A DNA stretch of 52,703 nt, taken from positions 1 to 52,703 of IMG/VR virus record IMGVR_UViG_3300031857_000265; one strand, given 5' to 3'. The position numbers and the translations under genes were made by a program. Of this stretch, positions 1 through 52,703 are shown piece after piece. The stretch comes from a virus. The number at the start of each line of letters is the position of its first letter. Within the stretch, counting starts at the first letter, position 1. The notes under the pieces were generated by a model that worked only from the letters and a program-made list of their open reading frames with translations, did not search any database and was not told where the DNA came from.

Positions 1-1
1 G

Positions 2-109
2 TACGTAGACAGGTGGAACGGACAGAACCTGCACGCCTCCGTCGCACCCCTCGAGGGGGCGGAGGCGAGGAAGGCCGAGGTCACCAAGGCCAAATGGAGG
101 AAGTCGTGA
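2..109 (+). CDS. C-terminal end of an upstream gene, unknown function (5' partial)
   Basis: An open frame enters from the left edge and ends at a TGA at 107-109, giving about 35 residues that finish in ...KWRKS. It is charged, with plausible amino-acid composition, and its stop overlaps the GTG start of the next gene in a GTGA, as at many other junctions here. The competing frame over the same bases reads as low-complexity Arg/Gly and is the upstream shadow of the next gene. By position, just ahead of capsid genes, it could be the end of a head-morphogenesis or portal-related gene, but nothing in the short fragment identifies it. Confidence 0.5.
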   Translation, partial: YVDRWNGQNLHASVAPLEGAEARKAEVTKAKWRKS

Positions 110-3100
110 AGCCCGTCGACCGGCGCGACGACCGCACCGCCCTCACGAGGGAGCAGGCCGTCGCCGCGGCGAGGTCAACGGGCTGCGAGGGGGCGCACGA
201 GGTGGAGGGCGGCTGGATGCCGTGTTCGTCGCCCGAGGAACTCAGGCGTGTTTCCGCCTCAGCGGAGAGCGACTCGTGGCTTGAGTCGTCCGTGTCCGAC
301 AAGGGCGGGGTCTCGCCGTCGGGCAGGAGGCGCAAGAGGCGTGTCCGCCGATGGGAGAACCTGGTGGAGAGGTCCTACGGAATGACGGGCGTACCGGGTC
401 TGGGTGTCGTTTCCGCCCCTCCCGCCAAGCCGACGTCGCCGATGGGCGACTCCTACGCCTCGGGACCGTCCGGGGTCATCACGCTGACGGCCGAGGGCAA
501 GGCGTTCGCGCCTTTCACCCCAGAGGTCGGCGACCCCGACGTGTACACCTCCCCCGACGCGGCGAGGATGCGGGCTAGGCAGGTCGGCTGTACGGGGATC
601 AGGAGGTACACCACGCCGTCGGGAAGGCAGGCGTGGATGCCATGCACCACCGGTGTCACCTTCGACAGGAACATGGGATACGGGGCGTACTCTCGTACGG
701 GGAGCCGCCTCGAGTCGGCGAGGGTCGAGCGGGAGGTGCGCAGGCAACTGAGGGCCGCCGGGTTCAGCGGCAAGAAGTCCGCCAGAAGGCTCGCCGCTAC
801 GCCGGCGAAGCCCTCGGAGAGGATCTCGGGCTCCTCCGTCAACAAGCCCGGCTCGTCCGCCTCGGCGAGGAGCGCATCGGGGATCGTGCTCTCGGCGGAG
901 CAGCAGAAGGCACTCGTCGTCAAGGCGAGGGAGCACAACGCCAAGATGCGCGAGGCGGGCAAGCAGAAGTGGTCGAGGACGTCGTCCGCCACGCTCAAGG
1001 CAGTCATGAGGCGTGGCATGGGGGCGTTCAGCTCGTCCCACCGACCCGACGTCTCCTCCCGCCAGCAGTGGGGAATGGGCAGGGTGAACGCGTTCTTGGT
1101 GATGCTCGAGACGGGCAGGCCGAAGAACCCGAGATACACGACGGACAACGACCTCCTGCCCAAGGGCCACCCCTGGAAAGAACGAACGGCCGGTGGTCAG
1201 TCCACCAAGAAGGAGCCGATCGACGCAGACAGGGACGGGTGGGTCGACGAGGGCAAGCCGACGAGGAGGTTCGTCGGTTTCAGCCTCCTCGGTCGCGCCG
1301 CTAGGTCGGGCGCGGCGAGGGCGAGGACGATGGACGTCGCCGGCTCCGGCGGTTCGAGGCGCGGCAAGAGGACCGTCCGCGTCTCGGCTGGGGGCGGCAT
1401 CGCCGGCAGGGCAAGGGCTAGGAGGTTGTCCAGAGAGATCGAGGGCACGGTGTCGCGCATCTCCGAGGGGAGGACGACGCGCCCCGACTTCAAGCCGAGC
1501 ATCACCGGGAACGTCCCGAAGAGGATCTCGTCCGACAGGCTGAGGAGGCTGAAGCCCCAACGCGTGAACCACAACTCGCTCGTCGCAACGCAGAGGGCCT
1601 ACCCGAAGGCTCCGATGCCCGAGGGCGAACACAGGGTCACCACGCTGAAGGAGCTCGGCACCGCCCCCGGGGGCGGCATCGGCAGCACGTTCGACCACTT
1701 CAAGATCGGCTCCGGGGAGATCCCCGCCGAGAGGAAGGCACTCCACGAGGAGATCATCCAGTCGATCCTGTTCGGCGGCGGCAAGTGGTCGCCGAAGAGG
1801 CAGGAGAAACCCGCCGTGTGGTTCATGGGCGGGGGGCCGGCCTCGGGGAAGACGTTCCTGAGGCAGGGCGGCTTCTTCGACACGCCATCCCGTGGCGAGG
1901 CGGTCCACCTCGACGCAGACGAGATCAAGCAGATGATCCCCGAGTTCGACTCGCTCGTCAAGGAACTCACGGACGCGGGCATGGACCCGACCGCCGCGGC
2001 GTCCGCCGTCCACTCCGAATCCACGTACATCCAGAGGCTTGCCATGGCCAGGGCCGCGGAGCAGGGCTTCCACATCGTCCTGGACAGCACGGGCGACGGT
2101 GGGCCGAAGAGCTTCCACTCCAAGATCGACGTCCTCAAGGCGGCCGGCTACAAGGTAAAGGGCAGGTTCGCAGACGTCTCGCTCGGGAAGGCGCTGTCGG
2201 ACGCGAAGACCAGGCAGAAGGAAACGGGGCGCGGAGTACCCGACGACGTCGTCATCGACACCCACATCGACGTGGCAAGGGCGGTGCTGTACGGACTGCA
2301 GTACGACATCTTCGACGACCTGGAGATAGTCAGCAACGAAAACCACTCGTCCCCAACGACCATGGCCGCGTTCAAGGACGGCGTGCTCGTTGTCCACGAC
2401 CCCAAGAAGTGGTCAGAGTTCATCAGCAAGGCCAAACTCGCCTTCACCAATGACTACGAGAGCGACTACTTCGGTGGGGCGGACAGGGGCGCACGGGGCC
2501 GGTCGCCTCGCTCCAAGCCGAGGAAGACGAGGGTAAGTGGTGTCGACGGGGCGGACATGCTCGTCGCCGAGCCGGTTGAGTCTCTTGCTGACGCCCTCCC
2601 GAAGACGGGCATTGACTACCGCAAGGTGAAGGCAGTACCGGCGGAGAAAAGGGCCGCGATCGCGAAGGCCTACAATGGCCTGCCCGACAGGTCGCCGGAG
2701 GCGAAGGCCGCCTACGACGCCCTCGAGGCCGAGATCAGGGAGCAGTTCCGCATGTTGACCGATGACCTCGGGGTGGAGGTCCAGTTTGTCGACGAGGACC
2801 CGTATGCCGACGCCGTGGAGATGATGGACGACGTGGAGAACAACGGTGTCCTGAAGGTGCTGAAGAGTTCTGCGACCGGTGGCCACCCGTATTGGTCGGA
2901 CGAGACCAACGACATGTTCCGCGCCGTCCACGACGCCTTTGGGCATGCCGCCACGGGGCGCGGCTTTGACAGGCACGGCGAGGAGGCGGCCTACCAGGCC
3001 CACCGCTCCATGGTCAAGGACGCCCTGGCGCGTCTCGCCCTCGCCACGGAGACGAGGGGGCAGAACTCATGGCTCATCGAGAACGGTGAGTTCCCCGAGC

Positions 3101-3561
3101 AGAAGATGGCACTCCTCGACGAGGAACTCGCCAAGCAGGCCGGCGGTCTGCCGCAGATGCCGATGATGGCGGCCGTCCCCGACGTCGACCCCCAGCAAGA
3201 GGCCCAGTACGACGTCCCCGCAACGGCCGACCAAGACAACGCCTTCGAGAGCACGAGGTGCCACCACGTGTCCGGCGGCAGGAGGGTCGCAGCCACCGAT
3301 GCGGAGACCGACAGGTCGTCGCTCTACTCGTCGCTCGGCGAGGACGTCAGACTGTCCCCCGAGTCGAGGCAGAGGCTGTACGAGTTCGCCGCCCGCGGGG
3401 GTCAGACCCTCGAGGGGTCGGGCTTCGACGAATCCAACCCCAAGATCGCCGCGTACTTCAAGAGGGCGAAGAAATCGGTCAAGAAGATCGGCAAGGGCAT
3501 CGTGGCGGACATCCCGACCTCGGCGGTCGAGTCGGTCCCCGACACCATCGGTGCGGGATAG
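106..3561 (+). CDS. Large multidomain polyvalent-type protein with zeta-toxin-like kinase domain, next to capsid gene
   Basis: The protein has about 1151 aa. The start is GTG at 106, with GGAGG at 96-100 and GTGA overlap with the upstream stop. Modules in order: two Cys motifs of the form GCxG...WMPC (about residues 30-45 and 160-185), a motif known from phage head-region proteins; a basic region with RRGMGAFSSSHRP and TTDNDLLPKGHP; an EF-hand-like acidic loop DADRDGWVDEG (about 370); a P-loop kinase segment with Walker A GGGPASGKT (575-583) and zeta-toxin-like spacing through about residue 770; and a C-terminal module with FGHAATGRGFDRHGEEAAY (about 945-963). Zeta toxins phosphorylate UDP-N-acetylglucosamine, but whether this domain does is unknown. 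It sits directly before the major capsid gene, where a protease or minor head protein is usual, so it may be packaged. I see no protease motif. The domain calls are by eye, and the kinase is the surest. Confidence 0.75.
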   Translation: MKPVDRRDDRTALTREQAVAAARSTGCEGAHEVEGGWMPCSSPEELRRVSASAESDSWLESSVSDKGGVSPSGRRRKRRVRRWENLVERSYGMTGVPGLGVVSAPPAKPTSPMGDSYASGPSGVITLTAEGKAFAPFTPEVGDPDVYTSPDAARMRARQVGCTGIRRYTTPSGRQAWMPCTTGVTFDRNMGYGAYSRTGSRLESARVEREVRRQLRAAGFSGKKSARRLAATPAKPSERISGSSVNKPGSSASARSASGIVLSAEQQKALVVKAREHNAKMREAGKQKWSRTSSATLKAVMRRGMGAFSSSHRPDVSSRQQWGMGRVNAFLVMLETGRPKNPRYTTDNDLLPKGHPWKERTAGGQSTKKEPIDADRDGWVDEGKPTRRFVGFSLLGRAARSGAARARTMDVAGSGGSRRGKRTVRVSAGGGIAGRARARRLSREIEGTVSRISEGRTTRPDFKPSITGNVPKRISSDRLRRLKPQRVNHNSLVATQRAYPKAPMPEGEHRVTTLKELGTAPGGGIGSTFDHFKIGSGEIPAERKALHEEIIQSILFGGGKWSPKRQEKPAVWFMGGGPASGKTFLRQGGFFDTPSRGEAVHLDADEIKQMIPEFDSLVKELTDAGMDPTAAASAVHSESTYIQRLAMARAAEQGFHIVLDSTGDGGPKSFHSKIDVLKAAGYKVKGRFADVSLGKALSDAKTRQKETGRGVPDDVVIDTHIDVARAVLYGLQYDIFDDLEIVSNENHSSPTTMAAFKDGVLVVHDPKKWSEFISKAKLAFTNDYESDYFGGADRGARGRSPRSKPRKTRVSGVDGADMLVAEPVESLADALPKTGIDYRKVKAVPAEKRAAIAKAYNGLPDRSPEAKAAYDALEAEIREQFRMLTDDLGVEVQFVDEDPYADAVEMMDDVENNGVLKVLKSSATGGHPYWSDETNDMFRAVHDAFGHAATGRGFDRHGEEAAYQAHRSMVKDALARLALATETRGQNSWLIENGEFPEQKMALLDEELAKQAGGLPQMPMMAAVPDVDPQQEAQYDVPATADQDNAFESTRCHHVSGGRRVAATDAETDRSSLYSSLGEDVRLSPESRQRLYEFAARGGQTLEGSGFDESNPKIAAYFKRAKKSVKKIGKGIVADIPTSAVESVPDTIGAG

Positions 3562-3572
3562 CACCTTTCCAC

Positions 3573-3599
3573 TAGACACGCCACACGTCTTGCTACTCT
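3573..3599 (+). promoter_or_regulatory. Probable promoter for the major capsid gene
   Basis: TAGACA at 3573-3578 lies 15 nt before TACTCT at 3594-3599, which is preceded by TGC, making the extended -10 TGCTACTCT. It lies just after the stop of the polyvalent gene and would produce a roughly 80-nt leader rich in A and C, with AAAC repeats, before the AGGAG ribosome site and ATG 3688. The same TGCTAnnnT element occurs before other genes in the window. The spacer is short, so the -35 is uncertain. Confidence 0.45.
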
Positions 3600-3687
3600 T
3601 CGGGGCAGACAAGGAACGGCTGGGTGCTGACCTGAGCCACTGAGTCGGAAAACCGAACGCAAACAAACAAACAGGAGCAAAGCACCC

Positions 3688-5049
3688 ATGTCCAACGACA
3701 AAGCACGAATCAGCGAACTGCAGAACGCGCTTCGCAAGAAGATGGCCGACAACAAGGCCATCGCCGATTCCTTCAAGGTCGAGGAAGGCACCGTCGTGGT
3801 GTCGACCGAGCAGAAGGCGGCCTTCGACGCCAACATGCGCGACATCAAGGAAATCAAGGGCCTGATCGAGGGCCTCGAGTCCATGGGAGAGGTCAGCTCG
3901 TGGTCGAGCGAGCCCGCCGGCGACTCGGTTGGAGCAGCCGCGGCCGCCGGTTCGGCGGCCCGCCCCTCGTACGGCGCCAAGAGCCTCGGACAGCTGTTCA
4001 TCGACTCGCCCGAGTTCAAGTCGCTCAACGGCGGCAAGAACGGCGCGAACATGCCCAGCCCGTTCATCCTCAACTCCGGAGACATCACCGGATCCGGCTG
4101 GGGACAGAAGGACGTGTACAGCGGCTTGCTCGACACGACCGGCCTTTCGTTCACCGGTTTCGGAACCCGTGAGCGCGACCCGCTGGTGATCCCGCCGATG
4201 AGGACCCGTCGCGTCCGCGACCTCTTCCCGGCCCGCACCACCACCGCGGCCGTCATCGAGTACTTCCGCCAGCTGGGCTTCACCACCCCGCCGGTGGATC
4301 CGGCAACCGGCTACCGCGACACCAACGCCGCCGCCCCCGTGGCACAGCGCAGCGGTGGAGCCTTCGCCTCGAAGCCGCAGTCGTCCATGATCTTCGAGGG
4401 TCACCAGGCCCCCGTCCGCACGCTGGCCCACTGGGAAGCCGCGCACCGCAACGTGCTGGCCGACGAGCCCCAGCTGCGCTCGATCATCGACAACGAGCTC
4501 CTCTACGGTCTCCGTCTGCAGGAGGACTACCAGATCCTCCAGGGCGACGGCACCGGCGAGAACCTGCTCGGCGTGCTCGAGACCCCCGGCGTGCAGGAGT
4601 ACGCATGGGCCGATGGAGCCACGACCCCCGTCCCGGACACCAAGGCTGACGCGCTTCGCCGCGCCGCCACCCTGGCGTTCTTGGCCTACTACGAGCCGAC
4701 CGGCGTCGTTCTCCACCCGAACGACTGGGAAGACATCGAGCTGACCAAGAACACGCAGGGCACCTACCTCATGGCCGTGTCCATGCAGGTCGGCTCCGAG
4801 GCGAGGATCTGGCGCATGCCGGTCATCGACACCCCCGCCATCCCCGAGGGCACGGCTCTCGTCGGAGCCTTCGGCACCGGCGCCCAGCTGTACGACCGCG
4901 AGCAGGCGAACATCAGGATCAGCGAGCAGCACGCGGACTTCTTCGTCCGCAACGCCATCGTCATCCTCGCCGAGCAGCGTCTGGCCCTGGCCGTCAAGCG
5001 TCCCGAGGCGTTCGTCAAGGTGGACTTCACCACCGGCGCACCCGACTGA
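3688..5049 (+). CDS. Major capsid protein, HK97 fold
   Basis: The 453-aa protein forms the icosahedral shell. About the first 110 residues are charged and partly coiled-coil (...DANMRDIKEIKGLIEG...), followed by a Ser/Ala/Gly linker, which fits an HK97-type delta domain removed by a maturation protease. The rest has the HK97 capsid pattern, with LRLQEDYQILQGDGTGENLLGV, a typical E-loop/spine-to-P-domain sequence, and ...PTGVVLHPNDW.... Its ATG follows an AGGAG site and an A-rich leader, and a strong hairpin terminator follows the stop. Arginine codons differ from the neighbours: only 3 of 27 are AGG, the rest being almost all CGC or CGT, which suggests selection for high expression. No prohead protease is visible in the window. 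Confidence 0.93.
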   Translation: MSNDKARISELQNALRKKMADNKAIADSFKVEEGTVVVSTEQKAAFDANMRDIKEIKGLIEGLESMGEVSSWSSEPAGDSVGAAAAAGSAARPSYGAKSLGQLFIDSPEFKSLNGGKNGANMPSPFILNSGDITGSGWGQKDVYSGLLDTTGLSFTGFGTRERDPLVIPPMRTRRVRDLFPARTTTAAVIEYFRQLGFTTPPVDPATGYRDTNAAAPVAQRSGGAFASKPQSSMIFEGHQAPVRTLAHWEAAHRNVLADEPQLRSIIDNELLYGLRLQEDYQILQGDGTGENLLGVLETPGVQEYAWADGATTPVPDTKADALRRAATLAFLAYYEPTGVVLHPNDWEDIELTKNTQGTYLMAVSMQVGSEARIWRMPVIDTPAIPEGTALVGAFGTGAQLYDREQANIRISEQHADFFVRNAIVILAEQRLALAVKRPEAFVKVDFTTGAPD

Positions 5050-5086
5050 CCCAGACGGAGTGAGTGGGGAGCGATCCCCCGAAGGA

Positions 5087-5114
5087 AAGGCCCCCGGAGA
5101 AATCCGGGGGCCTT
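5087..5114. terminator. Strong hairpin terminator, probably bidirectional
   Basis: A perfect 12-bp stem (AAGGCCCCCGGA at 5087-5098 with its complement at 5103-5114) is closed by a GAAA tetraloop. It is flanked by A-rich sequence on the left and a T/C-rich tract on the right. It lies between the stop of the capsid gene on the plus strand and the stop of the minus-strand ribonucleotide-reductase unit, so it can end both convergent transcripts. Confidence 0.8.
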
Positions 5115-5127
5115 CCTCGTTCTCGGG

Positions 5128-5508
5128 CTACTGCTTCCTGCCGTTCGCTATCGCCATCGTGTCGCCGCAACCGCGGAGCAGCATGACGGCGTCCTCCGTG
5201 GTGTTGGACGGGTCGTCCTCCCACGCGTAGATGTCACCCGTCTCGGAGTCGACGCACTCCCACGCCAACAGAGCGGCGGGGCGTGTCGTCTGCGGGACGT
5301 CCGTGGCTATTGCCTCTGGGTCATCGCTCAACTTCTTCCACGGGACGCCGGACGCGACCATGATCGCCCCGACGACGCTGACCGTCCCCGTTGCCCTGTT
5401 CCTGACCGCCCCTCTGCAGAGACCCCTCGTCGCCACCTCCCGCGCCGCGACCATGAGGATCGCCGACGCACGGGAGGTGTTCAGTTCAGAGAACGGCACT
5501 TCGGTCAC
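5128..5508 (-). CDS. DUF6197-like protein
   Basis: The 126-aa protein starts at GTG 5508, overlapping the stop of the upstream reductase gene as GTGA, so it is probably translationally coupled. The sequence follows the pattern of the DUF6197 family common in actinophages: a helix (SAILMVAAREVATRGLCRGA), a GAI core element, LLAWECVDSETGDIYAWEDD, and a final T-x-E-D-A-V-M-L-L-R helix. Typical members have CxxGA where this has SVVGA. The family has no established function. It ends next to the bidirectional hairpin. Confidence 0.6.
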   Translation of the reverse strand: MTEVPFSELNTSRASAILMVAAREVATRGLCRGAVRNRATGTVSVVGAIMVASGVPWKKLSDDPEAIATDVPQTTRPAALLAWECVDSETGDIYAWEDDPSNTTEDAVMLLRGCGDTMAIANGRKQ

Positions 5509-7424
5509 TTGACGGGGCAGGCCCCAGTCGCGCAGTCGTCGAGGTCGATGGACATCAGCCCCGCCTCCTCGGAGAGGGCGACGGAGAAGTCGATCTTGGA
5601 GAAGAGCTTCTCGTACTGCTCCTTGCTGACCTCCTCGTACGGGGGGAGCGGGAAGTTGTGGTCGGCGTGCAGGAGGAAGGAGACGCTCTTGACGCTGTTG
5701 TCGTAGTTCTCCTTGAGCCACTCCTTGATGGCGGGTAGTTCCTCCTTGCGGTAGTAGACGGTGACGGAGACGGCGTTGTCGGCCCAGTCCGTCTGCATCC
5801 GCTTGACCCACTCGAGTTGCTCGACGGCCGTCATGTCGGCGGCGAGGACGGAACCCTCGGGCGACTGGCACGGGAACTCGACGACCCATCTGGTGTGGTC
5901 CTCGCGCCCGTCGAGCCCGACGTCGGGGACGACCTTGTAGCCGCGCTTGCGACACTTGTCCACGAGCGGATCGGCGGCGCCGAACCGCACCCTGCGGATG
6001 TAGTACTTGGCGAAGGCGGGGTGGATGCCGGGGGTGACGCCGGGCAGGAGCGAGAGTGTTCCCGACGGCTGGACCGTGGTCAGCCTCACGGACGGCGTGA
6101 TGCCGGTCTGCTCCGAGAACCACTCGTCGTACTGCCTCAGGGCGTCGTACGCCTCGGGGAGCCACGAGAGTTGCTCGGGGGTGCATTGGAGGACTCCGGT
6201 GACCGACTGCCCGAGCCTGCGGTTCTTGTGGACCATCTTGGTGGTCTTCTCGTACGGGTACTCCATGGAGGTGACCGCCTTCTGCACCTTGTACAGGAGG
6301 CGCGAGATCTCCAGCAGGTCGTCCTTGGAGTTGATGTTCGGGAGGAAGATGGTTGACAGGTTGCAGGACTCGCCGTCGGCGAGGCCGATCTCGGCGCACG
6401 GGTTGAAGCCGTCGATTGTCGGGTCGGGTCGGTTCTCGCCGAGCCTGCCGACCTTCCTGGCCAGACCCCTGTTGATGAGTCCGTACGGCTCCCCCGATCC
6501 GTCGTAGCCGCGCCACAACTCGGAGAGGATGTGGTCGTAGGAGTCGGCGTAGACGCTGTTGTTGCTGTTTGCCCTCCACGCCGGGACGGAGCCGCTGGAC
6601 CAGTTCTTGGCCCTGAGGAACAGGACGTCGTCGGGATCGCCAATGGCGATCTGGGCAGAACGGCGGGACGAGCCGGAGATGACGATCCTGCCGATGATGT
6701 TGCAGATGTCGAGGACGTCGACCGACCTGAGCTTCTTGCCCGCGCGGGCCTCCATGACCTTGCAGATGTCCGTGATCCCGTCGATGAGCGCGCCCGGGCC
6801 GGAGGCGGTGCCGCCGAAGGTCTTGAGGGGTGCGCCGAACTCCCTGACGAGGATCGTCGAGTAGGTGAACGACTTGCCGGTGTAGAAGTACGACTTCAGC
6901 ACGGAGTGGACGAGCTTGCGCCACCCCTGCCTGCTGTCGGGGACGATGATGTCGGCGTCGTTGGTGCGTTCGTGGGCGATGGACACCCCGGTCTTCACCT
7001 TGGGCATCTCGTGGATGCGGGAACGCTCCACGGAGTAGCCCACACCGCCACCGAGCATCAGGTAGTCGAACAGCAGCTCGAAGTCCTCAATCTTCTCCAT
7101 GTTGACGAAGTAGCAGTTGTTGAGGCTGGTCCCGTTGTACTTGTTGACGAGCGGTGTACCGAGTTGCCAGAGTGCGCGCCCGGAGAGCGAACACCTGAGG
7201 TTGAAGATGTGGTCGAAGAGCCTCTCGGCCTCGTCGTCGGTCAGGTTCGCACCGATCTGGATGGCCCCGTTGATACAGCGCTCAATCGTCTCGGGCCAGG
7301 TCTCCTTCCTCCCCTCGACGTCGCGCGCGTACGTGCGCAGGTAGACGATCTCGCCGAGGCCACTGAAGCCCCACGGTGCTTGACGGTTGGTGTAGGAGGA
7401 CACGAAGTCCTTGGAGAGTGCCAT
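5505..7424 (-). CDS. nrdJ: Adenosylcobalamin-dependent (class II) ribonucleoside-triphosphate reductase
   Basis: The 639-aa enzyme reduces ribonucleotides to deoxyribonucleotides for phage DNA synthesis. The finger-loop motif NPCAEIGL (N341, C343, E345) supplies the thiyl-radical cysteine. C104 (NNCYF) and C354 (ESCNLS) fit the active-site disulfide pair. The C-terminal CATGACPVK holds the shuttle pair C631/C636, with the same five-residue spacing as the Lactobacillus leichmannii enzyme, making this the monomeric RTPR type. It is about 100 aa shorter than that enzyme (739 aa), mainly from shorter peripheral segments. It needs no oxygen and no second subunit, but it does need vitamin B12 made or imported by the host. 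The A/C-rich leader before the ATG resembles that of the capsid gene. Confidence 0.93.
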   Translation of the reverse strand: MALSKDFVSSYTNRQAPWGFSGLGEIVYLRTYARDVEGRKETWPETIERCINGAIQIGANLTDDEAERLFDHIFNLRCSLSGRALWQLGTPLVNKYNGTSLNNCYFVNMEKIEDFELLFDYLMLGGGVGYSVERSRIHEMPKVKTGVSIAHERTNDADIIVPDSRQGWRKLVHSVLKSYFYTGKSFTYSTILVREFGAPLKTFGGTASGPGALIDGITDICKVMEARAGKKLRSVDVLDICNIIGRIVISGSSRRSAQIAIGDPDDVLFLRAKNWSSGSVPAWRANSNNSVYADSYDHILSELWRGYDGSGEPYGLINRGLARKVGRLGENRPDPTIDGFNPCAEIGLADGESCNLSTIFLPNINSKDDLLEISRLLYKVQKAVTSMEYPYEKTTKMVHKNRRLGQSVTGVLQCTPEQLSWLPEAYDALRQYDEWFSEQTGITPSVRLTTVQPSGTLSLLPGVTPGIHPAFAKYYIRRVRFGAADPLVDKCRKRGYKVVPDVGLDGREDHTRWVVEFPCQSPEGSVLAADMTAVEQLEWVKRMQTDWADNAVSVTVYYRKEELPAIKEWLKENYDNSVKSVSFLLHADHNFPLPPYEEVSKEQYEKLFSKIDFSVALSEEAGLMSIDLDDCATGACPVK

Positions 7425-7470
7425 TGGCCTGCCATCCCTTGCTGTGTTGATTGTTGGTTTGCTTGTTTCG

Positions 7471-7878
7471 TCAGATAATGCCGAGTTCCTCGGCCTTGCT
7501 CTTCGGCATGTATGCCCCCGCCTTGGCGACGAGGACGCGGGTCTTCGTCATGGAGGAAAGGGCCACCTCCCGGTAGACGTCCCTCTCGACGCGGACCATC
7601 TGCTCCTCCGCGGTCTTCTCCGCCAAGGGGGCAAACTGTACACGGATGCTGGGCGGTGGAGGGGCGTCGGGTGAATGGCTCACGCAGTCGCCCGTCGGGT
7701 GGCCGCAGATGATGCACGGCTGCCTGTCGGCCCTCAGTATCGAGACGCCGTCAAGGATCGTTTCCGATGATCCGGAGCCGCTGGAGGAGAACATGACACC
7801 GAACTTACCGCGGTCGCTCGCGCCATCGGAAACCGAAAAGTGGTAGTGTTCGCGACCGCTTTCGCGGCGGTGAATCAT
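7471..7878 (-). CDS. Conserved phage hypothetical with CxxC motif
   Basis: About 135 aa from ATG 7878; a TTG start at 7887 with GGAGG 12 nt upstream is an alternative. It has a Ser/Gly-rich N-terminus, a CIICGHPTGDC Cys cluster that may bind zinc, then a C-terminal segment (VYREVALSSMTKTRVLVAKAG...) ending ...SKAEELGII. The C-terminal pattern resembles small actinophage proteins of unknown function. It is the first gene of the minus-strand reductase unit and is divergent from the methyltransferase. Confidence 0.55.
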   Translation of the reverse strand: MIHRRESGREHYHFSVSDGASDRGKFGVMFSSSGSGSSETILDGVSILRADRQPCIICGHPTGDCVSHSPDAPPPPSIRVQFAPLAEKTAEEQMVRVERDVYREVALSSMTKTRVLVAKAGAYMPKSKAEELGII

Positions 7879-7892
7879 TGACGCCAAACGGC

Positions 7893-7920
7893 TTGCGAAC
7901 CTCCGCCCGGGTGCTATTGT
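7893..7920 (+). promoter_or_regulatory. Probable promoter of the methyltransferase operon
   Basis: TTGCGA (7893-7898), a 16-nt spacer and TATTGT (7915-7920) with an extended -10 TGC give TGCTATTGT. This is the best -35/-10 pair in the window. A leader of about 30 nt ends with GAGAGGTGAC just before ATG 7959. Confidence 0.55.
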
Positions 7921-7958
7921 CGGGGGGAGCAGTACCTACCTAACCACTGAGAGGTGAC

Positions 7959-9284
7959 ATGAACAGACCCAAGGTTCTTTCGCTCTTCAGCGGCGCCGGC
8001 GGACTAGATCTCGGGCTTGAGCGGGCCGGGATGGAAGTCGTCGCGCTGTGCGAGATCGACCCCAAGGCGAAGATGGTGCTGCGCAAGCACTGGCCACACA
8101 CCCACATCTATGACGACGTAAGAGAGGTAACCCGTGAACGACTCATCGCAGACGGCATCGCCCGCCCAGACATTGTGGCAGGAGGAAGTCCCTGTCAGGA
8201 CCTCTCCGTTGCCGGACGTCGTAAGGGACTTGATGGATCTCGCTCAGGGCTCTTCTGGGAGCAGTGCCGGATCTCCGACGAAATCGGGGCGGACATCCTC
8301 TGGGAGAACGTCCCCGGCGCCCTATCTAGTAACAACGGAGCCGACTTCGCTGCCGTGCTGTGGGGAATCACAGGAGCACTCGTCGAGCTGCCCCCTAAGC
8401 AGAAGTGGGCCAAGTCCGGCGTCCTGGTGGGACCAAAGCGGACAGCCATCTGGCGTGTTGCCGATGCCCAACGTTTCGGAGTTCCCCAACGACGGCGTCG
8501 TATCTACGTTGTCGGATGTTCTGGAACCGTGGCACGAGGGCTTGCGCCGCTACTGCTTGAGTGCGCGGGCGGCCAAGGGAATCATCAGGCGGGCCGAGAG
8601 GCGGGGACGAGAGCTCCCCGAACCGTTGCGGACGGCTCTGACGACTCTAGCGGCCCAGGAGCCGGACGAGGAATCACCGACGGAGGACTGACCGCCTGGG
8701 TCAAATCCAAGCGGGCATCGTCCAACACGGACGACGACACGTGGCGCGACCAGCCGGTCAGCCCGACCCTCAACGCGTTCGACAACTCCGGGGAATCGCG
8801 GGCGACCGTGCTCACCGTCCAGGAGGGGGTGCTCCCGTTCACCGAGAACAGGTTCGCCCAGTACGCCGAGGGAGTCGGGGCGTTGCGCGCCTCGGGAGGG
8901 ACGCTCGGCGGCGGGTCCGAGACATTGTTGATCGACAACGCAGGGGTTGCCGCCTGCCTGAGGAGCGGGGGCGACGGCGGTGTCCCATCCAGCAGGGGGG
9001 AGAACCTCGTCGTCCAGCAGGACCGGATCGCCGACACGATCGGCTTCTCGCACACCCAGGGTCTTGACCACCAAGCGTCGACCGAGGCCTTCCCGACGCT
9101 GAGGGCCGAGGGCGGCGGGCACGCCGTCATGTACGACACCAGGTCGACCGTCCTCTTCCAGCAGAACCAGCGGGACGAGGTCAGGATCATGCCGGGGTAC
9201 GCCGGCTCGCTCAACGCCGAGAACGGCATGCACAACACCAACTTTCTCGTGCAACCGCAAGAGGACGACGGTGCCGACATCTGA
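7959..9284 (+). CDS. C5 cytosine DNA methyltransferase, N-terminal catalytic part
   Basis: The 441-aa protein carries the SAM-binding and catalytic half of a DNA (cytosine-5) methyltransferase: motif I FSGAGGLDLG, the Pro-Cys loop GGSPCQDLSVAG with catalytic C79, ENV motif WENVPGAL, and motif VIII QRRRRIYVV. After motif VIII there is no normal target-recognition domain followed by motifs IX-X. Instead come degenerate repeats of the form TLxA...G...V(L/V)V, and the frame ends. Motifs IX-X appear three reading frames later (10271-11443). The gene therefore looks like the first piece of a four-part enzyme. Possible roles are protection against host restriction or signalling of packaged DNA. It hosts an embedded gene in another frame at 8134-8691. 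Confidence 0.85.
   Translation: MNRPKVLSLFSGAGGLDLGLERAGMEVVALCEIDPKAKMVLRKHWPHTHIYDDVREVTRERLIADGIARPDIVAGGSPCQDLSVAGRRKGLDGSRSGLFWEQCRISDEIGADILWENVPGALSSNNGADFAAVLWGITGALVELPPKQKWAKSGVLVGPKRTAIWRVADAQRFGVPQRRRRIYVVGCSGTVARGLAPLLLECAGGQGNHQAGREAGTRAPRTVADGSDDSSGPGAGRGITDGGLTAWVKSKRASSNTDDDTWRDQPVSPTLNAFDNSGESRATVLTVQEGVLPFTENRFAQYAEGVGALRASGGTLGGGSETLLIDNAGVAACLRSGGDGGVPSSRGENLVVQQDRIADTIGFSHTQGLDHQASTEAFPTLRAEGGGHAVMYDTRSTVLFQQNQRDEVRIMPGYAGSLNAENGMHNTNFLVQPQEDDGADI
8134..8691 (+). CDS. Embedded overlapping gene inside the methyltransferase catalytic domain
   Basis: The 185-aa product lies entirely within the methyltransferase gene but in the +1 frame. GTG 8134 is preceded by an AGAGAGGT Shine-Dalgarno sequence five bases upstream. 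The C-terminal part reads VVSTLSDVLE..., then LSARAAKGIIRRAERRG and ELPEPLRTAL. From memory this matches a segment seen in proteins annotated next to or within phage C5 methyltransferases (LSxKACxGILRRAxxRGKxLP), so I take it as a selected product. The Ser/Pro-rich N-terminal half could be only the shadow of the methyltransferase frame. Function is unknown. A frameshift product joining it to the methyltransferase is another possibility. Confidence 0.5.
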   Translation: MNDSSQTASPAQTLWQEEVPVRTSPLPDVVRDLMDLAQGSSGSSAGSPTKSGRTSSGRTSPAPYLVTTEPTSLPCCGESQEHSSSCPLSRSGPSPASWWDQSGQPSGVLPMPNVSEFPNDGVVSTLSDVLEPWHEGLRRYCLSARAAKGIIRRAERRGRELPEPLRTALTTLAAQEPDEESPTED

Positions 9285-9891
9285 TGGGTACAACAACTGT
9301 TTCACACCGTGGCCGGACATGGGGCAGGCGATCCGCGTCTACGCAGACGACGGGCCTTCGCCGACCCTTTCCTCGCACCACGTACTCGTCCTGCATCGTG
9401 TGATCGTGGCCAGCGAAGAGAACGACCCGTCCCTCTTCAGGAGGCAGAACTTCGGTTCCTACGTGGAGAGCGAACACACACAGGCACTCCTCGCCCGCGA
9501 CTACAAGGAGGGGACCGACCTCGTCGTCCAGCCCGTTTGGTGGGACGGAGGGGAAACCGCCCCGACCCTGACCGCAAAGGGCTCCGACCAGAGGATGCCC
9601 GACAAGGGGCAGTTGTTCGCGGTGCTGCAGGCCGTGCCGATCCAGGACGGGCGGGAGATCGAGAAGAAGCAGAACGGCTTCGGCATAGGCGAGCCGGGCG
9701 ACCCGATGTACACGCTGGACACCACCGGCGCACAGGCGGTCGGTTACGTGCTGTGCTTCGACGGCAAGCGGAACGACGACTTCAGGATGTTCGAGGACTA
9801 CTACCCGACGCTGACGCAGATGATGGGTACGGGGGGCAACAATGTCCCCATGATCATCCACGACATCCCTGGCGACGGGGTGTCCCGATGA
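9271..9891 (+). CDS. Methyltransferase middle segment 1 (target-recognition-like repeats)
   Basis: 206 aa. GTG 9271 lies 14 bases before the end of the preceding piece and in another frame. The sequence has no catalytic motif and consists of units such as SPTLSSHHVLVL, APTLTAKG...LFAV and RNDDFRMFED followed by PTL...GTGGNNVPMII. The last type is familiar from the variable region between motifs VIII and IX of prophage C5 methyltransferases. That context, and the motifs IX-X encoded downstream, argue that this is part of one split enzyme. It could act as a separate subunit or be joined by recoding. Confidence 0.6.
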   Translation: MPTSDGYNNCFTPWPDMGQAIRVYADDGPSPTLSSHHVLVLHRVIVASEENDPSLFRRQNFGSYVESEHTQALLARDYKEGTDLVVQPVWWDGGETAPTLTAKGSDQRMPDKGQLFAVLQAVPIQDGREIEKKQNGFGIGEPGDPMYTLDTTGAQAVGYVLCFDGKRNDDFRMFEDYYPTLTQMMGTGGNNVPMIIHDIPGDGVSR

Positions 9892-10274
9892 CCAAATACG
9901 AAAGGGTGCCGCCAGAGGGCGATGACGACACGGTCGCCGCCCTGACGGTCTCCGACCTGGTGAAGGGACAGGGCAACAACCAGTCCATGATGTCCGGCTA
10001 CCTCCAGGTGTACGCACTCCCGCAGGCGTTCTCGGTCAGGGAGGATGCGAAGGCGAACAACTTCCACGCCACCCCGACGGACACCGCGCTGTGCGTGAAC
10101 GCCCTCAGGCCGTCACCGCAGTCGCACCACGCACAGATCTTCATCGTTCAGGCGGAAGTGCCGTGCCAAGTCGACGGCTCGCCCATCGCCTCCACGCTCA
10201 GGGGTTTCGGGCACGGCTGGCAGGGCCAGCACAACTCAACCAACGCAGTCGTACAGGATGCGGAGGAGGGGTGA
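9888..10274 (+). CDS. Methyltransferase middle segment 2 (target-recognition-like repeats)
   Basis: 128 aa from ATG 9888, which overlaps the preceding stop as ATGA. It contains three more degenerate units (AALTVSDLVKGQGNN...LQVY, ALCVNALRPSP...IFIV, STLRGFGHG...NAVV) and no catalytic motif. It ends inside the next start (GTGA at 10271-10274). Taken alone it would be called hypothetical. The repeat similarity to both neighbours is the reason for placing it in the same enzyme. Confidence 0.55.
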   Translation: MTKYERVPPEGDDDTVAALTVSDLVKGQGNNQSMMSGYLQVYALPQAFSVREDAKANNFHATPTDTALCVNALRPSPQSHHAQIFIVQAEVPCQVDGSPIASTLRGFGHGWQGQHNSTNAVVQDAEEG

Positions 10275-11443
10275 GCGACGTTTACGGCTACGACGAGTAC
10301 AACGACTCCATCGCCGAAGAACTACACCATTCCCTGAGGGCCGGCACGAGGCAGTCCGTCGGTGTCGTACACCCACTCCCGGATGGCGTCAAGTTATTCG
10401 AGCCGATGTCGATGCGCGAGGAGAACTGGGCCGAGAGCGAGGTCAAGAACGCCCTCAGGGCCGGTGCCTCGAAGTCGTCCCACGCCGTCGTCTGCGAGGC
10501 CGTGGAGTCGGAGGAGCCGCAGGCGATCGCCTTCACCACGGAGCAGACCCCCAAGTTCTCGCCCGACCTGGCGTTCACCCTCACGGGCGGTTCGCCGTCG
10601 GGCGGTGGCCAGCCACAGTCCGTCATGCAGCGCGTCCAGATGCTCAACTTCCAGGGGAGCAAGGGGAACACCGTCGTGTCGGACGACGGGCAGTCATTCA
10701 CCCTCAACGCTATGCACGGCCACGACGTCCACGTCATCGCCTACAACATCATGGGCGCACCGCCGAGGGAGCCAGACAGGCCCAACGGCGGCTACTACGT
10801 CAACGAGACGCAGGTGACCAAGACGCTCGACGCCTTCGGCGACGGTCTCAACCCGAGCGTCAACCAGGGCGGCCTCGCCATAGTGACCAGGTCGTGGCCT
10901 GTGTCTTTCAGGGGAAGGGACGGAGGAATGACCGCAGAACAGGGCGAGGAGGGGATCGCCAACACGATCAGGGCTGGGCAGGGCGGGAGCGTCCGCCCCC
11001 ATGTCCTGATCAGCGAAGGCCCCGTGGGCACGCTCACCACGGACATGGGTACGAAGATGCAGGTCAACAACCAGTCCGTCGACAGCAATCACCTCCAGGT
11101 CTTCGCGGAAATCGTGCAAGACCCGGCAGGAACGGGTACTATCGGCACGACGGCGGGGCTGCCCGCCATAGACATGATTGACAAAGAAGGGAATGACATG
11201 ACCGCAAACTCGAACGCACTGGTAGTGAGGCGCCTGACCCCGCTGGAATGTGAGTTGCTCATGGGATGGGAGCCGGGCTGGACCGAGGTCGGCATCACCG
11301 AGAAGGGCGAACTCGTCGAGATGGCCGACACGCATCGCTACAGGATGTGCGGCAACGGTGTCGTCTCCAATGTCGCCCACTGGATCGGGGCAAGGTATGT
11401 CGCGTCCAAGCAGGCCGCGGGTGAATCGGTCGGTTCGTGGTAG
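10271..11443 (+). CDS. C5 cytosine DNA methyltransferase, C-terminal part with motifs IX-X
   Basis: 390 aa from GTG 10271. The first about 300 residues hold seven or so more repeats of the TL(x)AG...V type (SLRAGTRQS, ALRAGASKS, FTLTGGSPS, FTLNAMHGH, NTIRAGQGG, GTLTTDMGT). The end is the classical C5-methyltransferase C-terminus: RRLTPLECELLMGWEPGWT (motif IX side) and RYRMCGNGVVSNVAHWIGARY (motif X, which completes the SAM pocket). The N-terminal piece at 7959-9284 lacks exactly these motifs, so the two ends must belong to one protein fold, either by association or by joining. Confidence 0.75.
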   Translation: MSDVYGYDEYNDSIAEELHHSLRAGTRQSVGVVHPLPDGVKLFEPMSMREENWAESEVKNALRAGASKSSHAVVCEAVESEEPQAIAFTTEQTPKFSPDLAFTLTGGSPSGGGQPQSVMQRVQMLNFQGSKGNTVVSDDGQSFTLNAMHGHDVHVIAYNIMGAPPREPDRPNGGYYVNETQVTKTLDAFGDGLNPSVNQGGLAIVTRSWPVSFRGRDGGMTAEQGEEGIANTIRAGQGGSVRPHVLISEGPVGTLTTDMGTKMQVNNQSVDSNHLQVFAEIVQDPAGTGTIGTTAGLPAIDMIDKEGNDMTANSNALVVRRLTPLECELLMGWEPGWTEVGITEKGELVEMADTHRYRMCGNGVVSNVAHWIGARYVASKQAAGESVGSW

Positions 11444-11649
11444 GCGAGGACGACATCGTCTCCCGGGCGGAGGCGAGGGTCAACCTGGTCCTGTGGGGAG
11501 ACCCGAAGGACTCCTTCTCGGCGAGGGAACTCCTGTTTGTCGTTGACCTACCCGCACTGATTGCGGAGGTGAAGAGGCTTCGCACGGCACTCGAGGAATC
11601 GTCTTCCGAGGTTGAGACCCTCAAGAGGTTCGCCTCTTACGGCGGTTAG
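11437..11649 (+). CDS. Small hypothetical protein with C-terminal coiled coil
   Basis: 70 aa from GTG 11437, overlapping the end of the methyltransferase C-terminal piece by 7 bases. Residues about 40-65 (ALIAEVKRLRTALEESSSEVETL) form a likely coiled coil. Its TAG (11647-11649) shares bases with the stop of the convergent portal gene. Function is unrecognised; from the operon position it could be an accessory of the modification unit. Confidence 0.5.
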   Translation: MVGEDDIVSRAEARVNLVLWGDPKDSFSARELLFVVDLPALIAEVKRLRTALEESSSEVETLKRFASYGG

Positions 11650-13826
11650 CGGACGTCGAACCTGAGCCTGCAGCGGCAGTTGATCGTCAGGTGTGGCGGG
11701 GCCGTCGGGTCGCCGGGGAATCTCAGTTCGTACTGTCCGACCTTGAACGCGTTTGCCAACGGGATCCTGTCGCCCTCGAGGAGGCGGTGCTCGGAGCGGA
11801 CCTTCTGGTCCTTGCGCGTCACCCACCGCTTGCCGACCGCTCCCGCCTGCTTGCCGCCGAACCACATCCCGGCGTTGTAGGCGGTCTGTGCCTCGTGCTC
11901 GGCGATGACCCTCTTCCTCTTGGCGAGGAGGTGGGCGAAGATGGCGATGATTGCGGCCTTCAGGAGGACATGACCCTCGTCCTCGTTGTCCTTCATCATG
12001 GCGACCGCCGTGATGATCGCCGCGGCGATCTCGTCCTTGGTTGAGTCGTTGGACTTCTCCACGCGCGCCATCTGATCGTTGACGTACTGGTCGACCTCTT
12101 CCTCGTCCGGCTCCATGGGCATCCCGGTGCGCTCGTTGGCCGTCCTCATGGCGTCCTCAACGATGGACTTGATCAGCGGCCTGATGTCTTCCCTCATCTG
12201 CCTGTTCCACACCTCGGTGTCGAACACCTGATCAACGACCAGGGATTCCGATGCCATCGCCTTGCGGGCCTTGGCCCCGGTGGCCTTCTCGAGCACGACT
12301 CGCTGTTGCCTCTCGAAGAACCTCTCCAGGTTCCCGTCAAGGATCTCGGCCCACCTGTCGGCGTCCGCCAGCTCCTTCGTGTCCCAAGAGTCGGTCATTG
12401 AGTTAGCGGGGGATTGCTTGACCCCCCACTGGCCGACGCTCGCCGAGGCGGAGAGCTCGGTGTCCGGCCCTTCCCCTGCTTCGGGTGCTTGGATCATCTC
12501 CTCGGGTGTCTCGGCCGCCGCCCCCTCGGGTGTTGTCTGGTCGGCGACCGGTGCCCCGGGTGGCATCGCCCCCGGCATACCGCCCATCTGCTGGGGTGGC
12601 TCGAGCTTCTTTTCCGTGTTGCCGATGGGGGCGAGGTTGGGGTTCGCCAGCATTGAGTCGGCGAGTTCCGACTCGACCTTCTTGCGGCCCGTCCCGTCCC
12701 TGTACTCGTTGGCGGTGATCAGGCCCGACGAGAACTCCTGCATGAGGTAGCGCTCGCGCTCGTTCTTGGCAATCTGCAACACCGGCACGTTGGAAACGTC
12801 GAAGTCGAAGTATAGGTCGGGGTGCAGGGCGTCCATGCCGCGGGCGAGCATCTCGAGGTGTTGTGGCATCGTCTCAAGCCAGAACACGCGGGTCTCCTCC
12901 ACGGCGTTGGAGAACGTCCTGCCGGAGGCGTTGCCGATGACGGATTCGGGGACGCCGAAGGCGGAGAGGATCTCCTCCTTGGAGATCTGCCTCATCTCAA
13001 TGTAGGAGGCGTCCCTCGGCGAAGCACCCGTGTCCACGTAGTCCACCCCGTCGGACGAGGCGATGACTGATGTGCCGCCGGCCTTGCCGATGTTCCCCCT
13101 GAAGCGGGACCTCAGCTCGTCCTTGTCGTCCTCGTCCATGTCGCCCTTGACGACGAGGAGTCCGCCCGGGCGACCGTCGTTGACGAGGAAGTTCCTGTTG
13201 TAGAACTTGGCGAGCGACTCGAGTTCCACGGCGATGCCCGCCGCCTCGAGCGGGGTCATCGACAGGTACGGGTCGAGGGGGTGCGGGTGCTTGAACCACA
13301 GCACGTTCTCGGGCTCGACATACTGGATGGGCATGTTGGGGAGCCTGACCTCAAACCTCGAGACGAACTTTTTGGGGTCGGGGATGGGCGACGTGTACTG
13401 CGGCGGCAGGAGGTGGATGGCGACCGGGTCGCCTCCCCTACCTCTGATGATCTCGACGAAACCGCCGCGGGTTGACGTGAGGAGCTGTGCCGACAGCCTG
13501 TAGCGGAAGGCGAAGGAGTCCTCGCCGGCGTTGGCCCTCCTGTTCAGGATGTCCAGCACGGCGGCGTCCTTGACGACCTTCCCGTCGGGCTTGTTCCCTT
13601 CCCTGCCCATGATTGGCAGGCGGGCCTGGTTCCCGGCGATGGCGTCAATGCAACGGTACACCCAGGTGACCTTCTTGACCCCGTCCCGATACACCCTCTC
13701 GATGTCCCAGGAGTCGTGGTATCCCCTCACCATGTAGGTGGGGTTGGTCGACACCGGGGCGCCGGCCGGTATCGCCTTGGAGCCCTCGTTGGAGAGGGAC
13801 TTATTGCTCCCGGAGTTCCAAGCCAT
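11646..13826 (-). CDS. Portal protein (HK97-type) fused to a MuF-like domain
   Basis: 726 aa. The N-terminal about 420 residues are a phage portal of the HK97 family (VYRCIDAIAGNQARLPI, NVLWFKHPHPLDPYLSMTPLEAA, ISKEEILSAFGVPESVIGN, FWLETMPQHLEML). A Pro/Gln-rich linker follows (about 415-460). The C-terminal region ends in the MuF/minor-head signature (AQTAYNAGMWFGG, HRLLEGDRIPL, FPGDPTAPPHLTINCRCRLRF). Such fusions put the DNA channel and the internal minor head protein in one chain. Its ATG overlaps the upstream small membrane gene as ATGA. It is transcribed opposite to capsid and terminase, so the head genes are not collinear. Confidence 0.9.
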   Translation of the reverse strand: MAWNSGSNKSLSNEGSKAIPAGAPVSTNPTYMVRGYHDSWDIERVYRDGVKKVTWVYRCIDAIAGNQARLPIMGREGNKPDGKVVKDAAVLDILNRRANAGEDSFAFRYRLSAQLLTSTRGGFVEIIRGRGGDPVAIHLLPPQYTSPIPDPKKFVSRFEVRLPNMPIQYVEPENVLWFKHPHPLDPYLSMTPLEAAGIAVELESLAKFYNRNFLVNDGRPGGLLVVKGDMDEDDKDELRSRFRGNIGKAGGTSVIASSDGVDYVDTGASPRDASYIEMRQISKEEILSAFGVPESVIGNASGRTFSNAVEETRVFWLETMPQHLEMLARGMDALHPDLYFDFDVSNVPVLQIAKNERERYLMQEFSSGLITANEYRDGTGRKKVESELADSMLANPNLAPIGNTEKKLEPPQQMGGMPGAMPPGAPVADQTTPEGAAAETPEEMIQAPEAGEGPDTELSASASVGQWGVKQSPANSMTDSWDTKELADADRWAEILDGNLERFFERQQRVVLEKATGAKARKAMASESLVVDQVFDTEVWNRQMREDIRPLIKSIVEDAMRTANERTGMPMEPDEEEVDQYVNDQMARVEKSNDSTKDEIAAAIITAVAMMKDNEDEGHVLLKAAIIAIFAHLLAKRKRVIAEHEAQTAYNAGMWFGGKQAGAVGKRWVTRKDQKVRSEHRLLEGDRIPLANAFKVGQYELRFPGDPTAPPHLTINCRCRLRFDVR

Positions 13827-14017
13827 CAGTCAGCCCCGAGCAGGTAGGACGCAACGAACGCACAACATCCGAGAGAGATGAACCCGGCGGCCGGCAGGAT
13901 CATGAAAACGCCGACCGGGACGCTCGCCACGAAGACGCCGAGGAGCAGGTAGGCCATGAACCTCCTCGGTCCGACTTGGTCTTTGATCTTTCGCAACGCG
14001 CGGCGCGGTAATCTCAC
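13826..14017 (-). CDS. Small membrane protein with two transmembrane segments
   Basis: 63 aa from GTG 14017. A basic N-terminus (MRLPRRALRKIKDQ) is followed by two hydrophobic stretches (about 20-38 and 42-60), so it should sit in the host membrane with the basic end in the cytoplasm. A -10 element ends only 6 nt before the GTG, so the message may be leaderless. Function is unknown; a holin-like or superinfection role is conceivable but unsupported. Confidence 0.55.
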   Translation of the reverse strand: MRLPRRALRKIKDQVGPRRFMAYLLLGVFVASVPVGVFMILPAAGFISLGCCAFVASYLLGAD

Positions 14018-14023
14018 GCTACC

Positions 14024-14029
14024 ACCTTA
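14024..14029 (-). promoter_or_regulatory. -10 element for the membrane protein/portal unit, leaderless type
   Basis: On the minus strand TAAGGT, preceded directly by TG, ends 6 nt before the GTG at 14017. A transcript starting 6-7 nt downstream would begin at or near the start codon. No clear -35 is seen. Confidence 0.4.
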
Positions 14030-14076
14030 CATTCGCAGGGGATGTGGGCAGGGCAGATGCTAGTAGATGGAGAACC

Positions 14077-15387
14077 ATGGCCAAGGACTGGGAGGAGGTA
14101 CTGAGGTTCCTCAAACCAAAGGAACCCCCGTACTGCCCAGAGAAATCGTCCGTCCAGCAGCAGGTGTTCCTGAGGACCAACGCCATGGAGGCCCTGTTCG
14201 GAGGGGCGGCCGGCGGAGGCAAGTCCTCGGCCCTCCTGATGGCGGCCATGCAGTACGTGGATGTCCCCGGCTACTCGGCCCTGTTGTTCCGCCGCACCCT
14301 CCAGGACCTGACTTTGCCGGGTGCGCTCATGGATCGTTTCCGCGAATGGATCGCCCCCTACGACGACGTCCGCTGGAACGCGAACACCTACACGGCGACC
14401 TTCCCGTCAGGGGCCAGGATCAGTTTCGGCTACCTGAACAACAAGGACGACTACCTCCGCTACAAGGGCGTTGAGGTCCAGTTCATCGGGATGGACGAAG
14501 TCACCGAGATCCGAGAGTCCGACTACCGTTACCTCTTCTCCCGTCTCCGTCGCCCGTCCTCGGGCCCGCTGTCGCAGGTCCCGCTCCGCATGAGGTGCGC
14601 CTCCAACCCCGCCCCGAACTGGGTGAGGCAGAGGTTTCTGGTTGAGGGTCCCACGCACGGCAGGATCTTCGTCCCGTCCAAGTTGACGGACAACCCGGGA
14701 ATCGACCCCGAGTCCTACCGAAGGGCCCTGTCCGAACTGGACCCCATTGAGAGGAAGAGGCTGGAGGAGGGCGACTGGTGGGTCACCTCGCTCGGGTCAA
14801 TGTTCCAGCGACAGGACTTCGTCATCGTTGACCCGTTCGACGTCCCCGAGTTCTCCACCAGTTCGGCGAGGGTGGTCAGGTTCTGGGACATGGCCGCCAC
14901 CGAGCCGTCGTACTCAAACCCCGACCCCGACTGGACGGTCGGGACGCTCGTGATGTTCGACAAGGGCATCGCCTGGGTCATGGACGTGAAGAGGATCCGC
15001 GCCAAGGGCGAGGCGGTCGAGAGGCTCATAGCGGAAACTGCCGCCGAGGATGGCCCGACGGTGTCGATCAGGGTCGAGCAGGAGCCGGGGTCGGCCGGCA
15101 AGAACCTCCTGGACCAGTACGCCCGGTACGTCGTGCCCGGCTACGACTTCATGGGCGTACGGGCCACGGGCGACAAGCAGACGAGGGCGAGGCCGTTCGC
15201 CGCGGCCGTCGCCAACGGCAATGTCAGGGTTCTCTCGGCGTCGTGGCTGACCGAGTGGCTTGACGAAATGTCGTCCTTCCCGGAGGCCTGCAACCACGAC
15301 GACCAGGTGGACTCCGTGGTCGGTGCTTACACTTTTCTTGCGGGGCTTGGACTTCCGCAGAGAACCCGTGCTACCATCATCGTCTGA
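14077..15387 (+). CDS. Terminase large subunit
   Basis: 436 aa; it packages DNA into the prohead. The ATPase domain has Walker A GGAAGGGKS (42-50), Walker B FIGMDEV (D140, E141) and the motif SNPAP. The RNase H-like nuclease domain has FWDMAATE (D271) and HDDQVDSVVGAY (D412). ATG 14077 is chosen over an upstream in-frame GTG (14044) because it has a GGAG site and the extra 11 residues look non-coding. An extended -10-like TGCTAGTAG (14058-14066) lies just upstream. No small terminase gene is evident nearby. Confidence 0.93.
   Translation: MAKDWEEVLRFLKPKEPPYCPEKSSVQQQVFLRTNAMEALFGGAAGGGKSSALLMAAMQYVDVPGYSALLFRRTLQDLTLPGALMDRFREWIAPYDDVRWNANTYTATFPSGARISFGYLNNKDDYLRYKGVEVQFIGMDEVTEIRESDYRYLFSRLRRPSSGPLSQVPLRMRCASNPAPNWVRQRFLVEGPTHGRIFVPSKLTDNPGIDPESYRRALSELDPIERKRLEEGDWWVTSLGSMFQRQDFVIVDPFDVPEFSTSSARVVRFWDMAATEPSYSNPDPDWTVGTLVMFDKGIAWVMDVKRIRAKGEAVERLIAETAAEDGPTVSIRVEQEPGSAGKNLLDQYARYVVPGYDFMGVRATGDKQTRARPFAAAVANGNVRVLSASWLTEWLDEMSSFPEACNHDDQVDSVVGAYTFLAGLGLPQRTRATIIV
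15369..15377 (+). promoter_or_regulatory. Extended -10 promoter element before the recombination genes
   Basis: TGCTACCAT overlaps the last codons of the terminase gene. TTGGAC about 19 nt upstream (15347-15352) may act as -35. Downstream is a GAAAGAGGAAC ribosome site and ATG 15417. Confidence 0.45.
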
Positions 15388-15416
15388 AGTACCCGTAACC
15401 TATTGAAAGAGGAACA

Positions 15417-15938
15417 ATGGCCGACAACGGTTGGAGCCATTCCGTGGAGTCCCTCATTGAGGACGCCCGCGCGAAGGCCGAAGAACTGTCGGGCGACAAG
15501 GACGGCCTCGCCGCCCTGATCGCCGACATCCATGAGATCAGGTCAGCGATCGCCGAGCTGTGGGAGTACTGCTCCGCCATGCTGGTCGCCCTCATGGGGG
15601 ACGACCCCGAGGTGGCGACGGGCAACAGCGTCATCGAGAAGAAGGTCGGGGCCCCGCGCAAGGCGTGGAGGCACGAAGAGATCTCCCGCGAGGTCGTCGA
15701 TCGCATCGTCGCCTCGTCCATCGACATGGACACCGGCGAGAGGATGAAGACGACCGAGGAGATGATGCTGGAGATGCTCTCCTACGGGGCCGTCTCGTAC
15801 TGGCGGGTCAAGAACCTGTCGAAGATCGGAATCGTCGCCGACGAGTACTGCGACGTCGGCGAACCCAAGACGTCGCTGGTGGTCAGGAACATCGGCACGG
15901 CCTTCTCGGACAAAGACAACGAGCAAGTGGAGGAATGA
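15417..15938 (+). CDS. Conserved actinophage hypothetical protein
   Basis: 173 aa. The N-terminal helix is acidic. The central part (GAPRKAWRHEEISREVVDRIV...IDMDTGERMKTTEEMM) and the C-terminal ...SYWRVKNLSKIGIVADEYCDV follow a pattern I associate with hypothetical proteins next to recombination and primase genes in actinobacterial phages. No catalytic motif is visible. It ends one base before the Rad52-like gene, so both are probably co-expressed. Confidence 0.55.
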   Translation: MADNGWSHSVESLIEDARAKAEELSGDKDGLAALIADIHEIRSAIAELWEYCSAMLVALMGDDPEVATGNSVIEKKVGAPRKAWRHEEISREVVDRIVASSIDMDTGERMKTTEEMMLEMLSYGAVSYWRVKNLSKIGIVADEYCDVGEPKTSLVVRNIGTAFSDKDNEQVEE

Positions 15939-15939
15939 C

Positions 15940-16662
15940 ATGAACAACAACAACAACAACAATGACCTGTACCTAGCACTCTCCGACCCATTCCCCGTGG
16001 AGATGGAGAGGACCGTCACCAAGAGCGGACGGTCGCTCACCTACCTCCCGATCGCCGAGGTCATCAACAAGATGAACAAGGTCGTCGGGGTCGGCAACTG
16101 GTCGAGCGAGATCGTCTCCGTGGGCAGGGACTCCCTCGACCCGGATTGGGTCGTCGCCCACGTCAGGGTCACCGTCGCCGTCCCCAACGCCAAGTCGGAT
16201 GACCGGATCATTGCCCATTACGACGGCGTCGGCGGGCAGCAGGTGAAGCGCAAGAAGTCCGGCGAGATCGTCGACCTCGGCGACGAGTTCAAGGGCGCCG
16301 TCTCCGACGCGCTCAAGAAGGCGTTGCAGCAGATCGGCCTCGGCCTGTACCTCGCCCGCACCGAGGACGCCATCTACGCCGACGAGGCGTACGAACCCCC
16401 GACCCCCGCCCCGGAGAAGCAGGCCCCGAAGACGAAGGAGAAGCCCGCCGAGCCGTCCGAGGAGGACAAGCTCTGGGCCACGTTCGACGAACACCTGTCC
16501 GGGATGGATAAGGGCGAGAAGGCCGCGCTGGCCGAGTGGTGGCAGGACAAGTACCCCGGGGAGCCGAAGCCGAAGCGTGGCACCGCCACCAAGGCGCAGT
16601 TGAAGGACTGCGTCGCCGAGATCCTGCGCATCAAGCTCGGCGCAACCATGCGGGAGGAGTGA
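15940..16662 (+). CDS. Rad52-family single-strand annealing protein
   Basis: 240 aa. The core (about 10-140) follows the Rad52/Rad22 pattern: LTYLPIAEVINKMNKVVGVGNWSSEIVSV, then a beta-hairpin with VVAHVRVTV, IAHYDGVGG, and the helix EFKGAVSDALKKALQQIGLGLYL. Such proteins bind single-stranded DNA and anneal homologous strands. The C-terminal half has a Pro/Lys/Glu-rich linker and a small helical tail. The N-terminus is a run of seven Asn encoded by an AAC repeat. Its partner is likely the nuclease gene that follows two bases later. Confidence 0.75.
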   Translation: MNNNNNNNDLYLALSDPFPVEMERTVTKSGRSLTYLPIAEVINKMNKVVGVGNWSSEIVSVGRDSLDPDWVVAHVRVTVAVPNAKSDDRIIAHYDGVGGQQVKRKKSGEIVDLGDEFKGAVSDALKKALQQIGLGLYLARTEDAIYADEAYEPPTPAPEKQAPKTKEKPAEPSEEDKLWATFDEHLSGMDKGEKAALAEWWQDKYPGEPKPKRGTATKAQLKDCVAEILRIKLGATMREE

Positions 16663-16664
16663 CC

Positions 16665-17429
16665 GTGGCGCAGATGCCCGAGAGGCTCTCGCCGTCGTCG
16701 GTCTCCACTTGGTTGCAATGCCCCCTGAAGTTCAAGCTCAGCAGGATCGACAAGATCCCCGACGAACAGACGGAGGCGCAGGCGATCGGCAACATGACGC
16801 ACGAGGTCCTTGAGGCCCTGTTCAAGGAAGAGGCAGGCTCGAGGACGGTTGCGTTCGCCAGGGCGACCATGGTACAGATCTGGCACGACAAGTGGCAGAA
16901 GCACGCCGAGGATGTCCTGGGCCTGTCGCCGTACGCACAGCACATGATGAGGTGGAACGCCTGGCAGTGCGTCGAGAACTACTTCTCCCTAGAGGACCCG
17001 AACGGCCTCGAGCTCGCCGGGATAGAGGACGAGGTCAGGGGACATGTCGCCGGTGTCCCGATCCTCGGCTTCATCGACAGGTGGACGGTCTCCGACGGGG
17101 TCGCCACCATCGGCGACTACAAGACGGGCAAGGTGTCCAAGCCACCGTACGACAGGGACAAGAAGTTGCAGTTGATGATCTACGCCGACCTAGTCGAGGA
17201 GACGAAGGGGGTGAAAGTCGGCTCGTCGGAACTCATCTACCTCAAGGGCAAGGGCACGAGAGTAGTGTATGAGCCGACCGATGAACTCAGGTCGGAGACC
17301 CGGGACACGGTCGCACGGATCTGGAAAGAACTACAGGAATCATGCGAGACCGACAACTTCAGCACCAACAGGACGAAGCTCTGCGACTGGTGCTCCTACA
17401 AGCCGACGTGCCCCGCCTGGGGCAGGTGA
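16665..17429 (+). CDS. Cas4/RecB-like PD-(D/E)XK exonuclease with Fe-S cysteines
   Basis: 254 aa from GTG 16665, 5-6 bases after GGAGGAG; ATG 16674 is too far from that site. Motifs are those of the RecB nuclease superfamily: GNMTHEVLEALF (His), ILGFIDRW (Asp), GDYKTGK (D-x-K) and QLMIYADL. One Cys near the N-terminus (WLQCPLKF) and three near the C-terminus (LCDWCSYKPTCPAW) fit the four ligands of a Cas4/AddB-type iron-sulfur cluster. It probably makes the single strands used by the preceding annealing protein, a two-gene recombination module as in RecE/RecT. Confidence 0.8.
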   Translation: MAQMPERLSPSSVSTWLQCPLKFKLSRIDKIPDEQTEAQAIGNMTHEVLEALFKEEAGSRTVAFARATMVQIWHDKWQKHAEDVLGLSPYAQHMMRWNAWQCVENYFSLEDPNGLELAGIEDEVRGHVAGVPILGFIDRWTVSDGVATIGDYKTGKVSKPPYDRDKKLQLMIYADLVEETKGVKVGSSELIYLKGKGTRVVYEPTDELRSETRDTVARIWKELQESCETDNFSTNRTKLCDWCSYKPTCPAWGR

Positions 17430-17433
17430 CGCG

Positions 17434-17952
17434 ATGATGTCCGACGAGACCTTCGCCAGGCTCGTCGCCGACGACGTCAAGAACAGGGTCACCGACGAGC
17501 AGAGGCAGTACCTGAGGCTCTCGGAGAACAGGGACAGGTGGATGATCAACATCATCGCCCTGCTCAGGAACCTCGACCAGCAGGTCAGGGACATCGAGGC
17601 CCACGAGGAGAGGGACAGGGAGATCTACGGGACACTGGGCGAGGACGGCATCAGGCTGCTGGCCGAGGCGCAGGCGGCGTCGGACGAGCGCAGGAAGAAG
17701 GTCCTCCGCTTCCGCTACCACGTGGAGAAGAGGCTCGACGAGTGCGAGCGGATCAACATCGCCCACGACGACCATGACACGGAGCCGGACAGGCCCATCC
17801 TCCGCAGGGCCATCGAGAAGCACCGGGAGATGACGGAACAGGTCGGGATCAACCCGACCGAGATCGACACCGCGCTCTGGGCGTCGCTGGGCGGAGAGTG
17901 GAAGTTCGCCGAGATCGACGTCGACAGGCTGTCGGAGGAGTTGGACGATTGA
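17434..17952 (+). CDS. Hypothetical helical protein in the recombination operon
   Basis: 172 aa from ATG 17434 (ATG 17437 also possible). It is highly charged and mostly helical, with probable coiled coil about 25-110 (ENRDRWMINIIALLRNLDQQ...). No known motif. Its stop overlaps the TTG start of the HNH gene, and it contains the ribosome site (GGAGGAG at about 17934) used by that gene. Confidence 0.5.
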   Translation: MMSDETFARLVADDVKNRVTDEQRQYLRLSENRDRWMINIIALLRNLDQQVRDIEAHEERDREIYGTLGEDGIRLLAEAQAASDERRKKVLRFRYHVEKRLDECERINIAHDDHDTEPDRPILRRAIEKHREMTEQVGINPTEIDTALWASLGGEWKFAEIDVDRLSEELDD

Positions 17953-18248
17953 GGAGGCGTTCGGCCAAGAAGGAGGCCGAGTACGTCCTGCGGAGGCCGT
18001 TGGTCGCCCGTCTGCTGGCGGAGCGCCCGTGGTGCGAGGCGTGCCCCAAGTTCGCCGCGCACGACAACCTCATGGTCTACATCCGCAGGCCGTCGGTTGA
18101 CGTCCACGAACTGGTGAGGCGCTCGCAGGGCGGCTCAATACTCGAGGAGTCAAACCTCATGTGCGTCTGCAGGGAGTGCCACCGCAGGATCGGCAACGAG
18201 CCCCAGCTCGCCTTCGACCTCGGCCTGGCGAGACACGCCTACGACTGA
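17949..18248 (+). CDS. HNH-family nuclease-like protein
   Basis: 99 aa from TTG 17949, overlapping the upstream stop as TTGA, with GGAGGAG eight bases upstream. Motifs: a CEAC pair after RPW, VDVHELVRRSQGGS (the His of the beta-beta-alpha-metal core), an Asn in EESNLMCV, then CRECHRRI. The arrangement is that of small phage HNH proteins with a structural zinc. These often stimulate terminase or nick DNA; here it lies in the recombination operon a few genes after the terminase. Its 3' end overlaps the convergent gene by 10 bases. Confidence 0.75.
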   Translation: MRRRSAKKEAEYVLRRPLVARLLAERPWCEACPKFAAHDNLMVYIRRPSVDVHELVRRSQGGSILEESNLMCVCRECHRRIGNEPQLAFDLGLARHAYD

Positions 18249-18877
18249 CCGTCGAAGGAGCCAATCCTCGGGACGATGCGGGAAGAGCCGTTGAACGCCT
18301 CGCGCACCCGCTCCCCGTCCTCCGTTGTTATCTCTCCCCCATACAGGAGTTTGCCGGGGCTGTAGCCGCCGCACGAGTTCACGAGGTCCGCCACCCCGAA
18401 CATGGCGATCATGATCCTCCTCCTGCGCCAGTCGGGGTGGGTGTAGATCTGCTGGACGATCGGGTCGCCCTTCCGCCAGGTCAGTTTCGCCACGAAACCG
18501 AACAGGTCGTCCTTTTTGACCCCAGCGTCGGCGAACTGTTGCTCCGTGAGCACGGTCCCCGTCGGGAACCTGCCGTCGGCGTAGGCCAGCAGGGCCAAGT
18601 GCGGCGGGTCGAGGTGGGCGCCGTCGAACAGGGCGAACCACAGCTTCGTCATGTTCTCGTACGGCCCGAAGACCTCCTCCCTGTGGTAGTGGGCAACCAA
18701 TCGCCCGTCGTCGCCCATCTCGCACCACCCGTAGACGTCCTGCTCGGGTGGCGCCTCGCCCTGCGTGAGACCGCCGTCGCGGGTGCTGGTCTCAGACCTG
18801 ACGAACCTGATGTCGGCCCACCCGTCGTCCAGCACTCGGCCGGTGTTCCAGGCGTACACGTAGGGGAACTTGCTCAT
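18239..18877 (-). CDS. Hypothetical protein, possible GNAT acyltransferase
   Basis: 212 aa from ATG 18877. The segment IVQQIYTHPDWRRRRIMIAMFGVADLV resembles motif A of GNAT enzymes (V-x-P-x-[WY]-R-R-x-G-I), except that the usual glycine is replaced. The N-terminus (MSKFPYVYAWNTGR) and the middle are not recognised. A -10 element ends 7 nt before the ATG, so it may be translated from a leaderless message. Acetylation of host or phage proteins is only a guess. Confidence 0.45.
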   Translation of the reverse strand: MSKFPYVYAWNTGRVLDDGWADIRFVRSETSTRDGGLTQGEAPPEQDVYGWCEMGDDGRLVAHYHREEVFGPYENMTKLWFALFDGAHLDPPHLALLAYADGRFPTGTVLTEQQFADAGVKKDDLFGFVAKLTWRKGDPIVQQIYTHPDWRRRRIMIAMFGVADLVNSCGGYSPGKLLYGGEITTEDGERVREAFNGSSRIVPRIGSFDGQS

Positions 18878-18884
18878 GGCGGCG

Positions 18885-18890
18885 ATGCTA
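18885..18890 (-). promoter_or_regulatory. -10 element, leaderless type, for the minus-strand gene at 18239-18877
   Basis: On the minus strand TAGCAT, preceded directly by TG, ends 7 nt before ATG 18877, and no Shine-Dalgarno sequence is present. It lies just beyond the terminator of the next minus-strand unit, as expected for a new transcription start. Confidence 0.5.
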
Positions 18891-18900
18891 CAGGGGCAAA

Positions 18901-18926
18901 GGAAAAGCCCCCGGTTCCCCGGGGGC
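18901..18926 (-). terminator. Rho-independent terminator of the MSGIIP gene pair
   Basis: An 8-bp G+C stem, GCCCCCGG (18907-18914) with CCGGGGGC (18919-18926) and a 4-nt loop, is followed on the minus strand by TTTTCC. It lies 33 bases after the stop of the minus-strand gene at 18959-19606. Confidence 0.8.
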
Positions 18927-18958
18927 CCTTCCTCGTGCCTTGTCGGGTCGGCGCTCTG

Positions 18959-19606
18959 TCAGTCCCAGATGCGGACGGGTGCGGTGAGTGTGTTGCCACC
19001 GACGCCGGTGTACGAGACGAAGATCGTCGCCGTGCCGGTGTAGGGCGTGTACTCCGACCAGTCGCCGCCGTCCGCATACACGAACAGCGAGAGGAACTCG
19101 TCCTCGTTCATGACCGACAGGTCGGTCTTGTAGCCCTGCGGGCCGGTGTCCCAGTTCCACCACGTGGTCATGTCCTCAACCGAAGGCAGGGACTTGGTGG
19201 TGCTGCGGTATACGGCCACCGTGTCGTTGACGTCGTCGAGCTGCACCTGCTGGTCGTAGGGGTTGTTGCCGCTTCCGGCACCCGTCTCGTCGTCTCGGAA
19301 GTCGGGGTTGCCGAACCAGCACGTCGGCTTGTCGTTGCTGGCCATGTCTCCCCAGACCCAGTTGTTGTCCGACACGAAGCCGCCGGTGTTCTTGGCGTTG
19401 CGGGTCTTGATGGCCCCGAGGCGCAGGATGCGTTCGGTGCTCCACGGATTACCGTCGTCGTCCTCGCCGCTGAGTCCGTCGTCGGCGGTGAACCAGATCT
19501 TCTCGATCTTGACGCGGAAGGGGAACGAGACGTTCACGTACTTCTTGAACTCACCGTCAACCGCGTAGTTGAGGGCGAGGATTGAGGGGGGGATGATTCC
19601 CGACAT
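18959..19606 (-). CDS. MSGIIP-type protein, possible virion decoration or minor structural protein
   Basis: 215 aa. The N-terminus MSGIIPPSILAL is nearly the same as the next gene's MSGIIPKSIFTI, and both end in a beta-rich stretch with a V-S-Y-[TV]-G-V or similar motif (IFVSYTGVGG here). The middle has Trp/Asp/Asn-rich loops (DDDGNPW, NNWVWGD). The two look like paralogs of different length with one beta-sandwich plan. No enzymatic motif. A two-gene unit with strong ribosome sites and its own terminator suggests abundant structural products such as capsid decoration proteins, but that is inference. Confidence 0.5.
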   Translation of the reverse strand: MSGIIPPSILALNYAVDGEFKKYVNVSFPFRVKIEKIWFTADDGLSGEDDDGNPWSTERILRLGAIKTRNAKNTGGFVSDNNWVWGDMASNDKPTCWFGNPDFRDDETGAGSGNNPYDQQVQLDDVNDTVAVYRSTTKSLPSVEDMTTWWNWDTGPQGYKTDLSVMNEDEFLSLFVYADGGDWSEYTPYTGTATIFVSYTGVGGNTLTAPVRIWD

Positions 19607-19632
19607 CGGGTGTTCCTTTCCGCTTTCTGTGG

Positions 19633-19995
19633 TCAGTCGGCGACGCCGACGTACGAGATGGCGACGAGGATGCCCGCGCCGGCGGTGCCGGAGCCGACCT
19701 GGGTGACGTCGATGTCGATGATGTTGCCCGTGCGGAAGACGAAACCGTCATCCGCGATCGTTCCGGTCGCCGTCGCCGAGAACTCGTTGGCGGGGATCGT
19801 GAAGGTTCCGATGGTGGTCGTGGCGGCCTGCATGCGGGCGATCAACGACGCTCCGGTGGGTGCGGTCTTGAGGCCGGCGGTGGCGTTGGTCATCTTGCCG
19901 TCGCACGGCATGACGATGCGCAGGACATTGTCGGCCACGCTGAGGCTTCCCTCGGCCTGGATGGTGAAGATTGACTTGGGGATGATCCCGGACAT
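19633..19995 (-). CDS. MSGIIP-type paralog, possible virion decoration protein
   Basis: 120 aa from ATG 19995 with AGAAGGAG upstream. Almost wholly beta-strand in character, with alternating Thr/Val/Ala and small residues, and a Gly-rich end (GSGTAGAGILVAISYVGVAD). It shares the MSGIIP start and the SY-x-GV end with the downstream gene. Size and composition suit a small trimeric capsid-decoration protein, though no family is recognised. Confidence 0.5.
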   Translation of the reverse strand: MSGIIPKSIFTIQAEGSLSVADNVLRIVMPCDGKMTNATAGLKTAPTGASLIARMQAATTTIGTFTIPANEFSATATGTIADDGFVFRTGNIIDIDVTQVGSGTAGAGILVAISYVGVAD

Positions 19996-20032
19996 GAGTT
20001 TGCTCCTTCTGACGACTTGTGTTGTCGTGGGA

Positions 20033-20041
20033 AATGTAGCA
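20033..20041 (-). promoter_or_regulatory. Extended -10 promoter element for the MSGIIP pair
   Basis: On the minus strand the sequence TGCTACATT lies about 38 nt upstream of ATG 19995 and gives a short leader with a good Shine-Dalgarno sequence. It is the same element, on the opposite strand, as at 3591, 15369 and 43914. Confidence 0.5.
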
Positions 20042-20062
20042 GTTTGGGTTCACGGCATTGGC

Positions 20063-20092
20063 TAGACAGGCGACGCCGTTAGTTGGTACGAT
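20063..20092 (+). promoter_or_regulatory. Promoter for the RuvC-like gene, possibly leaderless
   Basis: TAGACA (20063-20068), an 18-nt spacer and TACGAT (20087-20092) preceded by TGG. The -10 ends 9 nt before ATG 20102 and no ribosome site is present, so the message probably starts within a few bases of the ATG. The hexamer TAGACA is also in the -35 position at 3573. Confidence 0.5.
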
Positions 20093-20101
20093 CCGCAGCG
20101 C

Positions 20102-20602
20102 ATGGATGTCGTCGGCGTTGACCTGAGCCTCACCTCAACGGGGGTGGCGACGCCGTCCGGCACTTCCGCCGTCTCGGTTGCGTCGACCGGCGTGGCCAGG
20201 CTCGTCGGCATCAGAGACTCCGTCATGTCGCTCGTGTTGTCCTGCGACAATCCGCTCGTGGTGGTGGAGGGGTACTCGTTCTCCTCCAGGAACTCGCACG
20301 CCCACGCACTCGGGGAGCTGGGCGGCGTTTTCAGGGTTGCGCTCTTTGAGGCGCGGGTGCCGTACGTCGACGTTCCCCCGACATGTAGGGCGAAGTTCGC
20401 CACGGGGAAGGGGAACGCCGGCAAGAGCGAGGTAGTGTCTTCCGTGTCGGCCAGGACGGGAATCGTCTGGTCCGGCAAGGGGGCGGAGGACATGTGCGAC
20501 GCGTGGATCCTCCAGGAGATGGGGCTAGCGCTCCTCGGGCGGGCCAGACACGACTGGCCCAAGGAGAACCTCTCCGCGCTCGACAAGATTCAATACCAAT
20601 GA
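20102..20602 (+). CDS. RuvC-like Holliday junction resolvase
   Basis: 166 aa with the RNase H fold of phage RuvC-like enzymes: GVDLSLTSTGVA (first Asp), VVVEGYSF (Glu), FATGKGNAGKSEVV, and the terminal DMCDAWIL helix with the last Asp. It would cut branched DNA before packaging or after recombination. It is alone behind its own promoter at the start of the DNA-modification cluster. Confidence 0.8.
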   Translation: MDVVGVDLSLTSTGVATPSGTSAVSVASTGVARLVGIRDSVMSLVLSCDNPLVVVEGYSFSSRNSHAHALGELGGVFRVALFEARVPYVDVPPTCRAKFATGKGNAGKSEVVSSVSARTGIVWSGKGAEDMCDAWILQEMGLALLGRARHDWPKENLSALDKIQYQ

Positions 20603-20612
20603 CGACTAAAGG

Positions 20613-20969
20613 ATGAACATGAAGAACGGCAGGGGAACACCCATCAGTCAAGTCGAGGTAGAGGAGGAGATACTCCGCCTCGTCGGCGACTTGGAGTCAG
20701 AGACCGAGGCCTTCGAGACGCTGTCCCTCGACGCCGCGAAGAAGGAAGCCAGATTCAAGGGGGAGTGGGCGAAGGCATACCTGTCCGCCAGCGGCTCGAT
20801 CAAGGAGAGGGAGGCGTGGGCCGACTACCAGATCTCCGACGCCCACATGGACTGGAAGATCGCCGACGGCCTGCTCAGGGCGAAGAGGGAGAAGCTTGCT
20901 AGTATCAGGTCGTCAATCGACGCGCTCAGGACTCTGAACGCAAACGTCAGGGCGCAGGTGATGTCGTGA
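20613..20969 (+). CDS. Conserved helical phage protein of unknown function
   Basis: 118 aa from ATG 20613 (ATG 20619 possible) after AAAGG. It is almost entirely helical, with a pattern (ARFKGEWAKAYLSASGSIKEREAWAD... then LASIRSSIDALRTLNANVRAQ) that recurs in actinophages and other siphophages near recombination genes. No catalytic residues stand out. Its stop overlaps the GTG of the ParB gene, indicating coupling. Confidence 0.5.
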   Translation: MNMKNGRGTPISQVEVEEEILRLVGDLESETEAFETLSLDAAKKEARFKGEWAKAYLSASGSIKEREAWADYQISDAHMDWKIADGLLRAKREKLASIRSSIDALRTLNANVRAQVMS

Positions 20970-21742
20970 ACCACAACATCAACCCGTCCCTCGCAGATCT
21001 TGCCCTGCCTGTCGAACTCCTCGAGCCGCTGCCCGGAAACCCGCGCATCGGTAACGTCGACGCGATCGCGGCGTCCTACAGGGAGTTCGGGCAGGTCAAG
21101 CCCATCGTCGTGAAGGAACAGCCCGGTGGCACCTATGTCGTCGTCGCCGGCAATCACCAGCTGCAGGCCGTCAAGAAACTCGGTTGGTCGCACATCGCCG
21201 CCGTGCAGATGGACGGCGATGACCAGCGCGCCGCCGCGTTCGCACTCGTGGACAACAGGGTTGCGGACCTCGGGCGCACCGACCCCGCCCTCCTCCACGA
21301 CATCCTCTCCAACGTGTTCGACGAGTTCCCGGAACTGTTCGAGCAGGTCGGATGGGACGAGTACGAGGTCGCCTCCATCGGGACAGACATCGAGGAGTTG
21401 TACAGCTCCGTCAACGGCAACGGCGCGGCCGGTGCCTACATCCCGCCCGTGCTCGTCGACCCCGTTCCCCAGATGACCGTCGAGACGAGGGACGACGGGT
21501 CCAAGCAGTACGCCGCCCCCTCAACCGTTGACCAGAAGGCCACCGCGGCCCAGGGTGCGGCCGCGGCTGGTGGGACGGGGGCCAAGCAGGCTGTGTTCTC
21601 GTTCAGCCTCGTGTTTGACGACAACGCGCAGATGAGCAGGTGGTGGGACTTCGTGAAGTGGCTGAGGGCCAACCCCGCCTACGACGGCGACACCATCGCC
21701 TCCAAGGTGATGTCGTTCATTGACGCACACAGCGAGGTCTGA
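20966..21742 (+). CDS. ParB/sulfiredoxin-fold domain protein
   Basis: 258 aa from GTG 20966. The N-terminal domain (about 15-100) has the ParB signature: LLEPLPGNPRIGNVDAIAASYREFGQVKPIVV, VVAGNHQLQAVKKLGW and DNRVADLG. ParB-fold domains in phages occur as CTPases, nucleases or sulfur-chemistry partners. The Ala/Gly-rich middle is a linker, and the C-terminal part (FSFSLVFDDNAQMSRWWDFVKWL) is a small alpha/beta domain seen in phage ParB-like proteins. It opens the ParB / two mini-proteins / PP-loop ATPase / ParB cluster. Confidence 0.75.
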   Translation: MNHNINPSLADLALPVELLEPLPGNPRIGNVDAIAASYREFGQVKPIVVKEQPGGTYVVVAGNHQLQAVKKLGWSHIAAVQMDGDDQRAAAFALVDNRVADLGRTDPALLHDILSNVFDEFPELFEQVGWDEYEVASIGTDIEELYSSVNGNGAAGAYIPPVLVDPVPQMTVETRDDGSKQYAAPSTVDQKATAAQGAAAAGGTGAKQAVFSFSLVFDDNAQMSRWWDFVKWLRANPAYDGDTIASKVMSFIDAHSEV

Positions 21743-21743
21743 C

Positions 21744-21971
21744 ATGTGCGAGAGTTGCGAATACTGCGGTGGCGAGAGGCACGGCCCGACCGCCTGCCCT
21801 CTGGTGAAGAGCGTTGAGTTCTTCCCCGACGGGAGTGTCAAGAAGGTGGAGAAGTACGACCGCAACGTCATGCCTCGGTTCGGCACCACGACGTCCGTGT
21901 CGGGGTGGCCATCCAACCTGACGGTGCGGCTGCAGGACGGGTCGCCCAGCGACAAGGAAGAACCGCATTGA
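21744..21971 (+). CDS. Small Cys-rich zinc-ribbon-like protein
   Basis: 75 aa from ATG 21744. It begins with CESCEYCGGERHGPTACPLV, a probable zinc knuckle, followed by VKSVEFFPDGSVKKVEKYD, a motif common in small actinophage proteins. Its TGA overlaps the TTG of the next gene. Function unknown; its place in the cluster hints at a DNA- or protein-binding adaptor. Confidence 0.55.
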   Translation: MCESCEYCGGERHGPTACPLVKSVEFFPDGSVKKVEKYDRNVMPRFGTTTSVSGWPSNLTVRLQDGSPSDKEEPH

Positions 21972-22171
21972 CCGACTACTGGCGCAACAAACTTGTTGAC
22001 AGGTTCGGCCCGGAGGTCGTCGTCAAGTGCTGTCGCCTGCACAAGGGTCACTACAACGGTGGCAGGTGGGGTCTGTGCGGGGCGTGCGGGCGGAGGCCCG
22101 AGATCGTCCAGATGACGTGGGAGGAAGCCGACGCAGAGATTGCCGCGGCGAGGGGGGATGGCGATGTCTAG
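21968..22171 (+). CDS. Small Cys-containing protein
   Basis: 67 aa from TTG 21968, overlapping the upstream stop as TTGA. Cysteines occur as CC and as CGAC in GLCGACGRRPE, which may bind zinc. The C-terminus is acidic. Its end overlaps the PP-loop gene by 8 bases. It is too short to appear as a confident family member but is clearly part of the tightly packed operon. Confidence 0.5.
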   Translation: MTDYWRNKLVDRFGPEVVVKCCRLHKGHYNGGRWGLCGACGRRPEIVQMTWEEADAEIAAARGDGDV

Positions 22172-23309
22172 GCAGAGGATGTTCCTTGACATGTCGTGTG
22201 TTGACGCCGCGCGCGAGCGCATCAGGCACGTGTACGACACCTTTGACACCGTGTGCGTCCAGTTCTCCGGCGGAAAGGACTCGACCGCCGTCCTGTACCT
22301 CGCCAAGGAAGTCCACGAGGAGCGCGGCCTCGGCCCGGTGAAGGTCATCTTCCGCGACGAGGAGATGGTCAGCCCTCTCGTCGTCGACTTCGTGGAGAGG
22401 GTTCGCAACTACGACTGGGTGGACATGGAGTGGTACTGCCTGCCGGTCGGGCAGGAGTGCTGGGTGCTGGGCAAGCGCGAGTACGTCCTGCTGTGGTCGG
22501 AGAAACGCAGGCTCGAGGGCAGACTCATCAGGCCCATGCCGCCGTGGGCGATCCACGCCGGGCACTTCGGGGCGACGGCGACGAAGCCGTTGCCCGAACC
22601 GATCGACTACTACACGATGCAGGGGAAGAGGGGGCGCACAGCCTTCATCACGGGGGTCCGCGCCAACGAGTCAATGGTCAGGTTCCGCTCGGTGGTGAAC
22701 AAGCTCAACGAGAACTACATCACCCGCCCCTACAAGCTCCAGAAATCCATACCTCTCATGCTGGCGAAACCCATCTACGACTGGGTGGCTGCCGATGTCC
22801 TCAAGTTCCTGCAGGAGGAGCACGGTGCTGAGTGGTGCGAGTACTACGACGTCGCCGCGATGGTCGGGGGCGTGCAGAGGGTGGGCATCCCCCTCCACTC
22901 CGTCGCCATACGCCGGCTGAGGGACTACACCGCCGCCGAGCCGTGGTGGTTCGACAGGCTGTACGACTGCTTCCCGCAGGTCGACGCGCAGTACAGGCTG
23001 TGGCCGGAGTTCGACGTCGACGCCTACATCAACGACTACGCGTCGGAGGGGTGGGACGGCGTGAAGAGGTGCATCGAGGAGAACATGCTCACCCCCGGCA
23101 TCAGGAGGACGGCGATGGCGGCCGTGGCCGACTTCAGGAAGAAGCACATCAACGACCCCGTCTCCTACCCGATCTCGTGGCTCATCAGGACGCTCGTGAT
23201 GAACGAGTTCCACACGACGTCGGCGAGGCCCGTCGGCCCGAAGACCAAGGACTGGAAGAGAAAGATGGCGGCGGAGCAGGAGTACGCCGCGGAACACGAG
23301 GGTGAATGA
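22164..23309 (+). CDS. PP-loop ATPase of the PAPS-reductase/DndC-like family
   Basis: About 381 aa from ATG 22164 (ATG 22158 possible). The PP-loop FSGGKDSTAVLYLA near residue 32 binds ATP and identifies the adenylating N-type ATP pyrophosphatase fold. Further family features are FRDEEMVSP, ITGVRANES and PIYDWVAADV. The ECGLH catalytic cysteine motif of true PAPS reductases is absent and there is no C-terminal Cys, so sulfate reduction is unlikely. Sulfur transfer to a nucleic acid, as by DndC, or another adenylation is more plausible. It is flanked on both sides by ParB-domain genes. Confidence 0.75.
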   Translation: MSRQRMFLDMSCVDAARERIRHVYDTFDTVCVQFSGGKDSTAVLYLAKEVHEERGLGPVKVIFRDEEMVSPLVVDFVERVRNYDWVDMEWYCLPVGQECWVLGKREYVLLWSEKRRLEGRLIRPMPPWAIHAGHFGATATKPLPEPIDYYTMQGKRGRTAFITGVRANESMVRFRSVVNKLNENYITRPYKLQKSIPLMLAKPIYDWVAADVLKFLQEEHGAEWCEYYDVAAMVGGVQRVGIPLHSVAIRRLRDYTAAEPWWFDRLYDCFPQVDAQYRLWPEFDVDAYINDYASEGWDGVKRCIEENMLTPGIRRTAMAAVADFRKKHINDPVSYPISWLIRTLVMNEFHTTSARPVGPKTKDWKRKMAAEQEYAAEHEGE

Positions 23310-23310
23310 C

Positions 23311-23865
23311 ATGAACATTGAGACCGTGAACATCAACTCGCTGAGGCCAGCCCGCTGGGCGACCACCCACCTGCTGCGCCCCGACGAGAGACTCCTGATC
23401 CAGTCGATGTCCGACTGGGGGTGGTTGCAACCGCTGGTCGTCCGGGCCGAGGACAGGACGATCATTGACGGGAACCTCAGGTGGGTCATCGCAAAGGAGG
23501 AGAGGCCGGTCTCGGCCAAGGTCGGCGAGGACGTCCCCGTCGTCTGGGTCTCCTGCGACGAGGTGGACGCGATGGTCCTCCATGTCCGGCTGAACAGGGC
23601 GAGGGGCATGCAGGTGGCCACCAAGCTCTCCTCGCTCCTGAAGTGGGTCGCCGCGTCCGGCAAGTACGACGCACGGGCGATCAAGAACATGCTGGTGATG
23701 ACGGGCGAGGAGTACGAGGTCCTGGCCGACGGGCAGTACCTCAAGCGCAAGTCCATCAAGGAGCACTCCTACTCAAGGGGCTGGGTCCCCGTCGAGGCCC
23801 CGAAGCCCGGGGTGGCCATCGCCGGCGAGATGCGCTTCGAGAGGCCGGCTAACAGGGACAACTGA
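23311..23865 (+). CDS. Second ParB-like domain protein
   Basis: 184 aa from ATG 23311, one base after the upstream stop (GTG 23302 possible). ParB-like features: NINSLRPARWAT, LIQSMSDWGWLQPLVV, TIIDGNLRWVIA and VRLNRARGMQVA. It is shorter than the ParB gene at 20966 and has a different C-terminus, so the two are divergent members rather than a recent duplication. It is probably a functional partner of the preceding PP-loop ATPase. Confidence 0.7.
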   Translation: MNIETVNINSLRPARWATTHLLRPDERLLIQSMSDWGWLQPLVVRAEDRTIIDGNLRWVIAKEERPVSAKVGEDVPVVWVSCDEVDAMVLHVRLNRARGMQVATKLSSLLKWVAASGKYDARAIKNMLVMTGEEYEVLADGQYLKRKSIKEHSYSRGWVPVEAPKPGVAIAGEMRFERPANRDN

Positions 23866-23880
23866 GCGGGCGGTCGCTTG

Positions 23881-23889
23881 TGTTACTGT
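23881..23889 (+). promoter_or_regulatory. Extended -10 element before the head-tail joining genes
   Basis: TGTTACTGT begins 15 nt after the stop of the ParB-like gene. It would give a transcript with a leader of about 30 nt carrying GGAGGAG before GTG 23927. No convincing -35. Confidence 0.4.
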
Positions 23890-23926
23890 GTCCTCGACCA
23901 CGCCGAGCCGACGGAGGAGCGCAGAA

Positions 23927-24307
23927 GTGCCTCAATCAAGAGTTGGAGCAGACACCGAGAGGGACATGATCATGGGCCCCGGCGTCCTGTATGACACGGG
24001 CGGCAGGGAGCCGAACGCGGTCGGCTTCGGCGCACCCGGCGAGAGCCTCCAGGCCCCGCCCGTCCCCGGGACGGGTGCCGGCAGGACGCTGGAGAACCCG
24101 CCCGGCGGGCCAGAACCGACACCGGCGCCGGCTGGCGGCGGCACGCCACGAGCCGCAGTCCCGCGCACCCCGACCGCCCCGAGGGGGACGGCGGCCCCGA
24201 GGACCTCCGGGACGAGGGCCCCGAGGAACAGCAACAGGTCCAGGAGGCAGGGCGGACTGCTTTCCCGCGCCCTGAGAGGTGTCGCCCGCAGGCTCCGCGG
24301 TCGCTGA
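23927..24307 (+). CDS. Disordered Pro/Gly-rich protein with basic C-terminus
   Basis: 126 aa. GTG 23927 is chosen for the GGAGGAG about 9 bases upstream; an earlier in-frame GTG at 23888 overlaps the -10 element. The middle is low-complexity Pro, Gly, Ala and Thr, and the end is strongly basic (SRALRGVARRLRGR). No family is recognised. The position before the head-tail connector and the basic tail might suit a DNA-binding or scaffolding accessory. Confidence 0.5.
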   Translation: MPQSRVGADTERDMIMGPGVLYDTGGREPNAVGFGAPGESLQAPPVPGTGAGRTLENPPGGPEPTPAPAGGGTPRAAVPRTPTAPRGTAAPRTSGTRAPRNSNRSRRQGGLLSRALRGVARRLRGR

Positions 24308-24320
24308 TTAGGAGGCAGAA

Positions 24321-24944
24321 ATGCTCGTAACAGTGCGCGAGCTGGCCGCCTACATGGACCGGCAACTGACGAACAGGCAGCAGGACGCGGCCGAACTGGT
24401 GATTGCTGGCCTGCAGGCCGAGATCGAGGCGTACATCAACAGGCCGGTCGAGATCAGGGAGTTCACCGAAACGCACATCGTCCCCGAGGACACCCTGTAC
24501 ATCAACACGGAGGCGTACTTCTACGACAGGGCGCTGGACACCACCAACGCCAACATCCGCGTCCTGATGCCCACATACACCATCCATCTGGCGAACGCCC
24601 CGATCACCTCGGTTTCCGAGGTCCTGCTCCACCCCTTCGGCTACCCCGCACCCAGCCCGGTGACCTTCAACGAGGGGCAGCAGTACCTGGTCAGAAAGTA
24701 CGGCCTTGACCTCTACTCGGTGTGGGCCGGCGACATGATCGAGGTCACCTACGAGGCGGGTATCGCCGAGAACGCCTACATCAAGCAGATCCTCATCCGC
24801 GCCGCCTCCCGCGAGATGCAGAACATGACCGACGACGTCGTCGGCCTGAAGGACTTCCAGAACAGGGGCGCAACCGTCGCCGACATTGGTTTGATGCCGG
24901 GCGAGAAGGCCGGCCTCGACAGGTTCAGGCGGAAGAAGGTATGA
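24321..24944 (+). CDS. Head-tail connector (gp6/adaptor-like) protein
   Basis: 207 aa from ATG 24321 after AGGAGG. The N-terminal helices (VTVRELAAYMDRQLTNRQQDAAELVIAGLQ) and the beta-rich middle match the pattern of dodecameric head completion proteins that sit under the portal. It starts the head-tail joining genes, and its stop overlaps the next ATG. Confidence 0.65.
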   Translation: MLVTVRELAAYMDRQLTNRQQDAAELVIAGLQAEIEAYINRPVEIREFTETHIVPEDTLYINTEAYFYDRALDTTNANIRVLMPTYTIHLANAPITSVSEVLLHPFGYPAPSPVTFNEGQQYLVRKYGLDLYSVWAGDMIEVTYEAGIAENAYIKQILIRAASREMQNMTDDVVGLKDFQNRGATVADIGLMPGEKAGLDRFRRKKV

Positions 24945-25417
24945 GCACCGTCTCCATCAAGGTGACCGTCGACTACGACTCCATCACCGCCGCCCGCAAG
25001 AACATGGGTTCGTACAGGGCCCCCCTCCAGGAGGGCGTGAACTACCTGCGCACGGCCTTCCAACAGAACTTCGACTCGCAGGGAATGATGGTCGGCGGGT
25101 GGCAACCGCTGTCCCCGTTCACCAGCGCGTGGAGGGCGAGGAACGGTTACCCGCCGGTCGCCCCCATACTCGTGAACAACGGTTCGCTCAGGGCCGCCGT
25201 CCTCGCCGGGCGTGGCGACATCAGCGCCAAGGACGCCAGGCTGACGATCACCAACAGGGTGGCGAAGTTCCACCAGTACGGGAGCACCAAGACGAGACTC
25301 CCCCAGCGTGAGATCGTGTTCGAGCCGCCCGGGTTCGCCCAGTTGATGGCGCGCCGCATAAGGGCGCACATCATGCCCAACACATTCACCGCCGACCTCA
25401 GGGCGTTGTTCCCATGA
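24941..25417 (+). CDS. Mu gpG/virion-morphogenesis-like tail completion protein
   Basis: 158 aa with ATGA overlap at both ends. The order of features is that of the gpG/tail-completion family: FQQNFDSQGMMVGGWQPLSPFTSAWR, ILVNNGSLRAAVL, VAKFHQYGS, then LPQREIVF. Such proteins act at the head-tail interface or on tail length and stability. Gene order (connector, this gene, terminator-like gene, sheath) supports the call. Confidence 0.7.
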   Translation: MSTVSIKVTVDYDSITAARKNMGSYRAPLQEGVNYLRTAFQQNFDSQGMMVGGWQPLSPFTSAWRARNGYPPVAPILVNNGSLRAAVLAGRGDISAKDARLTITNRVAKFHQYGSTKTRLPQREIVFEPPGFAQLMARRIRAHIMPNTFTADLRALFP

Positions 25418-26031
25418 TGTCTGGGCCGTGGTCCGCGAAGGAGTACGTCTCGTCGTACCTCCAGGAGGATCTGCCGAAACGCATCAACGGGTACAGGAAC
25501 CTGTGGCAACTCGACTCCGACAGGTTGCCCCTGCCCGAGAAGTACTTCTCGTACGAGCCGCCCGCCCTTGACTACTGGCCGATGCTGATCACGGTTGCTC
25601 TGGCGACCCCCTCGATGACCAGGATCGACTACACCGACGGCATGAACCCCGTGTACAGGGTTGCGTACAACATGCGGACGTACATCTGGGTGAGGCAGGA
25701 TCACGCCGAACTCGCCACGGAGAGCAGGGACAGGCTGACCACCGTCGTCAGGTCGGCCCTGCTCGACAGGCAGTCGCTGGTCTCGGCGGACGACGAGGGG
25801 CACGACCTGCTCGTCGACGAGACCTCAATGAGGGAAGAGTTCTCCGACATCACGTATGTGAAGGGCGACAGGGCGGTTACGGGATCGTTCATCGCCTACA
25901 CCCTGTTGCTCAACGAAGCGATCACCCGCCCGAACCTGTTCACCCCGACGGCGACGCCGAGCAACCCGAACATCGGCACTAAGACGCAGACGATGGTCAC
26001 CTACGGGGTCCTTTCACCGGACGAGGCTTGA
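25414..26031 (+). CDS. Tail terminator/completion-like protein
   Basis: 205 aa from ATG 25414 (ATGA overlap). A central alpha/beta region with repeated amphipathic strands (YWPMLITVALATPS, VYRVAYNMRTYIWVR, SFIAYTLLLNEA) has the character of phage tail terminators and minor tail U proteins. The assignment rests mainly on position, just before the sheath operon. Confidence 0.5.
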   Translation: MMSGPWSAKEYVSSYLQEDLPKRINGYRNLWQLDSDRLPLPEKYFSYEPPALDYWPMLITVALATPSMTRIDYTDGMNPVYRVAYNMRTYIWVRQDHAELATESRDRLTTVVRSALLDRQSLVSADDEGHDLLVDETSMREEFSDITYVKGDRAVTGSFIAYTLLLNEAITRPNLFTPTATPSNPNIGTKTQTMVTYGVLSPDEA

Positions 26032-26037
26032 CTGGGT

Positions 26038-26043
26038 TAGGAT
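26038..26043 (+). promoter_or_regulatory. -10 element for the sheath operon, leaderless type
   Basis: TAGGAT ends 6 nt before GTG 26050, and no Shine-Dalgarno sequence precedes that GTG. A transcript from here would start at the GTG and carry the sheath and tube genes. -35 is unclear. Confidence 0.45.
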
Positions 26044-26049
26044 TCCGGC

Positions 26050-26421
26050 GTGGCAAAGGTTCAGGTCTTCAACATGACGTACGGTCCTGTCGTCATCTCG
26101 TCCAACGGGGCGATCGTGAAGGCCCGTTCAACCGCGGAGGCAGACGACTCCGACCCCGCCTTGACAGCTGCTGTCAAGAAGGGTCGTGTGGTGATAAAGT
26201 CCGCGAGGCAAGAACCCAAGGCCGAAGAGCCGAAGGCGGAAGCGAAGCCGGAAGAACCGAAGCAAGAGGAAGCACAACCGTCCGAGGCGCCAGCGGAGGA
26301 CGAGGAACAGGCTCCCCAGGCCGAGGAGGAGGCCGGCGAAACCGAGGGCGAACAGCCCGAGGAACCGGAAGAGAACAAGTCGAAGAGGCCAAGTAGGTCG
26401 AAAGTGGCGAAGGAGAACTGA
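26050..26421 (+). CDS. Small protein with structured N-terminus and long acidic tail, upstream of sheath
   Basis: 123 aa. Residues 1-50 (VQVFNMTYGPVVISSNGAIVKARSTAE...KKGRVVI) form a compact beta domain like those encoded upstream of tail sheaths in Mu-like and actinobacterial myophages. The rest is Glu/Pro/Ala/Lys repeat (EEPKAEAKPEEPKQEE), disordered and strongly acidic, ending in a basic patch. A chaperone for sheath subunits is a reasonable guess. Its last base is shared with the sheath ATG. Confidence 0.55.
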   Translation: MAKVQVFNMTYGPVVISSNGAIVKARSTAEADDSDPALTAAVKKGRVVIKSARQEPKAEEPKAEAKPEEPKQEEAQPSEAPAEDEEQAPQAEEEAGETEGEQPEEPEENKSKRPSRSKVAKEN

Positions 26422-27899
26422 TGCCCGGCGTAGTCGTCAACACAGGAGTGAGGGTCGGAGGCGTCGGCGTCGAGACCGCACCCAGCAGCACGTTCTTCGT
26501 GGTCGGGACCGCCAAGCGCGGCCGCACCTCCGCGCCCGTCGCCGTCCGCAGCATGCAGGACTTCGAGACCGAGTACGGCTCGTACGACGCGAACTGCACC
26601 CTCCACCAGCACATCAGGACGTTCTTCGAGGAGGGCGGCATCCGCGCCGTCGTCCAGAGGGTCGTCGGCCCCGACGCGGAGAACGGAACGGTCAACCTCC
26701 AGGACGCCGATGCCGACACCTGCATCGTCCTCACGGCCGCAAACGCCGGAGCGTGGTCGTCCGACATCTCGGTTACGGTCCTCGCCGAGGCGGGCGCCTA
26801 CTCCATCTCGGTCAGCCTCGACGGCGTCGAGATCCTGTTCGGTGGCGGTTTGACCACCCCCGCCGAGGCGATCACGCTGATCAACAACACGATCTCGCAC
26901 GTCCTGGTCGCCAGCGCCGGTGCGTCGAGCATCATCCCCGACAGCCAGACCGAGTCCCTCTCGGCCGGCGACGACGACATCGACAACGTGTTGTTCACCA
27001 ACGACAGCTTCGCCGCCGCCCTGGACAACTTCGGCGAGGACTACGGCACCGGTGCGGTGTCGATCCCCGAGAAGTACGGGACGACCATCTGGAACGCCCT
27101 GAGGAGCCACGCGGTCGAGTACAAGAGGATCGCCATCTGCGGTTTCGACCCGGAGGCGTCATCCACCTCGGCCATCTCCTCGGCATCGGCCTACGGCGGT
27201 GCAACCGCCGGGGCGAAGTCGCAGGGAAGCCACATGGCGTTCTACTGGCCCTCGGTCACCATCCCCGAGGACAACGGCGGCACCCTGAACATCTCCCCGG
27301 AGTCGTTCGTCGCCGCCGTCCGCGCCAGGAGCATCGTCGACAACGGTGGCCCGTGGAAGCCGGCCGCCGGCGTTGGATCCGCGGCGAGGTTCGCCGTCGG
27401 CCTGTCGAATGACGGTTCGGCCACCAAGGTGACGAAGTCCGTGGGCAACGCCCTGGACGCCGGAAGGGTCAACGCCATCAGGGTCATCGACGGCCAGATC
27501 CGCATCTACGGAGCCCGCTCGGCGTCCGCCGACGAGACCAACTGGCGGTACATCACCTACCGCGACACGGTGAACCAAATCGCCACCAACTGCGAGAACG
27601 CGCTCGAGCAGTTCGTGTTCAGCCCGATCGACAGCAGGAAGAACCTGTTCGGGGCCATCTCCTCGAACCTGGTCTCCATCCTCGAGGCCGTGAAGGACCT
27701 CGGAGGCCTGTACCCGATGGTGGACGCCCTCGGTACGCAGGTCGACCGCGGCTACTCGGTCGAGGTGTCGGACGCGCTGAACCCGATCAACGATCTTGCC
27801 GAGGGCAGGATCGCCGCGAGGGTCGGCGTGCGAGTGGCCGGCGTCGCCGACCTGATCACCCTCACCATCACGAAGTCGAGCCTCACGGCCGCACTCTGA
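26421..27899 (+). CDS. Contractile tail sheath protein
   Basis: 492 aa. It begins with the usual handshake strand PGVVVNTGVRVGGVG, then FVVGTAKRGRTSAPVAVRSMQDFETEYG. The C-terminal core has NWRYITYRDTVNQIATNCENALEQFVFSPID and a final strand-forming segment, as in other sheaths. It polymerises around the tube and contracts to drive it through the envelope. It defines the particle as a myovirus. The tube gene follows directly. Confidence 0.92.
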   Translation: MPGVVVNTGVRVGGVGVETAPSSTFFVVGTAKRGRTSAPVAVRSMQDFETEYGSYDANCTLHQHIRTFFEEGGIRAVVQRVVGPDAENGTVNLQDADADTCIVLTAANAGAWSSDISVTVLAEAGAYSISVSLDGVEILFGGGLTTPAEAITLINNTISHVLVASAGASSIIPDSQTESLSAGDDDIDNVLFTNDSFAAALDNFGEDYGTGAVSIPEKYGTTIWNALRSHAVEYKRIAICGFDPEASSTSAISSASAYGGATAGAKSQGSHMAFYWPSVTIPEDNGGTLNISPESFVAAVRARSIVDNGGPWKPAAGVGSAARFAVGLSNDGSATKVTKSVGNALDAGRVNAIRVIDGQIRIYGARSASADETNWRYITYRDTVNQIATNCENALEQFVFSPIDSRKNLFGAISSNLVSILEAVKDLGGLYPMVDALGTQVDRGYSVEVSDALNPINDLAEGRIAARVGVRVAGVADLITLTITKSSLTAAL

Positions 27900-27918
27900 G
27901 CAGAAGGAACGAGAACAC

Positions 27919-28434
27919 ATGGCAAAGATCTCACAGCGCCAGGTACTGGCCAAGGTCATCCCACTGAGCGGCAAGGGGGGACAGGACCTCACGGCCAACA
28001 ACACGAAGTTCAGCTCGGCCACCCGCCCCTACTTCTCGCAGGTGTCTGGCGGAGAGATCCAGGCCTCGGTGGAGAAGGTGTACGACGGCGGATCGACCTT
28101 CCCGGAAGTGCTCCCGTCGGTCATCGAAGTGGGCGACGTCACCGTCACCCGCCACTACGACCCGTCCTCGGACGCACAAGTCATCTCGTACTACAGGGAC
28201 AAGGTCGGCAAGCAGTTCTTCAGGGTCGAGATCCTCACGCTCGACGCGGACGGCAACCAGACCGGCTACACCCGCAAGTACGAGGACTGCATCCTCGTGA
28301 ACATCACCGAGCCCGACGGCGACGCCTCCTCGGGCGGCCCGGCGACATTCTCGCTGACGTTCTCGGTGAGCAAGTCGACCGACGTGGCCTACACCGGTAC
28401 GCCGAACCCGGGCGCCGCCACCGTCGTCGCCTGA
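27919..28434 (+). CDS. Tail tube protein
   Basis: 171 aa with a good ribosome site (AGAAGGAACGAG). It is beta-rich, containing FSQVSGGEIQASVEKVYDGGS and a VTVTRHYDPSSDAQVI core, with a C-terminal FSLTFSVSKSTDV strand. Size and location directly after the sheath are those of the inner tube of contractile tails. Confidence 0.85.
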   Translation: MAKISQRQVLAKVIPLSGKGGQDLTANNTKFSSATRPYFSQVSGGEIQASVEKVYDGGSTFPEVLPSVIEVGDVTVTRHYDPSSDAQVISYYRDKVGKQFFRVEILTLDADGNQTGYTRKYEDCILVNITEPDGDASSGGPATFSLTFSVSKSTDVAYTGTPNPGAATVVA

Positions 28435-28454
28435 CCGAAACCGCGCACCCGGCG

Positions 28455-28463
28455 TGATAGTGT
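28455..28463 (+). promoter_or_regulatory. Extended -10 element before the tail chaperone genes
   Basis: TGATAGTGT lies 21 nt after the tube stop. A transcript would start within an inverted repeat at 28466-28483 and has CGGAGG before ATG 28500. Confidence 0.4.
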
Positions 28464-28465
28464 CC

Positions 28466-28483
28466 GTCGTGTCTTACCACGAC
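28466..28483. repeat. Inverted repeat at the predicted transcription start
   Basis: GTCGTG (28466-28471) and CACGAC (28478-28483) are separated by six bases, with an imperfect outer extension (TAGTGT left, ACACTA right). It spans the predicted start site of the chaperone/tape-measure transcript. It could be an operator or a 5' mRNA stabilising hairpin. Confidence 0.45.
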
Positions 28484-28499
28484 ACTACGGAGGCTACAC

Positions 28500-28991
28500 A
28501 TGGACAGCATCAACGATGACGAGATGTATTTGCCGTCGGCTTCGGCGGGCGAATCCACACTCGACAAGTTGCGAGCGGAACTGACGAAGCGCGTCAGGAG
28601 GCCCGAGATCTTCCTCGAGGTCCCCGAGCGGCCGAGCATCGCGGTCCGCTACTCGCCGAACATCACCCAGAACCAAGTCAGGGCCTGGCGCAGGAACTCG
28701 GGCGAGGACACCAAGAACGGGATGGACGCGACCAAGTTCGCCTGCTACGTCCTGGCCAACACCTGCACGGGCATCATGCTCGACGGGGAACTGGCCCGCA
28801 ACGAGCGCGGCGAGGAACTCGTGTTCGGATCCGACGACATCATGAAGATGATGGACGCCGACCGCGTCCAGGACGCGATCCGTGCCATCTACGTCGTCGA
28901 GCCGCACATCGAGGCGACCGCCCTCGCCGTCATGGAGGCCTCCGGGTTCAACGACTCGGTGGAACAGGTGGACCCTACGAAGCAGCCCTAG
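28500..28991 (+). CDS. Tail assembly chaperone (short form)
   Basis: 163 aa. Between the tail tube and the tape measure, where tailed phages encode a chaperone pair in overlapping frames. The protein is helical in its second half (SDDIMKMMDADRVQDAIRAIY...), with an EIFLEVPERPSIAVRY strand region. Reading continues past its end in the -1 frame (see 28976-29170), so a minor longer product is expected. Confidence 0.75.
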   Translation: MDSINDDEMYLPSASAGESTLDKLRAELTKRVRRPEIFLEVPERPSIAVRYSPNITQNQVRAWRRNSGEDTKNGMDATKFACYVLANTCTGIMLDGELARNERGEELVFGSDDIMKMMDADRVQDAIRAIYVVEPHIEATALAVMEASGFNDSVEQVDPTKQP

Positions 28992-29170
28992 ACTGGCTGC
29001 TCGAAGAACCACACATCATCTCCGCGGCCCGCATCGCCGAGATGTTCCACATCGACCCCATGACCGTTCTGGAGTCGGACGACGTCACATGGATGCTTCG
29101 CGTCGCTTGTGCTAGGGTGGTTGCGCGCGACCACGAAGAACAGGCGAACAAGATGAGGCAAGCGAACTGA
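28976..29170 (+). CDS. Tail assembly chaperone C-terminal extension, expressed by -1 frameshift
   Basis: An open -1 frame with no early start codon begins before the stop of the short chaperone and reads YEAALDWLLEEPHIISAARI, then AEMFHIDPMTVLESDDVTWM and ACARVVARDHEEQ, ending at TGA 29168-29170. The WLL-[EK]-[EN]-P helix and AEMFHIDP-x-TVL pattern are typical of chaperone extensions in actinobacterial phages. Slippage near 28970-28978 (around GGACCCT) would fuse it to the short form. That heptamer is not a classical X-XXY-YYZ slippery site, so the exact site is uncertain. Confidence 0.65.
   Translation, partial: YEAALDWLLEEPHIISAARIAEMFHIDPMTVLESDDVTWMLRVACARVVARDHEEQANKMRQAN
29110..29118 (+). 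promoter_or_regulatory. Extended -10 element upstream of the tape measure gene
   Basis: TGCTAGGGT is inside the chaperone extension frame, about 85 nt before the tape-measure start. It matches the recurring element but sits in coding sequence, so chance is more likely than for the intergenic copies. Confidence 0.3.
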
Positions 29171-29203
29171 CGGTCGCCGTCTTTGCGTAGGAGGTGACCG
29201 ATC

Positions 29204-32200
29204 TTGAGCATGATCCCGAGCGGGGCTGATGCCTCGGTAAGCATCAAGGTCGACGTCGACGACGCTGGGGCGCAGGCACGGATGGCCGCCCTCGAGGCGA
29301 GGATGAAGGCCCTCGAGAAGCAGTCCGAGAGGTCCGGCAAGGCAGCCGGGAGTTACGGGCAGCGCCTCGACGACATGTCCAAGAGATCGTCGAGGGCCGA
29401 CAAGTCGAACAAGGACCTGCTCAAGACGGGCGACGCCCTGAGGAAGATGTTCGGCGGCTTGGGCAAGATCGTCAAGTTCGCCACAATCGAGTTCGGGCTG
29501 ATGACCGCGGCCCTCGGTGCGATGCAGTTCGCGCTGTGGGCGGGGCAGACGGCGATGAAGGGCTTCCACGCCCTCCTGCGCGCCACGGGTGCCGCGGCCG
29601 GAGTCGCCGTCGGAGCGATAGCGACCGTCCTCGGGGCACTCAGGGAACTTCAGTCGGTCAAGCTCGCACCGATCATGGGTGGAATCGTCGAGTCCAGGAC
29701 GCAGACGAACGCCTTTTTCGCCGACAGGCGGTTCGCCATGTTCGACCAGAAGACGATGGCGGGCATCCTGCAGTCGGCCGCGGAGCAGGGCAGGGTAATC
29801 GACGCGACATTCCGCAACGAACTGGCCAAGCTCGCCAACTACTCGCTCGGCGACCCCAAGAAGCTCGCCGAGATCCAGAAGACGTTCCAGCAGATGTCGA
29901 AGGACGGCAAGGTCACCGTCAAGACCTACGAGGACCTGAGGGCCGTCTCGCCCGCGCTCGCCAAGGCCTTCGACGAGATGGCGGGGGGGACGAAGAAGGG
30001 CGAGGCAGCGGCGAGGGCAGGCTCTGTCTCGTACCAGAAGTTCTTCGACGCCGTGATGGCGGGGAACCTCGAGGCCCTCAAGCCGTTCCAGGGCGCCTTG
30101 GACAACATCAACTCAACGCTCATCGGGACGCTGAAGGGTGCGTTCGTCGGGGTGAAGGAACAGTTCACCCGCATGGGCGAACCGCTCCTCGCCGGGCTCA
30201 GGAGGCCCATCACGATCCTCGAGCGGGAGATCAGCCTGTTCGTCCTGAAGGTGAACGGGACCGTGCAGAAGGTGTTCCCGACCCTGTTCGACGTCAAAGA
30301 CGAGAACAACAACACGATCACGAGGGTATTCGACAGGCTCGCCACCTCCATCAACACCAACATGGGGAAGATCTCGGGCTGGGTCGAGTCGATCAGGGGC
30401 TGGGGCAGGTCGGTCAGCGACTTCTTCGGGAAGCTCGGCAACGGCCTTAGGCACTACTCGCGGGGATGGGACAAACTGTTCGAGGGGATACTCAGGCCCT
30501 TCGGGCAGGAGTTCGTCTCCACCCTCTCGCACCTATTCGACACGTTCAACAAACTGATCGAGGACCAGCCCCTCGGCTCCTTCGAGAGGATGATCAGGGC
30601 CGTCGGGGAGGCCGTCCGCAACCTGATCACCGGGTTCGGGCAGCTCAAGGCGGCCATTGCGCCCGTTTTCGCCGCCTTCTCCAACATTCTCGGCGTGCTG
30701 GCAAAGCTCACCTCGCTGCCGGGCATCCAGTTCCTGATCCCCATGCTTCTCATGGGTAGGTTCATGCGGGGCAGGGCCGGCGGTGGCGGGGGCATGGGTG
30801 CTGTTGGTGCTGCGGCGGGGGCGTCGATGTTCGCCTCGGCCACCCCGGGCATGGGGTTGCTCGGCATGGCGGCGATGCCGCTGATGATGGGTATGAGCGG
30901 CTTCGGCACCAGGACGAGGTACGGGGCGGCCAGTGCCGGCAACTACGCGGCCAACCGTGCCGCTGGAGCGGGGAGGATCCCCTCCGCGCTGTTCTCCAGC
31001 CCCCTCGGTTTCGGATTCGCCAGCAACAGGCGCGACGGCATGGGTCGCGGTGTTTCGGCAATGTTGGCCGGCTCCGCCGCCAGGGGCGCGATGGCGCAGG
31101 GCTTCGTCGATCGGAGGGGTCGCACGATCACCGGTTCCGTCGCCGCCACCCAGCAGGCGAGGATCGACGCGCTGATGGCAAACCGGGCGCAGATGCAGAG
31201 CATCCTCGGCCAGACCGGGGCCGGGGACGACATCAGGAAGTACATGAGGAACCAGGGCTACGACTTCGTGGCCGGGGATCCCAACGCGAGGAAGGGCTCG
31301 ATCACCGCGGGCGACCATTACGTGAACAGGAACGACCCCACCGCCGGCCCCATGACCGCGGCCCAGGCCAAGGCTCTGCAGTCGCAGGAGGCGAAGGACG
31401 CCATCGCGGCTCGGAGGAGGTACAACGCCGAGCAGATAAAGCAGGGCAGGCAACAGGCCATCCAGACGGGAAAGATCCAGGGCAGGGAGGCGGGCAGGGC
31501 GTTCGTAAGGGACTCCGCCGCCAGGTTCGGCAAGGCGGCCGGCATGGTCGGTGCGACGGTCGGACTGACGATGATCGGCGGCATGCTCTCGCAAAGCGCC
31601 GGGACCAACACGGCGAAGGCCGGTCTCGGCGGGGCCATGTCCGGCATAGGAATGGGCGTGGGGATGGGCGCGGCGTTCGGCCCCGCCGGCATGGCGGCCG
31701 GCGCCCTGATCGGCGGGGCCATCGGCCTGTTCACGGGGATGGGCAACGCGAGGCAACAACGGGAGGCGGAGAAGCGCCAGGCGCGGGAGTTCGTGAACGA
31801 GACCGTGTTCGGTGGCAAGACGTTCAACAGGTCGGAGGACTTCAGGCAAGCGCGCGCAGACGCGGCGAAACTGCAGCTCGACATCATGAAGCTCGGCGAC
31901 GGCGAGGGGAGCCTCAAGGCGCAGATCGCCGCGATCGACGCCAGGAGGGCGGAGACGATAGACGCGGAGACCAGCCGCGTAATGGGGGCGGCCCGCGCCG
32001 AGTTCGGCGACGAGTACGACATCACGAACGACGCCGCCGCGCTCGAACTCATGGGTCAGGAGTTGATCAAGAACAAGAGGTTGACCGACGAGTACATCAA
32101 GGACATCTTCGGCGATGACGGCGTGGCCAGCAGCATGGGCGAGCTCAACGACGCGATCGCCTCCGTCTACGACACGGGGGTCGGCAGGAACGACAAGCAG

Positions 32201-33745
32201 ATAAGGGAATCGCTTGACGCCGAGCGCAAACAGCTGGAGAGCGACATCGGCAACCTCGACACCGCCAACAACTCGCTGGCCAAGGCCCTGCAGGAGATCA
32301 CGAAACGGGAGAACCAGTACAACGAGATGGTCGGCAAGACCATGTACACCCTCGAGGGGACGGGTGTGGCGACGGCGGAGGTGGCCGCCCTGTTCGACGA
32401 ACTCGGCCTGTCCATCGAGGAGACGAGCGTCGGCATCCACGAGTTCAACCGCCTGATCGGGATGACGGGCGACCTGGCCGCCGACAGGGCCACCGGCGCG
32501 GGCAGGATGGGGAGGTCCCTGCTCGCCGACAGCCAGCTCCAGAGCGACCTGGCCGAGGGGAGGAGCAGGCTGCGACAACAGCTCGAGGACACGTTCTCGT
32601 ACACGGGGCCGATGTCCAAGGACGAGGCAACGATCGTCGTCGGGCAGACGGTCAACGAGATCGTCGGCAACGCCATGGCGGAATACGCCGCCGGCAACAT
32701 CAAGTTCTCGGATTTGGTCGGCGTGGGGGAAACCCCGGGCATGCTCCAGAACCAACTCGCCGGACTCGTGTACGGGGCCGCCGAGGCCGGGCTCTCGCCC
32801 GAACTCGTGAGCGGCCTCGCCGACGCCGTCTTCGGCGAGGGCAAACTCATCGACCAGGCGAACCAGGCGAAGACCGACCCGTTCAAGAGGGCGCAGTTCG
32901 ACGCGGTGTTCAACCAGGATCTCACCTCGAAGATGGACAACCTCGCGCTGGACTTCGGTGCCAAGATAGCGGAGGGCTCGATGTCGGTGCCCGAGGCCCT
33001 CGAAAGTGCGACTAGCGAACTGGTCACGTGGCTGGAAGATCCCATGAACGGGGGGCTTGAGGTCACACCCGAGACGGAGTCCAAGCTGAAGAACCTCCTG
33101 TCGGGGACCATCATGAACGCCCCGCAGGCCATGGCGGATGCGATGCGCTCCGCCGGCATGGACGTCGCCGCGATGATCCGCGCCGCCATGACCGGTGCGA
33201 CCTACAACCCCTCGGCCGTGGCGGCCAGGCTGGACCCATCACTCAACCCCTACGGCGGGACGGGCAACCCGAACATCGACAGGCCGCAGCCGGTAAAGGA
33301 ACCGCCCCCGCCGTCGGGCGACACGAGGACGAGCAGGTTCTCCCGCGTCATGTCCGCCCACGCTCGCCTCAACTCCATGGTCCCGGGCAGGCGGATCGTC
33401 ACCTCCGGCATCAGGGACACGATGCTCGGGTCGATCGGGTCCGACCACTCCACGGGGTCGGCCTACGACCTCGTCGGCGACAACCTCGTCTCGTACGCCA
33501 ACAACGTCAGGAACGTGGGCGGGTTCGCCGAGTTCCACGGCGGCGGCTCCGGCAAGCACCTCCACGTCGTCCCGCCGGTCGGGGACACGACGACGTCGAG
33601 GGCGGGCGGTTACGGCGGCTCGTCGTCGACCAACTACTACAACTTCGAGATCAGCGGAGGCCCCGGCATGGATCCCGACGACATCGCCGAGGCGGTCATG
33701 CGTAGGATCGAGAGGGCCGAGAGGAACAGGAGGGAGAGGGTGTGA
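29204..33745 (+). CDS. Tape measure protein with C-terminal M15-peptidase-like domain
   Basis: 1513 aa. TTG 29204 is chosen because a full GGAGGTGA lies 6 bases upstream; ATG 29210 is 12 away. The N-terminus is coiled coil, with hydrophobic Gly/Ala/Met-rich membrane-like stretches at about 520-570 and 780-850. Near the C-terminus, SDHSTGSAYDL (H1415, D1422) and KHLHV (H1452/H1454) give the H-D-H zinc pattern of D-Ala-D-Ala carboxypeptidase/endolysin M15 domains. The protein sets tail length and is ejected with DNA, so the peptidase could open the peptidoglycan. The last residues before the stop are very basic. Confidence 0.9.
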   Translation: MSMIPSGADASVSIKVDVDDAGAQARMAALEARMKALEKQSERSGKAAGSYGQRLDDMSKRSSRADKSNKDLLKTGDALRKMFGGLGKIVKFATIEFGLMTAALGAMQFALWAGQTAMKGFHALLRATGAAAGVAVGAIATVLGALRELQSVKLAPIMGGIVESRTQTNAFFADRRFAMFDQKTMAGILQSAAEQGRVIDATFRNELAKLANYSLGDPKKLAEIQKTFQQMSKDGKVTVKTYEDLRAVSPALAKAFDEMAGGTKKGEAAARAGSVSYQKFFDAVMAGNLEALKPFQGALDNINSTLIGTLKGAFVGVKEQFTRMGEPLLAGLRRPITILEREISLFVLKVNGTVQKVFPTLFDVKDENNNTITRVFDRLATSINTNMGKISGWVESIRGWGRSVSDFFGKLGNGLRHYSRGWDKLFEGILRPFGQEFVSTLSHLFDTFNKLIEDQPLGSFERMIRAVGEAVRNLITGFGQLKAAIAPVFAAFSNILGVLAKLTSLPGIQFLIPMLLMGRFMRGRAGGGGGMGAVGAAAGASMFASATPGMGLLGMAAMPLMMGMSGFGTRTRYGAASAGNYAANRAAGAGRIPSALFSSPLGFGFASNRRDGMGRGVSAMLAGSAARGAMAQGFVDRRGRTITGSVAATQQARIDALMANRAQMQSILGQTGAGDDIRKYMRNQGYDFVAGDPNARKGSITAGDHYVNRNDPTAGPMTAAQAKALQSQEAKDAIAARRRYNAEQIKQGRQQAIQTGKIQGREAGRAFVRDSAARFGKAAGMVGATVGLTMIGGMLSQSAGTNTAKAGLGGAMSGIGMGVGMGAAFGPAGMAAGALIGGAIGLFTGMGNARQQREAEKRQAREFVNETVFGGKTFNRSEDFRQARADAAKLQLDIMKLGDGEGSLKAQIAAIDARRAETIDAETSRVMGAARAEFGDEYDITNDAAALELMGQELIKNKRLTDEYIKDIFGDDGVASSMGELNDAIASVYDTGVGRNDKQIRESLDAERKQLESDIGNLDTANNSLAKALQEITKRENQYNEMVGKTMYTLEGTGVATAEVAALFDELGLSIEETSVGIHEFNRLIGMTGDLAADRATGAGRMGRSLLADSQLQSDLAEGRSRLRQQLEDTFSYTGPMSKDEATIVVGQTVNEIVGNAMAEYAAGNIKFSDLVGVGETPGMLQNQLAGLVYGAAEAGLSPELVSGLADAVFGEGKLIDQANQAKTDPFKRAQFDAVFNQDLTSKMDNLALDFGAKIAEGSMSVPEALESATSELVTWLEDPMNGGLEVTPETESKLKNLLSGTIMNAPQAMADAMRSAGMDVAAMIRAAMTGATYNPSAVAARLDPSLNPYGGTGNPNIDRPQPVKEPPPPSGDTRTSRFSRVMSAHARLNSMVPGRRIVTSGIRDTMLGSIGSDHSTGSAYDLVGDNLVSYANNVRNVGGFAEFHGGGSGKHLHVVPPVGDTTTSRAGGYGGSSSTNYYNFEISGGPGMDPDDIAEAVMRRIERAERNRRERV

Positions 33746-34596
33746 GTACAGTCCTCCCCCCGCGGCCGTTCCTCCAGATCGTCAGGAACAGCCCAACCAC
33801 CGCCCCACCGAGCGTCAGGACGCAGGCGAGGACGGCGACCGTGTCGAGCAACCTGACCCTCGCCGAGATGACGGCGAGGCGCGGTTCCGCCAGGCCCGGC
33901 GCGGCCCGCTCCGTTGTCTCGGCGTGGACAGCGAACACCGCCGACGCCGTTATTCCAGCCGGCTCTGGACAGGCGGTCACAGTTCTCCCCGCGCCGAGCA
34001 GGCTCAAGATCGTGTCGTTCGCAACCGTCTCGGCGACCAGCACGGAGAGGGTCACCTACTCCTTCGTCATCTCGCCCAACGAGGTATCCGCGAGCAGGAC
34101 GGGGATCAACTACACGGAGATCGGGCGTCCCGGCAGGAAACCCCTCCTCAGGTCGGCATCGCTCAACCTCCAACAGCTGACGATCACCGTGATGGTGCTC
34201 AACGAGGACAGGTCGTACCTGTCGTCGGCGCAGGCGCAGGTGGACGCGCTGGAGGCCCTGTCCCGGCTGGACTACGACCTCTCGATCGTCTACGCGGGCG
34301 TTGACCCCGCGAAGAGGTGGAGGCTCACCGACCTCCGTTACAGGTCGGTCCGCAGGAACGCCGCGAACGACGTGTCCATCGCCGAGGCGGACCTCACCTT
34401 CACCGAGGTGACGGCCATGCCCGCCGTCGTCCCGGGCATGCCGACAATCAAGGACGTGCCGCAGTCCAGGAACACGGCGGCGAACCCTGGCGCCACGACC
34501 CCGGGGCAGCGCGGCGGAAGCCAGGCGATCATCGACAGGATCATCGCCGCCGGTCCGACACCCAACAACCCCGGCACATCCGGGGGCGGGGTATGA
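33742..34596 (+). CDS. Tail/baseplate protein between tape measure and hub (gp53/XkdP-like position)
   Basis: 284 aa from GTG 33742 (GTGA overlap). The core (about 90-220) contains VTYSFVISPNEVSASRTGINYTEI, PGRKPLLRSASLNL, and a RYDL/LTDLRYRSVRR segment, a pattern of proteins after the tape measure in contractile tails that usually join tube and baseplate and often carry LysM. No LysM repeat is visible. The ends are Pro/Gly-rich. Confidence 0.55.
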   Translation: MSTVLPPRPFLQIVRNSPTTAPPSVRTQARTATVSSNLTLAEMTARRGSARPGAARSVVSAWTANTADAVIPAGSGQAVTVLPAPSRLKIVSFATVSATSTERVTYSFVISPNEVSASRTGINYTEIGRPGRKPLLRSASLNLQQLTITVMVLNEDRSYLSSAQAQVDALEALSRLDYDLSIVYAGVDPAKRWRLTDLRYRSVRRNAANDVSIAEADLTFTEVTAMPAVVPGMPTIKDVPQSRNTAANPGATTPGQRGGSQAIIDRIIAAGPTPNNPGTSGGGV

Positions 34597-36077
34597 TAAC
34601 CGGCGTCCTGCTCGGCGACATCGGCGAACGGGGGCGGGTGGTTGCCAAGAACAGGAAGGACGGGACGGTCGTCCTGGCCGCCGCCGCCCCCCACAACCTG
34701 TCCGTCGGCGACATGGTGACGGTCTCGGGCCTCGGGGCGGGGTGGGACGGGACTTTCACGATCCTCGCGGTCGCCTTCGGCGTCCTGTTCTCGTACTCGT
34801 CCGCGGGCGTTGACGTCGCCCAGGTCGCCGCAACCGGCACGTACGCGAGGTCTGACGGCCCGGCGGCCGACATCTCCGAGATCATCACCAGGATGAGCGT
34901 GAGCCTGACCGCGGCGGAGGTCAGCCAAGTCAGCATCTCCGTCGTCGACCCGGGGTTGGTGTACCTGAACGCCAACTACTTCCAGCTCAGGCAGAAGGTC
35001 AAGTGCCTCGGCGAGGTCTTCGAGATCGCCGCCGTCGAGGTGTCGCAGGGCAACGCCGGGGAGACCGTAACCATCGACTGTCGCCTCACGGGGATCCAAC
35101 AACTCAAGAGGGATAAGGGTTCCGCCGTGTTCACGGCGGGGTCGGCGACGTCGTTCGCCTCGGAGAGGGCGAGGCTCGTAGGCCTTGACTTCTTCGGGGA
35201 AAGCACGGCCGCCAAGGCGACCATCTCCAGGATCAGGAACGACACCACGGACGAGTCGACGTGGGACGTCATCAAGAGGCTGGCCGGCGAAAACCAGTTC
35301 GTCACATTCGAGACCGGGGGGCGTCTCTTCTTCACCTCACAGCAGTTCCTGCTGGGCAAGTACGCGATCTCGGAACAGTCGGCCACCCCCGGCTTCCTCA
35401 CCACGGTCGTGAGGTGGCGGCCGAGGTTCGGGACCATTGAACTGGAGGGGGCCGCGTCAACCTCAACGGCGGCACTGACGCTTCCGGCGATCGTCGGGCC
35501 ACCGGGCAGGCCGACGCTGAAGAAGGGCTCGAAGGACACCGAGCATGTGAGGTATGTGCAGAACGTCCTCAAGCAGAGGGCGGGGCAAGGGACCCTGGTC
35601 GTCGACGGCATCTTCGGGACGAAGACGTACAACGCCGTGGTCAACCTCCAGAGGTTCTTCAGGACGCCCGCCAACGGGACGGTCGGGACCGTAACGTGGC
35701 AGATCATTGACTTTCTCGCGTCCGGCTACACGGGTGCCGACTCGGGCAGGAGTTTCGTGGTGGAGCCGATCGAGTGCCCCGAAGTCCGCAGGTCGGACGA
35801 CACTTACGAGGAGATGACCGCCACGTTCCGCGTCGACAGGGAGGTGGGGAGGAAGTTCAGGCCCGGCATGACCATCACCATCGAGGGAATACCCGGTTTC
35901 ACGGCCAACCTGTTGGTGAACGAGGTCTCCTGGGAGGAGGGGACGCCCGACCCGGTGTCCGTATCTGCGTCAACACCCAGCCTGCCCACCGAGTACAAGA
36001 AGAGGCAGGAACTCCTGGCCAAGGTAGACCTGACGGGCGGAGGTTTCACCAACACGGCCGCAGGAGGATTCGCGTGA
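34593..36077 (+). CDS. Baseplate hub protein with inserted peptidoglycan-binding domain
   Basis: 494 aa from ATG 34593 (ATGA overlap). The N- and C-terminal parts have the hub (P2 gpD/T4 gp27-like) character, e.g. ISEIITRMSVSLTAAEVSQV and TIEGIPGFTANLLVNEVSW. Residues about 308-375 are an inserted PG_binding_1-type repeat: KGSKDTEHVRYVQNVLKQ, VVDGIFGTKTYNAVVNLQRFF, GTVTWQIID. The insertion would let the hub dock to cell-wall peptidoglycan during penetration. Confidence 0.8.
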   Translation: MITGVLLGDIGERGRVVAKNRKDGTVVLAAAAPHNLSVGDMVTVSGLGAGWDGTFTILAVAFGVLFSYSSAGVDVAQVAATGTYARSDGPAADISEIITRMSVSLTAAEVSQVSISVVDPGLVYLNANYFQLRQKVKCLGEVFEIAAVEVSQGNAGETVTIDCRLTGIQQLKRDKGSAVFTAGSATSFASERARLVGLDFFGESTAAKATISRIRNDTTDESTWDVIKRLAGENQFVTFETGGRLFFTSQQFLLGKYAISEQSATPGFLTTVVRWRPRFGTIELEGAASTSTAALTLPAIVGPPGRPTLKKGSKDTEHVRYVQNVLKQRAGQGTLVVDGIFGTKTYNAVVNLQRFFRTPANGTVGTVTWQIIDFLASGYTGADSGRSFVVEPIECPEVRRSDDTYEEMTATFRVDREVGRKFRPGMTITIEGIPGFTANLLVNEVSWEEGTPDPVSVSASTPSLPTEYKKRQELLAKVDLTGGGFTNTAAGGFA

Positions 36078-36340
36078 ACCGCTACACCACGCCGCTAAAG
36101 AACGCATCGGTCCCGTTCAACCCCGTTGGCATCTGGAACGCCGTCGTCACAGAGGTTCCCGACCACAGGCTGAAGGTCAGGGTCCCGAGGTTGTCAGGCG
36201 ACATGGAGTACGGCCCCCTCTACGTCCTCGGTCGCGAGGACGACGTGTACGAGGTCGGCGACCTCGTGGTGGTGACGTTCCTCGAGGGCAGGCAGGACGA
36301 GCTCATAGTCATCGGAAGAGTCAGGCAAGGCGCGCCGTGA
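36074..36340 (+). CDS. Small OB-fold baseplate spike-like protein (gp5/gpV N-domain type)
   Basis: 88 aa from GTG 36074 (GTGA overlap). It has the strand order of the spike OB domain: IWNAVVTEVPDHRLKVRVPRL, then YEVGDLVVVTFLEGRQDELIVIGRV. Unlike long spikes there is no beta-helix or lysozyme part, so the tip may be another protein. It lies between hub and gp25-like wedge, the usual place. Confidence 0.7.
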   Translation: MNRYTTPLKNASVPFNPVGIWNAVVTEVPDHRLKVRVPRLSGDMEYGPLYVLGREDDVYEVGDLVVVTFLEGRQDELIVIGRVRQGAP

Positions 36341-36723
36341 TCCCGGGCGACGTTCTTGTGGCAGAATGGCGAACGATGGAACTCCTTTCCCTACCCTTCA
36401 GGATCGGCGCAGACGGCAGGGCCGACAGGATCTGGCAAGGCTCGGACGCCCACGCCCAGCAACAGGCCGTCCAGTTCGTGTCGACGAGGGTCGGGGAGCT
36501 CGCCATGTCGCCCCTGTACGGGTTGCAGGACCCCGCGTTCAGGCGAACCGACGCCGCCGAAGTGGTCGTTGGAATGGCGACATTCCACCCCGGGGTCCAG
36601 CTGAACTCCGTGTACGTCTACGGCGACGAGTCGGGCATGGGCGAGGTCGTGGTCGAGGTCGCCCCGGTGACGGGAACGAGCACCGCAACCGTGGCCGAAC
36701 GGAGCGTGGTCTTCAATGCCTAG
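36337..36723 (+). CDS. Baseplate wedge protein, GPW/gp25-like
   Basis: 128 aa from GTG 36337 (GTGA overlap). ATG 36376 gives 115 aa, has the extended -10-like TGGCAGAAT ending 8 nt before it, and starts where family members usually do. LSLPFRIGADGRADRIW, VQFVSTRVGELAMSPLYGLQDPAFRR and a VVVEVAPV end match the gp25 pattern. It joins sheath and baseplate. Confidence 0.75.
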   Translation: MIPGDVLVAEWRTMELLSLPFRIGADGRADRIWQGSDAHAQQQAVQFVSTRVGELAMSPLYGLQDPAFRRTDAAEVVVGMATFHPGVQLNSVYVYGDESGMGEVVVEVAPVTGTSTATVAERSVVFNA

Positions 36724-38407
36724 TCCCGACGTCAGGAACTTCGTCGACCTGACCCTCTACGACCTGGACAGCCAGTCCATCTACCTCAGGGCCCTCGACT
36801 ACATGAAGGTCGTGTTCCCCGAGTTCGAGCCGACCGAGGGATCCCTCGAGTCGGTCATCCTGCAATCGGTGGCCATGGAGGTCGCCGACCTGGTGACCTC
36901 GATCAACAGGCTCCCCGGCGGTGTCGTGCAGGTCCTGTTGAGGTTGTTCGACGTCCAGAGGCAGGAGGGCGTACCACCGACGGCGGTCGTCCAGCTCAAG
37001 GGTGCGACGACGACCAGCTATGCGATCCCCGCCGGCACGAGGTTGTTCTACCAGTCAACCCTGAACTCCACGCCGCTCGTCCTCGTCACCGACACCGCGA
37101 CGACGCTCACCCACCCGAAGACCGTGAGCAGCGTCTCGGTCACCGACGACGTGGCCACCGTGACCACGTCCGACTACCACGGTTTCGCCGTGGGCCAGAC
37201 CGTAACGCTGGCCGGATTCACGGACACGGACTTCAACGACTCGTTCGAGATTGACTCCGTAGGGGACAAGACGTTCACGTTCGCCATCGTCAAGGCGAAC
37301 ACCAGCGAGACTCCGACCAGCGCCACCGCAACACCGCCGCTCTCCCACCCGGCGACGGCGTTCGTCCAGGCCACGGGCACGTTCATCACCGACGGGTTCA
37401 ACGGGATCCCCTCGGGGACAGCCCTCGACCTGCTGTCCGTGGTCCCGCAGATCGCCTCCGCATACCTTGCCTCAGTCGTGTCGGGCGGCCTCAACACGGA
37501 GGATGACGACACATACTTCCAGAGGGCCAGCGCAAACCTCGCCAGGGTCAACGACTCGCTGGTTACCGCCGACAACTTCACCCAATGGGTGGTGACATCG
37601 GGCGACTTCGCGGATGTGTACAGGGCGACAGCGGTTGACGCCGCCGACGCCGAGAGGCAGGAGAGTGCGGGGTCGGTTCTCCTCGTCGTGGCCCCGATTG
37701 ACGCGTCGTCCACGAACCTGATCTCGGGCGACGGAACGGGGATCTCGCAGTCCAGCCCCTCGTGGGGCGTGAAGGACGAGATCAGGCTCGCCGCGTCCCA
37801 GAGGTCGCACCCGCTGTTGGACATCAACGTCTCGGACCCGATGCTCGCCACCGTCTCGTGTGCCGTGAGCCTCTCACCGTTCGGCTCGACCACGGGTACG
37901 GCGGTTTCGGCCCTTGCGACATCGGTCATTGAGGGCATCGTCAACCCCAACACCTGGGATTGGTCGACGACGCTCCGCAAGAACGACATCATCGCGGCGG
38001 TATCCGCCACGACCGACGAGAACGGCGGCAGGGCCGTTGCGTACGTTACGTCGGTGGAGATCTCGCTGGACGACGTCGTCGTCCCCGCCAGCGGCGCGAA
38101 GAACAAGCCGTCGGCGACATTCTCCCTCGCCAGCACCACGTGGACATGCACGGTCTCCGCCGGCCATGACATGGACTCGTCCGACACCAACTACTTCGCC
38201 GTCTACCACTCGTCAACCGGCTGGTGGCTAAAGGAGGTGACCGTCACCTCGTCGACACAGTTCACCTTCTCCAACACTGGGATCGGGTCGACCACACCGA
38301 CGGACTGGGCCATCGTCGGCTACGTGGATTCTGCGACGGGCGACCTAATCCTCGACGACCAAGCACCGCTGGTCGTGTCGGGGTCACACGTGATCACGGT
38401 GGTCTAG
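36716..38407 (+). CDS. Baseplate J-like protein
   Basis: 563 aa overlapping the wedge gene by 8 bases. Baseplate J features: VILQSVAMEVADLVTSINRLPGGVVQVLLRLFDVQRQEG, then a beta prism core and DTYFQRASANLARVNDSLVTADNF. The region about 125-200 looks like an inserted beta domain (TLAGFTDTDFNDSF), and the C-terminal about 120 residues form another (STTWTCTVSAGHDMD). J-like proteins build the baseplate wedge with the gp25 and I proteins. Confidence 0.85.
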   Translation: MPSPDVRNFVDLTLYDLDSQSIYLRALDYMKVVFPEFEPTEGSLESVILQSVAMEVADLVTSINRLPGGVVQVLLRLFDVQRQEGVPPTAVVQLKGATTTSYAIPAGTRLFYQSTLNSTPLVLVTDTATTLTHPKTVSSVSVTDDVATVTTSDYHGFAVGQTVTLAGFTDTDFNDSFEIDSVGDKTFTFAIVKANTSETPTSATATPPLSHPATAFVQATGTFITDGFNGIPSGTALDLLSVVPQIASAYLASVVSGGLNTEDDDTYFQRASANLARVNDSLVTADNFTQWVVTSGDFADVYRATAVDAADAERQESAGSVLLVVAPIDASSTNLISGDGTGISQSSPSWGVKDEIRLAASQRSHPLLDINVSDPMLATVSCAVSLSPFGSTTGTAVSALATSVIEGIVNPNTWDWSTTLRKNDIIAAVSATTDENGGRAVAYVTSVEISLDDVVVPASGAKNKPSATFSLASTTWTCTVSAGHDMDSSDTNYFAVYHSSTGWWLKEVTVTSSTQFTFSNTGIGSTTPTDWAIVGYVDSATGDLILDDQAPLVVSGSHVITVV

Positions 38408-40036
38408 ATGTCCCACAGAAACCTGCTGACCACCGAAGAACAGGAAATAACCTACGTCCCCGGCCTGTGGGAGGTGTCCGGGACGAACACGATCTCGCGC
38501 TCGAGCGCACGATGGCGAGTCGCACCCGCGTCGTTGCTCCTGGCCAACACTTCGTCCTCGTCCGCAACCTGCAGGCTTGTCAGGAGTATCGACGTCGAGC
38601 CAGACAAGCAGTACAGACTCTTCGCTTTCGGCTACTCGGAAACCCCCGGCACGACCTTCGGCGTCAGGGCGAAGACGTATCTGGCGGCCTCGGCAACGCC
38701 GGAGGCCACGTACGAGTCCTCCACGGAGGCGTCCTACCAGAGGTGGACGCTCTCCTCGAGGGTTTTCACTACGGGGCAGGACACCGCTTCGGTGGATGTC
38801 GAGCTGTACGCCGAGGGTTCCCCGGTCTGGTTCGACCAAGTGGTCCTCATCGAATACCACGAGAAGCCGTACCACGCCTTCACGAACCTCGTCATGGGAC
38901 GCTTCCCTGAGTACATGATCGACTCCGACGAACAGACGTCCTACCACCTGTCAAGGTTCGTGGACCTGGGCGTCGAGCTCGGCGACGAGATACTCAGTGC
39001 CACGCTCGCCTTCGACTACATACCCGCCGTGGATGGCATCCCCGGGTACGACAGATGCACCCTCGTCGACCCCTCGTACTACCCCGACGAAACCGTGGCC
39101 AAGGCCGAGTGGCTCCCGTGGCTCGCCCAACTCGTCGGCGTCCAGGGTGTGAGGAGCGGGTCGAGTGGCCGCACCCCGTGGTTCTGGCTCGAGGAGGAGC
39201 GCGGCACGTGGTCGGAGATGGAGACAGAGATAGACCCGACCGCCAATCCCGTGTGGCCCGTGTCTTCGTTCACGAGGACCGCGGGGGTGGTGACGGCGAC
39301 GCTCGGGACACCGCAGACATCGGGACCCGCCTACTTCCCGGCGATCGGTGACGTCGTCGAGGTCACGAACGCAGAGGGCTTCTCCGGCTCGTACTCCGTC
39401 CTCACGTCCGACAGCGGCACGAAAGTTCTGACCTGGGCGCAGGATGCGTCCAACGGGACGTCGGCGGCGACGAGTTCGCTCAGGGTCTCCGACTCTTCGT
39501 GGGCGGAGATCGAGGCGGACAACCCCCTCGCCTTTGACACCGTCGCCGCACTCGCCCACCTCGTCCGCACGAGGGCCACCGGCCTCAGGGCGGGGACGGA
39601 CGCCGCGATTACCGCCGCCGTTAGGGCGGTCCTTGATGGTTATGAATCGCAGGGGACGGCACGGGTGTATGAGGGTGGCGGAATACTCGTCACCACCTCG
39701 GCGCCCCACCCGTTCGAGGCGGGGGACGAGGCTTGGATCTACGACTCAGCGGTGCCCGTGTTCAACACCGGGTGGGAACCTTCGCCGCAGACGGTCTCGT
39801 CGGTCATCGACGGGCAGTCGTTCGTCCTGTCGTCGGGCCTCGCCGACCTGGGATACGGCACGGCGGCATGCTGGGTGACCAACAAGAAGGTCGTTCTCGA
39901 GCGCGTTTCGCCGCTCTCGTGGGAGTTGACGGTGAAAACCGACGAGGCGCAGACGCAGGGTGTCGACCTCGTCGTGAGGGCGGCCAATCTGGCCAAACCC
40001 GCAGGCGTGGTCGTGTCTCACGGCTACAATACGTGA
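38408..40036 (+). CDS. Baseplate/tail protein, P2 I-like with beta-sandwich N-terminus
   Basis: 542 aa starting at the base after the J stop. The N-terminal about 150 residues look like a carbohydrate-binding beta sandwich (SIDVEPDKQYRLFAFGYSE, VDVELYAEGSPVWFDQVVLIEY). The I-like part has TNLVMGRFPEYMIDSD, then EWLPWLAQLVGVQG, the hallmark of tail protein I. It would connect the baseplate to the fibres that follow. An immunoglobulin-like insertion occurs near residues 280-345. Confidence 0.7.
   Translation: MSHRNLLTTEEQEITYVPGLWEVSGTNTISRSSARWRVAPASLLLANTSSSSATCRLVRSIDVEPDKQYRLFAFGYSETPGTTFGVRAKTYLAASATPEATYESSTEASYQRWTLSSRVFTTGQDTASVDVELYAEGSPVWFDQVVLIEYHEKPYHAFTNLVMGRFPEYMIDSDEQTSYHLSRFVDLGVELGDEILSATLAFDYIPAVDGIPGYDRCTLVDPSYYPDETVAKAEWLPWLAQLVGVQGVRSGSSGRTPWFWLEEERGTWSEMETEIDPTANPVWPVSSFTRTAGVVTATLGTPQTSGPAYFPAIGDVVEVTNAEGFSGSYSVLTSDSGTKVLTWAQDASNGTSAATSSLRVSDSSWAEIEADNPLAFDTVAALAHLVRTRATGLRAGTDAAITAAVRAVLDGYESQGTARVYEGGGILVTTSAPHPFEAGDEAWIYDSAVPVFNTGWEPSPQTVSSVIDGQSFVLSSGLADLGYGTAACWVTNKKVVLERVSPLSWELTVKTDEAQTQGVDLVVRAANLAKPAGVVVSHGYNT
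40025..40030 (+). promoter_or_regulatory. -10-like element before the fibre genes
   Basis: TACAAT at the very end of the I-like gene lies about 25 nt upstream of ATG 40055, which has a GGAGG site. It lacks the TG extension, and no -35 is evident. Confidence 0.35.
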
Positions 40037-40054
40037 CGAATCGGAGGCAGGCAA

Positions 40055-41464
40055 ATGACGATCGGGGCGACAACTAGGTTCGGTTTGACCACGTGGTCGT
40101 CGGGAGACGACGCCTTCGGGCGGGCGCAGTTCCAGCAGGCGAACCTCTCGATCGACAACCTCGCCGCCATCTTCAGGTCGGGGACGACCGCGGCGACCCC
40201 GGACCCCACGGAGCCGTCCCACCAGAAGACCTTCTGGTACGACACGACGACATCCGTCCTCTACTACAACGACGGTTCGACATGGAGGCCGGTTGACGAC
40301 AAGGCCATCTCCGGCGACGCATACACGGTCGTGGCCGGGAGCGTCTCGTCCCCCCAGGGCTCCTCGGCGAGGATCGCCCGCGCCGACCACAAGCACGCCG
40401 TGTCAACGGCCGCGGCGTCGACCATCAGCGGCTCCAACTCCGAGGGAACATCGTCCTCGCTCGCAAGGGCCGACCACAACCACAACATCGCCGCTGGGAC
40501 GGTGAGCGCAACAATGCTCGCCGGCAACATCGGCAAGGCCCTGCTGGCGACCGACGTCGTGAAGGCGAACGGCGGGCTGTCCTTCGACACCACCAACGGG
40601 CTGTCCGTGAACACGGGGGCAACGATAGAGCTGTCGTCGAACGCCCTCATCGTCAAGGCGAACACCATCGACCAGACGCACCTGACGGCGAGCGTCGCCG
40701 GAAACGGACTTGCCGGCGGTAACGGCACAGCCCTGTCGGTAAACACCGACGGCACGACGCTCGAGATCAACTCCGACTCCCTCAGGGTGAAGGACTCCGG
40801 GGTGGGCAAGGCCAAGCTGAACTCCGACGTCGTCAAGGCCAACGGCGGCCTCGTCTTCGCCGCCCTCGACGGCCTGTCCGTCAACACCGACGGGACGACG
40901 GTGGAACTCTCGGCGGGCGGTGCGGTCAGGGTGAAGGACTCCGGCGTCGGCAAGGCGAAGCTCAACTCGGACGTCGTCAAGTCGCTCGGAGGCCTAACCT
41001 TCTCGAGCGGCGACGGGCTGTCGGTGAACACATCGGCAACGGTCGGCCTATCCTCCGGCAACCTCATCGTCAACACGGGCAGCATCGGGCCGACGCACCT
41101 CACCGCCGGAGTGGCCGGCAACGGCATCACCGGCGGCGCCGGGACCGCCCTCGCCGTCGTCCCCGACCCCAACGGCGTGGCCACGGGGGTGGCCAGCATC
41201 TCGGTCGGCGCCTCCGGCGTAAAGGTCAACGGCGGCATCGTGTTCACCTCGGCCGGCACCCCGAGCGCCTCTTACCCCGACGGGAACATGAGCGTGGACA
41301 CCACGAACCACCTCCTCTACTACCGCTCGGGGTCCGCGTGGAGGAACGCCCTATGGGCCGCTGGCACCGTCAACAGTGCGCCTTCGGCCAAGGGGGTGTG
41401 GGTCTCCAACGGGACGGCCCCCACGACGCAGGGTTCGGTCGGCGACATCTGGATCACCTACTAA
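40055..41464 (+). CDS. Tail fibre protein with repeated beta modules
   Basis: 469 aa. Residues about 160-360 are a run of similar units (VVKANGGLSFDTTNGLSVNT, VVKANGGLVFAALDGLSVNT, VVKSLGGLTFSSGDGLSVNT, each with KDSGVGKAKLNSD or ...THLTA linkers), typical of trimeric shaft repeats. The C-terminus has NMSVDTTNHLLYYRSGSAWRN and a Gly/Ser end. It probably forms a trimeric rod attached to the baseplate. Confidence 0.75.
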   Translation: MTIGATTRFGLTTWSSGDDAFGRAQFQQANLSIDNLAAIFRSGTTAATPDPTEPSHQKTFWYDTTTSVLYYNDGSTWRPVDDKAISGDAYTVVAGSVSSPQGSSARIARADHKHAVSTAAASTISGSNSEGTSSSLARADHNHNIAAGTVSATMLAGNIGKALLATDVVKANGGLSFDTTNGLSVNTGATIELSSNALIVKANTIDQTHLTASVAGNGLAGGNGTALSVNTDGTTLEINSDSLRVKDSGVGKAKLNSDVVKANGGLVFAALDGLSVNTDGTTVELSAGGAVRVKDSGVGKAKLNSDVVKSLGGLTFSSGDGLSVNTSATVGLSSGNLIVNTGSIGPTHLTAGVAGNGITGGAGTALAVVPDPNGVATGVASISVGASGVKVNGGIVFTSAGTPSASYPDGNMSVDTTNHLLYYRSGSAWRNALWAAGTVNSAPSAKGVWVSNGTAPTTQGSVGDIWITY

Positions 41465-41473
41465 GGTCCGCCA

Positions 41474-43267
41474 ATGGCCGTCTATGTGAAGACCGCGGGC
41501 GGGTGGACCGAGGTCACCAACACCGCCCCCAACATCAGGGTCAAGACGGGTGCGTCCACATGGACGGAGGCATCCATCGTCTATGTGAAGAACGCATCCG
41601 GGTGGCAGGTCGTATGGGACAACGCCGCGACCCCTCCCCTCTATTCCTCGTCGTCAACCGCCGCCGCCGGCGCAGGCTCGCCGGACAAGTCGAGCTACAC
41701 GCTGAACTGGACGCAGCCGACCGTGTACAGCTTCAACAGGTACGAGTTCACCAGCGACGGTGGCACGACGTGGGGAAGCCCCAGCACCAACGCCGCGCTC
41801 AGGGCCTACACGTGGACGAACCTCGACTCGTCCACCTCCTACACGTTCGGCGTCAGGGTCGTCACCAACAGCGGGCGCACGGGCGAGCTCCTCAGGACGG
41901 ACACGACGGCGAACGGCAACCCCCAGCCCGTCACGTCGCTGTCCTCCTCGGGCATCACCCCGACGCAGGCGGACATCTCGTGGACGGCGTCGACGTCCAC
42001 CGACCTGGCCGCGTCAAACAGGTACGAGATCTGGGCATCCGGGGCGACCTCGGCGACATTCTCCCAGAACGGCACGTCGAAGACGATCACGGGGCTGACG
42101 CAGAACACCTCCTACACCTACACGGTGTACGCCGTCGACTCGGGCGGGCTCAAGTCAAGCGGGGTCTCCGTCACGTTCACGACGACGAACGCGAACCCGC
42201 CCGCGCCCACCGTCTCGGGCCTCAGCAAGCAGGACGACGGCACGAGCAGGACGACGACGGCGGCCGTCCAGAAGGGGTTGACTTTCTCGGTCTCCTACAG
42301 CGGGGAGGCCGTCTCCGCCGTGGCGGAGCTCAGGAACTCGGCGAACACGCAGACGCTCCAGACGGTGACCCTGTACGGCACGGGCAACAGGCAGACCTCG
42401 ATCAACCAGAACGTCTCGTTCACCGGCCTCTCCGAGAGCACCTCCTACATCTGCAGGGTCGTGGTGACGGACGCCAACTCCGGCAGCACCACGACCGATT
42501 CGGCCGCCTACACGACGAACGCGGCCTACGAGTACGAGAGGACGGCATCCGACAACTGGACCGTCGCCGACGTCCCCCTGACGCAGGACCGCGGCCCGAG
42601 CGCCCTCGCCATGAGGGCATCATCAAGCGTTTCGGGGCGCAGCGCCAACTCGGTGTTCTCCCCCAACGGCGGCTGGGTGTCGGGGTCCAACACGGCCTCC
42701 GAGTCCGGGACCTCCTACGAGTACATCGCGTGGCCGTTCGACTGGTCGTGGTCGGGCGTGGACAGGTACATCACCTACTACACGAGGCCGGCGGGCGGGA
42801 GCCTGGTGACGAACACGGTTCAGAACAGGTTCATCTGCGGCTTCCGCTACAGCATCTGGGTGAACGCGTCCATCAAGGACATCAAGATGTACGTCTCCCT
42901 GGGCAGGGGCTACACGACGAGCGTCAACGCCACCGATTGGAGCAACAACGGGGCGGTCCTCGGGACGATCCCGTACGGGGGCGGCAACGGGTACAACACC
43001 GCCTACACCTACTACGCCCAGAACAACTCGACGGGCGACGGCGGGGGCGACCCGAACGAGATCGACCACCTCCCGTCCGCGTACTTCTTCCCCACCCAGG
43101 CGTACGAGTGGGAGGGGTCCGGCCTCCTCATCAAGTTCACCGGCACGAGGCTGAGTACGCATACCGGGGGGTACTCGTACTCCACCGGGTTCAGGCAGAC
43201 CTGCACGGGCATGGCGGTCAAGATGCTCTACAGGAGTTCCGTGACGGAGACGCCCTACTACCGCTGA
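41474..43267 (+). CDS. Tail fibre/adhesin with fibronectin type III-like domains
   Basis: 597 aa. An N-terminal duplicated motif (VYVKTAGGWTEV, VYVKNASGWQVVW) is followed by two or three FN3-like domains (SYTLNWTQP...NRYEFTSDGG..., ITPTQADISWTAS...NRYEIWASG, SVTFTTTNANPPAPTVSGL). The C-terminal about 240 residues, rich in Tyr/Trp/Ser/Gly, look like a receptor- or sugar-binding tip. FN3 domains occur in many phage structural proteins and are believed to help weak glycan binding. No peptidase motif. Confidence 0.75.
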   Translation: MAVYVKTAGGWTEVTNTAPNIRVKTGASTWTEASIVYVKNASGWQVVWDNAATPPLYSSSSTAAAGAGSPDKSSYTLNWTQPTVYSFNRYEFTSDGGTTWGSPSTNAALRAYTWTNLDSSTSYTFGVRVVTNSGRTGELLRTDTTANGNPQPVTSLSSSGITPTQADISWTASTSTDLAASNRYEIWASGATSATFSQNGTSKTITGLTQNTSYTYTVYAVDSGGLKSSGVSVTFTTTNANPPAPTVSGLSKQDDGTSRTTTAAVQKGLTFSVSYSGEAVSAVAELRNSANTQTLQTVTLYGTGNRQTSINQNVSFTGLSESTSYICRVVVTDANSGSTTTDSAAYTTNAAYEYERTASDNWTVADVPLTQDRGPSALAMRASSSVSGRSANSVFSPNGGWVSGSNTASESGTSYEYIAWPFDWSWSGVDRYITYYTRPAGGSLVTNTVQNRFICGFRYSIWVNASIKDIKMYVSLGRGYTTSVNATDWSNNGAVLGTIPYGGGNGYNTAYTYYAQNNSTGDGGGDPNEIDHLPSAYFFPTQAYEWEGSGLLIKFTGTRLSTHTGGYSYSTGFRQTCTGMAVKMLYRSSVTETPYYR

Positions 43268-43297
43268 CGTCTAGGGTTTCCCGGCAGGGGTGGCGTG

Positions 43298-43303
43298 TAG
43301 TGT
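43298..43303 (+). promoter_or_regulatory. -10 element, leaderless type, for the membrane/coiled-coil gene
   Basis: TAGTGT, preceded directly by TG, ends 7 nt before ATG 43311, and there is no Shine-Dalgarno sequence. It lies in the only gap between the FN3 fibre gene and this gene. Confidence 0.45.
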
Positions 43304-43310
43304 CTCCTCG

Positions 43311-43694
43311 ATGTCCCCGGAAGCAGCCTCAGGAGTAACAGCCGTAGTCGTGGCCCTGATCTCGGGGCTTTTCGTCTGGCACACCCAGAAGGACGGCAAC
43401 AAAGTGTCGAAGATCAACGCCGTCATGGACGCATACGACTCAATCGTCAAGAACCTGCAGGCCGAGGTCGACAGGATGAAGCACGACATGGACGACATGA
43501 GGTCGGCCATGGAGGAGTGCGAGAGGCGCAACCAAGCCCTCGGAGCAGAGATCGCTAGCCTCAAGCAACAGGTCGAGAGCCTCGGCGGAAAGCCCGCCTC
43601 GGAGTCGGTCGCCGCGAAGAAGCCGGCCCGCAAGGCCCCGGCGGCCAAGAAGACCCCCGCAACGAGGACTGCCAGGAAGACGAAGGGGGCCTGA
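43311..43694 (+). CDS. Small protein with one membrane segment, coiled coil and Lys/Ala-rich tail
   Basis: 127 aa from ATG 43311. Residues about 7-23 (ASGVTAVVVALISGLFVW) form a transmembrane or signal-anchor segment; about 38-90 is coiled coil (IVKNLQAEVDRMKHDMDDMRSA...); the end (KKPARKAPAAKKTPATRTARKTKGA) is histone-H1-like and basic. It could be a spanin- or holin-like lysis protein, or a membrane-bound regulator, but no lysis gene is next to it. The leaderless-type promoter suggests separate timing from the fibres. Confidence 0.55.
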   Translation: MSPEAASGVTAVVVALISGLFVWHTQKDGNKVSKINAVMDAYDSIVKNLQAEVDRMKHDMDDMRSAMEECERRNQALGAEIASLKQQVESLGGKPASESVAAKKPARKAPAAKKTPATRTARKTKGA

Positions 43695-43695
43695 C

Positions 43696-43911
43696 GTGGT
43701 CGGTGACGGCGACGACGAGGCCGTCATCCGGGAAGCCATGTCGGCACTATCCCCGGAGGGCGGGGTCGTCACCCACTGGGTGATGGTCATGGAGGTCTTC
43801 ACCGACGAGGACAGGGATCTCCACGTCGCAACCTCGCAGGGGATGACGCCGTGGATGATGATGGGGATGCTCGAGGCCGCCAAGGAGATGACGCTGCCGG
43901 AAGAGGAATGA
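43696..43911 (+). CDS. Small conserved phage protein of unknown function
   Basis: 71 aa from GTG 43696, one base after the upstream stop. The sequence has Met-rich helices and the pattern GGVVTHWVMVMEV...LHVATSQGMTPWMMMGML, which recurs in short actinophage proteins. No known motif. Confidence 0.5.
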   Translation: MVGDGDDEAVIREAMSALSPEGGVVTHWVMVMEVFTDEDRDLHVATSQGMTPWMMMGMLEAAKEMTLPEEE

Positions 43912-43913
43912 CC

Positions 43914-43922
43914 TGCTACCGT
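43914..43922 (+). promoter_or_regulatory. Extended -10 promoter element before the collagen-like fibre genes
   Basis: TGCTACCGT begins 3 bases after the stop of the small gene, with GTG 43974 downstream behind GGGAGGT. It is the same element as at 3591, 15369 and, on the other strand, 20041. Confidence 0.45.
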
Positions 43923-43973
43923 ACCCGTGTTGCGCAACGCCTATGATTGCCATGTCAATCGGGAGGTAATCTG

Positions 43974-44339
43974 GTGATCGCCGGCATCTACAACATCACC
44001 TGCGACCAGGGGAGCACGTTCGAGCGCGTGTTCAGGGTTACCTATCAGGACGACATCGACCCCAACCTGTACCACCCCTACGACTTCTCGGGGTACACGG
44101 CGAGGATGCACATCCGCCGGGACGTTTCCGCCACCTCGACGCTCGCCATCCTCACGACCGAGAACGGCTCGATCTCCATCGACGGCCCCGAGGGGGTCGT
44201 CACCATCTCCATGACCGCCTCCCAGACGGCGGCGATCGAGCGTTCGGGCGTCTACGACATCGAGCTGATCGCCCCCAACCTCAGCGTCCAGAAGATCGTC
44301 CGCGGGGACTTCAACCTCAACCTGGAGGTGACGAGGTGA
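43974..44339 (+). CDS. Beta-rich fibre-associated protein (phage tail N-terminal attachment type)
   Basis: 121 aa. GTG 43974 is chosen for the GGGAGGT site 6 bases upstream. The pattern YNITCDQGSTFERVFRVTY...SGYTARMHIRRDVSATSTLAIL and SGVYDIELI is common in small proteins encoded just before fibre genes (BppU N-domain-like beta sandwich). It may help attach the fibre to the baseplate. GTGA overlap with the next gene. Confidence 0.6.
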   Translation: MIAGIYNITCDQGSTFERVFRVTYQDDIDPNLYHPYDFSGYTARMHIRRDVSATSTLAILTTENGSISIDGPEGVVTISMTASQTAAIERSGVYDIELIAPNLSVQKIVRGDFNLNLEVTR

Positions 44340-44944
44340 GCGAGACGAGGATCGTCGTCGGGCAGGAGGTAAGCAACGTCTACATCTCCGCCGACACGAC
44401 CAACCTCGTCGAGGTCACCGATTCCTCGCAGAACCTCGTCGTCGTTTCCCAAGAGTTGCAGAACGTCATCAACGTCGTCACCCGGGGGATGCAGGGTCCG
44501 GCGGGCACGCAGATCATCGACGGGGAGGGTGCGCCGTCCAACTCGATCGGCAGGATCGGCGACTACTTCTTCGACAGACCGAACGGGAGGCTGTACGGCC
44601 CCAAGACGGCCCTCGGGTGGGGCAACACCTACATCCAACTGGCCGCGTACCTGGCCCTCAACGACCTCACGGACGTGCAGTCGGCCGGGGCGGCCGACCA
44701 GGACGTCCTCATGTACAGGGACGCGACCGACACGTGGGTCAACCAGCGGATAAGGTACAGGCACGAACAGCCCGTCCCGTCCGACGAGTGGACGGTGAAC
44801 CACGGTCTCAACACCAAGCCCGCCGCCGTGTCGGTGTTCGACACCTCCCAGGAGATGGTGTTCGGCGAGGTTGACCACGTGAACGAATCGCAGCTCATCC
44901 TCAGGTTCAGCGCGGCCTTCGCGGGGGTGGCGTACCTGACATGA
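44336..44944 (+). CDS. Tail fibre protein with short collagen-like element
   Basis: 202 aa from GTG 44336. A beta-rich N-terminus is followed by [18 protein letters not shown] and [17 protein letters not shown], a typical fibre neck found with collagen-like stalks. The C-terminus ([21 protein letters not shown]...ILRFS) is a fibre-tip beta domain. Its stop overlaps the ATG of the giant collagen-like fibre. Confidence 0.7.
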
Positions 44945-47900
44945 GCGTCAAGCACCTATCCCTCATCAACGCCTCAGGGCTGTCCGTCCACGGCGTCGAG
45001 ATCGACCCGTACGGCGCGACGACGGGGCAGATCCTCAGGTACAACGGGACGAAGTTCGTCCCGGCGCAGAGCATCGACGGGGTCGTCATCACGTCGGCGC
45101 ACGACGGGCAGATCCTCATCTACAACGGCACGAACTGGGTCAACGGCTCCTACCCGACGAACGAGCCGACCGGCCACGAGGACGCCACCCAGAGCACGCT
45201 CGACTTCGACACGGGCACGCGCATCTTCACCATCGCCCCAGCGTCGACCTCTCACGCCGTGTGGTGCAACGGCAAGCGGTACGTAAAGACGACGGCCGAG
45301 ACCGTCACCCTCCCGAACCAGTCGGATCTCTACTTCGTCTACTACAACTCGTCGGGATCGCTCGCCTACTCGACGACGTTCTTCGACCTCCAGACGCAGG
45401 CCCCGGTCGCCTACATCTACTGGAACTCCACGGACGGGGCCGACCACTTCTTCGCCGACGAGCGCCACGGCATCACCATGGACTGGGCGACGCACGAGTA
45501 CCTCCACAGGACCAGGGGGGCGGCGATCGCCGGCGGCTTCGGGGTCAACAACTACACGACCACGGGCAACGGCTCGCTGGACGCCCACGCCAAGATCGAC
45601 ATCGCTAACGGCGTCTTCTTCGACGAGGACAAGAAGATCGAGATCACCCACTCGGCCTCGCCGGTGTACCACTCGTTCCAGCAGGTGCTCCAAGGCGGGG
45701 CGGAGATACCGATCTTCTACCGCACCAACAGCCACTACAGGAGGGACGCCGCCACCAAGTTCCCGATGAAGCAGGGCACGGCGAGGGTCACCTACAACAA
45801 CTACAGCGGCGGGTTGTGGTCCACCCCAGACATCGACAACAACAAGTTCGGCGTCACCTTCGTCGTCGCCACGAACGACGTCCACGCCCCCGTGATCGGC
45901 ATGCTCGGCCAGGCCCAGTACACCGACCAGGGGTCGGCGGAGGCGGCGAGGTGGGAGGACATGGTCCTCGACGACTTCCCGGTCTACGAGTTCCGCCCCC
46001 TCTACAAGATCGTCTACCAGACGGCCAACGCCTACGCGAACACGCCCCACGCCAGGATCACCGCGGTCGTCGACATGCGTGTCGCCCTCACGCCCGGCGG
46101 CTCCGTCCCGGCGACCCCGGTGACAGACCACGGCTCCATGACCGGCCTGTCCGACGACGACCACACGCAGTACCTCACCGATGCGAGGCACGACGCCCTA
46201 GATCACAGCACCGCGCTCGGGTCCGCCGTCCTCGACGACCTCGGCGACGTGTCCGTCCCGTCCCCGTCGTCCATGGACGTCCTCCAGTGGAACGGCACGG
46301 CGTGGGTCGGTTCGCAGGTCGTCGGGCCACAAGGTGCACAGGGCACCCAGGGACCCCAGGGGCCACAGGGCGACACCGGCGCACAGGGCGCACAGGGAGC
46401 TGTGGGCGCACAGGGAACGACCGGACCGCAGGGCGCGCAAGGCGGGGCTGGACCCCAGGGCGCACAGGGTCCGGAGGGCTCGGCCGGCACTCAGGGACCG
46501 CAGGGCTCGCAGGGCGCGACGGGCAGCGAAGGCGCACAGGGCCCGACCGGACCACAGGGACCACAGGGGGACGTGGGGCCACAGGGGGTTCAGGGAGCGC
46601 AGGGTCCCACGGGTCCCCAAGGGTCGGTCGGACCCCAGGGGTCCCAAGGCGCCACCGGGCCACAGGGCGAACAGGGTGCGCAAGGTGTTCCCGGACCGCA
46701 GGGAGAACCTGGCCCCCAAGGAGCACAAGGCGCGACCGGCAGCACCGGCCCGCAGGGACCCCAGGGTTCGGAGGGTCCACAAGGACCGCAGGGCGACATC
46801 GGCGTGCAGGGTCCGCAGGGACCGCAGGGCGATACCGGCGCACAGGGTCCGCAGGGTGCGCAGGGCGCACAAGGGGCGACCGGGCCACAGGGGGTCGAGG
46901 GACCGCAGGGCGCCGAGGGCGCACAAGGACCGTCGGGTCCGCAGGGCGGTGCTGGCCCACAGGGGCCGCAGGGCGACGTCGGGCCCCAGGGACCGCATGG
47001 CTCGACTGGCGCACAGGGGGCGACGGGATCGCAGGGTGCCGAGGGACCGCAGGGTGCGGTGGGGCCACAGGGCGCCACGGGTCCCCAGGGTCCGCAAGGC
47101 TCGACCGGCCCGCAGGGTTCGGTCGGACCACAGGGCGAGGTCGGCCCGCAGGGCGCGACCGGACCGCAGGGGTCGGTCGGACCACAGGGTGACACGGGAC
47201 CGCAGGGGTCAACCGGACCGCAGGGTGCGACGGGAGCGCAGGGACCGCAGGGGGCCGCCGGCCAGTCCTCGAGCTTCTACAAGTACAAGGTGACGACGGG
47301 CTCGACGAGCGGCAACCCCGGCACGTCGTACATCTCGTACAACAACTCCTCGCAGACGTCGGCAACACAACTGCAGGTGAACCACATCGACCTCGACGGT
47401 TACGACATCGACCTGTTCCTCGGCGTCATCTCCACCGGCGATGTCGTCTACATCCAGGACGCCGGCAACTCGAACAACTATCAGAAGTTCATCGCAACGG
47501 GGACTGTTACCGACCACGGGAACTCGTGGGTCGACATCCCTGTGTCGCACGACTCCTCGGGCGGTAGCGGCCTCTCTGGATTCGCCAACGACCTCGGCGT
47601 TCTCCTCGTCATCGCCAACATCGGCCCGCAGGGTCCGCAGGGAGCCGCCGGGTCAAACGGCGCACAGGGCGCTACGGGGGCGCAAGGGGCGACGGGTGCC
47701 CAGGGTCCCCAAGGGGCCACCGGCGACACCGGACCCCAAGGTGCGGTCGGCCCGCAGGGTGCGGTCGGCCCGCAGGGATCACAGGGCGGGGACGGAGCAC
47801 AGGGGTCGACCGGCCCACAGGGCGCGACGGGGCCACAAGGGGCGGAAGGCCCACAGGGCGCGACGGGGTCACAAGGGGCGGAAGGCCCACAGGGCGATAC

Positions 47901-49470
47901 TGGCCCGCAGGGTTCGGTTGGCCCGCAGGGCGATGTCGGCCCACAAGGCGCGACTGGTCCACAAGGCGCGACAGGGCCGCAGGGCGCGACGGGGCCACAG
48001 GGGGATGTCGGCGCACAGGGTGCCACCGGTGCGCAGGGCGCGACGGGACCGCAGGGGGCAACGGGGGCGCAGGGGGCAACGGGGGCGCAGGGACCGCAGG
48101 GGACGACAGGCCCCCAGGGGGACACCGGCCCCCAGGGCGCGACGGGTGCGACGGGAGCCCAGGGGTCGCAGGGACCCTCCGGGCCACAGGGTGCGACGGG
48201 CCCGCAAGGACCGCAGGGCGCAACGGGGCCCCAAGGCGCCACGGGCGCACAAGGCGCACAAGGCGCACAAGGCGGCACCGGGCCACAGGGCGCGACCGGG
48301 CCACAGGGTGCGACGGGTCCCCAGGGCGCGACCGGCGCCCAGGGCGCGACTGGCCCCCAGGGCGCAACCGGCGCAACGGGTTCGCAGGGTCCGCAGGGTT
48401 CCCAGGGCGCAACCGGGGCGACGGGCTCGCAGGGTCCGCAGGGCGCACAGGGGCCAAGCGGCCCGACGGGGACCCTCGACGCCCTGTCCGACGTGACGGC
48501 CCCGTCGCCATCGCCGACGGACTTCCTGATGTGGAACGGAACCGCATGGGTGAACGAGGCGATCAGCCTCGGCACGGACACCACCGGCAACTATGTATCC
48601 GGCGTCTCCGCCGGGACCGGCATCAGCGTCTCGCACACCCCCGCCGAGGGTTCCACGGCGACCGTCTCGGTTGACACCACCTACTCCGGCTTCGCCCCCG
48701 TCGGTGCGATGCTGCCGTGGGCCGGTGGCGCCAACACGACGGCCACGTACACGAACTCGGACGTGCCGTCGGGGTGGTTGTTGTGCGACGGCCAGGCCGT
48801 TTCCAGGACAGGCACCTACGCCGCCCTGTTCGCCGTCATCGGGATCCGCTACGGGCAGGGCGATGGCAGCACGACGTTCAACCTGCCGAACCTCATGGGG
48901 CAGATCCCCGTCGGCAGCAAGACCGCGAACGCGGCGACGAACAACGTTCGCGTCACCTCGGTCTCCATCTCCACGGCGAACAGCACGGCGAACCACGCCC
49001 ACTCGATGAACGCATCGAGCATAACGAACGCAAACGCCGTGGCCGACCACGCCCACAGCATGAACGCCTCGAACGTGACCATCACGGCAGACCAGGGCGG
49101 GCACACCCACTACACGGCCGGCAACATCACGATTGTCGCCGCCAACGACGACCACGTGCACCCGTACTTCAAGCCCAACTCCGGCGTGAACGGATACAAC
49201 ACCGGTACTGCCACCGTCTTCAGCCACACGCACAACTCGGGCTGGAACTCGTTGAACGCACAGGGCGGCAACGTGACCGCCCTCTCGTCGACGCACAACC
49301 ACTTAGCGTCGGTCTCCGTCGGTACGCCGGTGGCGACCTCGGGCAACGCGACGCTACACTCGCACACGAACACGATAAGCATCGGTACGCCGGTGGCGAC
49401 GTCCGGGAACGACACCGCCCACTCACACACCACGGCGGGACAGAACGTCGTGTGGATTATCAGGTTCTGA
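44941..49470 (+). CDS. Giant collagen-like tail fibre with tail-collar domain and HxH tip
   Basis: 1509 aa. N-terminal beta domains (1-460) include [16 protein letters not shown], a trimerisation element of fibres. Gly-X-Y block I spans about 462-773, a beta domain 774-893, and block II 895-1177, roughly 200 triplets dominated by GPQ, GAQ, GAT and GDT. Two copies of a PSPS-x-x-D-x-L-x-WNGTAWV module flank the stalk region. A phage tail-collar domain (about 1250-1320; [29 protein letters not shown]) precedes a tip with eight HxH motifs (about 1350-1495), like the iron-binding end of T4 gp37, and the terminus WIIRF. It is probably the main receptor-binding fibre. A hydroxylase and a glycosyltransferase lie downstream. 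Confidence 0.9.
46324..47260 (+). repeat. Collagen-like Gly-X-Y coding repeat, block I
   Basis: About 104 consecutive 9-bp units encode G-X-Y with Gln or Thr most often in Y and Pro, Ala or Asp in X. Synonymous codons vary (CAG/CAA, GGC/GGG/GGT, CCG/CCC/CCA), so the array is old or kept apart by drift, though local duplications are visible. Such arrays readily expand or contract by recombination. Confidence 0.9.
47623..48470 (+). repeat. Collagen-like Gly-X-Y coding repeat, block II
   Basis: About 94 units of 9 bp. It is more uniform than block I, with runs of GCG-ACG (GAT) and CAG. At least one longer tandem duplication is visible near 47825-47895 (GPQGATG(S/P)QGAEGPQ unit). More recent expansion than in block I is inferred. 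Confidence 0.85.
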
Positions 49471-49483
49471 CCAGGAGGGTTGG

Positions 49484-50185
49484 ATGAGGATCCAGGACGC
49501 ACCGAGGACCGACGGCATGGCCCCATTGCCCGGTTACTTCTACAAGAAACCAGGAGTCTCCGACCACTACGGGCTCTTCTCCTTCACGAGGATCATCAAC
49601 CCGTCGGAGGAGGACTTCTCGGAGGTCGCCAGCGAACAGAGGTGCGACACGATGTCGACCGTCGGCCCGACGGGGTTCCACCGGTGGGACGACGGGCGGG
49701 GCACGTGTTCGTGCGGGTCGGCGGACAGGCCGTACAGGTTGACGGGCCACCACCACATCACATTCCCCGAGTTGAAGGTGCTCGCCCCCGTAATCGACGT
49801 TCGCCCGTACACGATCATCATGTACATGGAGCTGAAGAACCCCGCCGACGAGGTCGCCAGCATCGAGGGGCTGCACACGGAGCATTGCCGCACCCTCCAA
49901 GAACTGTTCAGGCTCATGTACGAGTGGAAGTACGCCCACGACATACTCGGCAGCAGGGAGGAGATGGCGAAGGTCTGCGCGGGGGCGATCAACATGCTCG
50001 ACATACCTGCGGAGGTCCAGCGGTGGATCACCGAGGAGATGCCTCCCGAGAAGGTCGGGCGCTACCTAGCCGGCTCGACGGAGGCGAGGACAAGAAACGA
50101 AGACATCCCGGACATCCCTGATCTGTTCGGCGAATGGTTGTACGGCAAGATCAGCACGACAAGGGGTATTGGGACCTATGGATAA
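49484..50185 (+). CDS. Hypothetical protein between collagen-like fibre and prolyl hydroxylase
   Basis: 233 aa from ATG 49484 with AGGAGGG upstream. It contains CDTMSTVGPTGFHRW, GTCSCGS and RLTGHHH, a possible metal-binding cluster, then a helical C-terminal half (LHTEHCRTLQELFRLMYEWKY...). I do not recognise the family. It is in one operon with the oxygenase (8-base overlap), so it may share its substrate or act as a fibre chaperone. Confidence 0.5.
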   Translation: MRIQDAPRTDGMAPLPGYFYKKPGVSDHYGLFSFTRIINPSEEDFSEVASEQRCDTMSTVGPTGFHRWDDGRGTCSCGSADRPYRLTGHHHITFPELKVLAPVIDVRPYTIIMYMELKNPADEVASIEGLHTEHCRTLQELFRLMYEWKYAHDILGSREEMAKVCAGAINMLDIPAEVQRWITEEMPPEKVGRYLAGSTEARTRNEDIPDIPDLFGEWLYGKISTTRGIGTYG

Positions 50186-50891
50186 TGTCGGGTTCAGGTG
50201 GCTCGGCGGGCCGCAAACGGGGATTCTCGTCATTGACGGCCTCGTCGGGGAGGAGACCGTGGGCAGGCTGCTCGAGAAGATCGCACCGATCTACGCCACG
50301 ACGGCGAAACAGGGCAGGACGCTGGGCGGTCTCGACACGGCGACGAAGTACAGCATGGATCTCGGCCTGAGCGAGCACAACGCCGCCGAGAGCGGCTACG
50401 AATGGGACGAGGAGTACGCCGACATAGAGCAGTCGTTGACCCTCTCGCTCACCATCGCGGTCAACTACTACAAGTCCAAGGTCAGGTCGTTGTACTCGTG
50501 GAACGACATCGAGGACACGGGGTTCAACATCCAGATGTACCCCGCCTACTTTGGCAGGTACGTCGAACACGTTGACTCGTCGCCGGCGGACACGAGGTCG
50601 ATCTCGAGGGTCCTCGCGGCCCTCTTCTACCTGAACGACGTGGACCTGGGCGGGGAGACGTCTTTCCCGGATCACGGGCTTGAGGTGAAGCCGAGGGCCG
50701 GCAGGCTGGTCCTCTTCCCCGCCCTCTGGACGCACACCCACAAGGCGGAAGTACCGCTCTCGGGGGACAAGTGGATCATCAACACCTTCCTCGTCTCCGG
50801 CACGGCCATGAACATGGTGAGGCACTACGAGGCACGGGACGAACGACACCACCACCACGATCACGAGGCGCATCACGACCACCAGCACTAA
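50178..50891 (+). CDS. 2OG-Fe(II) oxygenase of the prolyl-4-hydroxylase type, His-rich tail
   Basis: 237 aa from ATG 50178. The double-stranded beta-helix has QMYPAYFGRYVEHVDSS with iron ligands H131 and D133, VLAALFYLNDVDLGGETSF, GLEVKPRAGRLVLFPALWTH, distal His H188 and K198. The H-to-K spacing of ten residues is that of collagen prolyl 4-hydroxylases, where the Lys binds 2-oxoglutarate. The last about 22 residues have many His (HHHHDHEAHHDHQH), perhaps an iron store. The nearest obvious Gly-X-Y substrate is the fibre two genes upstream. Hydroxylation of another protein or a free amino acid is possible. Confidence 0.85.
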   Translation: MDNVGFRWLGGPQTGILVIDGLVGEETVGRLLEKIAPIYATTAKQGRTLGGLDTATKYSMDLGLSEHNAAESGYEWDEEYADIEQSLTLSLTIAVNYYKSKVRSLYSWNDIEDTGFNIQMYPAYFGRYVEHVDSSPADTRSISRVLAALFYLNDVDLGGETSFPDHGLEVKPRAGRLVLFPALWTHTHKAEVPLSGDKWIINTFLVSGTAMNMVRHYEARDERHHHHDHEAHHDHQH

Positions 50892-50905
50892 CAAGAGGTG
50901 GTCTT

Positions 50906-50913
50906 TGTAGGAT
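50906..50913 (+). promoter_or_regulatory. -10 element, leaderless type, for the glycosyltransferase gene
   Basis: TG followed directly by TAGGAT ends 6 nt before ATG 50920, with no Shine-Dalgarno sequence. It lies in the 28-bp gap after the oxygenase. Confidence 0.4.
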
Positions 50914-50919
50914 GTGCCG

Positions 50920-51732
50920 ATGATCTCAGTATGTACCCCTATCCACAACACCGACCCGGACATCCTCGCCAGAACATGGGCGAGCCTCAAGGCCCAAACA
51001 TTCACCGACTGGGAGTGGGTTGTTTGGGACGACAGCACCAACGGCGACGCGTGGAGACAGGTCTACGGCTTCTCGTCAGACGAGAGGTACAACATCGTCG
51101 CCCACCGCTCCCACGTCCACTGCGGGTCCATCGGGAGGGTGAAGCGCAGGGCGTTCATGGTGGCCGAGGGCTCAATCCTCGTCGAGCTTGACCACGACGA
51201 CGAACTCACCCCCGACTGCCTGCAGGCCGTCCACGATGCGTTCCTCGACCCCGTCGTCGGGTTCGTCTACTCGGACTGGTGCGAGATACTGCCGGACGGG
51301 CAGTCGGGGAAGTACCCGCCCGGCTGGGCGTTCGGGCACGGCTCGGAGTACTGGTCGGAGGAACACGGGGTCTGGGTCATGTCAGCCCCCGAGATCAACC
51401 CGCAGACCATCAGGCACATCGTGTCCGCCCCCAACCACGTGAGGGCATGGAGGTCGTCCGTGTACGACGCCCTCGGCGGCCACGACCCGTCGCTCCCCGT
51501 GGCCGACGACTACGAACTTGTCGTCAGGACATTCCTGGCCACGAGGTTCTCCCACATCCCGAGGATGCTCTACAGGCAGCACATCGGCCCGTCTACCGCC
51601 CAGAGGGTCAGGAACGACCAGATACAGGTCCTCGTGGCCGACATCGCAGGCAGGTACGACGCGGCGATCACGGAGAGGTTCGCCCAAATCGAGGCGGGTT
51701 CGCCGACGCATCTCGTCAACGATACACGATGA
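50920..51732 (+). CDS. Family 2 glycosyltransferase
   Basis: 270 aa from ATG 50920 (GTG 50914 less likely). GT-A fold signatures: ISVCTPIHNTDPDILARTWASLKAQTF, WEWVVWDDSTNGD, and the metal/nucleotide-sugar site ILVELDHDDELTPDCL. A later PVADDYELVVRTF suits the acceptor-side catalytic Asp. GT2 enzymes transfer a sugar from a nucleotide sugar. Its place after the hydroxylase and collagen-like fibre suggests fibre glycosylation. DNA or host cell-wall glycosylation cannot be excluded. Confidence 0.85.
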   Translation: MISVCTPIHNTDPDILARTWASLKAQTFTDWEWVVWDDSTNGDAWRQVYGFSSDERYNIVAHRSHVHCGSIGRVKRRAFMVAEGSILVELDHDDELTPDCLQAVHDAFLDPVVGFVYSDWCEILPDGQSGKYPPGWAFGHGSEYWSEEHGVWVMSAPEINPQTIRHIVSAPNHVRAWRSSVYDALGGHDPSLPVADDYELVVRTFLATRFSHIPRMLYRQHIGPSTAQRVRNDQIQVLVADIAGRYDAAITERFAQIEAGSPTHLVNDTR

Positions 51733-51759
51733 CATTGTTGGTCTAGCCTTGTCACAAGG

Positions 51760-51780
51760 AACGCCCGAGGATAGGGCGTT
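51760..51780 (+). terminator. Small hairpin, possible terminator or attenuator
   Basis: AACGCCC (51760-51766) and GGGCGTT (51774-51780) form a 7-bp stem with a 7-nt loop followed by TGCGG, in the gap between the glycosyltransferase and the last fibre gene. The poor T-run makes it weak as an intrinsic terminator. Confidence 0.4.
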
Positions 51781-51804
51781 TGCGGACTACGGAGACGGAA
51801 GAAC

Positions 51805-52703
51805 ATGGCAAAGTTCCTGACGAGCATCGACCTGCAGAAGAACCAGCTCGTCCGGGCGCGGATCGAGAACCTGTCCGACGACCCGCTCAACCCAGTCGCC
51901 GGACAGGTCTACTTCAACACCGGCTCGCACAGGTTGCGCTACTACTCGGGAACGGCGTGGATCGAGATCGACGCAGCCGTCGAGTCGATCTCGGCGGATT
52001 CGCCCCTGAGCACCAGCGTCAACGGCACGACCGTCACCATCTCCATCGCCGAGGCCGACTCGACACACGACGGCTTCATGACGATGGAGTACGCCGCCAT
52101 GCTGACCGACGCCACCAATGCGGCGACCGGCGGCAAGCTCGTCAAGAGGGATTCCAACGGGGACTTCTCCGCAAACATGATCACCGCCGACCTCACGGGC
52201 GACGTGACGGGAACCGTATCCTCCCTGTCGAACCACGACACGGATGCCCTCGCCGAGGGGACGACGAACCTCTACTACCTCGACACCCGGGTCCAGGCCA
52301 ACAGGCTGGACCAGATGGCCGCGCCGACCAGCAGCGTTTCCCTCAACTCGCAGAAGATCACCAGCCTCGCCGACCCGACCAGCGCCCAAGACGCCGCCAC
52401 CAAGGCCTACGTCGACGCCGCGAGGATGGGCCTGGACTTCAAGGAGTCCGTGCGCCTCGCCACCACGGCCACCGACGGCAACCTCGACCTGAACGGTGCG
52501 GAGACGATCGACGGCAAGGCGACATCGCCGAACAACCGAGTCCTCGTCAAGAACCAAACCAACGCCGCCGAGAACGGCATCTACGTCGTCAAGGCGGGGG
52601 CGTGGCAGAGGGCGGCCGACGCCAATGGCACGGCGGACACGGGCGAGGTCACCTCGGGCATGTTCGTCTTCGTCGAGGACGGCAACACCCAAGCCGATTC
52701 CGC
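51805..52703 (+). CDS. Tail fibre protein (3' partial, runs off the window)
   Basis: At least 299 aa, open to the right edge. ATG 51805 follows GGAGACGGAAGAAC. It contains QVYFNTGSHRLRYYSGTAWIEI (fibre neck), a repeat-like shaft (TADLTGDVTGTVSSLSNHDTDALAEG), KITSLADPTSAQDAATKAYVDAA, and NAAENGIYVVKAGAWQRAADAN, all common in tail fibres of many phages. It is one more member of the adsorption cassette. Confidence 0.8.
   Translation, partial: MAKFLTSIDLQKNQLVRARIENLSDDPLNPVAGQVYFNTGSHRLRYYSGTAWIEIDAAVESISADSPLSTSVNGTTVTISIAEADSTHDGFMTMEYAAMLTDATNAATGGKLVKRDSNGDFSANMITADLTGDVTGTVSSLSNHDTDALAEGTTNLYYLDTRVQANRLDQMAAPTSSVSLNSQKITSLADPTSAQDAATKAYVDAARMGLDFKESVRLATTATDGNLDLNGAETIDGKATSPNNRVLVKNQTNAAENGIYVVKAGAWQRAADANGTADTGEVTSGMFVFVEDGNTQADS

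What the first reader, a model, noticed from the sequence alone, without database searches (positions are those of the whole stretch)
7959..11443. C5 methyltransferase split over four overlapping frames
The first frame has motifs I-VIII and the catalytic Cys, the fourth has motifs IX-X, and the two between contain only repeat segments. Junctions are GTG within the previous gene (14 bp), ATGA and GTGA, each changing frame. Together they encode 1165 aa, far more than a normal enzyme. Either four subunits assemble, ribosomes change frame at each junction, or this is recent decay that happened to leave neat start-stop overlaps.
Basis: partly seen in the sequence, partly recalled or inferred. Interest (0 to 1): 0.85.

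Follow-up and report, generated by a model that had tools for sequence, protein, structure and literature searches.

The report
Split multi-target phage DNA methyltransferase
A phage gene for an enzyme that puts protective methyl marks on DNA is divided, in this phage and in all its close relatives found, into four or more overlapping genes that together carry about twenty interchangeable modules that probably read different DNA targets, with a further gene hidden in another frame of the first; it probably protects the phage DNA against many bacterial restriction enzymes at once.

Summary
Programmed frameshifting is unlikely: shift direction at the homologous first junction differs between phages, middle junctions move, one relative breaks in frame at TAA-ATG, and another has an unrelated gene between the halves. 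Best reading: separately translated, coupled subunits, as in M.AquI. The 'repeats' are about 20 different modules, shared and shuffled with single-ORF phage methyltransferases; two match the two target-recognition modules of the phi3T enzyme. So this looks like a greatly expanded multispecific methyltransferase spread over several chains; AlphaFold gave no fold for the modules, so that part is inferred. Verdict: real, a new variant of known kinds.

The parts
7959..9284 (+). ORF1 (alpha): C5-MTase motifs I-VIII (about 7971-8519) followed by about 5 target-recognition-like modules (about 8745-9266)
   Evidence: Pfam PF00145 residues 5-187, E 2.6e-36; PHROG_116 1.3e-58; modules; dN/dS 0.06-0.34
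8134..8691 (+). nested ORF in the +1 frame of ORF1, 185 aa, GTG start with strong Shine-Dalgarno; homolog of the nested 'C5 methyltransferase beta subunit' of Streptococcus phage MM1
   Evidence: substitution pattern flips to this frame; HMM 132 bits to window, 76 bits to MM1 beta, none to phi3TI; SD -9.6 kcal/mol; ORF open in the relatives examined; annotation in DQ113772
9271..9891 (+). ORF2: about 5 modules only (about 9295-9864), no catalytic motif; 14-nt overlap with ORF1
   Evidence: dN/dS 0.07-0.24 where measurable; one module matches the second TRD of M.phi3TI
9888..10274 (+). ORF3: about 3 modules only (about 9921-10271); ATGA overlap with ORF2
   Evidence: dN/dS 0.08-0.25 where measurable
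10271..11443 (+). ORF4: about 7 modules (about 10283-11122) then motifs IX-X (about 11222-11395); GTGA overlap with ORF3
   Evidence: PHROG_16528 3.3e-20; TIGR00675 C-terminal end 2.3e-5; dN/dS 0.09-0.13 where measurable
11437..11649 (+). small 70-aa ORF overlapping the end of ORF4 by 7 nt; similar small ORFs lie downstream in L048 and L054; function unknown
   Evidence: no Pfam or PHROG match

Best explanation
The locus is a phage-encoded, multispecific cytosine-5 DNA methyltransferase made as several separately translated polypeptides by termination-reinitiation at overlapping stop-start sites. Shown: four intact selected frames, conserved overlaps, catalytic half (I-VIII) and IX-X half on different chains, about 20 different modules shared and shuffled with single-chain relatives, and a further selected gene in the +1 frame of ORF1. 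Inferred: ORF1 and ORF4 dock to rebuild the C5-MTase fold, as the two chains of M.AquI do; each module is a small target-recognition domain; ORFs 2 and 3 add recognition modules as separate specificity chains; the nested protein is an MM1-type beta subunit that helps the enzyme fold or act; the outcome is methylation of many different sites on phage DNA, protecting it from many restriction enzymes.
For: Four other distinct phages carry the same kind of split with overlaps of 4, 8, 11, 14 or 20 nt. dN/dS 0.04-0.34 with third-position changes dominant. Internal starts have stronger SD pairing than background ATG/GTG (mean -4.7 vs -2.8 and -2.5; p 0.004 and 0.001). The halves are separated by an unrelated lipoprotein-like gene in L054/L055 and split with a 35-nt overlap in the mycobacteriophages examined. 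The best tree needs four changes of the split label and well-supported branches force at least two. 19 of 20 modules match other proteins at E <= 1e-4, in different orders on different MTase backbones, and the last matches one at E 8e-4. Module m9 HMM hits the second TRD of M.phi3TI at 17.5 bits and m6 the first at 6.9 bits, each beaten by none of 3000 shuffles. Natural two-chain C5-MTases and fragment complementation are established (PMC3404938); Bacillus phages array several TRDs in one chain to resist many RM systems (PMC12707154).
Against: AlphaFold gave no confident fold for the modules, either in a fused relative (pLDDT about 25 over residues 198-412, catalytic parts mostly 70-94) or in ORF2 alone (mean 35), so TRD identity rests on sequence motifs and two HMM matches out of 20. 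No precedent was found for TRD-only chains acting in trans on a C5-MTase, so ORFs 2 and 3 may do something else or be carried along. Not every internal start has a good SD (L005 ORF2, L007 ORF3). No expression or methylation data exist.
Confidence: 0.68

Rival explanations
1. Programmed ribosomal frameshifting joins the four frames into one 1165-aa polyprotein.
For: Relatives with one fused ORF and the same modules exist; the frames abut and overlap. L005 has a CCC-TGA at one junction that could allow a +1 slip (sequence).
Against: Shift direction at the homologous first junction is +1 in window, L002 and L005 but -1 in L004 and L007; the middle junction sits at different linkers in different phages; no slippery heptamer recurs on inspection; L005 has an in-frame TAA-ATG break; L054/L055 carry an unrelated gene between the halves.
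Confidence: 0.08
2. Only ORF1 (plus the nested beta) and ORF4 form the working enzyme; ORF2 and ORF3 modules are passengers of array expansion or have another role, for instance as a reservoir of modules that recombination can move into ORF1 or ORF4.
For: Motifs I-VIII and IX-X lie only in ORF1 and ORF4; I found no precedent for TRD-only chains acting in trans; a module of window ORF3 (m11) sits in ORF1 of L005, so modules do move between ORFs; structure of ORF2 is unresolved.
Against: ORFs 2 and 3 are under purifying selection comparable to the others and keep coupled starts in all close relatives.
Confidence: 0.3
3. Decay or assembly error of one long gene.
For: Frames change at three places and long fused relatives exist.
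Against: Same kind of arrangement in several assemblies from different metagenomes; intact frames; dN/dS 0.04-0.34; GC3 high in each ORF of the window.
Confidence: 0.03

Closest known systems
M.AquI (two-chain C5-MTase, Agmenellum quadruplicatum)
   Different: Here the variable region is about 20 modules long, two further chains hold modules only, and a further gene is nested in chain 1.
Multispecific C5-MTases of SPbeta-group Bacillus phages (M.phi3TI, M.SPR)
   Same: Several target-recognition modules in series between motifs VIII and IX; two module types are related in sequence to those of M.phi3TI; phage anti-restriction role (PMC12707154).
   Different: Two modules in M.phi3TI against about 20 here; one chain there, several chains here; phi3TI has no nested ORF of this family in its other frames.
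Streptococcus phage MM1 C5 methyltransferase alpha/beta pair; M.EcoHK31I
   Same: A second protein encoded in the +1 frame inside the alpha gene; the window's nested ORF and MM1 beta match the same HMM.
   Different: MM1 alpha is one uninterrupted 385-aa chain with motifs I-X; the EcoHK31I relation is recalled and was not tested by sequence.
Mycobacteriophage (Omegavirus) split DNA methylases, e.g. Beem gp123/gp124
   Same: Motifs I-VIII and IX-X on two overlapping ORFs in different frames, plus the nested +1 frame ORF.
   Different: Two ORFs and few modules; overlap 35 nt.

Membership tests
C5 cytosine DNA methyltransferase (Pfam PF00145) | motifs I-VIII with catalytic PCQ | tested here: met
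   ORF1, 2.6e-36, SPCQDLS
C5 cytosine DNA methyltransferase (Pfam PF00145) | motifs IX and X | tested here: met
   In ORF4: RRLTPLECELLMGW and HRYRMCGNGV; PHROG and NCBIfam C-terminal matches, Pfam below its cut-off
C5 cytosine DNA methyltransferase (Pfam PF00145) | methylates cytosine in DNA | not testable with these tools
   no methylation data
Two-chain C5-MTase of the M.AquI type | I-VIII and IX-X on separate ORFs with the variable region divided between them | tested here: met
   physically separated in L054/L055
Two-chain C5-MTase of the M.AquI type | the two chains together are active | not testable with these tools
   needs co-expression
Multispecific C5-MTase (SPbeta type) | several different TRD modules in series between VIII and IX | tested here: inconclusive
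   Module array and module sharing clear; similarity to the phi3TI modules significant for 2 of 20 types; fold not resolved
Multispecific C5-MTase (SPbeta type) | each TRD gives a separate methylation motif | not testable with these tools
   needs methylome
Nested beta subunit (MM1 / phrog_16143) | +1-frame ORF inside the alpha gene, homologous protein | tested here: met
   HMM 132 bits to window, 76 bits to MM1 beta; selection; the window ORF itself does not reach phrog_16143 directly
Nested beta subunit (M.EcoHK31I) | sequence homology to EcoHK31I beta | not tested
   sequence not obtained; relation recalled from knowledge, two-polypeptide nature from PMC3404938
Programmed -1/+1 frameshift genes | conserved slip site and constant shift direction | tested here: not met

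The most novel reading that the evidence does not exclude
A DNA methyltransferase with separate, exchangeable specificity chains: a catalytic alpha chain, a nested beta, a closing IX-X chain, and module-only proteins that supply further target-recognition domains in trans (about 20 different ones in all), made in one translationally coupled operon.
Probability: 0.3. Interest if true: 0.85.

Novelty: new variant of a known kind. Interest (0 to 1): 0.66.

Why it matters
It would be the most extended multispecific methyltransferase known to me and a natural case of target-recognition modules placed on their own chains, which makes directly testable how many recognition modules one catalytic core can use and whether they can work in trans. 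It also shows that a widespread family of phage C5 methyltransferase genes is dual-coding, with a selected protein in the +1 frame that most of the annotations seen here do not list. Both bear on how phages evade restriction and on how methyltransferase specificity can be built from parts.

Tried and rejected
Decay or sequencing error: rejected by conservation in several assemblies and purifying selection. Frameshifting: rejected as above. AlphaFold of a fused relative and of ORF2 to show that modules fold like HhaI TRDs: no confident fold, so no fold search was run. PDB sequence search with ORF4: nothing significant. Close relatives of ORF1 in 84,980 bacterial and archaeal genomes: none; DNA-level relatives in isolated phages: none. 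Significance of the nested ORF by length alone: weak in this G+C-rich genome (p 0.08), so the substitution pattern and homology are used instead. A direct tblastn of the window's nested ORF against phages found nothing; a relative's ORF was needed. Literature searches gave no description of a C5-MTase of this architecture in the open-access library searched; an actinophage methylase study (PMC9957025) describes inteins and insertion elements in methylases, not this arrangement.

Full report
Observation. ORF1 has the C5-methyltransferase core with SPCQ; ORF4 has motifs IX and X; ORFs 2 and 3 have no catalytic match. The window is a 52.7-kb IMG/VR virus record with phage capsid, portal, terminase and a B12-type ribonucleotide reductase around the locus. 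The neighbours on both sides, reductase and portal, lie on the other strand, so this is its own short operon, with a small 70-aa ORF overlapping its end by 7 nt.

Conservation of the split. IMG/VR holds four distinct close relatives (L002 = L003 = L006 group, L004, L005, L007 = L048 group), and each is also broken into four or five frames. The first break (after module 5) and the break before the first ORF4 module ('YGYDEYN' or 'WEYDGYN') are kept in all; the middle break lies between modules 10 and 11 in the window, between 12 and 13 in L002, and between 10 and 12 in the other three. Overlaps are 4, 8, 11, 14 or 20 nt. By the hand-cut module boundaries every break falls between modules. The ORFs change mostly at third codon positions (ORF1 partly excepted, see below), with dN/dS of 0.04-0.34 where it can be computed. 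This excludes recent decay.

Not frameshifting. At the homologous first break the next frame is +1 in the window, L002 and L005 (14-nt overlap) and -1 in L004 and L007 (4-nt overlap). L005 has a fifth ORF, with a second copy of motifs IX-X, that follows an in-frame TAA directly with ATG. In L054/L055 the motif I-VIII gene and the motif IX-X gene are separated by an unrelated 141-aa ORF with a lipoprotein-like start. In the two mycobacteriophages examined (Beem, Lucky2013) the halves are separate annotated genes overlapping by 35 nt. Internal starts have Shine-Dalgarno pairing stronger than background ATG/GTG codons. In a tree of the catalytic domain the split label needs four changes on the best tree, and well-supported branches force at least two, so splitting has probably happened more than once; L068 and L069 (about 62% identical to the L054 query) are single ORFs with about four and about one modules. 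Termination-reinitiation giving separate chains is the simplest account; translationally coupled overlapping M and S subunits are known in EcoKI (PMC3510504).

What the repeats are. I cut the window array by hand into 20 modules of about 28-45 aa, most with a T/S/A-L-x-A-like core followed by a Gly/Asn-rich stretch. Nineteen of them match other phage C5-MTases at E <= 1e-4, in other orders and on other backbones (for example L045: m2 m3 m10 m9 m14; L010: m18 m17 m12; L009: m17 m5); the last, m7, matches L044 at 8e-4. Within the window the modules are nearly all unlike each other; only m11 and m20 are clearly similar. A shuffled set of different modules between motifs VIII and IX is what multispecific C5-MTases of SPbeta-group phages have. 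I fetched M.phi3TI from phage phi3T: the HMM of m9 matches its second module (EKRQNGRRFKENGEPAFTVNTIDRHGVA; 17.5 bits) and that of m6 its first (RVYSPEGLSPTLT; 6.9 bits); none of 3000 shuffles scored as high for either. That phi3TI is multispecific and that these segments are its TRDs is established knowledge (Trautner and colleagues), recalled here and supported in outline by PMC12707154. AlphaFold did not resolve the modules, so TRD identity is likely, not shown.

The hidden gene. In the 25-26 relatives examined, the +1 frame inside the catalytic ORF is open for 120-233 codons and ends in a conserved motif (SLSdVLE..vPqRyyLSpKACxGILRRAErRGKxLP). Among the five close relatives, differences per site at ORF1 codon positions 1, 2, 3 are 0.11/0.05/0.44 before the overlap, fall to 0.07/0.00/0.07 in the motif VI-VIII part, and turn to 0.33/0.12/0.09 in the tail (residues 191-243), where the +1 frame is 88% identical but the methyltransferase frame only 65%. 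This is the signature of a selected protein in the +1 frame. Length alone is not significant here, but homology is: an HMM built without the window's group scores 132 bits against the window's frame, 158 against the mycobacteriophages, 76 against the protein annotated 'C5 methyltransferase beta subunit' in Streptococcus phage MM1-1998, and nothing against the other frames of phi3TI. The window start GTG at 8134 has a strong SD (-9.6 kcal/mol). A second polypeptide read from another frame inside alpha is what I recall for M.EcoHK31I; the paper read here states only that EcoHK31I has two polypeptides. tblastn finds this frame in 199 phage records and 548 plasmid records.

How it probably works. 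ORF1 plus ORF4 would rebuild the catalytic fold as in M.AquI; the nested protein would be a partner subunit; modules on ORF1 and ORF4, and perhaps on ORFs 2 and 3 in trans, would each direct methylation to a different short sequence. The gain for the phage would be resistance to many restriction enzymes, and a modular array cut into short coupled genes could tolerate frame-changing module insertions and losses, since each linker can host a new stop-start. These last steps are inference.

Membership and novelty. It is a C5-MTase, it meets the gene-architecture criterion of the two-chain M.AquI type, it resembles the multispecific phage type but the decisive feature (one motif per module) is untested, and it carries a nested beta of the MM1 type. 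No described enzyme known to me or found here combines these, has this many modules, or has module-only chains. I therefore call it a new variant of a known kind.

Noticed in passing
window 8134-8691 (+1 frame inside ORF1); also L002, L004, L005, L007, L054, L068, L069 and other relatives: A conserved, selected overlapping gene inside a phage C5-methyltransferase gene, found by tblastn in 199 phage and 548 plasmid records (many of the listed plasmid ones in one methyltransferase gene also called dmt in phages) and in most listed records not annotated separately; in phage MM1-1998 it is called C5 methyltransferase beta subunit.
   Followed up: yes
window 11437-11649: Small 70-aa ORF overlapping the end of ORF4 by 7 nt; similar small ORFs follow the motif IX-X gene in L048 and L054, no family match.
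   Followed up: partly
L005:5977-6276: Extra ORF in the same frame after TAA-ATG carrying a second copy of motifs IX-X, so this phage has two alternative C-terminal chains.
   Followed up: partly
L054:4021-4446 (also L055): Unrelated lipoprotein-like ORF sits between the motif I-VIII gene and the motif IX-X gene of the split methyltransferase.
   Followed up: partly
L030:3406-4821 and 4712-5221: Another methyltransferase of this family split into two ORFs with a 110-nt overlap in different frames; not checked for sequencing error.
   Followed up: no
window 46404-48470 inside the ORF 44941-49470: Long array of 18-nt GC-rich units (collagen-like GPQG-type coding) in a 1509-aa ORF, probably a tail fibre.
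   Followed up: no
window 13-3561: 1182-aa ORF just upstream of the capsid gene with a zeta-toxin-like kinase domain (residues 595-776).
   Followed up: no

Follow-up and report, generated by a model that had tools for sequence, protein, structure and literature searches.

A nested gene, read in the +1 frame from within the catalytic domain of a viral C5-cytosine methyltransferase gene, is almost certainly real, conserved and dual-coding, as judged from comparison of sequences across related phages and prophages. The window, by which we mean the whole stretch of DNA that was analyzed, is a 52.7-kb virus record (IMGVR_UViG_3300031857_000265), and the same +1 ORF is present in essentially all testable related phage and prophage C5-methyltransferases, including dmt of phage P1 (~240 loci, many of which are related, so that this count and those below overstate independence).

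Results

A +1 frame nested in a viral methyltransferase gene

The elements of the methyltransferase locus in the window are as follows.

7959-9284, + strand: C5-cytosine methyltransferase ORF (frame 0), 441 aa, with motifs I-VIII (PF00145, E=2.6e-36)
8121-8128, + strand: Shine-Dalgarno-like sequence AGAGAGGT of the nested gene, a few bases 5' of the GTG
8134-8691, + strand: +1 gene nested in the methyltransferase, 185 aa from a GTG start, with predicted disorder over residues 1-120
8190-8198, + strand: methyltransferase motif IV (PCQ), within the overlap
8304-8312, + strand: methyltransferase motif VI (ENV), within the overlap; strong +1-frame constraint starts about here
8487-8501, + strand: methyltransferase motif VIII (QRRRR), within the overlap
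8509-8658, + strand: conserved tail of the +1 protein, predicted to fold as four helices (residues 126-175, LSDVLE...RYCLSARAAKGIIRRAERRGRELPEPLRTAL)
10091-11443, + strand: downstream ORF with methyltransferase motifs IX-X (VRRLTPLECELLMGW...)

The 185-codon +1 frame with its own Shine-Dalgarno sequence and GTG start, described in an earlier note made from this sequence alone, is thus found at 8134-8691, and the methyltransferase frame retains motifs IV, VI and VIII over the same bases, as that note had also claimed. When codons were shuffled synonymously, so that the frame-0 protein and its codon usage were both unchanged, the 185 +1 codons stayed open in 16% of shuffles (P=0.16). As the window is GC-rich, the length of the +1 ORF alone is no evidence for a gene; its openness in the window is unremarkable and the case therefore rests wholly on comparison. 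The neighbor of the methyltransferase on the opposite strand (window 5505-7424, - strand) is a ribonucleotide reductase, apparently B12-dependent (PF21995 insertion domain, 9.1e-07).

The +1 tail lies within methyltransferase genes of diverse phages and prophages

The earlier note had proposed a homology search with the 185-aa product, and this succeeded for one part of the protein: tblastn with the whole sequence gave no match, and with a single +1 N-terminus it gave no phage relative, while the C-terminal part alone matched methyltransferase genes of Vibrio, Cronobacter, Mycobacterium, Aeromonas and Pseudomonas phages, in the +1 frame at every locus examined. Later tail matches came from Escherichia phage P1 dmt and from Sinorhizobium, Akkermansia, Ruminococcus and Faecalibacterium phages, and the consensus of the tail is LSxVLE...(P)xRYxLSxKACAGILRRAEKRGKxLPxxLxxALxxVA.

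To avoid selecting loci via the tail, 80 viral loci were fetched by methyltransferase alignment. A +1 match was observed in 79 of these. A model of the tail alone matched 78 (worst E 6e-12), and the remaining two loci stop at a contig edge, so that the tail is found in +1 in 78/78 untruncated loci. The methyltransferase frame is open through the tail in all but a few of the same set. When loci were fetched with the tail, all 80 viral and all 80 prophage matches lay within a methyltransferase gene, at +1, and among about 300 loci the tail was never found as a stand-alone gene outside a methyltransferase. Two candidates for a separate state were rejected: an 81-aa protein of mycobacteriophage Thibault, the top fold match, is the same +1 tail after an HNH insertion, and a 402-aa +1 ORF in one locus (L309) was read as an indel in the methyltransferase. 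For the P1 gene, dmt-like sequence is present in 493/5426 complete E. coli genomes, and the P1 records examined do not list the nested ORF as a gene.

The locus is altered in two further groups of phages. In the Omegavirus mycobacteriophages Schatzie (L268, 348-1871) and Thibault (L269, 344-2145), the methyltransferase is broken by an HNH endonuclease ORF that sits after motif VIII and before the tail, likely as a homing intron or an insertion at this junction; the Schatzie annotation states that the intron boundaries are impossible to determine. In the Faecalibacterium phages FP_Toutatis (L020, 2114-2719) and Lelie (L270, 1299-2531), the frame changes in a G-rich stretch between ENV and motif VIII, possibly through slippage or in a pseudogene, and the annotated Toutatis methyltransferase CDS consequently continues in frame into the tail.

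Selection acts on both frames, and its balance shifts along the overlap

Frequent +1 stops among relatives, which the earlier note had named as a sign against the gene, are not observed: the stretch from ENV to motif VIII has no +1 stop in 157/158 viral loci (60 expected), and in 76/76 prophage loci the same holds from ENV as far as the tail (33.7 expected). The methyltransferase frame, in turn, is open in the tail in 166/169 sequences, compared to 74 expected. From ENV onward, the codons used for conserved methyltransferase residues depart from expectation, and Leu codons creating a +1 stop, though present upstream, are missing.

Within the tail, amino-acid entropy per column is 1.44 bits in +1 and 2.40 bits in the methyltransferase frame (169 unique tail blocks), and the most variable base is the third position of +1 codons. 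At invariant +1 Leu, Arg, Pro, Ala and Gly residues, all synonymous codons are used while the overlapping methyltransferase residue varies. The tail is conserved by its own codon pattern, and its homologs are more than the methyltransferase shadows that the earlier note had warned of.

Overlap-aware dN/dS was calculated by counting substitutions by their effect in both frames, across 68 independent pairs. Omega for the +1 frame declines from 0.91 upstream of the overlap (control) to 0.73 in the interval from ENV to motif VIII and 0.37 over the tail, and omega for the methyltransferase over the same regions rises from 0.21 to 0.35 and 0.86. The synonymous-rate analysis that the earlier note had suggested gave a drop in the methyltransferase frame from 0.635 upstream to 0.365 between ENV and motif VIII and 0.186 in the tail. 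The trend in selection is the same among the window's closest relatives. Selection on both frames over more than 500 bp, as the note had proposed, is borne out by the +1 omega in the tail and by the openness of both frames beyond chance, with the refinement that the balance shifts: up to motif VIII the methyltransferase frame dominates, and in the tail the +1 frame dominates, with the methyltransferase weakly constrained though open.

Among P1-like plasmids (L017, L271-L275), the tail has one of two alternative 3' halves (AEKRRKSLPPLLQMALQSVAKA versus AEARGRKLPDILQTSLSELAMIQT) that are almost wholly different in the methyltransferase frame but recognizably the same domain in +1. These alternative halves are a sign of recombination inside the overlap with preservation of the +1 domain.

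It is very improbable that the +1 frame is a chance ORF whose similarity mirrors methyltransferase DNA conservation, with no translation: some of the +1 block, where it runs over motif VIII, does shadow the methyltransferase in this way, and ORF length in the window alone is not significant, but in the tail methyltransferase residues vary freely over invariant +1 residues with full synonymous codon use and a low omega(+1), methyltransferases that carry the corresponding segment in their own frame (described below) show no such +1 openness, and an RNA element with the same codon-level pattern is very unlikely given the third-position variation, so that a shadow-only reading is ruled out by the codon-level tests together with overlap dN/dS.

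Conserved starts favor independent initiation

In the start column of the window's group, GTG is found in 15 rows, the window included, and ATG in 2, and near relatives have similar Shine-Dalgarno sequences at equal spacing before the GTG or ATG. Across loci, the last upstream +1 stops cluster twice, near methyltransferase codons 53-61 and 90-108; in the later-starting group the start is typically an ATG immediately before Q. An N-terminal peptide, QL[TS][MLIF]F, recurs at both start positions, and Shine-Dalgarno-like sequences are enriched among motif-bearing loci (71% versus 27%).

Conserved starts with Shine-Dalgarno sequences and the N-terminal Q-L-x-L/M-F peptide favor independent initiation over programmed ribosomal frameshifting, in which a +1 slip near motif VIII would yield a shortened methyltransferase (motifs I-VIII plus tail) beside the full enzyme. 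Such a slip would fit with the position of the tail directly after motif VIII and its homology to a segment found there in frame in other methyltransferases, as well as with the Faecalibacterium phages, in which an indel fuses methyltransferase and tail in frame. It requires, however, none of the features seen upstream: openness of the +1 frame is maintained for about 50 codons upstream of that point, in the 157 viral loci noted above, codon constraint extends through motif VIII back to ENV, and the starts with their Shine-Dalgarno sequences and conserved N-terminal peptide lie far upstream. We therefore consider frameshifting improbable; the pattern of starts argues that the nested protein is very probably translated from its own start.

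The tail resembles an in-frame segment of ordinary methyltransferases

A wider scan, seeded by a Streptococcus phage methyltransferase, yielded 60 loci with the +1 tail and 19 without. Six of the 19 contain an RLxDILExxVDEKYYLSEE-like segment in the methyltransferase frame, after motif VIII, and from ENV to motif VIII these six have about as many +1 stops as chance predicts (19 versus 21.9). In the remaining loci the segment is shorter, SLxDILEEQVDEKYFLS, and lies in +1; the twelve of this kind that were tested have no +1 stop over the same interval (0 versus 17.2). In profile comparisons with hhalign, the short +1 version matched the in-frame segment at a probability of 98.2% and the long tail at 98.3%, and the long tail matched the in-frame segment at 95.1%.

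These alignments make it highly probable that the tail is homologous to the segment that follows motif VIII in frame in ordinary C5-methyltransferases, displaced into +1. The likeness to a methyltransferase-related segment that the earlier note had seen in the C-terminus can thus be made specific, as a likeness to this in-frame segment. In the simplest history, an indel would have put the post-motif-VIII segment out of frame, after which the methyltransferase frame would have been rewritten over it and the old frame would have survived as the end of the nested gene.

AlphaFold predicts that residues 1-120 of the nested protein are disordered and that residues 126-175 form four helices, with pLDDT >90 over most of the tail. 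Sequence searches of the family against Pfam, NCBIfam and the PDB gave no match above noise, Foldseek and VIA-align against solved structures gave no more than marginal helical matches (best Z 5.0), and a PDB search with the in-frame segment found no methyltransferase.

Two PHROGs named DNA methyltransferase match +1 proteins. phrog_16143 (139 positions) matches 81/113 of them (best 2.6e-14) and may, from these alignments, consist of annotated copies of the nested protein named after the overlapped gene. phrog_1008 matches 17/113 in their N-terminal region and also matches the motif IX half of the methyltransferase, and its members may include second-subunit proteins with the same overprinted N-terminus. 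The window's own +1 protein matched nothing in PHROGs at E<=1. Both entries carry a name only, with no description there of the overlap, the tail or selection.

The methyltransferase of the window lineage is split

Motifs IX and X of the window methyltransferase are not in the same chain as motifs I-VIII but on the ORF at 10091-11443, so that the enzyme of this lineage is split, with I-VIII on 7959-9284. The near relatives L008-L016 show the identical split, and motif IX is on another ORF in 60 loci overall, mostly in the groups nearest the window; it is unlikely, because of this recurrence, that the split is a sequencing error. In 213 other loci, motif IX lies within the methyltransferase ORF, alongside motifs I-VIII.

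A clamp-type motif occurs in about half of lineages

Hda binds the beta-clamp through a motif, Q-phi-x-[L/M]-[F/L], in its disordered N-terminus (PMC11139829). A clamp-type motif was found in 51/158 loci of our first set compared to 1.8 expected, with a pattern that was picked after inspection of the data. In a fresh validation set of prophages, the pentapeptide form of the published clamp-binding motif (PMC11139829) was found in 38/76 loci compared to 0.65 expected, and the other half of the validation loci are without it. The canonical motif is absent from the window's own copy, which has QTASP where its relatives L011 and L014 have QTTLF, and from the P1 copy, which has QLTTN. Clamp binding therefore cannot be the universal function of the nested protein. 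For the motif-bearing lineages, about half of the total, enrichment of the peptide suggests that the nested protein could be tethered to the host sliding clamp, a reading to which we give a little less than even odds.

The +1 protein and Hda or other beta-clamp clients have this motif in common, in about half of +1 lineages and as a prediction of binding in the present case; the +1 protein differs from them in having no AAA+ or other known domain.

A proposed accessory subunit

The explanation that we favor overall, and consider moderately probable on the sequence comparisons, is that of a nested gene with its own start that carries a displaced methyltransferase segment and encodes an accessory subunit, with a clamp peptide in about half of lineages. 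Its product would have a disordered N-terminal half, overprinted on motifs IV-VIII, and then a folded helical C-terminal domain of ~50 residues that opens with the DILE...KYYLS segment of ordinary C5-methyltransferases. Made from the same mRNA, it would dock on the methyltransferase in trans via the displaced segment, and in about half of lineages the peptide at or near its start would direct methylation to newly replicated phage DNA. We infer the accessory function from motif and homology. That the nested protein binds its methyltransferase is tentatively suggested by the origin of the tail.

Since the motif is enriched at the N-terminus, and a disordered N-terminus is joined to a small folded domain, the protein might instead target the clamp or replisome of the host, perhaps as an inhibitor, with its site inside the methyltransferase reflecting genome economy. 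We regard such a host-takeover role as unlikely: the tail is derived from the methyltransferase itself and never occurs outside a methyltransferase gene in the loci surveyed, although embedding alone could explain the latter.

A further alternative, also unlikely but less so, is a second subunit needed for catalysis, with no role at the clamp, as in split methyltransferases of the M.EcoHK31I/M.AquI type. The small subunit of M.EcoHK31I is read from a frame overlapping the gene of its large subunit. Natural two-polypeptide C5-methyltransferases, M.AquI and M.EcoHK31I, are known, whose small subunit contributes motif IX in EcoHK31I and, in AquI, motifs IX-X with part of the variable region, and the parts of a split C5-methyltransferase reassemble readily, with the best result for a cut between motif VIII and the target-recognition domain (PMC3404938). 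The placement of motifs IX-X on a separate ORF in the window's group would suit such a subunit, as would the dual match of phrog_1008 to the +1 N-terminal region and the motif IX half. The 185-aa product, however, stops before motif IX and lacks it, and 213 loci hold motifs I-VIII and IX in one methyltransferase ORF. The proposed pair resembles M.EcoHK31I and M.AquI in distributing C5-methyltransferase function over two polypeptides of one locus; unlike their small subunits, the +1 protein has neither motif IX nor a variable region with IX-X, and has instead the DILE...KYYLS segment and a helical domain, with a clamp-like motif in many lineages.

To return to the accessory subunit that we favor, the eukaryotic DNMT1-PCNA system, in which the sliding clamp recruits a C5-methyltransferase to DNA that has just been replicated (PMC9690074), offers an analogy; DNMT1 has its clamp motif in cis, whereas here it would be on a separate nested protein. 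The full combination, a clamp-tethering subunit acting in trans, encoded by a widespread unrecognized nested gene that arose from an out-of-frame slip and forming a phage counterpart of DNMT1-PCNA, is a speculative reading that we hold at less than even odds, below either clamp tethering or methyltransferase binding taken singly.

Discussion

Nested phage genes and two-polypeptide C5-methyltransferases are both known; what appears to be new here is the conserved nested family, and our literature search found no description of it or of the overlap. Same-strand dual coding over a long stretch, with both frames selected, is rare and difficult to demonstrate, and the nested gene described here is found in hundreds of methyltransferases of phages and prophages across several bacterial phyla, the classic phage P1 among them. 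Its occurrence in P1 turns two matters into testable questions in a laboratory phage: whether the methyltransferase needs its out-of-frame partner, and whether that partner sits on the replication clamp. The history proposed for the tail would also represent a route to a new gene, in which a segment of an enzyme survives in its old frame while the enzyme is rewritten over it.

Follow-up and report, generated by a model that had tools for sequence, protein, structure and literature searches.

A ParB, PP-loop ATPase and ParB gene run in a viral record as a probable phage DNA-modification cassette

The window analyzed here, a stretch of 52,703 nucleotides from IMG/VR virus record IMGVR_UViG_3300031857_000265, contains a run in which two ParB-type genes enclose two genes for small cysteine-rich proteins and one for a PP-loop ATPase. 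This raises the question of which process in the phage these proteins serve together. An earlier note on this DNA had suggested a DNA-modification or anti-restriction system linked to sulfur chemistry. Our analysis favors, with a probability of about 0.6, a phage DNA-modification cassette formed by the run as a whole, with ParB1 as an accessory and the PP-loop protein and ParB2 as the enzyme pair.

Layout of the run and properties of its proteins

The run was confirmed at 20966-23865, with all five genes on the plus strand (Table 1). It had been described as packed by overlaps, and this holds for most junctions: GTGA at 20966 between ParB1 and the upstream 118-aa gene, TTGA at 21968 between mini1 and mini2, ATGTCTAG at 22164 between mini2 and the PP-loop gene, and GTGAATGA at 23302 between the PP-loop gene and ParB2. 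ParB1 and mini1 are separated by a gap of 1 nt, so not all junctions overlap.

Table 1. Genes of the run and its upstream neighbors in the window
Feature	Position	Strand	Remarks
RuvC-like Holliday junction resolvase	20102..20602	+	phrog_159, E 1.4e-29; usual neighbor upstream of the cassette
118-aa protein, phrog_1389	20613..20969	+	conserved neighbor; GTGA overlap with ParB1
ParB1	20966..21742	+	GTG start; ParB N-domain and C-terminal motif
mini1, 75 aa	21744..21971	+	ATG start; CX2CX4HX4C zinc knuckle
mini2, 67 aa	21968..22171	+	TTG start; CC..H..CxxC, zinc-ribbon-like
PP-loop ATPase	22164..23309	+	ATG start; phrog_2302
ParB2, IbrB-like	23302..23865	+	GTG start; phrog_2159

The two ParB genes do differ, as had been proposed. 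In the profile search, ParB1 matched PF02195 (E 3e-10) and phrog_723, whereas ParB2 matched phrog_2159 (E 1e-28) and reached PF02195 only weakly (E 0.002, under the curated cut-off), and they therefore belong to different ParB families. GERR is the pocket motif of ParB. The N-domain of ParB1 shows GNHQ where this Arg-bearing motif is expected, as do 17 of the 19 rows of its alignment (A2), the remaining two having GNHR and GNHS, and the second Arg known from the chromosome-partition ParB CTPase was not found in the window ParB1. In contrast, ParB2 keeps the Arg within DGxxR (DGNLR in the window), a motif present in 143 of 145 relatives.

The core of ParB1 is of the kind that goes with known DNA-modification genes, and it was aligned with seven phage ParB1 proteins without and five with the PP-loop gene. 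Its C-terminal motif, FDD..Q..W..F..WL, was found only with the PP-loop cassette among the proteins scored: a second model, built on the window lineage only and without the six positive proteins, detected 6/6 PP-loop phage proteins, with Rhizobium as the weakest (E 0.0013), and 0/19 other ParB-type proteins. These negatives came mostly from 15 non-PP-loop neighborhoods and also included Kovu gp1 and TaeYoung gp69, the latter annotated as hypothetical only. No Dpd-named match was obtained in NCBIfam or PADLOC, where a DpdB model may be absent; identity with DpdB, the ParB-type ATPase of the dpd cluster, has been proposed for CRB2 ORF1 (PMC6392294).

The PP-loop protein matched PF01507 (35 bits, cut-off 22.5) and phrog_2302 (E 2e-71). 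It carries SGGKDS, DEE and GVRANES..R motifs, an invariant DW..D, a cysteine at position 225 (C225) and a helical C-terminal part, and its ATP-binding residues are invariant in 50/50 aligned relatives. ECGLH is the C-terminal motif bearing the catalytic Cys of the PAPS/APS reductase CysH. Its absence from the window protein, which had been taken to make a role in sulfate assimilation unlikely, was borne out, as neither ECG nor C-x-x-C occurs in the last 80 residues of the 50 aligned relatives. Due to this missing motif, a sulfate assimilation enzyme was rejected.

Both small proteins have putative zinc-binding motifs: the zinc knuckle of mini1 is perfect and kept in 3/3 aligned relatives, and mini2 retains CC, H and CxxC. 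Using phmmer, mini1 was found in 7/80 and mini2 in 8/80 loci, in the closest relatives only, and no similarity to gp2 and gp3 of the mycobacteriophage Phlyer was found. For these reasons, they were rejected as conserved parts and treated as local, and would represent a local add-on to the cassette.

Conservation of the genes and exchange at the ParB1 slot

Related loci were selected by the head-tail adaptor gene, yielding 80 loci, of which 40 had at least 5 kb upstream and 32 were distinct by adaptor DNA. The PP-loop gene and ParB2 occur in 30 of these 32, 27 of them also with ParB1, so their co-occurrence is not due to chance, and the conserved linkage on which the earlier note had staked its proposal was upheld. 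Two loci (L167 and L168) have no cassette gene, RuvC is present in 26/32, and ParB1 is missing near the pair in three distinct window-type relatives (L127/L130, L140 and L149). Excluding loci with short flanks from 76 viral PP-loop loci and 78 bacterial IbrA-type loci, ParB2 adjoins the PP-loop gene in 67/72 and 75/76, respectively, and the two form an almost obligate pair. ParB1 lies upstream of the PP-loop gene in 48/67 viral loci and accompanies 1/73 bacterial IbrA-type pairs. Its rarity beside the bacterial pairs and its absence near the pair in the three relatives count against the modification reading. In one alignment (A4), the mean identity is lowered by one row (L121), which has a long and probably non-coding N-terminal stretch.

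No ParB was within reach in 26 of 80 loci with a PP-loop gene. A separate family of solitary PP-loop proteins was rejected because two long records without a nearby ParB hold both elsewhere; the six shorter of the nine records searched (ParB2 0/6, ParB1 1/6) were uninformative. In two large phage records (G016 and G017), ParB1, the PP-loop gene and ParB2 have all been retained although tens of kb separate them, and another record (G030) keeps ParB1 adjacent to the PP-loop gene with ParB2 far off. The arrangement is not unique to the window: annotations of Arthrobacter, Bacillus and Mycobacterium phages show the same ParB, PP-loop, ParB order. The closest likeness is Phlyer (Bclasvirinae/Pipefishvirus), whose genes 1-5 (ParB, gp2, gp3, and 'IBrA' and 'IBrB' according to GenBank) follow the five-slot order of the window. 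Its ParB1, which shares the C-terminal motif, its PP-loop protein (about 33% identical) and its ParB2 are homologous to those of the window, whereas its small proteins are dissimilar and its terminase follows the cassette immediately.

Other phages carry different enzymes after the same ParB1 core, often beside the terminase: TGT/QueC/D/E/FolE genes in Laurie, CRB2 and Finch, dPreQ0-type genes without QueC in Bipper, TGT in Adawi, Tet_JBP, the glycosyltransferase TAGT, PIG-L and kinase in Serendipitous (EastView using the same slot), Tet_JBP and kinase in Kharcho, Mom in Warren and TaeYoung, and a ParB-methyltransferase in Evaa. In Phlyer, Kovu and prophi79-1, the PP-loop gene and ParB2 occupy this position. 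For Rosebush, of Laurie's genus, dPreQ0 at about 28% of Gs is a proven DNA modification (PMC6884629). The Rosebush-type cassette (ParB1, TGT/DpdA, QueC-D-E, FolE) resembles the window in its ParB1 core and its position before terminase and RuvC, and differs in its other enzymes and in a ParB1 C-terminal part unrelated by profile. The 15 non-PP-loop neighborhoods were hand-picked across genera from a spread list (60 of 308 records) and are thus not a random sample; four of the 15 (Sisko, SM1, GMA6 and Hanem) show no recognized modification enzyme, which counts against a modification role. So does the possibility that the terminase-side slot is a hot spot where genes of unrelated function collect, although for Finch, Warren and TaeYoung the displayed stretch contains no annotated terminase. 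Genes for possible tailoring enzymes were found nearby among 314 loci, namely GNAT (18), the SAM methyltransferase phrog_11826 (9), histone-deacetylase-fold proteins (8) and TauD oxygenase (2).

Sulfur chemistry, gene activation and packaging

The suggested link to sulfur would make the PP-loop protein a DndC/SspD-like sulfur transferase for DNA phosphorothioation or base thiolation, fed by the host IscS. The PP-loop fold (PF01507) is common to the window protein and DndC, SspD and BrxP, and hosts can supply sulfur donors (PMC12839542). C225 also speaks for this chemistry, being Cys in 29/31 PP-loop-type rows where 18/19 IbrA-type rows have the Asn of YNxxYD, but Ser replaces it in the other 2/31. 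DndC and BrxP profiles match the PP-loop region only, and DndC membership was rejected as TIGR03183 scored 26.2 bits, far under its curated cut-off of 290.4. The Cys motifs of DndC/SspD/BrxP were not found in the window protein, and the alignment of 50 rows contains no conserved Cys pair or Fe-S motif. Cysteine desulfurase (PF00266) is encoded in 0/29 related records, a set outside which the window lies, with controls detected in 14/14; a host enzyme could stand in for a phage-encoded one. The closest solved fold among the matches listed was FAD synthase, over residues 7-265 with the helical C-terminal part beyond; the absence of DndC, SspD and BrxP among these matches excludes nothing. Sulfur chemistry is thus very unlikely. 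The C5 methyltransferase named as a partner in the earlier note was rejected, with PF00145 in only 8/29 relatives.

Two further roles were considered. Sandt reportedly described in 2002 that IbrA and IbrB activate prophage genes in E. coli. A similar transcription co-activator, in which ParB2 would bind DNA and the PP-loop protein would sense a nucleotide or metabolite to turn on late phage genes, is unlikely for the window. It is favored by the grouping of ParB2 with IbrB (VDGFHR..RHNRARG), by the KorB-like helical part of ParB2, and by the position of the cassette upstream of head-tail genes. The E. coli pairs IbrA/IbrB (the eib activators) and ybdN/ybdM likewise combine a PP-loop protein of PAPS-reductase fold with an IbrB-type ParB; the window has this adjacent ParB with DGxxR, overlapping the PP-loop gene, but differs from IbrA in Cys225 for Asn, in the accompanying ParB1, and in DUF3440 (PF11922), for which no match was found at E 1 in the PP-loop protein and none in the window. 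Prophage gene activation in E. coli is the only experimental role for the IbrA/IbrB relatives (PMC4541368), which counts against a modification role; for phages, such activation would be an extrapolation. Against it, the PP-loop active site is invariant beyond the needs of a mere co-activator, and the same slot holds DNA-modification enzymes in sister phages. It is highly improbable that the ParB proteins and the ATPase are packaging accessories helping the terminase to find or free DNA ends. The cassette adjoins or nears the terminase in Phlyer, Kovu and prophi79-1, and RuvC is close to it, but in the window about 6 kb separate the cassette from the terminase, no terminase is annotated in the 2-5 kb flank shown for Rhizobium L338C, Bacillus 022DV001 and Streptococcus CHPC877, and IbrA/IbrB pairs are also present in many bacterial genomes.

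A modification cassette and its possible chemistry

Because of the cassette exchange and the PP-loop-specific C-terminal motif of ParB1, the PP-loop protein and ParB2 are most likely a DNA-modification enzyme pair. Phage DNA modification, as proposed in the earlier note, is thus supported indirectly by this exchange, the nearby tailoring enzymes and the co-retention of the three genes. Gene content, motifs, conservation, co-retention and the exchange of the cassette are observed, while we infer DNA as the substrate, and likewise each of the following steps. ParB1 would be an accessory shared by a variety of phage DNA-modification enzymes, and its C-terminal part probably adapts it to the PP-loop enzyme. 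In an ATP-consuming step, the PP-loop protein most likely adenylates a target located on DNA or intended for it; ParB2, with its nucleotide-pocket ParB domain and HTH-like part, probably brings the DNA and/or gates the reaction.

TilS and GMP synthetase join an amino acid or amine to their substrates through an adenylate. For the transferred group, sulfur is no more likely than C-N chemistry. A more specific version, which we consider rather unlikely in its full form, is that the PP-loop protein and ParB2 form a new kind of DNA hypermodification machine, which would use an adenylate to attach an amino acid or amine, and not sulfur, at a base or phosphate, that GNAT, deacetylase-fold, TauD and ectoine-synthase-like genes trim the adduct, and that ParB1 is a general adaptor whose C-terminal part picks the enzyme. 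E. coli K-12, which carries ybdN/ybdM, is not known to have hypermodified DNA, which counts against a modification role; this objection is qualified by the repression of ybdNM by CitR. Anti-restriction is a plausible candidate use of such a modification. Phage PAPS-reductase-like proteins are said to resemble DndC (PMC8092301). In the openly accessible literature searched (also PMC12783734, PMC10695390, PMC4490671, PMC9068703, PMC6965579, PMC10434257), no proposal of the PP-loop/IbrB pair as a DNA-modification cassette was found, which does not show that none exists.

If the proposed DNA-modification cassette is correct, hundreds of phage records with genes labeled 'PAPS reductase' and 'ParB' would be signs of an uncharacterized DNA modification rather than of sulfate metabolism or plasmid partition. 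Searches for ParB1 could then flag modification cassettes of unknown kind.

Gene layout and linkage

The earlier note described the genes as packed with overlaps throughout. This is correct for four junctions, which overlap by 4 or 8 nt and include the one between ParB1 and the upstream 118-aa gene, but not for ParB1 and mini1, which are separated by a 1-nt gap. Elsewhere in the contig, the C5 methyltransferase is in pieces, and the same kind of split is about 2 kb wide in the related phages G001-G003.

Features of the window, with the five cassette genes in order
Feature	Position	Strand	Length
Ribonucleotide reductase gene (phrog_367, E 8e-141)	5505-7424	-	
C5 methyltransferase, in pieces with an extra frame between	7959-11443		
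C5 methyltransferase, N-terminal motifs	7959-9284		
C5 methyltransferase, C-terminal part	10091-11443		
Terminase	14044-15387		
ParB1	first gene of 20966-23865	+	258 aa
mini1	after ParB1, within 20966-23865	+	75 aa
mini2	after mini1, within 20966-23865	+	67 aa
PP-loop ATPase	after mini2, within 20966-23865	+	381 aa
ParB2	last gene of 20966-23865	+	187 aa

A scan of viral contigs yielded at least 597 relatives of the PP-loop protein. Since the first set of loci had been chosen by the PP-loop gene, a second survey was keyed on the head-tail adaptor, a marker independent of it. The linkage of the genes was found to be conserved: among 32 distinct adaptor loci whose upstream flank spans no less than 5 kb, PP-loop and ParB2 are both present in 30, and ParB1 too in 27. 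ParB2 adjoins the PP-loop gene in 67 of the 72 viral loci with room (76 in all). The other two genes are still present in three genomes whose PP-loop gene is set apart. In G016 the PP-loop gene lies near 92 kb, with ParB1 at 72.6 kb and ParB2 at 22.3 kb; the corresponding positions in G017 are near 86, 66 and 18 kb. These two phages are related, and hence not independent. In G030, ParB1 adjoins the PP-loop gene with one in-frame stop, and ParB2 is about 42 kb off. As a comparison rate, a ParB2 match occurs in 95 of 50,697 phage records. The mini-proteins are limited to the closest relatives (mini1 in 7/80 loci, mini2 in 8/80), among which their cysteines are preserved in the alignment. Relatives at L008 and L011 carry an insert of about 750 bp between PP-loop and ParB2 (L011:7146-7900), with a single plus-strand frame of at least 70 aa in L011.

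The ParB, PP-loop, ParB order is not restricted to the window phage. It is found in Arthrobacter phage Kovu (genes 5-7), Bacillus phage 022DV001 (within genes 78-83), prophi79-1 (within genes 92-97) and Phlyer (within genes 1-5). Phlyer also has two small genes in between, although these lack similarity to mini1 and mini2, and its genes 4 and 5 are already labelled 'IBrA' and 'IBrB' in GenBank. In Rhizobium phage L338C, IbrA and IbrB are adjoined by gene 88 (L085:4245-4940, 231 aa), which is probably ParB1 despite its annotation as 'DNA methyltransferase', as its best matches over its length are ParB families.

Enzyme sets beside ParB1

Bclasvirinae mycobacteriophages have ParB1 as gene 1, followed by a short variable stretch and then terminase and RuvC. 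This stretch holds TGT, QueC, QueD, QueE and FolE in Laurie and CRB2 and TGT in Adawi. In Phlyer it consists of two small genes followed by PP-loop and ParB2. In Serendipitous it holds a Tet_JBP oxygenase, a TET-associated glycosyltransferase, PIG-L and a P-loop kinase, and EastView is similar by annotation. At 30.4 bits, the Serendipitous Tet_JBP match is slightly under the Pfam cut-off of 34.9 bits; PHROGs names the family of this gene, gp2, queuine tRNA-ribosyltransferase. Mostly annotated as hypothetical, gp2-gp5 (L094:813-3654) are likely a hypermodification cassette. In other phages, the ParB1 core is followed by dPreQ0-type genes (Bipper, Finch), Mom (Warren, TaeYoung), a ParB-methyltransferase (Evaa) or a kinase with Tet_JBP, also under the cut-off (Kharcho). 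The ParB1 neighbourhoods of Sisko, SM1, GMA6 and Hanem are without a clear modification enzyme.

In Rosebush, which belongs to Laurie's genus, dPreQ0 was measured at about 28% of Gs, in a paper whose text mentions neither 'ParB' nor 'PAPS' (PMC6884629). The CRB2 ParB was suggested by its authors to be a DpdB homologue (PMC6392294), and a ParB protein of unknown role is described as often present in carboxymethylcytosine gene neighbourhoods (PMC12783734). As a proposed extension, the PP-loop/ParB2 pair would sit where a DNA-modification enzyme set is otherwise placed.

ParB1 probably fits its enzyme. Its N-terminal core (VLAGNHTLxA and surroundings) is common to all cassette types. A model of its C-terminal FDD..Q..W..F..WL stretch, built from the window's lineage alone, recognises each of the six ParB1s from PP-loop phages, with E values between 5e-18 and 1.3e-3. 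Of the 19 remaining ParB-type proteins it matches none (best E, 0.35). The Mom-associated ParB1s (L356:3447-3980, L354:3432-3962) end in a CPxC-type, zinc-ribbon-like tail.

Possible functions and their weight

The cassette is best read as DNA modification of unassigned chemistry, with a probability of about 0.6. Tailoring-type neighbours would suit an adduct bearing an amine or amino acid. At 314 PP-loop or IbrA loci, the phrog_11826 methyltransferase occurs in 9, a GNAT gene in 18, a histone-deacetylase-fold gene in 8 and a TauD-type oxygenase in 2, all raw counts without a background rate from loci of which several are near-duplicates. Two GNAT-type seeds (L271, L287) have no Pfam match of their own. 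At locus L281, the two members of the pair are separated by an ectoine-synthase-like gene, and phage Gaia has a ParB gene annotated as ectoine synthase/ParB protein.

That this chemistry is specifically based on sulfur, a link raised in the earlier note, is quite improbable. Structure matches within 1 Z were counted as tied, and the predicted PP-loop model (mean pLDDT 88.3) best matches the PAPS domain of human FAD synthase (8rom; Z 16.4, 2.4 A, 168 residues), followed by APS/PAPS reductases with Z near 14. Since FAD synthase transfers AMP without sulfur involvement, the fold does not count in favour of sulfur, and a cysteine desulfurase was found in 0 of 29 related records. SGGKDS, Asp65, Glu67, GxRxxES..R and DW..D are invariant in 50/50 rows including IbrA relatives. 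C225 marks the window's subfamily (Cys in 29/31, Ser in 2; Asn in 18/19 IbrA).

IbrA and IbrB are reported to activate eib in E. coli, and an IbrB-type gene adjoins IbrA downstream in 75 of 76 bacterial IbrA-type loci with room (78 in all); ParB1 lies upstream in 48/67 viral PP-loop loci vs 1/73 IbrA-type loci. Transcription co-activation by the PP-loop/ParB2 pair is considered unlikely. A helicase-like gene with a GTGK motif lies directly 5' of bacterial IbrA in 15/80 genome loci (e.g. L301:4754-5998, L313:4796-6016), and phages of Flavobacterium, Fusobacterium and Streptococcus also have one close to IbrA. In the 52.7-kb virus contig, a RuvC-like resolvase and the 118-aa protein precede the cassette, and a head-tail adaptor, a tail sheath and further structural genes follow. 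A role in packaging is very improbable.

Most ParB1s have Gln or Thr at the position of the Arg in ParB pockets; ParB2 retains this Arg (DGxxR in 143/145). The predicted ParB2 model (mean pLDDT 85.4) matches CDP-bound ParB (6sdk; Z 12.3, 2.0 A, 93 residues) and KorB (8qa9; Z 12.5, 5.4 A, 159 residues).

The gene set belongs to an already annotated but uncharacterised family. If the modification reading is true, the new part would be the functional placement of this family rather than the gene set itself.
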